Below the pieces are notes generated by a model that was not told the origin of the DNA, searched no databases, and was given only the letters and a program-made list of their open reading frames with translations. The position numbers and the translations under genes were made by a program. From a virus, in IMG/VR virus record IMGVR_UViG_3300005288_000100, positions 1 to 35,270 of that record: a DNA stretch of 35,270 bases; one strand, given 5' to 3'. Of the stretch, positions 1 to 35,270 are shown in pieces (position 1 is the stretch's first letter; every line of letters starts with the position of its first letter).

Positions 1-25
1 ATTTAAGTTTGTGATTAAATAAAGC

Positions 26-54
26 TTGCAAACGTGATTCAAGTGTGGGAAGCT
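26..54 (+). promoter_or_regulatory. candidate promoter upstream of the oxygenase-like gene
   Basis: A -35-like TTGCAA (26-31) is followed after 17 bases by GAAGCT (49-54). The stretch AAGTGTGGGA-GCTAGA recurs almost unchanged at the same place in the next intergenic promoter (799-827), which supports a functional element. The -10 box is poor by sigma70 standards, so an activator or a modified polymerase may be needed. Confidence 0.45.
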
Positions 55-92
55 AGATCTTCAGAAATAGGAAGATCAACAGGAGATAAGAA

Positions 93-794
93 ATGATTAA
101 AATGAATGAAGTGGTCAGCAACAAAGATGTCAAACAATTCAATTCAGTGGGATATGAAGTCACAAGCGTAAAAGGTATGTTCCCGAAGTTCTCAGGGACA
201 CGTATTATGATGATGCCTTTCTATGCACACGATGTAGATAACAGCCTACCAGTATGTTTGAATGAGTACAAACCACTTCTTAAGAAAATGATTAAGAATG
301 CACCAAATCACGTACAGTACTGGGAAGAAAATACAGCCTATCTTACAATTGATGAGAAATATATTATTCCGGGTGAGTGTCAGCGTAAAGAAGGGTTGCA
401 TGTAGATGGTATGTATAAAGGAACTCTTTCAGGCGCATGGGGAGGTTCTGGTGGCGGTTGGGGTAGTTGTGGTAACGGGATGCTTCTAGTGTCTAATACA
501 GACGGTTTGTGTAAGATGTGGACTGGTGAGTTTGAAGGTCATCCTTTAAATGACGGTGATTGCGAGCATTTGCGAGAGCAGCTCCATTCAAAGGATGAAT
601 ATACTTTTAAAGATGGTGGTGTAGTTTGGGCTGATGGTCTTTGCGTTCATCAATCGTTTCAAGCTGAAGATGAAACAAATCGACAATTTGTACGGGTGTC
701 ACTACCAAATAACTCCCCATGGTTTGAGGGGTATACTGAAAACCCACTAGGTATTTTACCAACAGGTGTTATTGTTCGTGAACGTAGGATTTAA
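93..794 (+). CDS. putative 2OG-Fe(II) dioxygenase-like phage protein
   Basis: A 233-residue protein. H103-x-D105 (in LHVDGMY), H186 (VHQSF) and R201-V-S203 match the order and spacing of the HxD...H iron triad and the RxS 2-oxoglutarate-binding motif of Fe(II)/2-oxoglutarate dioxygenases on the double-stranded beta-helix fold. A glycine-rich loop (about 117-129) lies between them. If active it would hydroxylate or oxidise a protein, nucleotide or DNA base, but the substrate cannot be read from the sequence. The start at 93 follows AGGAGA (81-86) at good spacing; an in-frame ATG at 102 is the alternative. It precedes phoH and has its own candidate promoter. Family assignment rests on motifs only. 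Confidence 0.6.
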   Translation: MIKMNEVVSNKDVKQFNSVGYEVTSVKGMFPKFSGTRIMMMPFYAHDVDNSLPVCLNEYKPLLKKMIKNAPNHVQYWEENTAYLTIDEKYIIPGECQRKEGLHVDGMYKGTLSGAWGGSGGGWGSCGNGMLLVSNTDGLCKMWTGEFEGHPLNDGDCEHLREQLHSKDEYTFKDGGVVWADGLCVHQSFQAEDETNRQFVRVSLPNNSPWFEGYTENPLGILPTGVIVRERRI

Positions 795-798
795 AGGT

Positions 799-827
799 TG
801 ACGCAAGTTTAAAAGTGTGGGATGCTA
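799..827 (+). promoter_or_regulatory. candidate promoter upstream of phoH
   Basis: TTGACG (799-804) is followed after 17 bases by GATGCT (822-827) and AGA. It shares the AAGTGTGGGA-GCTAGA core with the element at 26-54, in the same register. It lies in the roughly 100-base gap before phoH, which contains no ORF. Confidence 0.5.
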
Positions 828-895
828 GAGATGTTGGGAAAGTAGTGAAGCAAAGAAAGGTGTGGAAATTTAATTACTGAGAAGGAAATACTAAT

Positions 896-1678
896 ATGGG
901 TGCTAAAGGCCGTGCATTTTTGACAGTGGTAGATGGTGAAGAGGTTGCTATTCCAAGGAAGCGCACCAAATCCACTAGAAACGGTGGTGTTAAGCCAGAA
1001 GTGAAGGAGAAATTTACACAGTTTGCTGCAAATCGGCCTCCATTGGTTGCTATGAATGATCGGCAACAAGAGTACATTAATGCTGTTAAAACAACTAGCT
1101 TTGTAATTTGTGTCGGTGTTTGGGGCAGCTCGAAAACTTTTATTCCGTCAACAATTGCTGCTGATTTGCTGTTGGATAAAAAGATTGATCGCATCATCAT
1201 CGCACGTCCAGCTGAGGGTAAAGGTAAGTCAATCGGCTTTCTTAAAGGAGGAAAAGAAGAGAAGCTAGAACCATGGTGCGCTCCAATTACCAACACAATC
1301 AAAGAACGGATTGGGCAAGGCAACTATGAAGCATTTCTGGCTAATGGTAAAATCGAGCTGCTTGCATTGGAGCACGTAAAGGGACGGTCGTGGGATAATA
1401 CGTTCATTCTCGTGGATGAGGCTGAGGATTTAGACCCAGAAGTTGCCAAGAGTCTTGTAGGGCGTCAGGGAGTGAATTCTGTCACTGTAATCACGGGCGA
1501 TATTGCACAGCAAGACTTGAAAAAGAACTCCGGTCTTCAATACCTTCTTTCAGTAGCCGAGTATTCCAAACTTCCTGTGCAATTGATTGACTTTGATTCA
1601 TGGGATTACTGTGTACGTTCTGAGGAAGCTAAAATGTGGGGTATGGCTTTCGACGCCTTTGATAAACGAAATAATTAG
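896..1678 (+). CDS. phoH: PhoH-like P-loop ATPase
   Basis: A 260-residue protein of the PhoH family, common as an auxiliary gene in lytic phages. The family has a helicase superfamily 1-like nucleotide-binding core, and its role in phages is unsettled (RNA metabolism or nutrient stress have been proposed). Residues 74-81 occupy the Walker A position but read GVWGSSKT, with Ser79 where the family has Gly before Lys-Thr. Walker B is FILVDEAED (170-178). The family segments ARPAEGKGKSIGFLKG (103-118), EEKLEPW (121-127) and VITGDIAQQD (198-207) are present. The start follows GAAGGAAA. The N-terminal 50 residues are basic. The fold assignment is secure; ATPase activity is less so because of Ser79. 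Confidence 0.93.
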   Translation: MGAKGRAFLTVVDGEEVAIPRKRTKSTRNGGVKPEVKEKFTQFAANRPPLVAMNDRQQEYINAVKTTSFVICVGVWGSSKTFIPSTIAADLLLDKKIDRIIIARPAEGKGKSIGFLKGGKEEKLEPWCAPITNTIKERIGQGNYEAFLANGKIELLALEHVKGRSWDNTFILVDEAEDLDPEVAKSLVGRQGVNSVTVITGDIAQQDLKKNSGLQYLLSVAEYSKLPVQLIDFDSWDYCVRSEEAKMWGMAFDAFDKRNN

Positions 1679-1686
1679 GAGATTTG

Positions 1687-2559
1687 ATGAGTAACCGATT
1701 AAAAGTGGAGGAAGGTCAAGAGTTCGGCCTTCTGACTGTGTTAAAAGAAGTCGATAGTTTGTTTCACAACAATATAACTTATAGGCAATTTGAGTTAAAG
1801 TGCGAATGTGGAAATCTTGTAGTTAAAAAGCTGCGTGATTTGCGGAATGGAGACACTAAAACTTGCGGTTGTGTAAACTTAGGTAGAGCAACAGATTTAA
1901 CGGGGACTCGATTTGGTAAGATCACGGCACTAAGTCCTACAAGGGAAAGAAACAGCAATAACAGTGTGGTTTGGAACTGTGAATGTGATTGCGGTAATTA
2001 TATCTCTATCGGAGCAAACCGACTAATACATGAGGGAAAAGAAGATTGTGGTTGTAGTTTTGTACCATCAGCGTCAGACCCAAGTAAGTTAGTTTCACCG
2101 AAGATGTCAAAACATGGAATGTACAATACCCCAACATACAGATCTTGGTCTAAATTGTGCTCAAGAACCAGAAGTGAGGAGTACGAAGAGTGGCATGGAG
2201 ATGTAGTTGTCTGTGAGCGGTGGGACACAACTAAAGGTGGATCTTTTGAAAACTTCTTTGAAGATATGGGTGAACGTCCTGAAGGGACAACAATCAACCG
2301 AATAAATGGAGCAAAGATCTACAGTAAAGAAACTTGTGAATGGGCTACCCTCAGTGTTCAAAGCTTTGACCAGAAAAGGAATAAGCATAATACATCGGGA
2401 AGGACTGGAGTAGGGTTTCGTGCTGATAGAGGTGTTTGGATTGCTCAGATATGTAAAGACAATGAGAACATTCCTCTGTACTACGGTGAATCATTTGATG
2501 AAGCTGTAAAAGCCCGTGAAGAAGCAGAACTTAAATATTATGGCTTTACCAAGGAGTAA
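1687..2559 (+). CDS. homing endonuclease-like protein with Cys ribbons and AP2-like C terminus
   Basis: A 290-residue protein. Two Cys-rich units in the first 130 residues (CECGN...CGC and CECDCGN...CGC) look like tandem zinc ribbons. The middle has RSWSKLCSRT...CERW...FENFF, a layout seen in phage HNH/AP2-type free-standing endonucleases. The last 60 residues (GRTGVGFR...WIAQI...YYGESFDEAVKAREEAE) fit an AP2/ERF-like DNA-binding domain. Start: ATG at 1687 lies five bases after GGAG; a TTG at 1684 is too close to the ribosome site. It sits between phoH and the ClpP-like gene in the same operon, as expected of a mobile endonuclease that inserted without breaking its neighbours. A catalytic motif is not certain. 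Confidence 0.72.
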   Translation: MSNRLKVEEGQEFGLLTVLKEVDSLFHNNITYRQFELKCECGNLVVKKLRDLRNGDTKTCGCVNLGRATDLTGTRFGKITALSPTRERNSNNSVVWNCECDCGNYISIGANRLIHEGKEDCGCSFVPSASDPSKLVSPKMSKHGMYNTPTYRSWSKLCSRTRSEEYEEWHGDVVVCERWDTTKGGSFENFFEDMGERPEGTTINRINGAKIYSKETCEWATLSVQSFDQKRNKHNTSGRTGVGFRADRGVWIAQICKDNENIPLYYGESFDEAVKAREEAELKYYGFTKE

Positions 2560-2562
2560 AAT

Positions 2563-3402
2563 ATGTCAAACGATAACCTGATTCCAATGTTTAAAGACCA
2601 GTGTGAAGTAAGCCAATCCAGTACGACTTATAATGCCTTTGATATCTATTTGGATGAGGACATTAAAGATCCAACGTACTATCGACAGGCGTTCCAAGTG
2701 TTGCGTTCTGCTCAACAGGGAGATTTGGTGCGAATCTATATTTCCTCAAACGGTGGTAATATGAACTCCGCTGCAATGTTCAAAAATTGCATTGAAAACT
2801 GTCAAGCAGACGTTATTGCAGTAATTGAAGCTGAGGCTTATTCAGCGGCCAGCTTGATTGCACTTTCTTGCTCGGGTATTGAAGTAAAGCCATATGCCAC
2901 TATGATGTGCCATTCGGCCGCATTTGGATCTGGTGGCATCGTGCAGAATGTTCGTGACCACGTTGAGTTTGTTGGTCGTAATGCTGAAGCGCTTATGGAA
3001 GAGATTTATCAGGACTTCCTCACCCCTGATGAGTTCATCGATTTGAAGCGTGGGCGTGAAATCTGGTTGGATCATATTCAAATTGGCGAACGTCTTGATA
3101 CAATGTTCGAAGCTCGCAATGCTAAAGGTTGTGGTAAAGAAGGCTGTACCGAATGTGGACCCCAACCTTCTGACGACTTCGAAGATATTGAAGACTTCGA
3201 TCTTGAAGCCCTGATTGCTGAAAAGGTAGCCGAAGGTATCGCACTACACGAGAAAAAGAAATTGGCTGCTGAAAAGAAAGCAAGTCGTGCAAAGAAACCA
3301 AACACCAAAACCCAAGCTGTGATGGATGCTACAGATAAGGGCGAGGATTTGATCCACTTTGACAGTAAAGAAGCACTTTTTGAAGCTCTTGATCTAAAAT
3401 AA
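2563..3402 (+). CDS. ClpP/crotonase-fold serine protease-like protein
   Basis: A 279-residue protein. The first 180 residues follow the ClpP fold: IYISSNGGNMNSAAM (58-72) is the substrate-binding loop and strand, AYSAAS places the nucleophile at Ser94, and MMCHSA gives His117. Asp170 is a possible third residue. ClpP-like peptidases in phages are used either as prohead maturation proteases or as auxiliary proteases; no capsid genes are in view, so the role is open. The C-terminal third is not ClpP: a Cys cluster (C190, C195, C198), a strongly acidic stretch, a lysine/alanine-rich linker and an acidic tail. The ribosome site lies in the end of the preceding gene. Confidence 0.85.
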   Translation: MSNDNLIPMFKDQCEVSQSSTTYNAFDIYLDEDIKDPTYYRQAFQVLRSAQQGDLVRIYISSNGGNMNSAAMFKNCIENCQADVIAVIEAEAYSAASLIALSCSGIEVKPYATMMCHSAAFGSGGIVQNVRDHVEFVGRNAEALMEEIYQDFLTPDEFIDLKRGREIWLDHIQIGERLDTMFEARNAKGCGKEGCTECGPQPSDDFEDIEDFDLEALIAEKVAEGIALHEKKKLAAEKKASRAKKPNTKTQAVMDATDKGEDLIHFDSKEALFEALDLK

Positions 3403-3406
3403 AACC

Positions 3407-3435
3407 TTGCACTAAATACGTGGGAGGTTTACAAT
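3407..3435 (+). promoter_or_regulatory. sigma70-like promoter
   Basis: TTGCAC (3407-3412), a 17-base spacer, then TACAAT (3430-3435). It lies immediately after the ClpP-like stop codon and about 30 bases before the first of the small genes. It overlaps a perfect inverted repeat (3420-3443). Confidence 0.7.
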
Positions 3436-3443
3436 ACTCCCAC
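3420..3443. promoter_or_regulatory. inverted repeat across the promoter: operator or terminator hairpin
   Basis: GTGGGAG (3420-3426) and CTCCCAC (3437-3443) form a perfect 7-bp inverted repeat with a 10-base loop that contains the -10 box TACAAT. No T-run follows, so it is less like an intrinsic terminator than an operator or a structured 5' element. Confidence 0.5.
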
Positions 3444-3470
3444 TAACCCAAACACAAAGGAGAGAATATT

Positions 3471-3566
3471 ATGATCAGTCAAACCGAAATCGCAGAACTA
3501 CTCGCAGAACAACAAGATGACCTTGCTGCACAGGAAAAGTCAGAGAATTCTGAGGAGGAAGAATGA
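3471..3566 (+). CDS. small acidic protein (31 aa)
   Basis: A 31-codon gene with a good ribosome site (AAAGGAG, eight bases upstream). It is the first gene behind the promoter at 3407. The product is very rich in Glu and Gln, probably one helix. The stop overlaps the start of the next gene by four bases (ATGA), and the GAGGAGGAA at its end also serves as that gene's ribosome site. No family recognised. Confidence 0.6.
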   Translation: MISQTEIAELLAEQQDDLAAQEKSENSEEEE

Positions 3567-3682
3567 AAGAACTAGATTACGATGAACAATATGAAGATTA
3601 TCTAGCAATCGTTGAACATTGTTTTGATGTGGACTTGTGGTGGCTAGAATTGGATATTGAGTACGCACAAGGGGAAATGTAA
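3563..3682 (+). CDS. small acidic protein (39 aa)
   Basis: A 39-codon acidic gene, overlapping the preceding gene by ATGA and the following Nudix gene by TAATG, so translation is probably coupled. The GAGGAGG before its start is strong. The product is rich in Asp, Glu, Tyr and Trp. Function unknown. Confidence 0.6.
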   Translation: MKELDYDEQYEDYLAIVEHCFDVDLWWLELDIEYAQGEM

Positions 3683-4116
3683 TGCAACGGTATGTGCTAG
3701 GTTTCATGTTTGATAAGAAGGCTGAGAAAGTTGCTCTTATCCAGAAGATCAAACCAAAGTGGCAAGAAGGCTTACATAATGGCATAGGTGGTAAAATTGA
3801 AGACTATGATTTAAATTCTCACGCGGCTATGGTAAGGGAGTTCCTTGAAGAGACTGGAGTATTAGCCCAGACTTGGCACAAACTATTAACCATGCAAGAA
3901 AAAGATGTTTTTAGTGTAGATGTTTACTATACTTTCACAGACTGTGTTAACCTAGTAAGGACTGTTGAGAAGGAGATTGTTAAAGTTTTTGATCTTAATG
4001 AGGACTGGGAGTATCTAAGATCACACTCTATTTCAAATGTACCTTGGTTGATTATGGCTTGTCTAGATGCAGACAGTGAGACAGGTCGTCTGAAAATAAC
4101 TGCTGAATATCAATAA
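3682..4116 (+). CDS. Nudix hydrolase
   Basis: A 144-residue protein carrying the Nudix box: GGKIE near residues 36-40 followed by AAMVREFLEETGV (48-60), matching the REFLEETG signature that binds the divalent metal. Nudix enzymes cleave nucleoside diphosphates linked to another moiety, such as oxidised NTPs, ADP-ribose, NADH or capped RNA. Phage members may sanitise nucleotide pools or alter host signalling; the substrate cannot be deduced. It starts on a TAATG overlap with the preceding gene. Between GGKIE and REFLEETG the box has an acidic insert (DYDLNSH) instead of the usual PGES-type loop, with the correct overall length. Confidence 0.9.
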   Translation: MQRYVLGFMFDKKAEKVALIQKIKPKWQEGLHNGIGGKIEDYDLNSHAAMVREFLEETGVLAQTWHKLLTMQEKDVFSVDVYYTFTDCVNLVRTVEKEIVKVFDLNEDWEYLRSHSISNVPWLIMACLDADSETGRLKITAEYQ

Positions 4117-4127
4117 GGAGAAATGTA

Positions 4128-4298
4128 ATGATTGTCTACACACTCATCAAAACAGATTTCGGTCACAAACAAAACATCGGAACATTCACCACTCTAGAGA
4201 AAGCTCAAGCATTCCAAGCTGCATCTGAAGTGGAATTGTTTGATAGCGGAAGTTTGGCTGGCGTTAGTTTTTATATTGAAAAGGCTTGCGTACAATGA
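4128..4298 (+). CDS. unknown small protein (56 aa)
   Basis: A 56-codon gene with AAGGAG seven bases upstream. The start IVYTLIKTDFGH...IGTFTTLEKAQAF suggests a small alpha/beta domain. Its stop overlaps the next start (ATGA). No family recognised. Confidence 0.65.
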   Translation: MIVYTLIKTDFGHKQNIGTFTTLEKAQAFQAASEVELFDSGSLAGVSFYIEKACVQ

Positions 4299-4477
4299 AG
4301 AAAACTAGAGAAATGTTTGACGCTACGCATCGTCGTAATAGTCAGAATGACTGGAATATTGAAGACGAAGAAACTTCGACAATCGGTAACTGGTTGGACC
4401 ATGACCTAGAGGGAGCTAGTCACGCGCTTGGGGAGGATTTGGTAAGTGCTATTTCAGAGGTGATTGATTATGAATGA
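4295..4477 (+). CDS. unknown small acidic protein (60 aa)
   Basis: Starts at the ATG overlapping the previous stop; an upstream in-frame TTG at 4286 is less likely. The product is acidic with a predicted helical C terminus (GASHALGEDLVSAISEVI). It overlaps the next gene by eight bases. Function unknown. Confidence 0.6.
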   Translation: MKKTREMFDATHRRNSQNDWNIEDEETSTIGNWLDHDLEGASHALGEDLVSAISEVIDYE

Positions 4478-4646
4478 TGAAATGTTTATAAAAGCAGACA
4501 AACTAAACCAACTGGTCATGGATATTCTTCATCAATGTGCATCTATCAAAATGTCAGCTAATCATCAGGATGGTTCAACTGCACGATGGATTGAACGTGA
4601 AATGGAAAGTATGGTTAACAAAGTTAAGGTGTACTTGGATGACTGA
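4470..4646 (+). CDS. unknown small helical protein (58 aa)
   Basis: The ATG at 4470 overlaps the upstream gene. The product is a likely two-helix protein with amphipathic spacing of Leu, Met and Val. It overlaps the next gene by eight bases. No recognised domain. Confidence 0.6.
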   Translation: MNDEMFIKADKLNQLVMDILHQCASIKMSANHQDGSTARWIEREMESMVNKVKVYLDD

Positions 4647-4764
4647 TTATGATCTGTGGCTTGATCGTGACTTAGATGCTTATTACGAAGATACGGAAGA
4701 CTTTGAAGAAAAGCCTGAGTGGGACGGGCCATATCCAGAGGATGGTTATGACGAATATGATTGA
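4639..4764 (+). CDS. small highly acidic protein (41 aa)
   Basis: A 41-codon gene starting with TDYDLWLDRDLDAYYED and continuing as an Asp/Glu/Tyr-rich chain. AAGGTG upstream is a plausible ribosome site inside the previous gene. Phages often carry such acidic proteins, some of which mimic DNA, but nothing here proves that. It overlaps both neighbours. Confidence 0.6.
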   Translation: MTDYDLWLDRDLDAYYEDTEDFEEKPEWDGPYPEDGYDEYD

Positions 4765-4966
4765 GCCACTAGGCCCACTATGTGGTAAAGTAAATAAAAT
4801 CATCCCTCACATCCCTTATTATCTAGCTGATGGAAATGTTGTACTAAGTAAGTGGAAGGAACCTTTCGTAGACCGAATGGGGAATAAGGCAGAGCTTACG
4901 AGAGTGTTGTTTAGGACGAAGAAGAATAAAGAGAATGTTGTAGTTATTCAAGTCAAATGGGAGTAG
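4757..4966 (+). CDS. unknown protein (69 aa)
   Basis: Starts at the ATG that overlaps the end of the acidic gene. The product begins MIEPLGPLCGKVNKI and ends in a basic KKNKENVVVIQVKWE strand. It was probably tuned for coupled translation, as no separate strong ribosome site precedes it. Function unknown. Confidence 0.6.
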   Translation: MIEPLGPLCGKVNKIIPHIPYYLADGNVVLSKWKEPFVDRMGNKAELTRVLFRTKKNKENVVVIQVKWE

Positions 4967-4971
4967 AGAAG

Positions 4972-5265
4972 ATGGCTGAGAAGAAAGTTAAAGATATTGC
5001 TGTTGTAGTTGTTTCTTTTTCAGAATATACAGCTTACGACTTCGTTGAGCCGGGAAGTTTCTTTTCGATGTCTGCTATGCAAGATTATTATTTCTACAAG
5101 ACTTCAGACAGGAAAGCAGCCCAACAAAAATGTGATGAAATCTTCGGGCCAAATCGATATATTGTCAAGACTTCCAAGAATATTGTCACTAAGTCGAAAT
5201 TAGAATCAGGTGGATTGTCGGCTTCGGGAACTTCTTGTCGGAAAGGGCAACGAGCACCAAATTAA
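4972..5265 (+). CDS. unknown protein (97 aa)
   Basis: A 97-residue protein starting MAEKKVKDIAVVVVSFSEYT, with a basic Ser/Gly-rich C-terminal tail from about residue 75. The chosen ATG at 4972 has GGAG eight bases upstream; the ATG at 4957 has none. The first 75 residues look like a compact beta-rich domain. It lies directly before the dCMP deaminase gene. No family recognised. Confidence 0.65.
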   Translation: MAEKKVKDIAVVVVSFSEYTAYDFVEPGSFFSMSAMQDYYFYKTSDRKAAQQKCDEIFGPNRYIVKTSKNIVTKSKLESGGLSASGTSCRKGQRAPN

Positions 5266-5274
5266 GGAGAGGAA

Positions 5275-5781
5275 ATGACTAAAGAGGATGATCTTTACAT
5301 GGATATTGCTATCCGTGCAGCCCAAGACAGCTATGCACTCAGAAAGAAAGTGGGATCATGCATACTGACCAAGAGTCGTGGCTTGTACCTAGGAAGGAAT
5401 GGTACACTCCCCGGACTTGATAACACTTGTGAGGATAAGATTTACAGCAATGGTGCTGGCGGCTGGATGGATGAAATTTCTTTTAAAGAAGTGTATCCTT
5501 ATGAAGATGAGATTGGACACTACAAACTTAGTACAAAAGATGGTGTTTTACACAGTGAAATTAATTCGCTATGCAAAATGGCTCGTGAGGGTGTTAGTGC
5601 AGAAGGAGCTACAATCTACGTCACCTTGTCCCCCTGTGCAACTTGTAGTTCAATTATTGCTTCCAGTGGAATTAAAAAGGTTGTGTACTTAGAAGAATAT
5701 CGGGATACTAGGGGTATTGAGATGTTGAGAGATTTTGGGGTAGAAGTTGTACAATATGAGAAAGGAGAGAATCATGAATAA
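5275..5781 (+). CDS. deoxycytidylate (dCMP) deaminase family protein
   Basis: A 168-residue zinc-dependent deaminase. H93-S-E95 supplies a zinc ligand and the proton-shuttle Glu, and P120-C121-A-T-C124 supplies the other two ligands. dCMP deaminases convert dCMP to dUMP, feeding dTMP synthesis, and are common in phages that enlarge the dTTP pool. The 40-residue insert between the first strand and HSE is as in dCMP deaminases rather than cytidine deaminases. AAGGAGAGG upstream gives a strong ribosome site. It overlaps the ligase start by eight bases. No thymidylate synthase or kinase is in this window. Confidence 0.92.
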   Translation: MTKEDDLYMDIAIRAAQDSYALRKKVGSCILTKSRGLYLGRNGTLPGLDNTCEDKIYSNGAGGWMDEISFKEVYPYEDEIGHYKLSTKDGVLHSEINSLCKMAREGVSAEGATIYVTLSPCATCSSIIASSGIKKVVYLEEYRDTRGIEMLRDFGVEVVQYEKGENHE

Positions 5782-6847
5782 AGTTACACTGTACGGCCTC
5801 AATAAAGCCGGAGGCTTCAAGCTATGGGCTATTGAAACAAAAGAGGAAGAGATTCATATCGAATTTGGTCAGGAGAATGGTAAGATTCAGCTTAAAATTG
5901 AATCTGTCAAAGGTAAGAACATTGGTCGTAGTAATGAGACAACTCCTGCACAACAAGCTGAGCTGGAAGCACTTAGTAAGATTGAGAAACAAAAGGATAA
6001 GGGTTATCGCATGAATAAAGGTGATTTGGGGAAACTTCCCCTTCTCCCAATGCTTGCCTCTGATTACCTGAAGCAAGGGCACCGTATTAAATTCCCATGC
6101 TTTGGTAGTGCTAAACTTGATGGTGTTCGTTGTCTTGCAATCTGTACAGAAGAGGGTGTAGCTCTTAAATCTCGTGGTGGTAAACTATATGATGTAAAGC
6201 ACCTCAGCTGGCAGCTAGAGTCTGTAATGAAAGTTGGTGACATTTGGGATGGTGAGATTTACTTGCATGGCAAATATCTAGAAGAGATTGTATCTGCCGT
6301 CAAGAAGCATAATCCTCTGACTACCAGTTTAACTTTCCGAATCTTCGATGTTGTAGAAGATGATATGATTTTTGAAGATCGTCTTATCAGGTTGTTGCAG
6401 ATTGAAGATTACTTGTTTGAGAAGCAAGTTGCTAGCATTGATGTGCTGCCTTATGAATTGTTGAATAATGAAGCAGACATGCATAATTGGCATCAGATGT
6501 ACGTCAATGCTGGTTACGAAGGTGTGATGCTCCGCAATACCCTTGGTCGTTATGAATCCGGTAAGCGGTCTGCTGATCTACAGAAGCTTAAAAGTTTCCT
6601 TGACTCAGAGTTTAAAATCATGGATATTATCTCAGACAAAGACGGTGGTGCAATCTTTGTAGTGGAGAACACATTTGCTGACAATCAGTTCAATGTTGTA
6701 GGTGGGAGTCATGAACACCGTAAGCAGTGGTTGGCTAATAAAGATTCTTTGATTGGTGAGTTGATTACTGTAAAATATCAAACTACTTACAAGGACACTA
6801 AGATTCCACAGTTCCCAACATTTGTTACATTTCGGGATTATGAATAA
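5774..6847 (+). CDS. ATP-dependent DNA ligase
   Basis: A 357-residue ligase that would seal nicks in phage DNA. Motif I, K114-L-D-G117, contains the lysine that becomes adenylated. WDGE (158-161) is motif III, EGVMLR (249-254) is motif IV and QKLK (270-273) is motif V, followed by an OB-fold-like C terminus. The first 85 residues (LYGLNKAGGFKLW..., FGQENGK..., NIGRSNETTPAQQAE) resemble a WGR-like domain seen in some phage ligases. Start: ATG at 5774, with GGAGAG upstream and an eight-base overlap with the deaminase gene. Confidence 0.94.
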   Translation: MNKVTLYGLNKAGGFKLWAIETKEEEIHIEFGQENGKIQLKIESVKGKNIGRSNETTPAQQAELEALSKIEKQKDKGYRMNKGDLGKLPLLPMLASDYLKQGHRIKFPCFGSAKLDGVRCLAICTEEGVALKSRGGKLYDVKHLSWQLESVMKVGDIWDGEIYLHGKYLEEIVSAVKKHNPLTTSLTFRIFDVVEDDMIFEDRLIRLLQIEDYLFEKQVASIDVLPYELLNNEADMHNWHQMYVNAGYEGVMLRNTLGRYESGKRSADLQKLKSFLDSEFKIMDIISDKDGGAIFVVENTFADNQFNVVGGSHEHRKQWLANKDSLIGELITVKYQTTYKDTKIPQFPTFVTFRDYE

Positions 6848-6858
6848 GGAGAGTAAAA

Positions 6859-7284
6859 TTGAATAGTAAAGAATCTGCATGGCAAGATGAGGACATCGTA
6901 GACACAAAGGCTCTACAATTCTTCAGCCTATGTCAAGTTATGGCTGCACTGCATTACGAATATGTAGAATATCGTTCCTGTGCATCGCGGTTTGAAAGTA
7001 AACATCACTCTAATAAGGGCCGTGAAGTTTTATCAATATCTTCATGCATCAAACTCTACAATGGCAACAGTGCAAAGTGTGTGTTTGGTCGTCCACCAAG
7101 TAAGTTGAATATCTGGTGCTTCTCAGATTATGCGATTGCTCAGGCCAAGGCTGCTCGTATTGTCAAACAGGTTAAACTACAGTATTGCCGCCAGACTAAG
7201 CAGATTCTTGTTCAAGACCATCGTGTTCAGTTTGTTCTTAGTTCTTATAAGAATCTCTTTCTTAATAATAAGTATCTGGGTTAA
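6859..7284 (+). CDS. unknown protein (141 aa), TTG start
   Basis: A 141-residue basic, Cys-containing protein. The start is TTG at 6859 with AAGGAG at seven bases; no ATG gives a comparable product. The stretch WCFSDYAIAQAKAARIVKQVKLQYCRQ is a predicted helix. It follows the ligase by eleven bases, so it is in the same transcript. No known family. Confidence 0.7.
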   Translation: MNSKESAWQDEDIVDTKALQFFSLCQVMAALHYEYVEYRSCASRFESKHHSNKGREVLSISSCIKLYNGNSAKCVFGRPPSKLNIWCFSDYAIAQAKAARIVKQVKLQYCRQTKQILVQDHRVQFVLSSYKNLFLNNKYLG

Positions 7285-7287
7285 TCT

Positions 7288-7473
7288 ATGAATCATGACA
7301 GAGTTTGTTTATTCAAAGATGGCTCTTGGTGCTGGAATTATGAATATTCCCTGAAGGAGTTTGAACAGAAAGGAGAATACCAAGAAATCATCTTAGGCCA
7401 AGGGTGGCTTGACAGAGACGTTTCAATTATGCTTGCCGAATATTACAGTGAAAACACACATTTATTTGATTAA
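7288..7473 (+). CDS. unknown protein (61 aa)
   Basis: A 61-codon gene just after the previous stop, with a weak ribosome site, so it probably depends on coupling. It is rich in Trp, Tyr and acidic residues. It is the last gene before the terminator/promoter element at 7479. Confidence 0.6.
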   Translation: MNHDRVCLFKDGSWCWNYEYSLKEFEQKGEYQEIILGQGWLDRDVSIMLAEYYSENTHLFD

Positions 7474-7478
7474 TTCTA

Positions 7479-7518
7479 AGCCTCTGGTCTTGACGGACTG
7501 GAGGCTTTCTGGTCTAAT
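7479..7518 (+). promoter_or_regulatory. hybrid terminator-promoter: -35 box forms the hairpin loop
   Basis: The 11-base arms 7479-7489 and 7496-7506 pair (nine Watson-Crick pairs and two G-T), leaving a six-base loop that is exactly TTGACG (7490-7495). TTTCT follows the stem. From the same TTGACG a 17-base spacer leads to TCTAAT (7513-7518), a sigma70-like promoter about 30 bases before the next gene. One sequence thus appears to end the upstream transcript and start the next. The same design recurs on the minus strand at 19166-19200 and 27937-27971. Confidence 0.72.
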
Positions 7519-7546
7519 GGGGTTACTAATTTAAAGGAGCAATTTA

Positions 7547-7891
7547 ATGTCAATTTGTAGATGGTCCAGCATGAACTGGCAATGTGATCTATACTGCTAC
7601 GAATCTGAACAGGGGTATGTGACGCATGTGGCAGTTAACCGGACTATGGGAGATATCCCTAAAGTAGACTCATCCCTGTTCTTAAATCACACAGAAGAAA
7701 ATGAACAAGAGTTCTTCAAACAACATAAAGCACAAATGAAGTTCTTAGAAACTGCTGAACGTAGACCAATTGGTTTGAAATATGACGGACAGACATTCTA
7801 TGATGATAAGGAAACATTCTTGTCTCGACTAGAAATGCTCAAACAAGAAGGTTATAGGTTTCCAGAGATTACGCAGGAGGATTTAGAGTGA
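7547..7891 (+). CDS. conserved-type phage protein of unknown function (114 aa)
   Basis: A 114-residue protein starting SICRWSSMNWQCDLYCYESEQGYVTHVA, a form I associate with a widespread unnamed phage family. AAAGGAG lies seven bases before the ATG. The second half is helical and charged. It is the first gene behind the promoter at 7490-7518, and overlaps the next gene (GTGA). Confidence 0.8.
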   Translation: MSICRWSSMNWQCDLYCYESEQGYVTHVAVNRTMGDIPKVDSSLFLNHTEENEQEFFKQHKAQMKFLETAERRPIGLKYDGQTFYDDKETFLSRLEMLKQEGYRFPEITQEDLE

Positions 7892-8079
7892 ATAAAGAAC
7901 AACTGACGCGACAGCTTGAACTGCTACACAAAGATTTAGGAAAATGCAGTAAACGCTGCAAGAAGATTTCCAAAGCTTGCGGACTAGAGGACAACCACCT
8001 TATTGAATATGCTATGGAACAAACTAAACTTGTGCTTGAGTCGATTAAGGAGAAAGAAAATGTTTCTACAGAAGTTTGA
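7888..8079 (+). CDS. small helical protein (63 aa), GTG start
   Basis: Starts with GTG overlapping the previous stop; AGGAGG is eight bases upstream. The sequence is a likely helical hairpin with a basic Cys-Lys-rich turn (KCSKRCKKISKACG). It overlaps the phosphatase gene by 20 bases. Function unknown. Confidence 0.7.
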   Translation: MNKEQLTRQLELLHKDLGKCSKRCKKISKACGLEDNHLIEYAMEQTKLVLESIKEKENVSTEV

Positions 8080-8725
8080 AAAGAACACGCAAGGTAAGGA
8101 TTATTGTGTAGGCGACATTCACGGATGCTTTAGTAAACTTCAAGAGCAGCTATATGTTATTGGATTTGATGAAAAGGTTGACCGCTTGTTCTGTGTAGGG
8201 GATTTAGTAGATCGTGGACCAGAGTCACAAGAGTTCTGGGATTGGCTGCGCAAGCCTTGGTTTCATTCTGTATGTGGTAATCATGAACAAATGGTTATTG
8301 ACTCTGTAGAAGCTGGAAATGAGGGTCATGCTTGTGGAAATCATGCAATTAACGGTGGTATGTGGCTGTATGGTCTTCCTGAAGTAGAGCAGCAATGCTA
8401 TGCTCTTGAGATGAAAGAGCTTCCATTGGCCATTGAAGTGGAAACAGATAAAGGTTTAGTTGGTATTATTCATGCTGAATGTCCGCTAGGTGACTGGAAT
8501 CTTTTCAAATCTATGTATGACAGCAATAAAGATAGATTTGATGCTGTTGCTATGTGGGCACGTACAAAGATTACTAATGAAGATAGCTCCGAAGTTGTAG
8601 GACTTTACAAACTATATGTAGGTCATACGCCAATGAATGATGCAAAGACACTAGGTAACGTGGGGTATATTGATACTGGGGCTTGCTTCCGTGGCGGTAA
8701 GTTTACTATTGTGCAGATTAACTGA
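8060..8725 (+). CDS. lambda-type serine/threonine protein phosphatase
   Basis: A 221-residue metallophosphoesterase of the PPP superfamily. The three signature motifs are G18-D-I-H-G22, G47-D-L-V-D-R-G53 and G73-N-H-E76, which bind the two metals and phosphate. Later His residues (IIHAECP and VGHTPM) complete the site. Phage lambda phosphatase is the model. It would remove phosphate from Ser/Thr/Tyr residues or from a small substrate, perhaps reversing host or phage kinase signals. The ATG at 8060 has AAGGAG eight bases upstream, inside the preceding gene. Confidence 0.93.
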   Translation: MFLQKFEKNTQGKDYCVGDIHGCFSKLQEQLYVIGFDEKVDRLFCVGDLVDRGPESQEFWDWLRKPWFHSVCGNHEQMVIDSVEAGNEGHACGNHAINGGMWLYGLPEVEQQCYALEMKELPLAIEVETDKGLVGIIHAECPLGDWNLFKSMYDSNKDRFDAVAMWARTKITNEDSSEVVGLYKLYVGHTPMNDAKTLGNVGYIDTGACFRGGKFTIVQIN

Positions 8726-8737
8726 GGGGAAACTCAA

Positions 8738-8905
8738 ATGACACAAGAACAATACTACCTACTAGAGAGACTGCGTACAAATCTCCTAGATGCTGCATCT
8801 GAACTAGAGCTTCTAGAAAAGCTTCCAAGGTTTGTCCAGACTTTGGATTGGATGCTGGACGAACTTGATGAATATATTAAATTGCAGAAGGGGTTGGATG
8901 AATGA
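8738..8905 (+). CDS. small leucine-rich helical protein (55 aa)
   Basis: A 55-codon gene with GAGGGGAAA upstream of its ATG and an ATGA overlap with the next gene. The product is acidic and leucine-rich (LLERLRTNLLDAASELELLEKL) and probably forms a helical hairpin or coiled coil. No family recognised. Confidence 0.7.
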   Translation: MTQEQYYLLERLRTNLLDAASELELLEKLPRFVQTLDWMLDELDEYIKLQKGLDE

Positions 8906-9246
8906 GTAGTAACTTTAAACCAATGAGTCAAGAGCAACGTGAAGAGGTTCGCCTTAAACGTATTGCTGACCAAGAATGGGCACTTACCAACTACAAAACT
9001 GAATATGCTGACCAGAAGTATTGGGCAGACACAGCCTCAAAATATGGCCTACGGCTTCCGGGCTGGTGGATTCCTAGTAAAGAAATAAAATATATTCGTA
9101 GAGCCTGCAAGAAACTAAATATTGATGTTAGTGATTTCATTGATAGCACTGGGTTTAGTAATTTGAATCAATTAGCTGAAGCAAATAGTACTTTTACTGC
9201 TCTAAGTATGGTAGGATTGGTATTAGAGTACAAAGAGGGCCTTTAG
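8902..9246 (+). CDS. unknown protein (114 aa)
   Basis: A 114-residue protein. The first 60 residues are charged and helical; the rest (EIKYIRRACKKLNIDVSDFIDSTGFSNLNQLAEAN) resembles a small helical or helix-turn-helix-like domain, but no family is assigned. Start overlaps the upstream stop. A gap of about 95 bases with a small hairpin follows. Confidence 0.7.
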   Translation: MSSNFKPMSQEQREEVRLKRIADQEWALTNYKTEYADQKYWADTASKYGLRLPGWWIPSKEIKYIRRACKKLNIDVSDFIDSTGFSNLNQLAEANSTFTALSMVGLVLEYKEGL

Positions 9247-9307
9247 TCGATATATAAATCGATTGTTTGGCGTAGTTTTACCCTATTCTAGACGTTTTAA
9301 TATTATC

Positions 9308-9326
9308 AGAGCCCGGTAGTGGCTCT
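9308..9326 (+). other. hairpin in intergenic region
   Basis: AGAGCC (9308-9313) and GGCTCT (9321-9326) pair with a seven-base loop. It lies just before an AGGAGA ribosome site and has no T-run, so a translational or RNA-stability role is more likely than termination. The rest of 9247-9327 shows no gene; a weak TATTCT near 9286 is not enough to call a promoter. Confidence 0.4.
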
Positions 9327-9340
9327 TAGGAGATACAAGC

Positions 9341-9523
9341 AAGTTCTTTATCATTTATTTAGCCATTAGTTTGGTAATGCTGTACAGTGAAGCTGTTGAT
9401 TGCTACAGGACTAAAGTGAAATTCAATATCCTTGGAAGCTTATTGTTCTCTGTTTGTTGGATTATTTCACTTCCTTGGTCAATTTATAGTATTTGGGCTG
9501 TTCAACAGAAAGATACAAAATGA
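9341..9523 (+). CDS. small two-helix membrane protein with missing start codon
   Basis: An open frame of 61 codons encoding two hydrophobic segments (FFIIYLAISLVMLY and ILGSLLFSVCWIISLPWSIYSI). AGGAGA at 9328-9333 is ideally spaced for a start at 9341, but that codon is AAG. The first usable starts are TTG at 9371 and ATG at 9377, which would cut off most of the first membrane segment and have no ribosome site. Either initiation is non-canonical, the gene has lost its start by mutation, or translation begins at 9377 (48 aa). The stop overlaps a ten-codon ORF leading to the next gene. Confidence 0.45.
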   Translation, partial: KFFIIYLAISLVMLYSEAVDCYRTKVKFNILGSLLFSVCWIISLPWSIYSIWAVQQKDTK

Positions 9524-9548
9524 GTAACTTAGTGGGGAGTGTAAGTAA

Positions 9549-9947
9549 ATGACTGCAAACAGAGAATTAGCAGAACAACGTGGGCTATCTGAATACCAAA
9601 TTCAAGAGATTGATCGTCTTCACGAACATCTTGATAAAACAATGGACTATTTCATTGAACAAGGTTGGACACAAAGCCGAGAAGATGAGATTCATGATAT
9701 TGAATACCTCTTGCAGCAAGCTTGGGGTTTCCCTAAAGACTGTGGCTATCACCGTTATGCACCAAAATATGCTTTTATTTGTCAGTGGTACGGACGAACC
9801 TTTAAATGTATTGAAACTGGTAATCAAATCACACTAGGGAAAGATGTTCATGAACGTCAATACATTCCTTTTGGTAATTGTGCAATTGACTTGGGAGTTC
9901 TTAACGGGTATTCTCGTCGTATTGGGAATATGGAGGAAATTAAATGA
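9549..9947 (+). CDS. unknown protein (132 aa)
   Basis: A 132-residue protein. The first half is helical (SEYQIQEIDRLHEHLDKTMDYFIEQGW); the second has aromatic and Cys-containing strands (GYHRYAPKYAFICQWYGRTFKCIETG). The start overlaps the stop of a ten-codon ORF (9520-9552) with GGGGAG upstream. It overlaps the next gene by ATGA. No family recognised. Confidence 0.72.
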   Translation: MTANRELAEQRGLSEYQIQEIDRLHEHLDKTMDYFIEQGWTQSREDEIHDIEYLLQQAWGFPKDCGYHRYAPKYAFICQWYGRTFKCIETGNQITLGKDVHERQYIPFGNCAIDLGVLNGYSRRIGNMEEIK

Positions 9948-10123
9948 CCAAAGAATATTCCCATGACAGAGAAGTGATCAAAGACTTCATCCGCTTCCTG
10001 TCAGATGAGCATAAAGCTTGTGTAGTTCAATTTCCATATGAGTTTGCAGCTAGTCAGTATGTCAACTACAGATTTGTGAACGTTTCAGATATATTGGAAG
10101 AGTTTATTAAGGGGAGAAAGTAA
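9944..10123 (+). CDS. unknown protein (59 aa)
   Basis: A 59-codon gene with GGAGG upstream, an ATGA overlap with the preceding gene and a TAATG overlap with the following one. It looks like a small helical domain (SHDREVIKDFIRFLSDEH...VSDILEEFIKG). Function unknown. Confidence 0.68.
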   Translation: MTKEYSHDREVIKDFIRFLSDEHKACVVQFPYEFAASQYVNYRFVNVSDILEEFIKGRK

Positions 10124-10422
10124 TGAGTAATCTAATGGATGAAACTGTCAAAGAAATTTGTGATAGTATGCTGAACAATCCTAATCGTTGGGAAATTTCA
10201 ACCTACACTTTGAATGACCAAGTTTATGGGCTACGCTATTGGATAGACGACACAAGTATCACGAAAACTTGGAACGGACATTCGTGCGATATAGTCTTTA
10301 CATACAAACAAGGGAAAGAAATCTTTGCAGCATATAGTTCTATGAAGGAACACAAAGCTACCCTTGCTCAAGCTAAAGTTATCCGATCTTTCAATAAAAA
10401 CTGGTGGGAATTTTGGAAGTGA
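10123..10422 (+). CDS. unknown protein (99 aa)
   Basis: A 99-residue protein with a helical start and a beta-rich middle (WEISTYTLNDQVYGLRYWIDD), ending in a Trp-rich tail (NKNWWEFWK). GGGGAGAAAG precedes its start. No family recognised. Confidence 0.7.
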   Translation: MSNLMDETVKEICDSMLNNPNRWEISTYTLNDQVYGLRYWIDDTSITKTWNGHSCDIVFTYKQGKEIFAAYSSMKEHKATLAQAKVIRSFNKNWWEFWK

Positions 10423-10496
10423 CTAAAGAACGCCGGTCATGTGGGGCTAGAGAGAAGAATAAGTGTAGCAAGGAGAGTGAACGTAGAGGTGGGAAG

Positions 10497-10658
10497 ATGT
10501 GTTTGAAGGCTGAAGACACTCTGTTCGTTAACTTCAGAGATACTTTGAATGGTGGATTCTGTGCTGACATTGATTATGAATCCCAAGCTTGGCAGAGAGT
10601 GCTGAGCGATTGGGAAGGGTTTAAAATTGAGGAGAAGCTATGTATTACCAAGAAATAG
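10497..10658 (+). CDS. unknown protein (53 aa)
   Basis: The ATG at 10497 has GAGGTG at five bases, the best ribosome site in the area. A GTG at 10419 overlapping the preceding stop would give a 79-residue product with a basic N-terminal extension; that extension is mostly translated ribosome-site-like sequence, so I prefer the short form. It overlaps the next gene by 19 bases. Confidence 0.55.
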   Translation: MCLKAEDTLFVNFRDTLNGGFCADIDYESQAWQRVLSDWEGFKIEEKLCITKK

Positions 10659-10933
10659 GGTATAAACTACCACCAGAGTACACAAGCCTTATCTACCTGC
10701 ACCAGCGTCTAGGTGATATTGATACTGTGGATGCTGCTTGTTATATCTGGAATAGGTTGCACACAGGTGAGAGCCTTCGGATTAATAAAGTTGAAGAGAT
10801 GCTGGGCACAATTCACCTGACAGGGAAGTGTAGTGACACGGAAGCTGCTTTGAACATTTGCAGATACCTCACCACTATCTGTGTTGGTGTTACGTATGAG
10901 AAGACAATTATCACTGAGAGTTGGGAGATTTGA
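10640..10933 (+). CDS. unknown protein (97 aa)
   Basis: A 97-residue, largely helical protein (YTSLIYLHQRLGDIDTVDAACYIWNRL). GAGGAG precedes the start inside the previous gene. Its stop overlaps the next start (TGATG). No family recognised. Confidence 0.7.
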   Translation: MYYQEIGYKLPPEYTSLIYLHQRLGDIDTVDAACYIWNRLHTGESLRINKVEEMLGTIHLTGKCSDTEAALNICRYLTTICVGVTYEKTIITESWEI

Positions 10934-11178
10934 TGAAATATAAGATGGGTAGTAAAGTGTACATCACTTCTTCTAAGAAGACAGGTGGGAGATATAACAA
11001 TGGTAAGATCATAGGCATTGAACTTTCTTATTTCGGACTTGGTTATCTTACAGAAACTCAGTATTTTAATGATTTTGATCATCCAAGGTACAAAGTGGCC
11101 TATGTTGATTGCTTTACAAATAAAGCTTGCTGTCGTTGGTACTCGGAGGAAGAGCTTCAGAAGGAGAAGCCTGAATGA
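10933..11178 (+). CDS. unknown beta-rich protein (81 aa)
   Basis: The start at 10933 has GGAG at five bases. The pattern MKYKMGSKVYITSSKKTGGRYNNGKIIGIE...YKVAYVDCF...W.SEEEL is typical of small SH3-like barrel proteins of phages, but no specific family is assigned. It overlaps the next gene by ATGA. Confidence 0.7.
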   Translation: MKYKMGSKVYITSSKKTGGRYNNGKIIGIELSYFGLGYLTETQYFNDFDHPRYKVAYVDCFTNKACCRWYSEEELQKEKPE

Positions 11179-11432
11179 ACCAAACAATTGAAGAACGTAT
11201 GCAGTCTGTAGAAGATCAACTTAAAGAGATTAGGAAAGAATTGGAGGAGAGCTTGGCGAGGTATAAACAAAGTCAATATCCTTTTACGAATGGAGATATC
11301 AGTAAGTTTCGTAGTGGTCAGATAGGAAATATTTCTGATACAAAATGTCTGTGGGATAGTATTCCTGTAGAAGATCGATATAAGCCTATGAGTTTATATT
11401 GCCCATGTAAGAAGTGTACAGCTTGGTGTTGA
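11175..11432 (+). CDS. coiled-coil protein with Cys-rich C terminus (85 aa)
   Basis: An 85-residue protein: residues 3-32 are a charged heptad-like helix, and the tail has a CPCKKCTAWC cluster that may bind zinc. AAGGAGAAG upstream; ATGA overlap with the previous gene. Function unknown. Confidence 0.7.
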   Translation: MNQTIEERMQSVEDQLKEIRKELEESLARYKQSQYPFTNGDISKFRSGQIGNISDTKCLWDSIPVEDRYKPMSLYCPCKKCTAWC

Positions 11433-11441
11433 GGAGGAAGT

Positions 11442-11618
11442 ATGAACGATGAATACGTACCAACAGAATTTGAACGCAAGCTTAGTGAATTACATTTACA
11501 ACTCTACCATTTGATGCTGGATGTTGATACGACGTGGTGTCAGGCAAGTGGATGTAGTCATGTACTGACTGCTTTTGAAGAGTGTTGGGATAAGATTAAG
11601 GAGTGTGATGTGTTATGA
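11442..11618 (+). CDS. unknown small helical protein (58 aa)
   Basis: A 58-codon gene with a strong GAGGAGGAAG site seven bases before its ATG. The product is a predicted helix pair (TEFERKLSELHLQLYHLMLDV...ALTAFEECWDKIKE-like). It overlaps the next gene by ATGA. No family recognised. Confidence 0.68.
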   Translation: MNDEYVPTEFERKLSELHLQLYHLMLDVDTTWCQASGCSHVLTAFEECWDKIKECDVL

Positions 11619-11848
11619 AAGAAGTATTTTGGATTGATATTAATGATGGGCAACCGGAAACTGGTCAGTGGATCTTTTACCTAGATACGAAGTCGGCAGA
11701 GTGGTATGAAAAGAATATCAATTATAAAGTTTCTGCTGACGACATTGATAAAGGAGAATACAAGAAGGACAATCTGGTAGAGTGGCACTATGATTACCCT
11801 TGTGAGGAGTTTAAATATTGGTTCCCTATTCCGAGTAAACGTAAATGA
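11615..11848 (+). CDS. possible DUF551-like small protein (77 aa)
   Basis: A 77-residue protein with WIDINDGQPETGQWIFYL near the start and YWFPIPSK at the end. This recalls the W-I-x-V-x-x-x-x-P...W-x-P-L-P layout of DUF551 proteins, which are common in phages and of unknown function. The match is weaker than for the gene at 28368-28604. It overlaps both neighbours by four bases. Confidence 0.6.
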   Translation: MKEVFWIDINDGQPETGQWIFYLDTKSAEWYEKNINYKVSADDIDKGEYKKDNLVEWHYDYPCEEFKYWFPIPSKRK

Positions 11849-12030
11849 AACCAATAATCCTTAAAACACCAGAAGGACTATATGTCTGTGAAATCCCTAT
11901 TGAGAATGAACCAGAAGATGGAGCATCTGATAGGGAATGGTGGATATGGGCAGCATGTGGAGTGGGGGCTAGTCCTGTAGAGGCTTATGATAGGTGGGTG
12001 ATTGACTATGAGTCAAAATTGGGAGGATAA
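11845..12030 (+). CDS. unknown small protein (61 aa)
   Basis: A 61-residue acidic, Trp-rich protein (DREWWIWAACGVGASPVEAYDRWV). It overlaps the previous gene by ATGA; GGGAGG at its end serves the next gene. Function unknown. Confidence 0.66.
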   Translation: MKPIILKTPEGLYVCEIPIENEPEDGASDREWWIWAACGVGASPVEAYDRWVIDYESKLGG

Positions 12031-12033
12031 GGT

Positions 12034-12207
12034 GTGAAGAACAAACAGCTATTTGAAGATTGGTACATAACAAACAGGTCTGGTCCTAATATAGACGTGT
12101 ACGACGACTTAAAACTTGGTGACGATGGTGAATATTATTATCAAGAAACTTATTGGATGTATAGAGCGTTCAAAGCTGGGCAAGTGTTGAAGGTGTCTGA
12201 AAAATGA
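12034..12207 (+). CDS. unknown small protein (57 aa), GTG start
   Basis: A GTG start seven bases after GGAGG. The pattern FEDWYITNRSG...GEYYYQETYWMYRAFKAGQ is like many small phage proteins with an F-x-x-W-Y...W...A-x-x-A-G layout. Their function is unknown. ATGA overlap with the next gene. Confidence 0.68.
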   Translation: MKNKQLFEDWYITNRSGPNIDVYDDLKLGDDGEYYYQETYWMYRAFKAGQVLKVSEK

Positions 12208-12356
12208 CACAAGAAGAAATTGATGAAGACGAAGAACGATGGTATTGCTGGGAGGAACAAGATTGGTCAGAGAATAAATTGTTTTATAAGTATGATTTAG
12301 AACATTTGGAAGGATTAAATAAGCGAGAGCGACATCCAACGAAGGAGAAGATGTGA
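12204..12356 (+). CDS. small acidic protein (50 aa)
   Basis: A 50-codon gene, ATGA overlap upstream and TGATG overlap downstream. It starts TQEEIDEDEERWYCWEEQDW and is strongly acidic and aromatic. No family recognised. Confidence 0.62.
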   Translation: MTQEEIDEDEERWYCWEEQDWSENKLFYKYDLEHLEGLNKRERHPTKEKM

Positions 12357-12820
12357 TGAGAGTTATCTATACACAAAACCCACTACGCTCTTATGTTGAT
12401 ATGAGTGAAGAAGATAAAATAGATTTCAAACAAAGGCTTTATGCTTGGCACACGGATGAATGGGATGAGAACCATGAAGAAGCAACCAAATGGACAGACC
12501 ATCAATACCCATACTTCATTGAAGCTTTAACTTCTGGTGAAGAGCATTGGGGTGATTGTACTAAGGTGTGTACGAGCTGCACTAAGTGTCATGCTGAAGA
12601 TGTACTGGGTATTAGTACAACACAAGGTTTGAAAGGATTACACTACATCTCCGGGGTATTTGGGAAAGACACAACACTTGACGAGGCTATTGAGAATCTT
12701 AGTAAGGAGGCTGAGTATAATGAGGAATGGCATAAGCCACATATTGAACGTTGGACTAAAGAGAGGAACGCAGCTTTGGAGAGTTTGATTTGGTATAAGG
12801 AGAAGTATTTTAGTGAGTAA
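12356..12820 (+). CDS. unknown protein with Cys cluster (154 aa)
   Basis: A 154-residue protein. CTKVCTSCTKCH in the middle is a CxxxCxxCxxC cluster that could bind zinc or an iron-sulphur centre. AAGGAGAAG precedes ATG 12356; an adjacent GTG at 12353 is the alternative. The C terminus is a long charged helix. It overlaps the next gene by eight bases. No family recognised. Confidence 0.7.
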   Translation: MRVIYTQNPLRSYVDMSEEDKIDFKQRLYAWHTDEWDENHEEATKWTDHQYPYFIEALTSGEEHWGDCTKVCTSCTKCHAEDVLGISTTQGLKGLHYISGVFGKDTTLDEAIENLSKEAEYNEEWHKPHIERWTKERNAALESLIWYKEKYFSE

Positions 12821-13016
12821 AGAAAAAGAATCTAAGATTCCAGATCTTACAACTGAGATTGCACAAAGGGTAGAAGCTAACGCTGATACCCTTGCAGCTA
12901 TTGGGGTTAAAGAGTGGATGAGGCAACGAAGGAAGAAAGCAAATATGACTGAACTTGAACAGAAGGAAGCTGTGCGTAAACTAGAGGAAGAGAAACTAAA
13001 TGACAAGGGGACGTAA
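12813..13016 (+). CDS. small charged helical protein (67 aa), GTG start
   Basis: A GTG start with AAGGAG nearby in the previous gene. The product is a predicted helix with a basic middle (VKEWMRQRRKKANMTELEQKEAVRKLEEEK). It overlaps the next gene by 17 bases. Function unknown; DNA or RNA binding would be speculation. Confidence 0.66.
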   Translation: MSKEKESKIPDLTTEIAQRVEANADTLAAIGVKEWMRQRRKKANMTELEQKEAVRKLEEEKLNDKGT

Positions 13017-13422
13017 GCCTATTGTGCTTGTGAACGATATCAAGAGAGATTTCTGTGACCATTGGTACGGAAGAGATGAGCCTGACACATGGCCTGTATG
13101 GATTGATGATATTGTATCTGGTGTGGCTAGATTAGATTGGTATGGAGATAAAGCTAATCAAATACCGCTATCTACTACAAATATTATTAAGTGCTTTCTT
13201 TTCTTGAATGAAATATCTACAGACTCCGTTATTGAGCTGTTGGAAGTCAGGAAGAGTCAAGCTAGTTTGTACGTGAAAGCATGCACCCTGTCTTATAGGT
13301 TCTTGAAGAGGTCACTGGAAGATAAGGAAGTGTTGAGGATGAAATATCCTAGGCAGAGTATTGTATCTGAAGCACACGGAATAGAGCTTGGATACGACAA
13401 ACAGAATGCTGCATTTATTTGA
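13000..13422 (+). CDS. unknown protein (140 aa)
   Basis: A 140-residue protein starting TRGRKPIVLVNDIKRDFCDHWYG. The later half (IKCFLFLNEISTDSVIELLEVRKSQASLYVKACTLSYRFLKR) resembles a helix-turn-helix-bearing replication or regulatory protein in its layout, but I cannot name a family. GAGGAAGAG upstream. A TATAAT-bearing AT-rich gap follows. Confidence 0.68.
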   Translation: MTRGRKPIVLVNDIKRDFCDHWYGRDEPDTWPVWIDDIVSGVARLDWYGDKANQIPLSTTNIIKCFLFLNEISTDSVIELLEVRKSQASLYVKACTLSYRFLKRSLEDKEVLRMKYPRQSIVSEAHGIELGYDKQNAAFI

Positions 13423-13437
13423 ATTTAATTAATCCGG

Positions 13438-13443
13438 TATAAT
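13438..13443 (+). promoter_or_regulatory. possible promoter -10 box
   Basis: A perfect TATAAT in an AT-rich gap between genes. No good -35 lies 16-18 bases upstream (TTATTT at 17), so if it is a promoter it needs an activator or AT-rich upstream contacts. Confidence 0.35.
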
Positions 13444-13465
13444 ATATATAGGAGATGTTTTAAAG

Positions 13466-13678
13466 TTGAAACGAGATATTAAAATACAATCTAGTGTAGC
13501 TGATTACTTTCGTAAGCTGGGAGATGATGTGGGAAATATGCCAACTGGAAAGATGTTAACCAAGGATGAACAGAATCATCTGAAAGCTTTGTATTATCAG
13601 CGTGCGTTGGAAGTGGAACGTGAGGAACAGAGGGCTTTGGTGATGTATAAGAAAATAAACTTTAAGAGGAAGAACTGA
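13466..13678 (+). CDS. unknown small protein (70 aa), TTG start
   Basis: A TTG start eleven bases after GGAG; the spacing is long but no better start exists. The product is charged and helical (LTKDEQNHLKALYYQRALEVEREEQRALVMYKK). Its stop overlaps the HNH endonuclease start (TGATG). It may be a regulatory or nicking cofactor, but nothing shows that. Confidence 0.6.
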   Translation: MKRDIKIQSSVADYFRKLGDDVGNMPTGKMLTKDEQNHLKALYYQRALEVEREEQRALVMYKKINFKRKN

Positions 13679-14232
13679 TGGAAGATGAGATTTGGAAAGA
13701 TATTGATGGTTATCCGGGATACCAAGTTAGTAACATGGGACGTGTTAAGAGTTTAGTAAAGGCTTACAGACGAGAAGATATAATTCTTAAAGGCAGTCCT
13801 AACACGACAGGTTATATTCTTGTTCAGCTTTACCCTGAGCCTAGAAAGCGTAAGTCATTACTTGTACATAGATTGGTTATGCTAACCTTTCAGCCTAATC
13901 CTGTGATGGATGAACTGGAGGTGAATCATAAAGATCTAGATACAACCAATAACAAGATGTCTAATCTTGAGTGGGTTACACAGAAGGAGAATAAAGAACA
14001 CTACGTAGCCAGTGATAAGTTTAAAACAGCAGTAAGAGAGAACATGCCTAAAGGTGAAGACCAACACTTGTCAAAGCTTACTAACGAACAGGTGATTGAG
14101 ATACGTAGGCTGTATGACAATGATGAACACGGTAGCAGAAAGAAACTAAGAGAAACGTTTGGTATCGCTGAATCTACTCTTAGACAAATACTTCAAAGAA
14201 AAACTTGGAAACACCTTCTTCCAACAGAGTAA
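13678..14232 (+). CDS. HNH homing endonuclease with NUMOD4 domain
   Basis: A 184-residue protein. Residues 4-24 (EIWKDIDGYPGYQVSNMGRVK) match the NUMOD4 motif, and NHKDLDTTNNKMSNLEWVTQKEN (about 83-105) matches the HNH_3 nuclease core: His84, the DxxxxNN stretch and the NLEWVT signature. The C terminus (LTNEQVIEIRRLY...FGIAESTLRQIL) is a helix-turn-helix-like DNA-binding unit. Free-standing HNH enzymes of this kind cut DNA lacking the gene and spread themselves. It is the last gene of the plus block, directly before a terminator. Confidence 0.92.
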   Translation: MEDEIWKDIDGYPGYQVSNMGRVKSLVKAYRREDIILKGSPNTTGYILVQLYPEPRKRKSLLVHRLVMLTFQPNPVMDELEVNHKDLDTTNNKMSNLEWVTQKENKEHYVASDKFKTAVRENMPKGEDQHLSKLTNEQVIEIRRLYDNDEHGSRKKLRETFGIAESTLRQILQRKTWKHLLPTE

Positions 14233-14252
14233 AATTCCCAACCCCTATTTTC

Positions 14253-14286
14253 AGGAGACAGCTTTCATTAGTGTCTCCTATTTTTG
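14253..14286 (+). terminator. intrinsic terminator ending the plus-strand block
   Basis: AGGAGACA (14253-14260) and TGTCTCCT (14272-14279) form an 8-bp stem with an 11-base loop, followed by ATTTTTGTG. It lies 20 bases after the HNH gene stop. Confidence 0.88.
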
Positions 14287-14453
14287 TGTCTGGAAAATAT
14301 GGCAAAGCCTTTATTTATAAGGTGTCCAGTTCTGAAAATCCTTGGATATCTATCCGACAAGCTTAACGCTCCTAGGCCGTACGAAGCATATATCGTGCCA
14401 AATCCTAAAATATATAGAAATTCTATCAAGACACCCTGACCAATCCATTCTAT

Positions 14454-14516
14454 CTATTACTAATCATCTCAAGCAAGCTCTGTGCCAAGTCACTGATCGA
14501 TAGCTATTACTCATCA
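14454..14516. repeat. direct repeat with 50-bp period
   Basis: CTATTACTAATCA (14454-14466) and CTATTACTCATCA (14504-14516) match at 12 of 13 positions and are exactly 50 bases apart, inside the gene-free zone. Confidence 0.5.
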
Positions 14517-14899
14517 CTGAGCGTGTCATAACGTTACACTTCGCATAATCTATTTATTGTTAAATGTTACCCCATACACACTGGCTATCAATAACCTGTC
14601 AACTACCTCTAGCCACTCATACTGACCACGTATGTCAACCATAATAATCTGTGCTGCACAGCTAGCACACTTCACTAGCTTAAGTCAATGTATTGTGTTA
14701 CTGAGCAGCATAAGATGTGTACTACTGATTAGTTATACAGTACTGTACGTAGATACAGATGCAAACTTGAGGGATCTTTGCTACCGTGCTTGACAAATGA
14801 GGACTTACTAGCACATGAATAAGTGACTAAAAACTACACTGACAAGTGTATATTAAGATGCTTGCAGACTATGTTAATCATAGCTTACATTCAATTGAC

Positions 14900-14918
14900 A
14901 GACTCTTTATAAGGGTCT
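14900..14918. other. hairpin in convergent region
   Basis: AGACTCTT (14900-14907) pairs with AAGGGTCT (14911-14918) with one G-T pair and a three-base loop. It abuts a TTGACA (14895-14900). No T-run of note follows on either strand. Confidence 0.4.
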
Positions 14919-14956
14919 TGTGACTGATATACTTAGAAAAGGCATGGACAAGACTA

Positions 14957-14975
14957 AGCCGTGCATTGCACGGCT
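14957..14975 (-). terminator. hairpin after the first minus-strand gene, possible terminator
   Basis: AGCCGTGCA (14957-14965) and TGCACGGCT (14967-14975) are a perfect 9-bp inverted repeat about one base apart. It lies 20 bases beyond the stop of the minus-strand gene at 14995. The downstream T-run is weak, so it may need Rho or serve as a 3' stabiliser. Confidence 0.5.
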
Positions 14976-14994
14976 ATACTTTCCTGCTTATTAT

Positions 14995-15603
14995 TTAAGA
15001 GTGGTAATTCTCGTACCGTTCAATCAAAGCTTTAGCTACACGCTCATCTGTCTGTTCAGCAGCTAGGATGTAGGCTTGTTCCAATTTAAACGTAAGCCAT
15101 GCTTGATGAGCTTCTTCTGGGGTATCATAATAGCCAAGATGCTTATTTTCACCAGTGTTGACATCTCTACATCTTGCAAACAGCCTTTTAGCCCACTTGT
15201 GATAGGTTACTCCAAGGGGCCAATCTCCCTGTGCAGTGTCACGAATAAAGGAGTTCACTTTTTGTGTAATAAAAACGCATGTGTCTGGACCATAGATTTT
15301 GTTATCGAGTAATAGTAGATCCTTGTCTAACTGTTTACCCTCCCAATCTTGCTGTTCCATCCAAGTTTTGAAGTTGCTAAAAGTCAACCACTCATGTGCT
15401 ACTGAACAACCTACATAAGATGGAAATTTTTCTTGTACTTTTTCTGAGTAGCACCTTGAAAGCATATCCTTCCAACGAGCATAGAAAGGGCAACTTATCA
15501 TTACTTTCTTACCATCTTCAAGTGTAATATGTTTACCAACGTTATAGTCAGCATCATTAATACCAACACCCATCACTAGCTTCTCTCTATAATTCAATTT
15601 CAC
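14995..15603 (-). CDS. homing endonuclease-like protein with AP2-like C terminus (copy A)
   Basis: A 202-residue protein, clearly paralogous to the gene at 19191-19823: both share GVGINDADY, CPFY..W..ML.RCYSEK, EWLTFS.F..WM.QQ.WEGK.LDKD, Y.P.TCVF..QKVNSFI and the C-terminal PEEAH.AWL.FKLEQAY.LAAEQ.DERVAKALI. The central block fits phage HNH-related endonucleases; the C terminus (WPLGVTYHKWAKRLFARCRD...LGYYDTPEEAHQAW) fits an AP2-like DNA-binding domain. GTG start with AAGGAG upstream. It stands behind a terminator-like hairpin (15624-15644) without its own visible promoter, so it is probably expressed only by read-through. It is the last gene of the minus block. Confidence 0.75.
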   Translation of the reverse strand: MKLNYREKLVMGVGINDADYNVGKHITLEDGKKVMISCPFYARWKDMLSRCYSEKVQEKFPSYVGCSVAHEWLTFSNFKTWMEQQDWEGKQLDKDLLLLDNKIYGPDTCVFITQKVNSFIRDTAQGDWPLGVTYHKWAKRLFARCRDVNTGENKHLGYYDTPEEAHQAWLTFKLEQAYILAAEQTDERVAKALIERYENYHS

Positions 15604-15623
15604 TTATTTCTCCTTCAATAGAT

Positions 15624-15644
15624 AAAACTCACAACTAAGTGAGT
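15624..15644 (-). terminator. possible intrinsic terminator
   Basis: On the minus strand ACTCAC-TTAGTT-GTGAGT forms a 6-bp stem followed by TTTTA. It separates the 48-aa gene from homing endonuclease-like copy A. Confidence 0.5.
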
Positions 15645-15663
15645 AAGTTTTGTTTTACATCAT

Positions 15664-15810
15664 TCACCACTGTTTTAATACAGACCTAACATGAGACACA
15701 TCATCAATAAGACTATGAAGCTTCTCGATAGCCTCCCAATCACTGAATGCACATACAAGAATCCACAAGTGCCCTTTACAGTAGTTGGTATCGTAGTTCA
15801 TGATATACAT
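15664..15810 (-). CDS. unknown small protein (48 aa)
   Basis: A 48-codon gene not overlapped by any other ORF, placed 30 bases after a strong promoter (15844-15872) and before a terminator-like hairpin, so it is a complete transcription unit. The product starts MYIMNYDTNYCKGHLWILVCAFSD. The ribosome site is weak (AGAG). A second in-frame ATG is three codons in. Function unknown. Confidence 0.55.
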   Translation of the reverse strand: MYIMNYDTNYCKGHLWILVCAFSDWEAIEKLHSLIDDVSHVRSVLKQW

Positions 15811-15843
15811 TTTGTTTTTACTCTGCTAGGTTTGTATGGGTAG

Positions 15844-15872
15844 ATTATATAGTTGTTTTAAAGACAGAGCAA
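15844..15872 (-). promoter_or_regulatory. sigma70-like promoter with inverted repeat
   Basis: On the minus strand TTGCTC (15872-15867), 17 bases, TATAAT (15849-15844). A 9-bp perfect inverted repeat, 15849-15857 with 15871-15879, spans the spacer and the start of the -35 box, a good position for a repressor operator or a hairpin. Confidence 0.75.
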
Positions 15873-15881
15873 CAACTATTT

Positions 15882-16136
15882 TCACTCAGGAACACAATTA
15901 ATTTCCCAATCCACCACTGGTGTTTTACCACCATTCTCATCCATGTGCTCTGCTTTGAAGCTGCTCATATAAGACTGATAGGCTTCTTCTAGGAGAGAAT
16001 GAGTTGAGGCATAAGTAAGATATTTACGTTCTTCTTGAAGACGTTCTGTGCAGTCAGAACGTGTGAGGTTGTGATCTATCTGATACTCTTCACAAGTCAG
16101 TATTGAGCAGAACGAGATAGCAAGGAGCATGGACAT
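15882..16136 (-). CDS. small exported or membrane-anchored protein (84 aa)
   Basis: An 84-residue protein starting MSMLLAISFCSILTCEEYQID: a short hydrophobic N-terminal segment followed by polar sequence, typical of a signal peptide or signal anchor. Cys at 10 and 15 could be lipidated in principle but the lipobox is poor. The rest is charged. The ATG at 16136 has AAGGGT upstream. It follows the 45-aa gene by ten bases. A cell-envelope role such as lysis or superinfection control is possible but unproven. Confidence 0.65.
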   Translation of the reverse strand: MSMLLAISFCSILTCEEYQIDHNLTRSDCTERLQEERKYLTYASTHSLLEEAYQSYMSSFKAEHMDENGGKTPVVDWEINCVPE

Positions 16137-16146
16137 GATATTACCC

Positions 16147-16284
16147 TTAAACAATTTTCAAGGATTGGATGAATTTATAAGAATCATACCAGTCTTCAGC
16201 TACTGAGGCAATAATGTCAAAACCTGTTGGGAAGCTAAAGCATTGGTCTAGGATCTGTAGGAGTGTAACTACGATGGTTGACAT
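16147..16284 (-). CDS. unknown small protein (45 aa)
   Basis: A 45-codon gene with AGAGGATT upstream of ATG, between two other genes of the same small operon. Starts MSTIVVTLLQILDQCFSF, with a hydrophobic N-terminal helix. Function unknown. Confidence 0.55.
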   Translation of the reverse strand: MSTIVVTLLQILDQCFSFPTGFDIIASVAEDWYDSYKFIQSLKIV

Positions 16285-16296
16285 AATCTAATCCTC

Positions 16297-16425
16297 TTAA
16301 GCTTTAGAGACAATGTAACGGCCAGCCAAACCATCGTTCAAACCTGCACACCACTTCTTGGCAGCATTCAAGGTTTTACGAGTTGCTACCACTTCTTTGG
16401 TGAGGGTGTCGATGATTACGAACAT
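16297..16425 (-). CDS. unknown small basic protein (42 aa)
   Basis: A 42-codon gene, the first behind the promoter at 16467-16495; CGGAGA lies nine bases before ATG. Product MFVIIDTLTKEVVATRKTLN... with a helix-then-strand layout and basic charge. No family recognised. Confidence 0.6.
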   Translation of the reverse strand: MFVIIDTLTKEVVATRKTLNAAKKWCAGLNDGLAGRYIVSKA

Positions 16426-16466
16426 GGGGACAATCTCCGATTGAATCTCTTTGTTTGGTATGGCTC

Positions 16467-16495
16467 ATTATGAGGCCATTCATCACACCAGTCAA
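16467..16495 (-). promoter_or_regulatory. sigma70-like promoter
   Basis: On the minus strand TTGACT (16495-16490), 17 bases, CATAAT (16472-16467). The sequence before the -35 box, AAAATAATTG, resembles that at two other promoters (20701 and 25116). CTCATTATGAG (16465-16475) over the -10 box is palindromic. A 7-bp hairpin (16506-16527) lies just upstream. Confidence 0.72.
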
Positions 16496-16530
16496 CAATT
16501 ATTTTAATCTTTATTCATTCAAAGATTCTA

Positions 16531-16761
16531 TCATCCAATAATACTCAATAGATTATCATCACACAAGTCATGCAACGCTTCTACATCCCTCTTGATTCTC
16601 ATGTACAATCTATTCCATAGGATCAAACTGTAGCCGTTCTCTACTTTATTACGCCTATTCATTTCCTTCTCATATAACAACACGTAAGCGAATGCTATGT
16701 TGTTCTGTCTAGAAGTTGTACATGAGTTGATAATATCACAAGCTTTACTGTAGTCAGTCAT
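16531..16761 (-). CDS. unknown protein (76 aa)
   Basis: A 76-residue helical protein (TDYSKACDIINSCTTSRQNNIAFAYVLLYEKEMNRRNKVEN). It overlaps the upstream gene by eight bases and has only a weak ribosome site, so coupling is likely. It ends just before the hairpin and promoter at 16.5 kb. No family recognised. Confidence 0.66.
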   Translation of the reverse strand: MTDYSKACDIINSCTTSRQNNIAFAYVLLYEKEMNRRNKVENGYSLILWNRLYMRIKRDVEALHDLCDDNLLSIIG

Positions 16762-17059
16762 TTTGATTTACACCGTTATAATACCCATCTCCACCACCAT
16801 TCCCTGTCCGTCTGCTCCAGATGTCCTCAGCAGAATGTTCGGAGAGAGTGTTTTCGATGTTGTCCCAAGTCATACACTTACTATTCCATTTATGAAGCTT
16901 CTTAGACTTGATGTCTAGCCTGTAATCAGAGCCAAGGCTCATATCATCACTGTCTAGCTTGAAGTAAGCTTTGTTATCCTCTACGTATGTGCAAGTGAGA
17001 AGAATTGATTCATAGTAGTCGGCTTGGAGCTTGTATTTGGTGCCTTCGATGTAGCTCAT
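16754..17059 (-). CDS. unknown protein (101 aa)
   Basis: A 101-residue beta-rich protein (EGTKYKLQADYYESILLTCTYVEDNKAYFKL...YRLDIKSKKLHKW) with a Gly/Asn-rich tail. It has the look of a small barrel-type phage protein. Three bases separate it from the gene upstream. Confidence 0.68.
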   Translation of the reverse strand: MSYIEGTKYKLQADYYESILLTCTYVEDNKAYFKLDSDDMSLGSDYRLDIKSKKLHKWNSKCMTWDNIENTLSEHSAEDIWSRRTGNGGGDGYYNGVNQND

Positions 17060-17062
17060 TAT

Positions 17063-17389
17063 TCAACCCTCTCTATAGAACACTTCCCACATTTCAAGAA
17101 GCTTCTTTTCATACTGCTCAATCTTAACCATCAACTGATCATCAGTCAAGCTATAGATACCGATGTCACACCATTCACCCTGTGAGTTTTCGTGTACCAT
17201 ATCAATCTTACTTGATGCTTTGCCTTTGTATGCCCAGCGTTCGATGTTGATAAAGAGCTTATCATTACATTGACACAAAGGAGAATTAAACCCTTCATCA
17301 ATGTCAACACGACGTTGGTATTTCTCCGTAGTGCCATACTCATTACTTTGTGTATCAAACTTCTTGTAGCCGTAGAATTCCAGATTCAT
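17063..17389 (-). CDS. unknown protein (108 aa)
   Basis: The ATG at 17389 overlaps the preceding stop (TGATG) and has GGGAG upstream. A beta-rich first part (NLEFYGYKKFDTQSNEYG) is followed by a C-terminal helix (SLTDDQLMVKIEQYEKKLLEMWEVFYRE). Function unknown. Confidence 0.66.
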   Translation of the reverse strand: MNLEFYGYKKFDTQSNEYGTTEKYQRRVDIDEGFNSPLCQCNDKLFINIERWAYKGKASSKIDMVHENSQGEWCDIGIYSLTDDQLMVKIEQYEKKLLEMWEVFYREG

Positions 17390-17535
17390 CACTCTTGCTC
17401 CCAATTCCGTTTAACCCGCCGTTGTTCACTATATGAATTCTTGTGCTTAGTCTTATACCCATCTTCTTCATACTGTTTAGAAGAAGAGCGCTTGCGTTCA
17501 TATTTCTGGAATGATTCTTGTGTGTAAGTGTTCAT
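17389..17535 (-). CDS. small basic protein (48 aa)
   Basis: A 48-codon gene with TTTGGAGAAATAA before ATG. The product is basic and Ser/Tyr-rich (QKYERKRSSSKQYEEDGYKTK), probably unstructured; nucleic-acid binding is possible from charge alone. It overlaps both neighbours. Confidence 0.6.
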   Translation of the reverse strand: MNTYTQESFQKYERKRSSSKQYEEDGYKTKHKNSYSEQRRVKRNWEQE

Positions 17536-17681
17536 TTATTTCTCCAAACTGCTGGTACAGGATAGTTATCAAAAGAGCTTACAGAAGTAAGTCGAACAAA
17601 GCTAGTCATCACACCAACACATCGTTGGTAATAAGATGCGTCTTCACTGATGCCATACATCCATCCGTTACTAGGATTCAA
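17532..17681 (-). CDS. unknown small protein with uncertain start (49 aa)
   Basis: An open frame whose product contains NGWMYGISEDASYYQRCVGVM...SFDNYPVPAVWRNK, a well-formed protein-like sequence ending in an ATGA overlap with the next gene. The start is unclear: TTG at 17681 lies twelve bases after AAGG, and the only ATG (17660) would remove the conserved-looking front. It may be a frameshifted continuation of the short ORF at 17678-17728. Confidence 0.48.
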   Translation of the reverse strand: MNPSNGWMYGISEDASYYQRCVGVMTSFVRLTSVSSFDNYPVPAVWRNK

Positions 17682-17728
17682 ACCATCAATCTACCTTGTT
17701 TGTCTGTACCACAATGTGACCAGCTCAC
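17678..17728 (-). pseudogene. possible gene remnant (16 codons)
   Basis: A GTG overlapping the upstream stop (GTGA) opens a 16-codon frame reading SWSHCGTDKQGRLMV before a TGA. The W-S-x-C-G-x-D-x-x-G-R start resembles the N terminus of a longer Cys-rich phage protein family as I remember it. It could be a truncated gene, or the first part of a frameshifted gene with 17532-17681. Confidence 0.3.
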
Positions 17729-18054
17729 TTGTTAACCTCGTTAAAGAGGGATTCATAATCAGAGAGCTTGACTACCTTAACGTTATGAAAGCTGGACTGA
17801 TCAAGGTGCCCATCATCAGCATCCCTAGTAATAGATAGGCCTTCATAATAAGATCCAAACTCTAATGTATAGTAGTCAACTTTCTTGCTGATCTTTTCCT
17901 TCAGCGCTTCAGTCAAGTAAACTTCAATAGCTTCTTTAAGACAACCTTTAAGATTGTTGAACAGAGGTGCATCTACTTGCTGGTGTTCTTGGATCTTATC
18001 CAGTAATACCCACGCAGCATTATTCAGTTCATCAGAACCTAGGTCAATATTCAT
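17725..18054 (-). CDS. unknown protein (109 aa)
   Basis: A 109-residue protein, with TTGGAGATG upstream of its ATG and an ATGA overlap with the gene before. The first 60 residues are helical (DELNNAAWVLLDKIQEHQQ...AIEVYLTEALKEKISKK), the rest beta-like. No family recognised. Confidence 0.7.
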   Translation of the reverse strand: MNIDLGSDELNNAAWVLLDKIQEHQQVDAPLFNNLKGCLKEAIEVYLTEALKEKISKKVDYYTLEFGSYYEGLSITRDADDGHLDQSSFHNVKVVKLSDYESLFNEVNK

Positions 18055-18197
18055 TTCAACATCTCCAATTCAATCATCTGTTTTGTATTATACATTGGAA
18101 CACATATCCATTGCCCTTGCTCACGGAATAATTTAGCATGCACTCCTTGGGAAAGAAAGGTGTAGGCTTGTTGGAAAGCGCTTTGTTGTGTGTTCAT
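18051..18197 (-). CDS. unknown small protein (48 aa)
   Basis: A 48-codon gene, overlapping both neighbours by four bases. GGAGACGACCA precedes its ATG. The product begins NTQQSAFQQAYTFLSQGVHAKLF, helical then a short strand. Function unknown. Confidence 0.6.
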   Translation of the reverse strand: MNTQQSAFQQAYTFLSQGVHAKLFREQGQWICVPMYNTKQMIELEMLK

Positions 18198-18505
18198 TGG
18201 TCGTCTCCAAGTTCTTTCTTCAATGCAGCTAGTTGTTTCTTTTTGTATTCAAGCTGCTGTTGGCGGTACTGTTCTTCCTTAACCAAGCGTTCAGCTTGTT
18301 CCTCATCTGTCTCGTCACGACGTTCATACAAAGCCAATTCATAGTCATCAGACCATTGAGCCTGTTCCCAAGAAATCACAACCTCCTTACCTGCGTAGTA
18401 ATCAGTCTTGTAGTTCTGTAGCATTGCAATAGCCTGATCAATGGTTTTACCATCTAAGTCGTGTTGGATTGTGTTGTGTAGGGTTTTCAGCACTTTCTGT
18501 TTCAT
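18194..18505 (-). CDS. coiled-coil protein (103 aa)
   Basis: The ATG at 18505 has GAGGTG at six bases. The last 45 residues (DETDEEQAERLVKEEQYRQQQLEYKKKQLAALKKEL) form a strongly predicted charged coiled coil; the first 50 look like a small folded domain. It overlaps the next gene by ATGA. No family recognised. Confidence 0.7.
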   Translation of the reverse strand: MKQKVLKTLHNTIQHDLDGKTIDQAIAMLQNYKTDYYAGKEVVISWEQAQWSDDYELALYERRDETDEEQAERLVKEEQYRQQQLEYKKKQLAALKKELGDDQ

Positions 18506-18506
18506 G

Positions 18507-19127
18507 TTACACCTCACTTAAAGTTTTAATGTATCGTTTGGTTGCTTGGCTGTATCGTACCAATGTTTTAGTGGTCTTGCAAGCGATCTGTAGAATCTTT
18601 TTAAAACTATTTGTGCGAGGTAAATCGTCTATCCAGCTCACTCCACAAGGTGTGGCTACCTCTGTGTGGGTGTAGCCTACATCACACGAATTGTAGGTAG
18701 TTTCTTCGCTAACTTCCTCATGTTCTTCCTCTGTTTTGATAGGCTTTGCAGAGATTGCTTTCTTGTACAACATTTCCGCACGTTGAAGCTTAGCGAAAGC
18801 TACATCTCTGAGCAAGCTGTAGTCATTCAGACTAAATTCACCAGCACGATAGGCTGTCTCAAGCTCAAGGATTTCTGAGCGTAGTTTTTCTAGTCTAGAG
18901 GCTTGAGGTAAGATGCGTTGTTTGAGTGGTACTTTAGTTGGAGTCTTACCCATACGAGCAGCAATAGCAGAGTCGCTAAAGGCGTTTACGTTTGCTTTAC
19001 CGTAGATGTCATACAAGGGGATGGCTTCAACAGATCGAACATTGCGTGAACCACACTGATTTCCATCGTAGTCAGGCTCGTTTTCGTGGGAGCCTACCCA
19101 AGTTTGTAAAGCGAAATAACGACTCAT
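18507..19127 (-). CDS. unknown protein (206 aa)
   Basis: A 206-residue protein, the first gene behind the promoter at 19166-19194. AGGTAGG lies before the ATG. It contains a central helical segment (SRLEKLRSEILELETAYRAGEFSLNDYSLLRDVAFAKLQRAEMLYKKAI), an acidic linker and a basic C terminus (CKTTKTLVRYSQATKRYIKTL). No known family. Confidence 0.7.
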   Translation of the reverse strand: MSRYFALQTWVGSHENEPDYDGNQCGSRNVRSVEAIPLYDIYGKANVNAFSDSAIAARMGKTPTKVPLKQRILPQASRLEKLRSEILELETAYRAGEFSLNDYSLLRDVAFAKLQRAEMLYKKAISAKPIKTEEEHEEVSEETTYNSCDVGYTHTEVATPCGVSWIDDLPRTNSFKKILQIACKTTKTLVRYSQATKRYIKTLSEV

Positions 19128-19165
19128 TGAATACCTACCTAAGCTTGTTTGTTCCTGTTGTGATG

Positions 19166-19200
19166 ATTCTAACCCAACGAAAACAGGCCGTCAAGCGGCC
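19166..19200 (-). promoter_or_regulatory. hybrid terminator-promoter element
   Basis: On the minus strand GGCCG-CTTGA-CGGCC (19200-19186) forms a hairpin followed by TGTTTT, ending the homing endonuclease-like transcript; the TGA stop of that gene lies inside the loop. The -35 box TTGACG (19194-19189) spans loop and stem, and TAGAAT (19171-19166) follows after 17 bases, giving a promoter for the gene at 19127. Confidence 0.75.
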
Positions 19201-19823
19201 TTTTCAATATAAATAAAGTTTTCATACTTATCAATCAAAGCTTTTGCTACACGTTCATCTTTTTGTTCTGCTGCAAGGACGTAGGCTTGTTCTAGTTTGA
19301 AAGCAAGCCAAGCTTTGTGTGCTTCTTCTGGGGTTAGGAATAGGCCTAAGTATTCTTGCTTCCCTGTCACCACAGATTTACACCGTGCCTGAAACTTATC
19401 ACCCCGTTTGTGAAAATCTACACCTATAGGCCACTCGCCACGGCTGAAGGTATTCTCAAGTATGAACGAATTAACTTTCTGATCCACAAATACACAAGTT
19501 TCAGGACTATATACTTTGTTATTCAGAAAGAGGATATCTTTATCCAACTCTTTACCCTCCCAGTTTTGTTGAACCATCCAAACTCTGAAGGTTGAGAATG
19601 TTAACCACTCTTTTGTTACATAACAACCCTGATAAGTTGGGTACTTTATTTGAGACTTCTCACTATAGCATCGTCCCAACATAGCACTCCACTTCCTATA
19701 GAACGGACACTTCCACACAAGCTTTTGTTTTTGCTTACCATTTACATAGCTGATTGTCTCCATTACTTGTGTAACATAATCAGCATCATTGATGCCTACA
19801 CCAAACAGCAATCTTTTAGCCAC
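19191..19823 (-). CDS. homing endonuclease-like protein with AP2-like C terminus (copy B)
   Basis: A 210-residue paralogue of the gene at 14995-15603, colinear over nearly its full length and most conserved in GVGINDADY, CPFY, RCYSEK, EWLTFS, WEGK.LDKD, TCVF..QKVNSFI and LAAEQ.DERVAKALI. The central block is HNH-endonuclease-like; the C-terminal 80 residues are AP2-like. GTG start with GGGAAGGGAA upstream. It is flanked by a terminator (19836-19859) and the terminator-promoter element that contains its stop codon, so it appears inserted at a transcription-unit boundary with little expression of its own. Confidence 0.75.
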   Translation of the reverse strand: MAKRLLFGVGINDADYVTQVMETISYVNGKQKQKLVWKCPFYRKWSAMLGRCYSEKSQIKYPTYQGCYVTKEWLTFSTFRVWMVQQNWEGKELDKDILFLNNKVYSPETCVFVDQKVNSFILENTFSRGEWPIGVDFHKRGDKFQARCKSVVTGKQEYLGLFLTPEEAHKAWLAFKLEQAYVLAAEQKDERVAKALIDKYENFIYIEKAA

Positions 19824-19835
19824 TTCCCTTCCCTC

Positions 19836-19859
19836 TAGAAAATGCCCGAGTTAACGGGC
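19836..19859 (-). terminator. intrinsic terminator upstream of copy B
   Basis: On the minus strand GCCCG-TTAACT-CGGGC (19859-19844) is followed by ATTTTCT. It ends the transcript of the small genes at 19879-20293. Confidence 0.75.
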
Positions 19860-19878
19860 GATGTTTACGACACTTACT

Positions 19879-19992
19879 TTAAAGCCTTCTTGCAACATTC
19901 CCACAAGTCGTACACCTTACCGACCCACTACAAAGCATCATCAATACATATACTGGTAGGGCAAGCAAACCCGTAAGCAACGTCAATATCAA
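19879..19992 (-). CDS. small membrane protein (37 aa), TTG start
   Basis: A 37-codon frame starting with TTG that overlaps the previous stop (TTGA). The product has one hydrophobic helix (ILTLLTGLLALPVYVLMMLC) and then SVRCTTCGNVARRL with a CxxC pair and a basic end. GGGGAGG lies 14 bases upstream, so the start is uncertain. The hydrophobic-then-basic layout suggests an inner-membrane peptide. Confidence 0.5.
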   Translation of the reverse strand: MILTLLTGLLALPVYVLMMLCSGSVRCTTCGNVARRL

Positions 19993-20123
19993 CCCAACAA
20001 AATGGCCTCCCCTGTCTTGTTAAAGACTATCTCCTTAACTTCACAAGCTGATTTGAACTTGCTGCCACCTACGCGAACAAATACCTTGTCACCTACTGAA
20101 AGCTGACCGATTAGCTTTTTCAT
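19989..20123 (-). CDS. small basic beta-rich protein (44 aa)
   Basis: A 44-codon gene with a TAATG overlap upstream. The product KKLIGQLSVGDKVFVRVGGSKFKSACEV looks like a small SH3-like or KOW-type barrel, by pattern only. Function unknown. Confidence 0.62.
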   Translation of the reverse strand: MKKLIGQLSVGDKVFVRVGGSKFKSACEVKEIVFNKTGEAILLG

Positions 20124-20293
20124 TAGATACCGAAGCGATTAGTGAACATGCGATCACGAGTGGCATTGCTTGCCGAAGCACCGTAGTGGGTCTTGGAAGA
20201 CAAAGCTGCATAAGCTGCTACAGCTTGTTCGTTAGAAAGGATGCCAGCTTTGAGGGCGACTTCTACACGGGCTTTGAGTTGGGACATGTTCAT
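20123..20293 (-). CDS. small helical protein (56 aa)
   Basis: A 56-codon gene behind the promoter at 20335-20362, with AGGAG about nine bases before ATG; a second ATG is two codons in. It is alanine-rich and helical (LKARVEVALKAGILSNEQAVAAYAAL) with a basic tail. No family recognised. Confidence 0.66.
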   Translation of the reverse strand: MNMSQLKARVEVALKAGILSNEQAVAAYAALSSKTHYGASASNATRDRMFTNRFGI

Positions 20294-20334
20294 GTCTGTT
20301 GCTCCTGTGTGGGTTGTTTTGCTTTCTTGAGTTC

Positions 20335-20362
20335 AGTATACGTGATCAGCACACCACGTCAA
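20335..20362 (-). promoter_or_regulatory. sigma70-like promoter
   Basis: On the minus strand TTGACG (20362-20357), 16 bases, TATACT (20340-20335). CGTG and CACG form a short inverted repeat across the spacer. It drives 20293 to 19879. Confidence 0.8.
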
Positions 20363-20365
20363 GTT

Positions 20366-20659
20366 TTATTTTGAATCCAACCACTTTTGAATGTGCTCTT
20401 GAACACGCTCATCATCACCAGAGTAGAACACATAGTTAGCCATAACAGAACGACAATCCTGCTCGACATACTCAAAACCACCGTAGTATTGCAGAGCTTT
20501 GTCATCGTTGATACGGCAAGCGATTACGTCTTCAGTAATGTACAACTTGTAGCCTACACGTTTGTCTAGCCCACATACAGCAGGTTTGATTTCTTCAGCC
20601 ATATTGATAAATTTGCTAACGGCTTCTGCTACAACGCTAGTTAGTTCGTAGAATTCCAT
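20366..20659 (-). CDS. unknown protein (97 aa)
   Basis: The ATG at 20659 has AAGGA eight bases upstream. A helical first part (LTSVVAEAVSKFINMAEEI) is followed by strands (GYKLYITEDVIACRIND...GGFEYVEQDCRSVMANYVFYSG). It is a single-gene unit between the promoters at 20701 and 20335. Function unknown. Confidence 0.7.
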   Translation of the reverse strand: MEFYELTSVVAEAVSKFINMAEEIKPAVCGLDKRVGYKLYITEDVIACRINDDKALQYYGGFEYVEQDCRSVMANYVFYSGDDERVQEHIQKWLDSK

Positions 20660-20700
20660 GATCTTGTTCCTTGTGTTTGGGTTGTCTTTCTGTATGCCTA

Positions 20701-20728
20701 AGCTTAGCACCTACAGGAACGTTGTCAA
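20701..20728 (-). promoter_or_regulatory. sigma70-like promoter
   Basis: On the minus strand TTGACA (20728-20723), 16 bases, TAAGCT (20706-20701). It is preceded by AAAATACTTG, shared with the promoter at 25116-25144. A terminator lies just upstream (20746-20773). Confidence 0.6.
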
Positions 20729-20745
20729 CAAGTATTTTCAGACAA

Positions 20746-20773
20746 AGAAAAAGCCTGCGGATTAGGCAGGCTT
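20746..20773 (-). terminator. strong intrinsic terminator
   Basis: On the minus strand AAGCCTGC-CTAATCC-GCAGGCTT forms an 8-bp stem followed by TTTC. It lies 20 bases after the stop of the 131-aa gene. Confidence 0.9.
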
Positions 20774-20790
20774 GATTGTGTACGTTCTAG

Positions 20791-21186
20791 CTATTCACTC
20801 GGCTTTAGTATGGCTTTACAGCTATCACCTATAACGATGAGTTTACTTCGGTTTTCAATGTTGTTTTGGCTCACCACTTCTGTCAGCTCGACAATACCCT
20901 CAACCACCTCAACAAACTTCTCTAACCTAGCTTTGAGGAAGTCGATTTCAGCCTGTTGCAAATCAAACAGTTCGTTCATTAGCTGAATACGCTCTTGTGT
21001 ATCGTCTGTGCTAGGAATGACGGGAATCTGTTCTGCTACAGATTCTTCTCTATCTTCCATCAAACCAGACACCAACGGTGTTACTTTGTAGTTGACATCT
21101 TCAATTGCCCAAGGCTCAACCTCTTTCATGAACAAGCTGCGACCATCTCTCTCAATCAAAAAGCCTTTAACTTTTGAGTTAGCCAT
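20791..21186 (-). CDS. unknown protein with coiled coil (131 aa)
   Basis: The ATG at 21186 follows GAGGTAC at suitable spacing. The first 50 residues (ANSKVKGFLIERDGRSLFMKEVEPWAI) are beta-like; residues 70-115 form a leucine-rich amphipathic helix (RIQLMNELFDLQQAEIDFLKARLEKFVEVVEGI). It forms a two-gene unit with 21197-21400, closed by a strong terminator. No family recognised. Confidence 0.7.
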   Translation of the reverse strand: MANSKVKGFLIERDGRSLFMKEVEPWAIEDVNYKVTPLVSGLMEDREESVAEQIPVIPSTDDTQERIQLMNELFDLQQAEIDFLKARLEKFVEVVEGIVELTEVVSQNNIENRSKLIVIGDSCKAILKPSE

Positions 21187-21196
21187 GGTCAGTACC

Positions 21197-21400
21197 TCAA
21201 TTTGATCTAGCAATTGATTGGAATGCTTCACGAAGAGTGGCCTTGACCCTAACCTTGCCATCAGGAAACCGACGAATCTGGTAACCATTTTGGACCTTGA
21301 TGATCAAACCAATGAAATTTCCACTGGCGTCAAACATACGGCGTGTGGTGCTGCCAGTAACGCTAGAAAATTCACCCTTAATTGCTGTGGATTTGCTCAT
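21197..21400 (-). CDS. unknown small basic protein (67 aa)
   Basis: The ATG at 21400 has AAGGTG at seven bases. A basic beta-rich product (GEFSSVTGSTTRRMFDASGNFIGLIIKVQNG.QIRRFPDGKVRVKA) that may bind nucleic acid, judged by charge only. It is the first substantial gene behind the promoter at 21526-21554. Confidence 0.68.
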   Translation of the reverse strand: MSKSTAIKGEFSSVTGSTTRRMFDASGNFIGLIIKVQNGYQIRRFPDGKVRVKATLREAFQSIARSN

Positions 21401-21405
21401 GATAA

Positions 21406-21471
21406 TCACCTTAGAGATTTTAGATACTTAATCCAAAGAACCATTTCCTTGGATTTTGTCTCCTTGATCAT
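21406..21471 (-). CDS. possible basic leader peptide (21 aa)
   Basis: A 21-codon frame in the leader of the 67-aa gene. Product MIKETKSKEMVLWIKYLKSLR. It is followed within five bases by the next start. The ribosome site is weak. A 7-bp hairpin (AATCCAA with TTGGATT) lies within it. It could be a coupling peptide or chance. Confidence 0.3.
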   Translation of the reverse strand: MIKETKSKEMVLWIKYLKSLR

Positions 21472-21525
21472 TCAGATGGCTACTTCTTAATCGCCGTCTT
21501 CTACATCTCCCTTGCTTGTGAAATA

Positions 21526-21554
21526 ACTATAGCGAATGTCTTACAGGCCGTCAA
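21526..21554 (-). promoter_or_regulatory. sigma70-like promoter with small loop hairpin
   Basis: On the minus strand TTGACG (21554-21549), 17 bases, TATAGT (21531-21526). AGGC and GCCT flank the -35 box exactly (21558-21545), a reduced version of the hairpin seen at 7479 and 27957. TTGACGGCCT is identical to that at 19.2 and 28.0 kb. Confidence 0.82.
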
Positions 21555-21593
21555 GCCTTTTCTAGAAACAATTTGAAATCTTCTGAAACAAAC

Positions 21594-21839
21594 CTACAAT
21601 TTATAGATAAGCCCTTGATCTACAAGATGTTCTTCGATAGCCCCAAGCTCGATGGAATACATAAGCTCGCCACCTTCGTAAGCCGGGGCACCTTCCGCTA
21701 CCCACAACCAAGACAAAAGGTGCTCTTCTAAGGTAGCTTTAGAAAGGTTCAGCAGATTGCGGCAGTCAATCAGCGCTTGGTTGTGTACAAGTGGATCGTT
21801 CAAGGATTCCAGTGCAGCCTTCAGTTCTTGATTATTCAT
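21594..21839 (-). CDS. unknown acidic helical protein (81 aa)
   Basis: An 81-residue acidic protein (NNQELKAALESLNDPLVHNQALIDCRNLLNLSKATLEEHLLSWLW). GGGGAT precedes the ATG. A leader of about 70 bases separates it from a candidate promoter at 21917-21944. Function unknown. Confidence 0.68.
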   Translation of the reverse strand: MNNQELKAALESLNDPLVHNQALIDCRNLLNLSKATLEEHLLSWLWVAEGAPAYEGGELMYSIELGAIEEHLVDQGLIYKL

Positions 21840-21916
21840 TTTTAGATCCCCATCTGTTAATGTTGTGTTACAGATTCAGAGCCTGTGTAACGCTGGTGAG
21901 AAGCTCTGTTAGGCCT

Positions 21917-21944
21917 AGTTTACATCTGTCGGATCCAAACGCAA
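21917..21944 (-). promoter_or_regulatory. candidate promoter
   Basis: On the minus strand TTGCGT (21944-21939), 16 bases, TAAACT (21922-21917), in the 136-base gap before the 81-aa gene. A 6-bp hairpin (GTTACA with TGTAAC) lies in the leader. Confidence 0.45.
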
Positions 21945-21975
21945 TAGGTGTTTCACGAAATTATCACATTTATTT

Positions 21976-22179
21976 TCACTGCTCATTTTCAGGAATTGGC
22001 TTGAAATCTCCCTCAAAACCATAGCCAATCTGAGAGTAAAATTGCCAGATAGCAGCAGGCTTACCACCAACCACTGTATGAGCCTTAATTTTCACATCAG
22101 CGTCGGGAAAGTCTCCAGCATCTGCATAGCAAATAGTCCCAACAGGTGGTAGATTTCCTTCGCCATTCCAAAAATTCAT
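21976..22179 (-). CDS. small phage protein of unknown function (67 aa)
   Basis: A 67-residue protein with NFWNGEGNLPPVGTICYAD at the front and FEGDFKPIPENEQ at the end, a layout (PPVGT...F.PI) common among unnamed small phage proteins. GGAGAGAAG precedes the ATG. Confidence 0.68.
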   Translation of the reverse strand: MNFWNGEGNLPPVGTICYADAGDFPDADVKIKAHTVVGGKPAAIWQFYSQIGYGFEGDFKPIPENEQ

Positions 22180-22226
22180 CTCTTCTCTCCTAAACCATCA
22201 ATTTAAATTATCAAAACACCAGCTCT

Positions 22227-22490
22227 TTAAAACATCCCAGTTATTTTATGCCACTCTTCTTCTACTAACGCGACACCTTCTTGATATTCTTTAGAGAAAT
22301 CGTTTCCACATCCATACAAATAATCAACGTCTTGTGAACCGTTCCACAAGGAAGCCCATGACTCTAAGTCAGCAACTGATAGACTTGTTGCATAAATCCC
22401 ATCGTAGAGAGCTTCCTTGAAGTCTTCTGACTCTGCTGATTCATTCAAAACAGTCTGCAACCTATCTTTCAACACTTGTAAAGGATTCAT
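22227..22490 (-). CDS. unknown protein (87 aa)
   Basis: An 87-residue acidic helical protein (QVLKDRLQTVLNESAESEDFKEALYDGIYATSLSVADLESW). ATGA overlap with the preceding gene. No family recognised. Confidence 0.68.
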   Translation of the reverse strand: MNPLQVLKDRLQTVLNESAESEDFKEALYDGIYATSLSVADLESWASLWNGSQDVDYLYGCGNDFSKEYQEGVALVEEEWHKITGMF

Positions 22491-22699
22491 AATCTCACCA
22501 CAGATCCTGTATCAATATCTTCAGACATATAATACAAGCTGTGTTCCTCATTCATCCAGAACCAATTGTCTGTGAAGAGTTGCCCGTACAAAGTTCGTCC
22601 CATTCGCCTGAATGAATGTGTTGCCCACGAAGGCTTCACTTCATCTGGTAGTTTGGTTTCTTTACAACCACTTCCACACAGCTCATTATACCAATTCAT
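22487..22699 (-). CDS. unknown protein (70 aa)
   Basis: Starts at the ATG of a TGATG overlap, with TTTTGGAG upstream. Trp-rich (NWYNELCGSGC...WATHSFRRMGRTLYGQLFTDNWFWMNEE). Two Cys near the start. Function unknown. Confidence 0.66.
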   Translation of the reverse strand: MNWYNELCGSGCKETKLPDEVKPSWATHSFRRMGRTLYGQLFTDNWFWMNEEHSLYYMSEDIDTGSVVRL

Positions 22700-23013
22700 C
22701 AATTCCACTCCAAAACACTATTCTTCAATGTCTGCATCAATTCTTTATAAGACATATCTCCAATCTCTTGAATCTTTCTCAAGGAACTACCACACCAGAG
22801 AGCTTCCGATCCATCACAGATAATCAAATCCAGAAGTGGAATGTCTAGTACATAACTCACACCTTCATTTGTCCAAAGATGATTCCCTGTGAAACGACAA
22901 GTGAACTCTTCAAATGTGTCAAGGATTGCTTCGATTGTGTACTCGCCTGAATGTTCGGGGAGATTTGGACTTTGGAGCATTACCCGCTCACCAACTTTAT
23001 AGAGGTGTGTCAT
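22699..23013 (-). CDS. unknown protein with SH3/KOW-like start (104 aa)
   Basis: A 104-residue protein. The front (LYKVGERVMLQSPNLPEHSGEYTIEAIL) has the pattern of a KOW/SH3-like barrel found in many small phage proteins; the end is helical (LRKIQEIGDMSYKELMQTLKN). Its start overlaps the membrane-protein gene upstream. Function unknown. Confidence 0.7.
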   Translation of the reverse strand: MTHLYKVGERVMLQSPNLPEHSGEYTIEAILDTFEEFTCRFTGNHLWTNEGVSYVLDIPLLDLIICDGSEALWCGSSLRKIQEIGDMSYKELMQTLKNSVLEWN

Positions 23014-23194
23014 TTGTTTTGTCCTTGGTTAATACTCTTTGAGAAATGTTCCCAATAATGTATGAAGTTACTATCAGCCCTGTAAGGTTCTGAACAACTT
23101 CTTGTGAGATTTTACCATTCCACAAGAAAAGAAACAACAGGGGTTGCACAACGACACATAACCAAAACTTCCGGCTTAAAAGTTTATCACTCAT
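22997..23194 (-). CDS. small two-helix membrane protein, holin-like layout (65 aa)
   Basis: A 65-residue protein with two membrane segments: RKFWLCVVVQPLLFLFLW (about 8-25) and TGLIVTSYIIGNI (about 38-50), with basic residues before the first and a charged tail. This is the size and layout of small holins or other inner-membrane phage proteins, but no lysis gene is adjacent, so I do not call it a holin. The start at 23194 (MSDKLL) is preferred; starts at 23215-23218 are alternatives. It overlaps both neighbours. Confidence 0.6.
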   Translation of the reverse strand: MSDKLLSRKFWLCVVVQPLLFLFLWNGKISQEVVQNLTGLIVTSYIIGNISQRVLTKDKTNDTPL

Positions 23195-23372
23195 CTTCTT
23201 CACCAAATTCTTCATCATTCCATTCTACAGTCACTGTGTAAGTACCACGAGATTCATCATACTCATTACTTTTAATCTCACCACTTTGAATCATCCTATT
23301 GATCTGATCATAGACAGACTCTTCAAAGTTGTACAGACCTTCTTCGTCATAATCTTTCTCGAAAATAATCAT
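23187..23372 (-). CDS. small acidic protein (61 aa)
   Basis: A 61-residue acidic protein (IIFEKDYDEEGLYNFEESVYDQINRMI...TYTVTVEWNDEEFGEEDE): a helix then two strands. ATGA overlap with the preceding gene. Function unknown. Confidence 0.66.
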   Translation of the reverse strand: MIIFEKDYDEEGLYNFEESVYDQINRMIQSGEIKSNEYDESRGTYTVTVEWNDEEFGEEDE

Positions 23373-23572
23373 GCTGTTTCTTCCTCTTTAATATTAAGAA
23401 CATGCTCAAGGATATAATCAGAACAAGCTTTGTTCCAAATGAAGCGGGCTTGGTTTAATTCTTCCTTGGCGACTACCACTTCCAAAGGACTACTATCCAT
23501 CGATCCATTAGCGTTTCGATAGGCAACTTCTGCCTGATTGCGGCGTTCTAACAACTCAGATAAGTGATTCAT
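23369..23572 (-). CDS. small helical protein (67 aa)
   Basis: The ATG at 23572 overlaps the preceding stop (ATGA); a GTG at 23617 would overlap the upstream gene by 49 bases and is rejected. Helical (HLSELLERRNQAEVAYRNANG...LEVVVAKEELNQARFIWNKACSDYILEHV), probably a helical hairpin. Function unknown. Confidence 0.66.
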   Translation of the reverse strand: MNHLSELLERRNQAEVAYRNANGSMDSSPLEVVVAKEELNQARFIWNKACSDYILEHVLNIKEEETA

Positions 23573-23718
23573 CGGGTAGCCCACTGCGAAGGTTTGGACA
23601 CATGAATTCCTGCACACTTATCATACAAATCATTAGCCATATTAACAGCTTCACTTCGGCTGTTGGCTTGGATAGTGGATTGGAAGATATTGTTGATTAG
23701 GATATCATAAGTAATCAT
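23569..23718 (-). CDS. unknown small protein (49 aa)
   Basis: A 49-codon gene with AAGGAGAT upstream and four-base overlaps at both ends. Product MITYDILINNIFQSTIQANSRSEAVNMANDLYDK.., a strand followed by a helix. No family recognised. Confidence 0.6.
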   Translation of the reverse strand: MITYDILINNIFQSTIQANSRSEAVNMANDLYDKCAGIHVSKPSQWATR

Positions 23719-23936
23719 TTAATATCTCCTTTCATAGCAACATCAATTGCTTTAGTGATGTGAACTTCTGAGGACTCTGTGTTACCCATTTCAGCGTAGA
23801 AATCTTTCCATGAATCGTTCAGATCGTCCCAAGGAATCAAGCAGTTTTTAACGAAAGCTTCCCAACGTTCGGAATTCTTAAGCTGATCATCAGTAATCTT
23901 CTTAGACACAACAGCTTTCTTTTTAGGAACTGACAT
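23715..23936 (-). CDS. unknown protein (73 aa)
   Basis: A 73-residue protein with a basic start (SVPKKKAVVSKKITDDQLKNSERW) and an acidic helical end. GGGAGAAAAAT precedes the ATG. Function unknown. Confidence 0.68.
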   Translation of the reverse strand: MSVPKKKAVVSKKITDDQLKNSERWEAFVKNCLIPWDDLNDSWKDFYAEMGNTESSEVHITKAIDVAMKGDIK

Positions 23937-23948
23937 TATTTTTCTCCC

Positions 23949-24335
23949 TTACCAATCAATATCGATTGTATAGTCCCCAGCTTCAATCAGCTCCATCCGA
24001 TACAAACTATTTGCAATCATTTGAACATCTGGATAGAAGTTACGACCCCAGAACAAGTCAAGGAAGCGTTTATCTTCTGGATCACCATTCCACTCTTTAG
24101 GGTCACGAGCAAGCCAAGCTTTAAAGCTTACACCCATTTCTTCACCATTGATTTCTTCAGGAACTGTGTCGTTCTCATAATCATATTCTTCATCAGGAAT
24201 TGCAATCTTAACACGTTGACGTTCTTTACAGCCATCTTGTTGTTGGAAGCTGTAAGGCTTACCATATGTGTCGATAACCAATTGATCCCAGTTACCAACA
24301 TCAATAACTTGTTCTGTTCGTGTACTGATTTTCAT
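23949..24335 (-). CDS. conserved-type phage protein (128 aa)
   Basis: The ATG at 24335 overlaps the upstream stop (ATGA). The product starts MKISTRTEQVIDVGNWDQLV and contains YSFQQQDGCKERQRVKIAIPDEEYDYEND and EEMGVSFKAWLARDP. I recognise this as a form widespread in phages of Gram-negative hosts, without known function. Acidic, mixed alpha/beta. Confidence 0.78.
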   Translation of the reverse strand: MKISTRTEQVIDVGNWDQLVIDTYGKPYSFQQQDGCKERQRVKIAIPDEEYDYENDTVPEEINGEEMGVSFKAWLARDPKEWNGDPEDKRFLDLFWGRNFYPDVQMIANSLYRMELIEAGDYTIDIDW

Positions 24336-24760
24336 ACAATCACCCAATCATCGTCTGCATAAGAAGTAGCTACACTTTCATAGCCGTCGTACTCATCAAT
24401 TCGGTACATACGAGAATCAGTTTCAAAGACAGTGAGCTTTGCACAGTCACCTGAAGCTTTATCTCCTAGCTCCTCGACTACTTGCACAAGTATAGGGTCA
24501 TGCCTTACAAATTTACGGTTGCACATTGTGTGCAGGTCATGAAGTTGATTAGACTTAACTCGTTCTTCTTGTGTAGCCTCGTACCATTTATCTTCCGATA
24601 GCAACCCCTCAATCTGGTCTTTAGGTGTAGTCCAATAAGTGTTCAACCCACACTTACCGTGTTCTACAAACAAGTTGATACCTTTCAATTCTGCATATCG
24701 TTTGATACCCGCTTCACTGACAGAAAAGCCACCATAGCATGGGCTGTATACAATCTTCAT
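24332..24760 (-). CDS. conserved-type phage protein (142 aa)
   Basis: The ATG at 24760 is preferred (GGAG at nine bases) over 24766. The start MKIVYSPCYGGFSVSEAGIKRYAE and the middle RHDPILVQVVEELGDKASGDCAKLTVFE...YRIDEYDGYE are typical of an unnamed phage family. A 16-codon ORF ends in its start codon. No function known. Confidence 0.76.
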   Translation of the reverse strand: MKIVYSPCYGGFSVSEAGIKRYAELKGINLFVEHGKCGLNTYWTTPKDQIEGLLSEDKWYEATQEERVKSNQLHDLHTMCNRKFVRHDPILVQVVEELGDKASGDCAKLTVFETDSRMYRIDEYDGYESVATSYADDDWVIV

Positions 24761-24807
24761 AACCATTCTCTCCTATCTATCCTACATAACTTATCTATTT
24801 CATTCAT
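24757..24807 (-). CDS. possible leader peptide (16 aa)
   Basis: A 16-codon frame (MNEIDKLCRIDRREWL) whose TGA overlaps the next ATG (ATGA). Its own ribosome site is poor. The region 24767-24855 otherwise contains only an AGCGCT palindrome. It may be a coupling peptide or chance. Confidence 0.28.
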   Translation of the reverse strand: MNEIDKLCRIDRREWL

Positions 24808-24855
24808 TTCAGCGCTTTTAACGCCATGTCTTGTGTATTGATTATGATTGGTTTG

Positions 24856-25080
24856 TTAGAAAGGGTTGCCCCACTCTGCAATCACATCAGCCTGTGCATT
24901 GATGTGTACCTGTTCAGTGTACAGACCATTACCAATCTCTTTTGCCCAGTAGGCAAGGCGCTGACTGCGATATTTGGCAACCTTCATGCCAGCTTCAATC
25001 GAACCATAACCTTTTGGTGGATTCTTCATGCTAGCTGCACCGGACATCAATTTGGCTACGTTCACTTTGGAAGTTTTCAT
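24856..25080 (-). CDS. small basic protein (74 aa)
   Basis: A 74-residue basic protein (KTSKVNVAKLMSGAASMKNPPKGYGSIEAGMKVAKYRSQRLAYW), first gene behind a strong promoter (25116-25144), with CGGAGAAACAAG before ATG. Good expression is expected. Function unknown. Confidence 0.7.
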   Translation of the reverse strand: MKTSKVNVAKLMSGAASMKNPPKGYGSIEAGMKVAKYRSQRLAYWAKEIGNGLYTEQVHINAQADVIAEWGNPF

Positions 25081-25115
25081 CTTGTTTCTCCGAGGTTTTC
25101 TGTGTCTGTACGCAC

Positions 25116-25144
25116 ACTATACCTAGCATACAACATCAGTGCAA
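25116..25144 (-). promoter_or_regulatory. sigma70-like promoter
   Basis: On the minus strand TTGCAC (25144-25139), 17 bases, TATAGT (25121-25116). The preceding TTAAAATACTTG is nearly the same as at the promoters at 20701 and 16467. Confidence 0.82.
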
Positions 25145-25152
25145 CAAGTATT

Positions 25153-25323
25153 TTAATTTATTTTCTCCTCGTTATTAATGAAGAAACGACACTTGTCTAC
25201 ATCAGGCACACTCACCTGTTGCACAAGCCAAGGCTGATACTTAGGAGCTGCCTCTACCAAATACCGATAGCATAGCTCCTTTCGTGGGCAGTTTGTACCC
25301 TGACACTTTGAATAGGTTGACAC
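25153..25323 (-). CDS. Cys-rich small protein (56 aa), GTG start
   Basis: A 56-codon gene starting with GTG in a TAGTG overlap with the preceding stop. CQGTNCPRKELCYRYL...VDKCRFF has four Cys arranged like a small metal-binding or disulphide unit; such short C..C..C...C proteins recur in phages with no known role. Its 3' end borders the -35 region of the promoter for the next unit. Confidence 0.66.
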   Translation of the reverse strand: MSTYSKCQGTNCPRKELCYRYLVEAAPKYQPWLVQQVSVPDVDKCRFFINNEEKIN

Positions 25324-25595
25324 TAGACATACTCCACTTTTTCTGTCATCACTTGAGTGACTTTACGTGTCAAGCCTGCACGAATAATCTCGCCTTCTTG
25401 CCAGCCATGTTGATAGCTAACAAGAACACTAACTTCGGCATAAGTGTTGTCTTCAATATTCTTCACATAAAAGAACTGAACAGTCTCTTGTTTGTGACTC
25501 TCTTCTTTCAAATCATATTGCTCATCTGAGTCATGACCGGAACCTTCACACCATTCGTCAAACTCTGAATAACCATCAAAACTAAATACACTCAT
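25323..25595 (-). CDS. unknown acidic protein (90 aa)
   Basis: A 90-residue protein. The first half is acidic and Ser/Glu-rich (SFDGYSEFDEWCEGSGHDSDEQYDLKEES), the second beta-rich (VQFFYVKNIEDNTYAEVSVLVSYQ). ATGA overlap upstream. No family recognised. Confidence 0.68.
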   Translation of the reverse strand: MSVFSFDGYSEFDEWCEGSGHDSDEQYDLKEESHKQETVQFFYVKNIEDNTYAEVSVLVSYQHGWQEGEIIRAGLTRKVTQVMTEKVEYV

Positions 25596-25978
25596 TGCTC
25601 TTCTCCTTTCTTAGTAAACGTATGCACAACCACAAGCTTTTCCTCTTCCTTGCATTCGACATCGTAAGCATGTTCAATCCAGTCAAACGCTTCAGGTTCA
25701 CCATGTTTACCACCACCGTGCCAGTATGTGAATCCTACCCAATCACCATTAGGACACTGAACAGCTACAGCCTCAGATTCATAGTGTCGTGAGTAGTCAC
25801 AAGGAAGTCCTGTAGAAATTCCTGAACAACGAATCTCTGACTTTGCATCTTGCAAACAATCAGCTTCGTCCCACAAATCTTCAATATCTTCCTCTGTCAA
25901 ATCTGTAGGAAGTTCTTTATTATCCCACTGAGCTTGATATTCAAGGATTGCATATTTCAGTTTGTATTCTGGTTTCAT
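25592..25978 (-). CDS. conserved-type phage protein (128 aa)
   Basis: A 128-residue protein. GDWVGFTYWHGGGKHGEPEAFDWIEHAYDVEC is a motif I associate with an unnamed phage family. The first half is acidic and helical, with three Cys near the middle. It ends in an ATGA overlap with the next gene. Function unknown. Confidence 0.76.
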   Translation of the reverse strand: MKPEYKLKYAILEYQAQWDNKELPTDLTEEDIEDLWDEADCLQDAKSEIRCSGISTGLPCDYSRHYESEAVAVQCPNGDWVGFTYWHGGGKHGEPEAFDWIEHAYDVECKEEEKLVVVHTFTKKGEEQ

Positions 25979-26199
25979 TTTGTTTCTCCACGTTCCTTCA
26001 AAACAAATTTAGCACTATTCTTACACAGAACATGGTTAGGATCAAGAGTTCGTGCAACAAACTTCTCTACACCATCATTCTTAGAACAGAATTCTTCAGC
26101 CTTACTCCACTCTTCCTGTGTGACGCGGATACTAGAAGAGTTAATACCAATGAACAGGCCGAACAGAAACACACAGAACCAACCAAATAATTCGCCCAT
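25975..26199 (-). CDS. small membrane-anchored protein (74 aa)
   Basis: The ATG at 26199 has AAAGGA at eight bases. One N-terminal hydrophobic segment (LFGWFCVFLFGLFIGI) and then a soluble charged domain with two Cys (EEFCSKND...VLCKNSA). Likely an inner-membrane protein with an N-terminal anchor and a periplasmic or cytoplasmic domain; orientation is not clear. Confidence 0.68.
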   Translation of the reverse strand: MGELFGWFCVFLFGLFIGINSSSIRVTQEEWSKAEEFCSKNDGVEKFVARTLDPNHVLCKNSAKFVLKERGETK

Positions 26200-26200
26200 A

Positions 26201-26458
26201 TTAATTATCCTTTGTACCAAGTTGTAGGAATCGTTTATTGTAGCAAGGGTGATGTTCTTTTACGAACTCATTCTTAGTGAAGTCTGTGTATTCAAAATGT
26301 CGACTACAACCATAAGATTCATCACTAGGATCAAACTCTTCAGTTGCAACGTTACCACCTTGATCGTAGTAACCTGTACCGGATGAGTGGGTGAGAACTT
26401 CTACAATAGCACCTTGGTCTTGTGTCTCAAGCCACTTAATAAATTCTGCAACAATCAT
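26201..26458 (-). CDS. conserved-type phage protein (85 aa)
   Basis: The ATG at 26458 has GAGG at eight bases; an ATG at 26491 overlapping the upstream stop is the alternative. MIVAEFIKWLETQDQGAIVEVLTHSSGTGYYDQGGN is a layout seen in a widespread phage family of unknown function (helix with LxTxDQxAxVEV, then YYDQGG). Confidence 0.78.
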   Translation of the reverse strand: MIVAEFIKWLETQDQGAIVEVLTHSSGTGYYDQGGNVATEEFDPSDESYGCSRHFEYTDFTKNEFVKEHHPCYNKRFLQLGTKDN

Positions 26459-26487
26459 TCTGCTTCCCTCATCTGTTGACAAGCCAA

Positions 26488-26649
26488 TCATCCTTGCCAT
26501 TTACAATTGAATTCCCAAATAGCTTCAGCACTGTGCCTAAACCTGAAGTCTTTGTGTTCATAATACATTTGCAGCACTTCACTCCAGATAAATCCTTCAG
26601 GCTTCTGGAAGAACTGTTCGAATTGATACTGGTATAATGCGATGTTCAT
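26488..26649 (-). CDS. unknown small protein (53 aa)
   Basis: A 53-codon gene with ACTAGAGAA upstream and an ATGA overlap with the previous gene. Aromatic and helical (NIALYQYQFEQFFQKPEGFIWSEVLQMYYEHKDFRFRH). Function unknown. Confidence 0.62.
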   Translation of the reverse strand: MNIALYQYQFEQFFQKPEGFIWSEVLQMYYEHKDFRFRHSAEAIWEFNCKWQG

Positions 26650-26816
26650 TTCTCTAGTCCATCCATCCGTACCTTAAGCTCAAGATACTCTTCAAGAAGT
26701 TCTCTATGGTCCTCATACCTTACCCAATCACCTTCGGAATATTCTTCATACTCAGTATTTGAGTAATCACCAACAGCATAGATATCCCAACGTTGTGTTT
26801 TACTAAAGTCTTTCAT
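26646..26816 (-). CDS. small acidic protein (56 aa)
   Basis: The ATG at 26816 is in a TAATG overlap, with GGAGGGG upstream. Acidic; ends in a short helix (HRELLEEYLELKVRMDGLEK). Function unknown. Confidence 0.64.
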   Translation of the reverse strand: MKDFSKTQRWDIYAVGDYSNTEYEEYSEGDWVRYEDHRELLEEYLELKVRMDGLEK

Positions 26817-27079
26817 TAACCCCTCCAATAATTAGTGTGCAAGTCTTTCTGAGCAACAAACATTTGATCAAAAGGTACTGACTCATGAAACCTCAGAAAG
26901 TCAGGAAAGACTTGATCCTGAAACTTCTCTTTCATGTGAATAGGAAGGTACACGTAATGAAAACGCCTGTCAAACCATTCTGGAAGCTTTAACTCTTCAA
27001 TCCATATCTTGTTTTCTTTCTGGATCAGCGTGTCCATTTTTGCTAAGGAATCTTTTAGGGAGTCTAGGCTGAAAGTCAT
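26816..27079 (-). CDS. unknown protein (87 aa)
   Basis: An 87-residue protein rich in Phe, His and Tyr (PEWFDRRFHYVYLPIHMKEKFQDQVFPDFLRFHESVPFDQMF). ATGA overlap upstream with the ribosome site inside the previous gene. No family recognised. Confidence 0.68.
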   Translation of the reverse strand: MTFSLDSLKDSLAKMDTLIQKENKIWIEELKLPEWFDRRFHYVYLPIHMKEKFQDQVFPDFLRFHESVPFDQMFVAQKDLHTNYWRG

Positions 27080-27288
27080 TTAATCCTCTCCGTAGCAACC
27101 CAAACAAGAATCTCCACAGCCATCTCCTGTTGATCTGTAAACTCATAACTCCCAAAATACTTATATTCCGTCTGTTCAATAGCCCATTGTATCTCTTCCG
27201 TACTAAAATGTATAGGAGCCTTTTGCTCAGCACTCCAAGATGTGCGTTCCATGTAGAATTGATTGTATGTCCAGTGATTGAATATCAT
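27076..27288 (-). CDS. unknown protein (70 aa)
   Basis: A 70-residue protein (IFNHWTYNQFYMERTSWSAEQKAPIHFSTEEIQWAIEQTEY) with a helical C terminus. GGAGAGG near its start; ATGA overlaps both sides. Function unknown. Confidence 0.66.
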   Translation of the reverse strand: MIFNHWTYNQFYMERTSWSAEQKAPIHFSTEEIQWAIEQTEYKYFGSYEFTDQQEMAVEILVWVATERIK

Positions 27289-27494
27289 TTATACCTCTCC
27301 AGAAAGTTGCTAGCTTCCTCATTAAGGTTTTCAAGAACTTCTGCATAAATCAAAGCCACGCCTTCAAGCTCAGAGATAGCACCTTCATATTCATAATGAG
27401 TATAAGCATTATTGATACCGGAGATAACTTCATAGGCATCACTCAACTCCTCTTTGAGTTTCAAGTTTTCCAATATGTAATCAGAAAGGTTCAT
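27285..27494 (-). CDS. small acidic helical protein (69 aa)
   Basis: A 69-residue acidic helix-rich protein (NLSDYILENLKLKEELSDAYEVISGINN). GGAGGATAAATA precedes the ATG. Likely a helical hairpin. Function unknown. Confidence 0.67.
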   Translation of the reverse strand: MNLSDYILENLKLKEELSDAYEVISGINNAYTHYEYEGAISELEGVALIYAEVLENLNEEASNFLERYK

Positions 27495-27510
27495 TATTTA
27501 TCCTCCAAAT

Positions 27511-27903
27511 TTATAAACAGAGTAACATACCCAACCGCTTATACTCATCATCCATACACATAGCAAATGGCTCAAGCTCAGCTTTCTTGATATTGCATGG
27601 AAGCTTGTCTAGTACAGATAATAGCTCAGATGTCTTATGAATCTTTCCTGTGCGGAATGTGTATTCTGAGCACAATGCTTTGAAGTGAGCATAAAGCCAT
27701 TGGTAGTTGGCTGAGGTTGAGCGTGTCCAGATAGCAGATGGATGATTTCGGTGGGTAGGCTTGTAGCCAACTTGCACACCGTCAAGAACAAAGTGAGTAG
27801 TAGACAACATCTGAGCACTTTCAATTATCATTTTATTTACCAAAATGTTGGGTAAATTCTGTGCTGACTTGATTGGGCACTGATCAGATACAAAGATATT
27901 CAT
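27511..27903 (-). CDS. conserved-type phage protein, remote Pyr_excise-like pattern (130 aa)
   Basis: A 130-residue protein (NIFVSDQCPIKSAQNLPNILVNKMIIESAQMLSTT, then GYKPTHRNHPSAIWTR, then YQWLYAHFKALCSEY). I associate it with a widespread phage family. Its order of elements, K-S-A near the start, a Q-x-L helix, N-H-P, then a W/Y-rich helix, recalls the pyrimidine-dimer glycosylase family (Pyr_excise), but I cannot show catalytic residues, so this is only a hint. It is the first gene behind the promoter at 27937-27965; the ribosome site is weak (AGAAG). Confidence 0.72.
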   Translation of the reverse strand: MNIFVSDQCPIKSAQNLPNILVNKMIIESAQMLSTTHFVLDGVQVGYKPTHRNHPSAIWTRSTSANYQWLYAHFKALCSEYTFRTGKIHKTSELLSVLDKLPCNIKKAELEPFAMCMDDEYKRLGMLLCL

Positions 27904-27936
27904 GACAAAGCTTCTATGTGAATGGCTGATGTGAGA

Positions 27937-27971
27937 ATCATACAGACAAAAGAAAAGGCCGTCAAGCGGCC
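27937..27971 (-). promoter_or_regulatory. hybrid terminator-promoter element
   Basis: On the minus strand AGGCCG-CTTGA-CGGCCT forms a hairpin followed by TTTCTTTT, a convincing terminator for the gene at 27979. TTGACG (27965-27960) in the loop and 3' arm is the -35 box, and TATGAT (27942-27937) follows after 17 bases, a convincing promoter for 27903. Confidence 0.85.
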
Positions 27972-27978
27972 TGTAGGG

Positions 27979-28188
27979 TTATTTCAGTTCTTCTAAGACG
28001 TAGTCATTCTGACTATCAAACAATCCTTTCCCATCTGTAAAATAGTCACGGTATTTGTAGTGCATATGAAGGGCAAAAGCATTCTTAGCAGCTCCAGATG
28101 TTGCCCAACCACATTTACTGCCAAACTTGATAAGTCTTCCTGTTGACACTTCACGGATTACAAATACCGTTGTATATTGTTCTTTCAT
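27979..28188 (-). CDS. unknown small protein (69 aa)
   Basis: A 69-residue protein (KEQYTTVFVIREVSTGRLIKFGSKCGWATSGAAKNAFALHM), strands then a helix, resembling small phage proteins that begin with a beta hairpin. TAATG overlap upstream. It ends just before the terminator-promoter element. Confidence 0.68.
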   Translation of the reverse strand: MKEQYTTVFVIREVSTGRLIKFGSKCGWATSGAAKNAFALHMHYKYRDYFTDGKGLFDSQNDYVLEELK

Positions 28189-28367
28189 TATTCAACCTCT
28201 GTAGCAATCTGTGTGATTTTAAAAGTAATTTCTTTACCTTCAATCAAACGACAATAAGTATCTTCGCTAGTGTTTTTAGCAACACATTCTAATGCCTCTT
28301 CCTTAGTGTCAAGTTCAAACAGTTCAGTTCCACCATAATTGCATGTGCTGAATACATAATATTTCAT
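28188..28367 (-). CDS. unknown small protein (59 aa)
   Basis: A 59-codon gene (MKYYVFSTCNYGGTELFELDTKEEALECVAKN) with GGAAGAA upstream. The strand-helix pattern is typical of an unnamed phage family. TAATG overlap downstream. Confidence 0.66.
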   Translation of the reverse strand: MKYYVFSTCNYGGTELFELDTKEEALECVAKNTSEDTYCRLIEGKEITFKITQIATEVE

Positions 28368-28604
28368 TTATTCTTCCTCCACGGGCGGTTTAGGCAAATA
28401 CTGCCAATGTGTAATTTGACTCTTGGGAATCTCATTATAATTTCCCCAAGCGAACCATTGCTCTTGACAATACCATCCAGATTGAAACTCACAAGTGCAG
28501 ACATGAATACCATCTGTAGCGATTACAGCAATGCTGTCAAATACTTTGGAGCCGTCTACGTTTAGTTCGGGTAGGCGATGTTGTACGGAAATCCAATTGT
28601 TCAT
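28368..28604 (-). CDS. DUF551 domain protein (78 aa)
   Basis: A 78-residue protein with NNWISVQHRLPE at the front and ITHWQYLPKPP at the end, the two signatures of DUF551, a short domain common in phages and prophages of Gram-negative bacteria. Function unknown. Its stop is directly followed by the start of the next gene. Confidence 0.88.
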   Translation of the reverse strand: MNNWISVQHRLPELNVDGSKVFDSIAVIATDGIHVCTCEFQSGWYCQEQWFAWGNYNEIPKSQITHWQYLPKPPVEEE

Positions 28605-28608
28605 TTAA

Positions 28609-29853
28609 TTAATCCTCTGTTGTGAGCCAATCTTGTACCAATTTTCGCATACGTTTTGACAAAATGCAAAGCTTAATTGGTTTACCATCACGAATTTGTG
28701 ACCTCCAAATCCATTGCACAATTTCTGACAAAGCAAACTGGTTAGCATCCACCATACCACCATAGTCAGACAGGAAAGCTGATACGGTTTGATGAGGGAA
28801 GCGGTTATAACAGTGAACAAGCACTGACCTTTCCCGGTATATGTTAGTTGCTCTACTTGTGCAAGGTAGGTAACAACCAATCACAAATCCATCGCTATTC
28901 AAGTCCCCAACACCTGCACCGAACCCAACAGGACTAACCTTCTTACCACCTTTAGTTTTAGGTTGAGCAACAGAGGATGGAGTACACCAAACTAATTCAT
29001 TACCTTTAACTTTCGCTGTATTACCTACTGCACGGATACTGTTAGCAATCTTAGATAGTTGCTTGGGTGTTGAGTCTTTATACCACGTAGAAGAAAGAGA
29101 TTCACCAGCCCATTCTTTAACTTGTCTTTCGCCAACAAACTCAATTAAGGGTATCAAATCCTTTTTGCTGATATGTCTAACATCCACTTCTGTAAAGGGT
29201 TTAACAGTGATACCTTTCATAGATAAGAATGTATCTAGAATAGAGCCCTTAAACAAATAAGTAAGTAAGATCACTCTTTCTGCACAAGTAATAAGTTCCA
29301 TTGGAAGTTGTGTAACAAACATATGCTCACTACGTTTCGCTTGATACACCATACTCAATCGACACATATTAGCAAGCTTAGAGTATTTAGTATCATCACC
29401 AATACTATCATCCAGCCAAACTAGTTTACCATTCTCATCTACCTCTAATTGTTTAAGATGCTTAAGGTATTCAAAGTCGGCCTTAGTGTAAGCATCACCT
29501 AACGGTTCAATAAAACTAACTTCTTCATCAAGAATGAGAGTGTATTTGTTTTCTTTAATCCAATACAAATGATCTTTCTTCAAGCTTGCATACAAAGCAT
29601 GTGTAATACTAATGTTAACACCTGATTGTAGCAAGTCTAAAAGATGAGCACCTTTAGTTTTAAAATCAACATCTGTATTAGGTGCTACAAACTTAGCATC
29701 ACTACAAGCATTAACAACTCTAACTTCACTTTCTGACAGCAATGGCGTCACATACAGAAAAGCAGTATTAGGATTAGCTTCACACCAATTCAGGACAGCG
29801 GTTGATTTACCACTACCCATAATTGAGTCTAAAAGCTCGATTTCTATAGCCAT
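28609..29853 (-). CDS. helicase-like P-loop NTPase (414 aa)
   Basis: By far the largest protein of the minus block. Walker A is MGSGKST (12-18), Walker B is LILDEE (106-111), and ITHALY (83-88) fits motif Ia/Ib spacing of superfamily 1/2 helicases. The C terminus (FALSEIVQWIWRSQIRDGKPI) fits motif VI with an arginine finger, and SRATNIY...LVHCYNRFP resembles motif IV-V. It would be an ATP-driven nucleic acid motor in replication, repair or host attack. AAAAAGGAAAG precedes the ATG. The exact family cannot be named from sequence alone. Confidence 0.78.
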   Translation of the reverse strand: MAIEIELLDSIMGSGKSTAVLNWCEANPNTAFLYVTPLLSESEVRVVNACSDAKFVAPNTDVDFKTKGAHLLDLLQSGVNISITHALYASLKKDHLYWIKENKYTLILDEEVSFIEPLGDAYTKADFEYLKHLKQLEVDENGKLVWLDDSIGDDTKYSKLANMCRLSMVYQAKRSEHMFVTQLPMELITCAERVILLTYLFKGSILDTFLSMKGITVKPFTEVDVRHISKKDLIPLIEFVGERQVKEWAGESLSSTWYKDSTPKQLSKIANSIRAVGNTAKVKGNELVWCTPSSVAQPKTKGGKKVSPVGFGAGVGDLNSDGFVIGCYLPCTSRATNIYRERSVLVHCYNRFPHQTVSAFLSDYGGMVDANQFALSEIVQWIWRSQIRDGKPIKLCILSKRMRKLVQDWLTTED

Positions 29854-29984
29854 TAATTCTTTCCTTTTTACTATACTTTGTGGGTACTCTTTCTCTTAAG
29901 CCAACACCTCTACAGCCCTTGATTTATAAGGGTTTGTCAAGTGAAACCGTAAGCATCGATTTCTGTCAGGCTTCAAGTTATGGA

Positions 29985-30368
29985 TTAACTTGAGGATTGC
30001 TCATGATCAAGATATTCCTGATAAGTATCCCAATGCTTGACAATCACTTTAGATTGCTCCTTATATTTCTTACGTTCTTTATGATCACTAACCCCATGGA
30101 ACGTAATCAGATGATTTGTCAAAGCTCCGTTCTGTTGATTAGCATCCATCAGCTTATTCTTAGCTGAACGTTCAAACGTCTTTCCACAAATCTTACAGCT
30201 TGCACCAATGTAACTCTTTGTGATATACGGCTGCCTACGTCGGTATTTCTCAAGAATTTGATTGGCTTCATCAGCTCCATTACACTGAGAGTAATAAGGT
30301 TCCATCATACCCACTAAGGAACTGATACAGCCTAGCAGTTCGTCTAGGTCTTCGTTAGAGATTTCCAT
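29985..30368 (-). CDS. C2H2-type zinc-finger-like protein (127 aa)
   Basis: A 127-residue protein. CKICGKTFERS...GALTNHLITFHG gives C-x2-C followed 27 residues later by H-x4-H, a long-linker C2H2-like finger. A helical N terminus and a basic, helical C terminus flank it. Binding to DNA or RNA is likely but the target is unknown. It ends about 130 bases before the helicase-like gene; that gap holds a CCCTT/AAGGG hairpin and no clear promoter. Confidence 0.7.
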   Translation of the reverse strand: MEISNEDLDELLGCISSLVGMMEPYYSQCNGADEANQILEKYRRRQPYITKSYIGASCKICGKTFERSAKNKLMDANQQNGALTNHLITFHGVSDHKERKKYKEQSKVIVKHWDTYQEYLDHEQSSS

Positions 30369-30586
30369 TACAAAATCCCCTTAATAACATTTTCATACTG
30401 CTCAATATAATCCCTCATACCCCTTTCAAACTGATACGAGGTTTCCAGATTACCACAGTATTCAATTGTACCACCTTCAGGATAAATAAACTTAAGCCGT
30501 CCAGCATAACTGTTCTCTACAAAAGCTTTCTCTTTGTAATGTTCCTCAGCTTGTAAGAAACCTTTCCACCACATTGATTTCTGCAT
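30368..30586 (-). CDS. unknown protein (72 aa)
   Basis: The ATG at 30586 is in a TGATG overlap with AGGAAGG at five bases. QKSMWWKGFLQAEEHYKEK...YQFERGMRDYIEQYE is typical of small phage proteins with a W-x-x-G front and a G-x-x-D-Y helix. Function unknown. Confidence 0.68.
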   Translation of the reverse strand: MQKSMWWKGFLQAEEHYKEKAFVENSYAGRLKFIYPEGGTIEYCGNLETSYQFERGMRDYIEQYENVIKGIL

Positions 30587-30801
30587 CAAGCCTTCCTCAC
30601 CAAATAAGACAGAATGTCACGAAGCTTCTCATCATACTCCGAATCTTTCTTGTCCATATAATACAGTTTACGGACTTGATCAAACATTTCTGACTTCTCT
30701 TCCTCTGCATACCGTTGTTCAAGAATCTTCTTACAAGCCATCATTCCCTCGCCAGTTTCTTGCTGCAAAGCTCTTACTTCTTCAATCGTTGGATTTCTCA
30801 T
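30586..30801 (-). CDS. small protein with EF-Ts N-terminal (UBA-like) motif (71 aa)
   Basis: Residues 6-29 (IEEVRALQQETGEGMMACKKIL) closely resemble the conserved start of elongation factor Ts, in which V-x-x-L-R-x-x-T-G-A-G-M-M-D-C-K-x-A-L forms the UBA-like domain that contacts EF-Tu. The rest is charged and helical and lacks the EF-Ts core. EF-Tu-Ts is a subunit of RNA phage replicases, so a small protein that binds EF-Tu or blocks EF-Ts is an attractive idea, but this is inference from motif alone. Confidence 0.7.
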   Translation of the reverse strand: MRNPTIEEVRALQQETGEGMMACKKILEQRYAEEEKSEMFDQVRKLYYMDKKDSEYDEKLRDILSYLVRKA

Positions 30802-31172
30802 AGTAGATCATGCTCCTCAATTTTAGTTGAACACTGCTCAGGATTCACTTTGTATTTCTCTTGTTCTTCCTCTTTGATCTGTGCTAAGACAGCTTTATCC
30901 TCAGAGTCATACACACCAAGGATGTTATCCCACACTTCACAGAAATCGTAATACTGCTCATACAGAATATAAACCTTCATCACTCTTCCCCCCACCCAAA
31001 TCACATCAAACACATGACACATATCAGACAGCTTCCTGACATACGTATCATAATCCATAAAATTCCCCACCAAGAAGAACACCCCTTGACTATTCATGAC
31101 AAGCATCTCCCCCTCTTTCAGCTTAAGCTTCTGTCCCGTAGATGTGTCGATTATTTTGAATTTCTTTTTCAT
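30798..31172 (-). CDS. unknown protein, possibly a fusion of two small genes (124 aa)
   Basis: A 124-residue protein. Residues 1-60 (KKKFKIIDTSTGQKLKLKEGEMLVMNSQG) look like one small beta-rich domain. From Met65 the sequence (MKVYILYEQYYDFCEVWDNILGVYDSEDKA) looks like the start of a second small protein. GGGGGGAAGAG lies just before that internal ATG (30980), so a separate 60-residue product could also be made. ATGA overlaps at both ends. Confidence 0.66.
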   Translation of the reverse strand: MKKKFKIIDTSTGQKLKLKEGEMLVMNSQGVFFLVGNFMDYDTYVRKLSDMCHVFDVIWVGGRVMKVYILYEQYYDFCEVWDNILGVYDSEDKAVLAQIKEEEQEKYKVNPEQCSTKIEEHDLL

Positions 31173-31312
31173 TTGTTAACCCAGATAATCCGACTGTGAA
31201 GACCGTCACCTTTAGTTTTAGTGACGAAAGGAAAGAACCAGTCTTTATCTTTGAACGGGACGTACACAAGATTACAACCCCACTCGTGAGAAACACCAAC
31301 AAGATAACTCAT
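31169..31312 (-). CDS. unknown small protein (47 aa)
   Basis: A 47-codon gene with GGGGAG about eight bases before ATG. MSYLVGVSHEWGCNLVYVPFKDKDWFFPFVTKTKG is aromatic and beta-rich. ATGA overlap with the next gene. No family recognised. Confidence 0.64.
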   Translation of the reverse strand: MSYLVGVSHEWGCNLVYVPFKDKDWFFPFVTKTKGDGLHSRIIWVNK

Positions 31313-31313
31313 A

Positions 31314-31508
31314 CTAATCTCCCCAATAGCTCATATCTTCACATACAGCATCAGTGGCATTCCATTTGGAATCAGGATCGTCTGTCACGTATGTTTCATA
31401 AAGACTTTCAGCATAAGCTTGACATTGCACAAGTTCCCAATCCGTGTTACGGGCAAGGTATCCTGAAGCCTCTAAAACCCAATCTGTTTTCTCTGATAGT
31501 ATAGCCAT
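31314..31508 (-). CDS. first gene of the minus-strand block, unknown (64 aa)
   Basis: A 64-residue acidic protein (AILSEKTDWVLEASGYLARNTDWELVQCQAYAESLYETYV). AGGAGG before the ATG is one of the strongest ribosome sites in the block, and the promoter at 31537-31565 lies about 30 bases upstream. Early, strong expression is expected. Function unknown. Confidence 0.7.
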   Translation of the reverse strand: MAILSEKTDWVLEASGYLARNTDWELVQCQAYAESLYETYVTDDPDSKWNATDAVCEDMSYWGD

Positions 31509-31536
31509 GAATACATCCTCCTATTGATTTCCACAC

Positions 31537-31565
31537 AGCCTACCTCCATCACCAACCCCTGTCAA
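31537..31565 (-). promoter_or_regulatory. sigma70-like promoter of the minus-strand block
   Basis: On the minus strand TTGACA (31565-31560), 17 bases, TAGGCT (31542-31537), facing away from the plus-strand promoter at 31686. Confidence 0.75.
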
Positions 31566-31594
31566 CACAATTTCGAAAAATCTTCTGACAGAGT

Positions 31595-31629
31595 GTAGAT
31601 AAATCTACTGAATAAATTTACCAAATAGA
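31595..31629. promoter_or_regulatory. palindromic half-sites in the divergent control region
   Basis: GTAGAT-AA-ATCTAC (31595-31608) is a perfect palindrome, and a third TAGAT (31625-31629) pairs with ATCTA (31603-31607). It lies between the two divergent promoters, a natural place for a regulator controlling both. Confidence 0.45.
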
Positions 31630-31685
31630 TTTGCCCAAGGAGATTTCCCTTAAATGGTGCCTAGAGAATATTTTTAAATCATTGC

Positions 31686-31714
31686 TTGACACAGGGAGGG
31701 ATGTGGTGGAGAAT
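31686..31714 (+). promoter_or_regulatory. sigma70-like promoter of the right plus-strand block
   Basis: TTGACA (31686-31691), 17 bases, GAGAAT (31709-31714). The -10 box matches four of six. The first gene follows 35 bases later. Confidence 0.6.
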
Positions 31715-31749
31715 TGGTGTATCTGAAACGTAATGAATAGGAGAAATTC

Positions 31750-32043
31750 ATGGACTACCAATGTGTAGTGAGAGTGCAGACGGAAGCTTACAAACGAGGA
31801 GCTACATATTTCTATGGTAAATCCTTGCGTGTTCTGCAAAAGCAGAGTACATTTGACCTGCTGAAAGAAGAATGCGATAGTGTTGGGATAACAGACGGTA
31901 TTGAAAATATTCTGAATCTGCATAAGGTCGGTGACGGTGTGTATTCGTTAGTAGCTGTAAATCTCACAGAAGACCCCGAGACAGGTTACACTGATGGTTG
32001 GGACTTAAAACTTACTCCGTACGAGGAAGCTAGAAATGATTGA
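31750..32043 (+). CDS. unknown protein (97 aa)
   Basis: A 97-residue protein, first gene of the right plus block, with AGGAGAAATTC before the ATG. Beta-rich front (DYQCVVRVQTEAYKRGATYFYGKSLRVLQ) and acidic end (TPYEEARND). It overlaps the next gene by eight bases. Function unknown. Confidence 0.72.
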   Translation: MDYQCVVRVQTEAYKRGATYFYGKSLRVLQKQSTFDLLKEECDSVGITDGIENILNLHKVGDGVYSLVAVNLTEDPETGYTDGWDLKLTPYEEARND

Positions 32044-32239
32044 TGTTATGCAAAAGATTTACTATGGTGATACAGGCTCAGGTGATTTTGTTGAAGTCAC
32101 TGTGGATTCTATTCAGAACCTAGCCATTCATCTAGGCAACGAATCCATTCACGGCCACAGTCGATGGGTTATCTACGAACAAGATATTGACAAGCTGATC
32201 AATACTCTACAAGAGATTCAGAAGGTTTATTTCTCTTGA
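32036..32239 (+). CDS. unknown protein (67 aa)
   Basis: A 67-residue protein (IDVMQKIYYGDTGSGDFVEVTVDSIQNLAIHLGNES...IYEQDIDKLINTLQEIQ). Coupled to the preceding gene by overlap. Strands then a C-terminal helix. Function unknown. Confidence 0.68.
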   Translation: MIDVMQKIYYGDTGSGDFVEVTVDSIQNLAIHLGNESIHGHSRWVIYEQDIDKLINTLQEIQKVYFS

Positions 32240-32319
32240 CCCATCACAAACAATGTGACAAGATGCTGTGACTTAAAGATGTATGCAAATAAATTTGAAT
32301 GACCTATTAATGTAATGCT

Positions 32320-32592
32320 ATGCAGCGAAAGGCTATTCGATATGCTGACAGCTATCGTACAAGGGAACGATTGGGCACGAAAACAATTGACGTTTGGTCG
32401 ATTATTACAGACCTTGAACGGAACATGTCTCCAGAAGTTGACACCCTAAAGACTAGGATTGAGAAGCTTGAAGATATGCTTCGGTGGTACATTGAGGAGG
32501 ATGAAATCCATGAAGGTGATCCTGAGAACCAGTATTGGATTGACGGGAAACATAAAGCTATGAAACTCTTGGGAATGGAGATTGAAGAATGA
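32320..32592 (+). CDS. unknown coiled-coil protein (90 aa or 55 aa)
   Basis: The frame is open from ATG 32320, but that start has no ribosome site. An internal ATG at 32425 with GGAAC upstream gives a 55-residue form starting SPEVDTLKTRIEKLEDMLRWYIEEDE, which is the conserved-looking part (a heptad helix followed by EGDPENQYWIDGKHKAMKLL). Which start is used is uncertain. ATGA overlap with the next gene. Confidence 0.62.
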   Translation: MQRKAIRYADSYRTRERLGTKTIDVWSIITDLERNMSPEVDTLKTRIEKLEDMLRWYIEEDEIHEGDPENQYWIDGKHKAMKLLGMEIEE

Positions 32593-33173
32593 AAACTAAA
32601 ATTGCAGCATATGAAAAGATCCTGAAGCTTGTGACAGAAGAAATCTCTAAGGATCGTATTGAGCTTTCTAAGTCTACGCTGGAAACGGTGATTGAGAATC
32701 TTAAGGTTAGTGAGAAGTTTGGTATTCCTCTACAAAGCGTTACAAACAATCACGTAGGTTGGCTCAAAGTAGGCAAACGTTATGATGACTTCATCATTTT
32801 GGGTAGGTTTGGAGAGAATCACGGTAGAACAATCTCTTGGTCTGACAGTGGTAAGCAACCAAGGAAAACTGGTGAGTGGTTGCTGTCAATTCGATTCCCA
32901 ACAGGAGCTTACATCTTTGGCGATGGGAGTATGTTTGACAAGTCTTATCCAAAGAAAACCTTTGACATGTTCTTTAAGGATCTTAAAGGTTATCAACCTA
33001 AGTTCTGTGATGCAGCTAACCACTGCTTGTATTTTACAGATGAAACGGCTAAGGCTGTGTATGATGATTTCTACGTTCTGTTTGACAAGTATAAAGGCTT
33101 GGTTCAAGATGAGATGAAAGCACAGCGTAAAGAGAAGCTGCTGAAGGAACTGGAAGAATTGAGTAATGATTGA
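32589..33173 (+). CDS. unknown protein (194 aa)
   Basis: A 194-residue protein. Residues 1-40 are helical, the middle (VGKRYDDFIILGRFGENHGRTISWSDSGKQPRKTGEWLLSIRFPTGAYIFGDGS) is beta-rich, and the end (DEMKAQRKEKLLKELEELSN) is a charged helix. ATGA overlap with the preceding gene. No family recognised. Confidence 0.72.
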   Translation: MKTKIAAYEKILKLVTEEISKDRIELSKSTLETVIENLKVSEKFGIPLQSVTNNHVGWLKVGKRYDDFIILGRFGENHGRTISWSDSGKQPRKTGEWLLSIRFPTGAYIFGDGSMFDKSYPKKTFDMFFKDLKGYQPKFCDAANHCLYFTDETAKAVYDDFYVLFDKYKGLVQDEMKAQRKEKLLKELEELSND

Positions 33174-33234
33174 TGAACACATGCAGCAATTAAGTGAGAT
33201 GGAAAATAAATTGAATGGGTGGGAGGAATTTTGA
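33166..33234 (+). CDS. possible very small gene (22 aa)
   Basis: A 22-codon frame (MIDEHMQQLSEMENKLNGWEEF) between two overlapping genes. It overlaps 33173 upstream and TGATG downstream. Its last codons contain GGGAGG for the next start. Coding status is uncertain. Confidence 0.35.
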   Translation: MIDEHMQQLSEMENKLNGWEEF

Positions 33235-33287
33235 TGGCTATTGAGCAAGTGGTAATGTATAATCCTCAGATGGAACTATGTTTGTAA
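33234..33287 (+). CDS. possible leader peptide (17 aa)
   Basis: A 17-codon frame behind a strong GGGAGG site; its stop lies just inside the next gene (overlap 33278-33287), which lacks its own strong ribosome site. A translational-coupling leader is plausible. Confidence 0.38.
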   Translation: MAIEQVVMYNPQMELCL

Positions 33288-33445
33288 CGGAGAAAGAAGC
33301 TCTCCAGCACGAGCTAAAGGAAAACCTATGGGATATTGCCTGTTCAGACTTTGGACGCTACGATGAGGTAACTTTTGCCTATAAAGATGACTTCTACGGC
33401 TTCCTTAAGGACCATCGAGAGATTGTTTTGAAGGTGTTGGAATGA
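33278..33445 (+). CDS. unknown protein (55 aa)
   Basis: A 55-codon gene (MFVTEKEALQHELKENLWDIACSDFGRYDEVTFAYKDDFYGFLKDHRE), helical and charged. Weak ribosome site; ATGA overlap with the next gene. No family recognised. Confidence 0.64.
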   Translation: MFVTEKEALQHELKENLWDIACSDFGRYDEVTFAYKDDFYGFLKDHREIVLKVLE

Positions 33446-33678
33446 TTGATATCAGAAGTTCAAATACTCTGGTAGCATATAGTTCTTCAGAACTGCAAGA
33501 GTATGCACGCAAAGGGTTGTTGTGTTGTGGACAACATGACTTGTCAGAATTTCTTGAAAAACTTCTTGAAGGAATGTATAGTCAAAAGGAATTGGATAAA
33601 GTTGTTGAGGAAGCTGAAGAAGAGGCTCGGGATAACCGGAGCGATTGGTGTTCTGAGTGTGAAGCTGAATTAAATTAG
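33442..33678 (+). CDS. unknown protein (78 aa)
   Basis: A 78-residue protein with paired Cys near residues 28-29 and CSEC near the end; the C-terminal half is a strongly acidic helix (KELDKVVEEAEEEARDN). Coupled to the gene before. Function unknown. Confidence 0.68.
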   Translation: MIDIRSSNTLVAYSSSELQEYARKGLLCCGQHDLSEFLEKLLEGMYSQKELDKVVEEAEEEARDNRSDWCSECEAELN

Positions 33679-33687
33679 GAGATTACA

Positions 33688-33876
33688 GTAAAGATTGGTA
33701 CAGAAGTAAAAGTAGTAGCTATGTTTTACGGTCATGAATTTAATGATGGAGAGATTGTGAAACGTTATCCACTAGAGTATGATAATGACCATAAAGAATT
33801 GGTTGGGTTTATTGACAACAAAGGACAATCTTGGTACATGGCGCCCGACGAGTATGAGATTCTTGAAGCAATTTGA
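33688..33876 (+). CDS. small SH3-like protein with missing start codon (62 aa)
   Basis: A 62-codon frame whose product KIGTEVKVVAMFYGHEFNDGEIVKRY... ending WYMAPDEYEILEAI has the usual pattern of a small beta-barrel phage protein. AGGAG (33677-33681) is six bases before the codon at 33688, which is GTA, not ATG, GTG or TTG. No in-frame canonical start exists before ATG 33721, which would remove eleven residues of the domain. Either non-canonical initiation or start-codon loss. Confidence 0.45.
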   Translation, partial: VKIGTEVKVVAMFYGHEFNDGEIVKRYPLEYDNDHKELVGFIDNKGQSWYMAPDEYEILEAI

Positions 33877-33908
33877 TTAATATTCTTTGCAGGGTGTTGG
33901 AGGGGAGG

Positions 33909-33926
33909 GGCAGCGTTGCTGCTGCC
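33909..33926 (+). other. hairpin upstream of the primase-helicase gene
   Basis: GGCAGC-GTTGCT-GCTGCC forms a 6-bp GC-rich stem, preceded by a G-rich run and followed by GGCGCC. It lies 47 bases before the primase-helicase start and could modulate its translation; there is no T-run for termination. Confidence 0.5.
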
Positions 33927-33972
33927 ATTCAGGCGCCATTGGGCTTTAAAGGCAATTAGCTAGGAGAGAATT

Positions 33973-35270
33973 GTGGCAGAAGTAGTTCGAAAGGAACAAT
34001 GCCCAAGGTGTGAAGCTGAGGGAAGAGACAACTCAATGAATAATCTCGCTGTCTATTCAGATGGTGGGAAGTTTTGTTTTGCTAGACATGGTATTATTGT
34101 CCGTGGAAGTGAATCAACCAATTACGTAGAAGAGAAGGAGTATGAGCTAGTGGGTACTGAATTTAATGAAGAAATTCATAATGAGCTGAAAGGGATTACT
34201 TCTGTAGATCCTCGTGGGTTTCGAGGACTCACTAAAAGTACATGCCAAGCATTTGGTGTACGGCATGAGTTTGATGGAGAGGGTAATGTTTCAAAGCAAT
34301 ACTACCCAACCACTACAGACTTTGAGCTGACAGGGTACAAATGGAGAGGTGTGCCCAAGACCTTTGGTGCTATTGGTGAGACAGGTAAACTGTGTGATTT
34401 GTTTATGCAGTTTAAGTTTAAAGCTGCCTCTGGTAAATACTGTGTAATCACATCTGGTGAACTAGATAGCCTCAGTGCATTCCAGATGCTTCGGGATTAT
34501 CAAGTAAGCAAAGGGAATGGTGATTATGAGGCTATTCCTGTGGTTTCTAGTACCATTGGAGAGTCTGGGAGTCATAAGCAGATCCAAGCCCAGTATGAGT
34601 GGTTTGACCGTTTTGAACGTATTATTATTGCCTATGACTCGGATGACGTTGGTAAGGCGTCTGCTGAAAAGGTAATGAAAGTACTTCCTCGTGGTAAAGT
34701 ATTCTTGATGGATATGGCACTTAAGGATTGCAATAAATACCTTGAGGATGGTAAACAAAAAGAATGGATCAATCTTTTCTTTAAAGCTCGACAGTTTGTC
34801 CCAGAAGGTGTGACATCCAGTCTTGATCTTGAAGCTAAGATGCTTGAGTATGTAAGTACACCACGTCTTTCCCTTCCTCCATTTATGCATAAGCTTGAAC
34901 GGATGCTTTGTGGTGGGATTCCACAAGATTGCATTGTAAATATCCTGAGTGCTTCCGGCACAGGCAAATCTACATTTGCAGATGCAATGATTCTTCATTG
35001 GATTATGACATCAGGGTTGCGTGTTGGTATTGTCAGTCTAGAGGTTGGTGAAGGTGAATACGGCGTAAACTTGAGCAGTAGTTATTGCCAATTCAAGTTG
35101 AATCTTCTGGAAAGCACAGAAGAACGAGTTGCATACCTGAAAGACCCTGTCAATATTGAAAAGCGTAAACAGTTGTGGCAGGATGAGAATGGTGATCCAC
35201 GTTTCTATCTTGTTGATAGTGATGTTGAAAACCTCAAAGCTCGTGTAGAATATTTGATTGTTGGTCTTGG
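33973..35270 (+). CDS. T7 gp4-like DNA primase-helicase (partial, runs off the right edge)
   Basis: An open frame of 432 codons without a stop in the window. The N-terminal zinc motif is C10-P-R-C13...C35-F-A-R-H39, where T7 gp4 has a fourth Cys. A TOPRIM domain follows with E163-L-D (GELDS) and D222-S-D-D (YDSDDVG), the metal-binding acidic residues. The RecA-like helicase domain begins near 300, with Walker A SASGTGKST at 326-334. It synthesises RNA primers and unwinds DNA at the phage fork as a hexamer. GTG start with AGGAGA upstream. It follows a GC-rich hairpin. Confidence 0.95.
   Translation, partial: MAEVVRKEQCPRCEAEGRDNSMNNLAVYSDGGKFCFARHGIIVRGSESTNYVEEKEYELVGTEFNEEIHNELKGITSVDPRGFRGLTKSTCQAFGVRHEFDGEGNVSKQYYPTTTDFELTGYKWRGVPKTFGAIGETGKLCDLFMQFKFKAASGKYCVITSGELDSLSAFQMLRDYQVSKGNGDYEAIPVVSSTIGESGSHKQIQAQYEWFDRFERIIIAYDSDDVGKASAEKVMKVLPRGKVFLMDMALKDCNKYLEDGKQKEWINLFFKARQFVPEGVTSSLDLEAKMLEYVSTPRLSLPPFMHKLERMLCGGIPQDCIVNILSASGTGKSTFADAMILHWIMTSGLRVGIVSLEVGEGEYGVNLSSSYCQFKLNLLESTEERVAYLKDPVNIEKRKQLWQDENGDPRFYLVDSDVENLKARVEYLIVGL

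Follow-up and report, generated by a model that had tools for sequence, protein, structure and literature searches.

Candidate interlocked terminators and promoters with the −35 hexamer in the hairpin loop across a phage clade

The boundary between the 61-aa and 114-aa genes

The window, by which we mean the whole stretch of DNA analysed, is a virus record of 35,270 bases. A near-identity DNA search against known phages gave no match to it. Its 114-aa protein is matched best, among annotated phages, in Pseudomonas phage vB_PsaM_M1 (89 kb; listed under Ounavirinae), and the ligase gene is nearest to the ligases of 90-100 kb Pseudomonas phages. Relatives were collected via the ligase, the 114-aa protein, the phosphatase and the 61-aa protein.

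On the plus strand, the boundary between the 61-aa gene and the 114-aa gene is occupied by a composite element that holds a hairpin, its loop, a spacer and a −10 hexamer within 41 bp (7478-7518), in the order AAGCCTCTGGTC-TTGACG-GACTGGAGGCTT-TCTGG-TCTAAT (Table 1). The hairpin begins 4 nt past the stop codon of the upstream gene, and the element ends before the AAGGAG/ATG of the 114-aa gene at 7547. The initial annotation had described a boundary with no gap between units, and the site does fall exactly between the stop codon and the next ribosome site. It had also assigned the same bases to both a hairpin and a promoter, with which the anatomy at 7478-7518 agrees. The loop TTGACG, the 17-base spacer and TCTAAT are as it read them at 7479-7518, but the arms comprise 12 bases from 7478 and not 11.

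Table 1 Coordinates of the features at the three composite elements of the window
Feature	Position	Strand	Remarks
61-aa gene upstream	7288..7473	+	Stop TAA 7471-7473; orthologue precedes the element in 11 relatives
Hairpin 5′ arm AAGCCTCTGGTC	7478..7489	+	From sequence; compensatory changes among relatives
Loop = −35 hexamer TTGACG	7490..7495	+	5/6 to consensus; TTG invariant in 12/12 sites
Hairpin 3′ arm GACTGGAGGCTT	7496..7507	+	With the TCTGG after the arm, forms the 17-base promoter spacer
Short T-run TTTCT, weak U-tract	7506..7510	+	Putative end of upstream transcript; d-score −0.9
−10 hexamer TCTAAT	7513..7518	+	TATAAT is the relatives' consensus; C at position 2 unfavourable
Ribosome site AAGGAG and ATG of downstream gene	7534..7549	+	114-aa gene 7547-7891
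Second composite AGGCCG[CTTGA]CGGCCT	19166..19201	−	−35 TTGACG 19194-19189, 17 bases, −10 TAGAAT 19171-19166
Third composite AGGCCG[CTTGA]CGGCCT	27937..27972	−	−35 TTGACG 27965-27960, 17 bases, −10 TATGAT 27942-27937

The stem contains 12 pairs, ten Watson-Crick and two G-U, and a 61-nt stretch at the site folds at −21.3 kcal/mol (z = −4.06), a value that none of the shuffles equalled. Energy and covariation both indicate a stable, G+C-rich RNA hairpin of the kind found in intrinsic terminators, and it is located just 3′ of a gene and in that gene's direction. The −35 hexamer agrees with TTGACA at five of six positions, and the 17-base spacer lies within the 16-18 range of sigma-70 promoters.

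Neither half is strong by conventional scoring. The stem is followed by TTTCTGG, giving a classical terminator d-score at the border of acceptance; L004, a near relative whose loop and −10 are those of the window, scores 12.5, and the T-rich tails of L010-L012 give 24.6-35.1. The T-run is too short for a strict terminator scan to list the window site. A strict sigma-70 promoter scan does not list it either, because TCTAAT, the −10 shared by the window and L004, lacks the A at position 2 that is normally the most important base of the hexamer. No Rfam family matches within the window at the curated threshold. Scanned loosely as a single sequence, the window gives three sites against 0-5 in shuffles, which is not above chance; the window alone is thus marginal, and significance comes from the relatives and from the clade-wide scan. 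Judged by its C at the key −11 base and its short U-tract, the window copy is among the weaker predicted composites, and at 7490 its promoter is probably weak and its terminator moderate.

Pairing and hexamers among relatives

A hairpin with TTG at the loop follows the 61-aa gene in each of the 11 relatives that carry the gene. Together with the window this gives 12 orthologous sites, all of which have a −10-like hexamer except that of L006. The sites differ widely in their letters, as seen in L003 (AGCCTCTGGTG[TTGACG]CACTGGAGGCT..TATTCT), L005 (GAGCCCAATGCC[TTGACT]GGTGTTGGGCTT..TATCCT), L007 (GGCCTGTTTCCG[TTGACT]TGGAAGCGGGCC..TACAAT) and L010 (GAGGGCTTGGGCA[TTG]TGCTTGAGCCCTC..TATAAT). Over all 12 sites, the mean identity of the 5′ arm is 0.40 and that of the TTG is 1.0, and the column consensus reads TTGACT-17-TATAAT. 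For the analysis of covariation, the seven sites with the same loop size were aligned. In this alignment 97.6% of stem cells are paired, many of them as G-U, and 10 of the 12 stem pairs have changes on both sides; pairing as high was reached in 0 of 500 shuffles, and slid registers gave 31-57%. The low identity of the arms, their covariation and the constant TTG together indicate that the pairing and both hexamers are kept and that the stem letters are free. Conservation of the stem together with the −35/−10 pair in relatives, on which the initial annotation had made its proposal depend, is therefore strongly borne out.

Several gene families follow the orthologous site among the relatives, which indicates that the element is tied to the end of the 61-aa gene. 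In L012, the orthologue of this gene (3378-3566) contains an in-frame stop, and the composite after it is intact. In L006 (4808-4852), the hairpin is retained and the −10 has decayed to GAGACT; this composite may have reverted to a plain terminator.

The L006 site implies that the promoter is not always needed, and it can be read together with the missing key A of TCTAAT and the failed strict promoter scan as a sign that the window element is a terminator only, with TTGACG and TCTAAT the remains of a decayed promoter or an accidental likeness to one. We consider this unlikely. The TTG is constant in 12 of 12 sites while the stem around it has been rewritten, the consensus of the sites is that of a promoter with a 17-base spacer, and the exact TCTAAT of the window recurs in L004. 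A peak at the same spacing across the clade, described below, also speaks against a terminator alone.

Recurrence and fixed spacing across the clade

The position of promoter-like sites relative to the loop of T-tailed hairpins was scanned in the window and 14 relatives. Twenty-seven promoters have their −35 at the loop, two of them (the window site and L004) counted only by allowing TCTAAT as an exception, compared with about two per equal bin at other offsets. A clade set of 13 records (0.92 Mb) contains 133 T-tailed hairpins, 29 of which are composites; each of 12 dinucleotide shuffles gave 0-2. The initial annotation had proposed to look in relatives for inverted repeats enclosing TTGACG with TANNNT 17 bases on; hairpins with TTG at the loop and a −10 at that distance do recur. 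In the clade, TTG is the commonest loop triplet, with 50 hairpins, compared with 25 for its reverse complement. Where TTG stands at the start of the loop (42 hairpins), a −10 follows at exactly 17 bases in 23, at 16 in two and at 18 in two, and other spacings from 5 to 44 give at most four each. Clade hairpins without TTG at the loop show no peak of −10 hexamers at spacing 17. Among the 29 composites, the spacer is 17 in 25. The clade scan showed no enrichment of antisense promoters with the −35 in the loop (3 against 1.85).

Most composites are found 2-22 nt past a co-directional stop codon and 23-46 nt ahead of a start codon. By their neighbouring genes the composites fall into 18 clusters. 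Three of these are doubtful for lying inside ORFs; the arrangement occurs at about fifteen places in the clade. The matches set aside as probable chance occurrences are G002 5792, G009 89247 and G011 7060, three of the 29, which lie within ORFs of 79-439 codons.

That the arrangement recurs and is maintained despite changing hairpin letters indicates that it is real and selected. Its anatomy, its conservation with stem covariation, the 17-base rule and the recurrence, all directly observed, suggest that the element is very probably an intrinsic terminator interlocked with a sigma-70 promoter, a compact form of operon punctuation. We infer from sequence that both termination and initiation occur, as well as the sigma factor used. 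A polymerase arriving from the upstream gene would transcribe the hairpin and the T-run and stop at about 7508-7512. Host polymerase with the main sigma factor would then start the next unit from a −35 formed by the hairpin loop and a −10 that follows the T-run, with an expected start at about 7525, some 7 nt after the −10. The two signals can fit together because their constraints do not clash: the promoter would require its two hexamers and leave the spacer sequence free, and the terminator would require the stem and the T-run and leave the loop free.

Such an overlap may also have a kinetic role, one that would add to the interlocked terminator and promoter without excluding it. In E. coli, most polymerases stay on the DNA after intrinsic termination and reinitiate nearby in 37-55% of cases in vitro, and reinitiation is expected to depend on the distance between terminator and promoter (PMC6978380). 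Judging from the coordinates, this distance is zero in the composites, and a terminating polymerase would cover the promoter. A polymerase that has terminated could stay on the DNA and restart at the promoter beneath it; upstream transcription would then feed the downstream unit, and successive operons would be chained by a fixed hand-over of polymerase. This is possible, if doubtful: saving space in dense genomes accounts for the overlap equally well, and at a second locus G006 has terminator and promoter in tandem, which indicates that overlap is not required. That selection for such a hand-over, beyond the saving of space, explains the recurrence at about 15 loci in one clade is similarly a tentative suggestion.

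The initial annotation proposed a switch, in which a polymerase reading through the hairpin would occlude the promoter and the choice would lie between read-through and fresh initiation. In principle, occlusion by a passing polymerase would be unavoidable in this layout, but the same applies to any promoter within a transcribed region, and neither a regulator nor an alternative fold or antiterminator site was identified. A switch therefore seems improbable to us.

The other composites of the window and the question of an operator

The window carries three composites, at 7490 (+), 19194 (−) and 27965 (−). In the second, the stop codon TGA of the upstream ORF (19193-19191) sits in the loop; for this ORF, 19191-19823 (−), the stop codon shares its bases at 19191-19195 with both the hairpin loop and the −35. 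The ORF belongs to a family of genes of about 200 aa with copies at 19194-19823 (−) and 15004-15585 (−), which share 59% identity, and with many copies in relatives; Pfam gave no match for the first copy (19194-19823). The third composite is placed between ORFs 27979-28188 and 27511-27903. A CACATCA-like stretch directly after the −10 is seen at window 27965, G003 16206, G004 31357 and 36141, and G011 68113, and is possibly a conserved initially transcribed sequence or a regulator site.

The boundary before gene 18507-19127 (−), which the second composite occupies, exists in three states among relatives. Five records (the window, G003, G010, G011 and G017) have the fused element, and the genes upstream of it mostly differ among them. 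In G006 terminator and promoter are two distinct elements, the terminator first and the −35 downstream of it, and G009, G005 and G008 have a promoter-like site and no hairpin. These states indicate that the promoter goes with the downstream gene and that a hairpin surrounds its −35 in some genomes only. The hairpin would appear where an upstream unit must be ended.

This variation bears on a further reading of the repeats, in which the palindrome around the −35 would bind a dimeric regulator, or extrude as a DNA cruciform, and would not act as an RNA hairpin. Operators commonly lie over the −35 as a palindrome, and the shorter GGCCG-CTTGA-CGGCC class of composite has little stem energy. The stems differ between loci and relatives, as the low arm identity shows, which argues against a common operator; what the sites have in common is pairing, not sequence. 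G-U pairs, of which the stems have many, are tolerated in an RNA stem but disrupt a palindrome in DNA. The T-run is found downstream on the same strand as the promoter, and the sites come after stop codons. The promoter without any hairpin in G009, G005 and G008 also speaks against a protein operator. We regard an operator as very unlikely, whereas the three states of the boundary fit an interlocked terminator and promoter.

Related layouts in other phages and in known systems

Single copies of this layout, with TTGACA in the loop, are present in PAK_P3 (72358), KPP10 (69435), phiPsa374 (84666) and KIL4. As in the clade, the −35 lies in the loop of a hairpin and the −10 follows at 17 bases, or at 18 in phiPsa374; unlike in the clade, one copy was found per genome instead of several, and the stems are others. 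All four are co-directional and lie between genes where the annotation was checked. The PAK_P3 record labels its composite as a putative terminator only. In the KIL4 record (NC_042054), an annotated terminator (79365-79392) overlaps an annotated promoter (79376-79404), each predicted independently by the depositors; the passages of the KIL paper that deal with terminators and promoters report them separately and leave the overlap without remark (PMC4791379). The same record has annotated promoter/terminator overlaps at 63968-64002, 67064-67101 and 91446-91481, in which the promoter begins upstream of the terminator.

The statement of the initial annotation that no phage element of this kind is described is thus nearly right, but the KIL4 record annotates an overlapping terminator and promoter of the same layout, and a bacterial case comes close. 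In Clostridium saccharoperbutylacetonicum, the region of the promoter P_asr overlaps the terminator loop of the sol operon, with a start mapped by primer extension (PMC9402939). Like the clade element, P_asr places a promoter region over the loop of an intrinsic terminator. It differs in driving an antisense RNA back over the operon, and is a single bacterial case, not a co-directional unit boundary; the passages on it describe no conserved 17-base geometry (PMC9402939). PAK_P1-like phages carry 41-nt promoter repeats, TTGACA-N17-TAgAAT (PMC4309531). These too are repeated sigma-70 promoters of related Pseudomonas phages, but it is their sequence that is conserved, and the source reports neither a hairpin nor a terminator for them (PMC4309531). 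In the clade element the stem sequence is free and the pairing alone is kept.

An ordinary tandem of terminator and promoter, as in G006, has the same function of ending one unit and beginning the next, but uses separate bases, with the −35 downstream of the terminator. One terminator is common to neighbouring units in the E. coli ampC attenuator / frd terminator; there the promoter lies upstream and the hairpin attenuates it, whereas the start expected for the clade element lies downstream. Neither part of the element is new in itself: single overlaps already appear in annotation, and for one antisense promoter placed in a terminator loop the start has been mapped. We found no described co-directional promoter in a terminator loop in open papers. 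A recurrent, co-directional, base-exact interlock that a phage clade maintains through compensatory changes is, in those papers, apparently undescribed.

In annotation and in engineering, a terminator and a promoter are normally treated as distinct parts. In the present case a single 41-bp segment appears to serve both roles with base-exact geometry, the loop being the −35 and the T-run leading into the −10. It offers natural material for testing in the living cell whether a polymerase that has terminated is reused at a neighbouring promoter, so far a single-molecule question. The rule is simple (TTGNNN in the loop and TANNNT 17 bases on), and it would add promoters to phage annotations that list only a terminator, such as that of PAK_P3.

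A scan for T-tailed hairpins returned no composites in Felix O1, T5 and phiK7A1, and none in phiPsa374 or KPP10 either; it gave one doubtful match in T4. In rV5 there is one match with a TTGCAA loop and TATACT at 16. When viral contigs were searched with the −10 placed at the correct spacing, 11 of the matches were true hairpin composites, among which several unrelated stems occur; a control with the −10 moved five bases downstream retrieved one. In a sample of viral contigs, 15 hairpins have a TTGAC loop, two of them with a −10, and the reversed-loop controls number 26, none with a −10. TTGAC is therefore not generally enriched in the sampled loops, which suggests that the enrichment is clade-specific. 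A recurrent AGCC..TTGACA..GGGCTTT..TATAAT stretch in many contigs was rejected as a composite, as it is not a hairpin. Many contigs (L401, L403-L405, L409, L411-L413, L415, L418, L420-L423, L425 and L426) share a near-identical promoter-like stretch without a hairpin, AGCCAAAATTTGACAATAAATGGGCTTTCTGCTATAAT.
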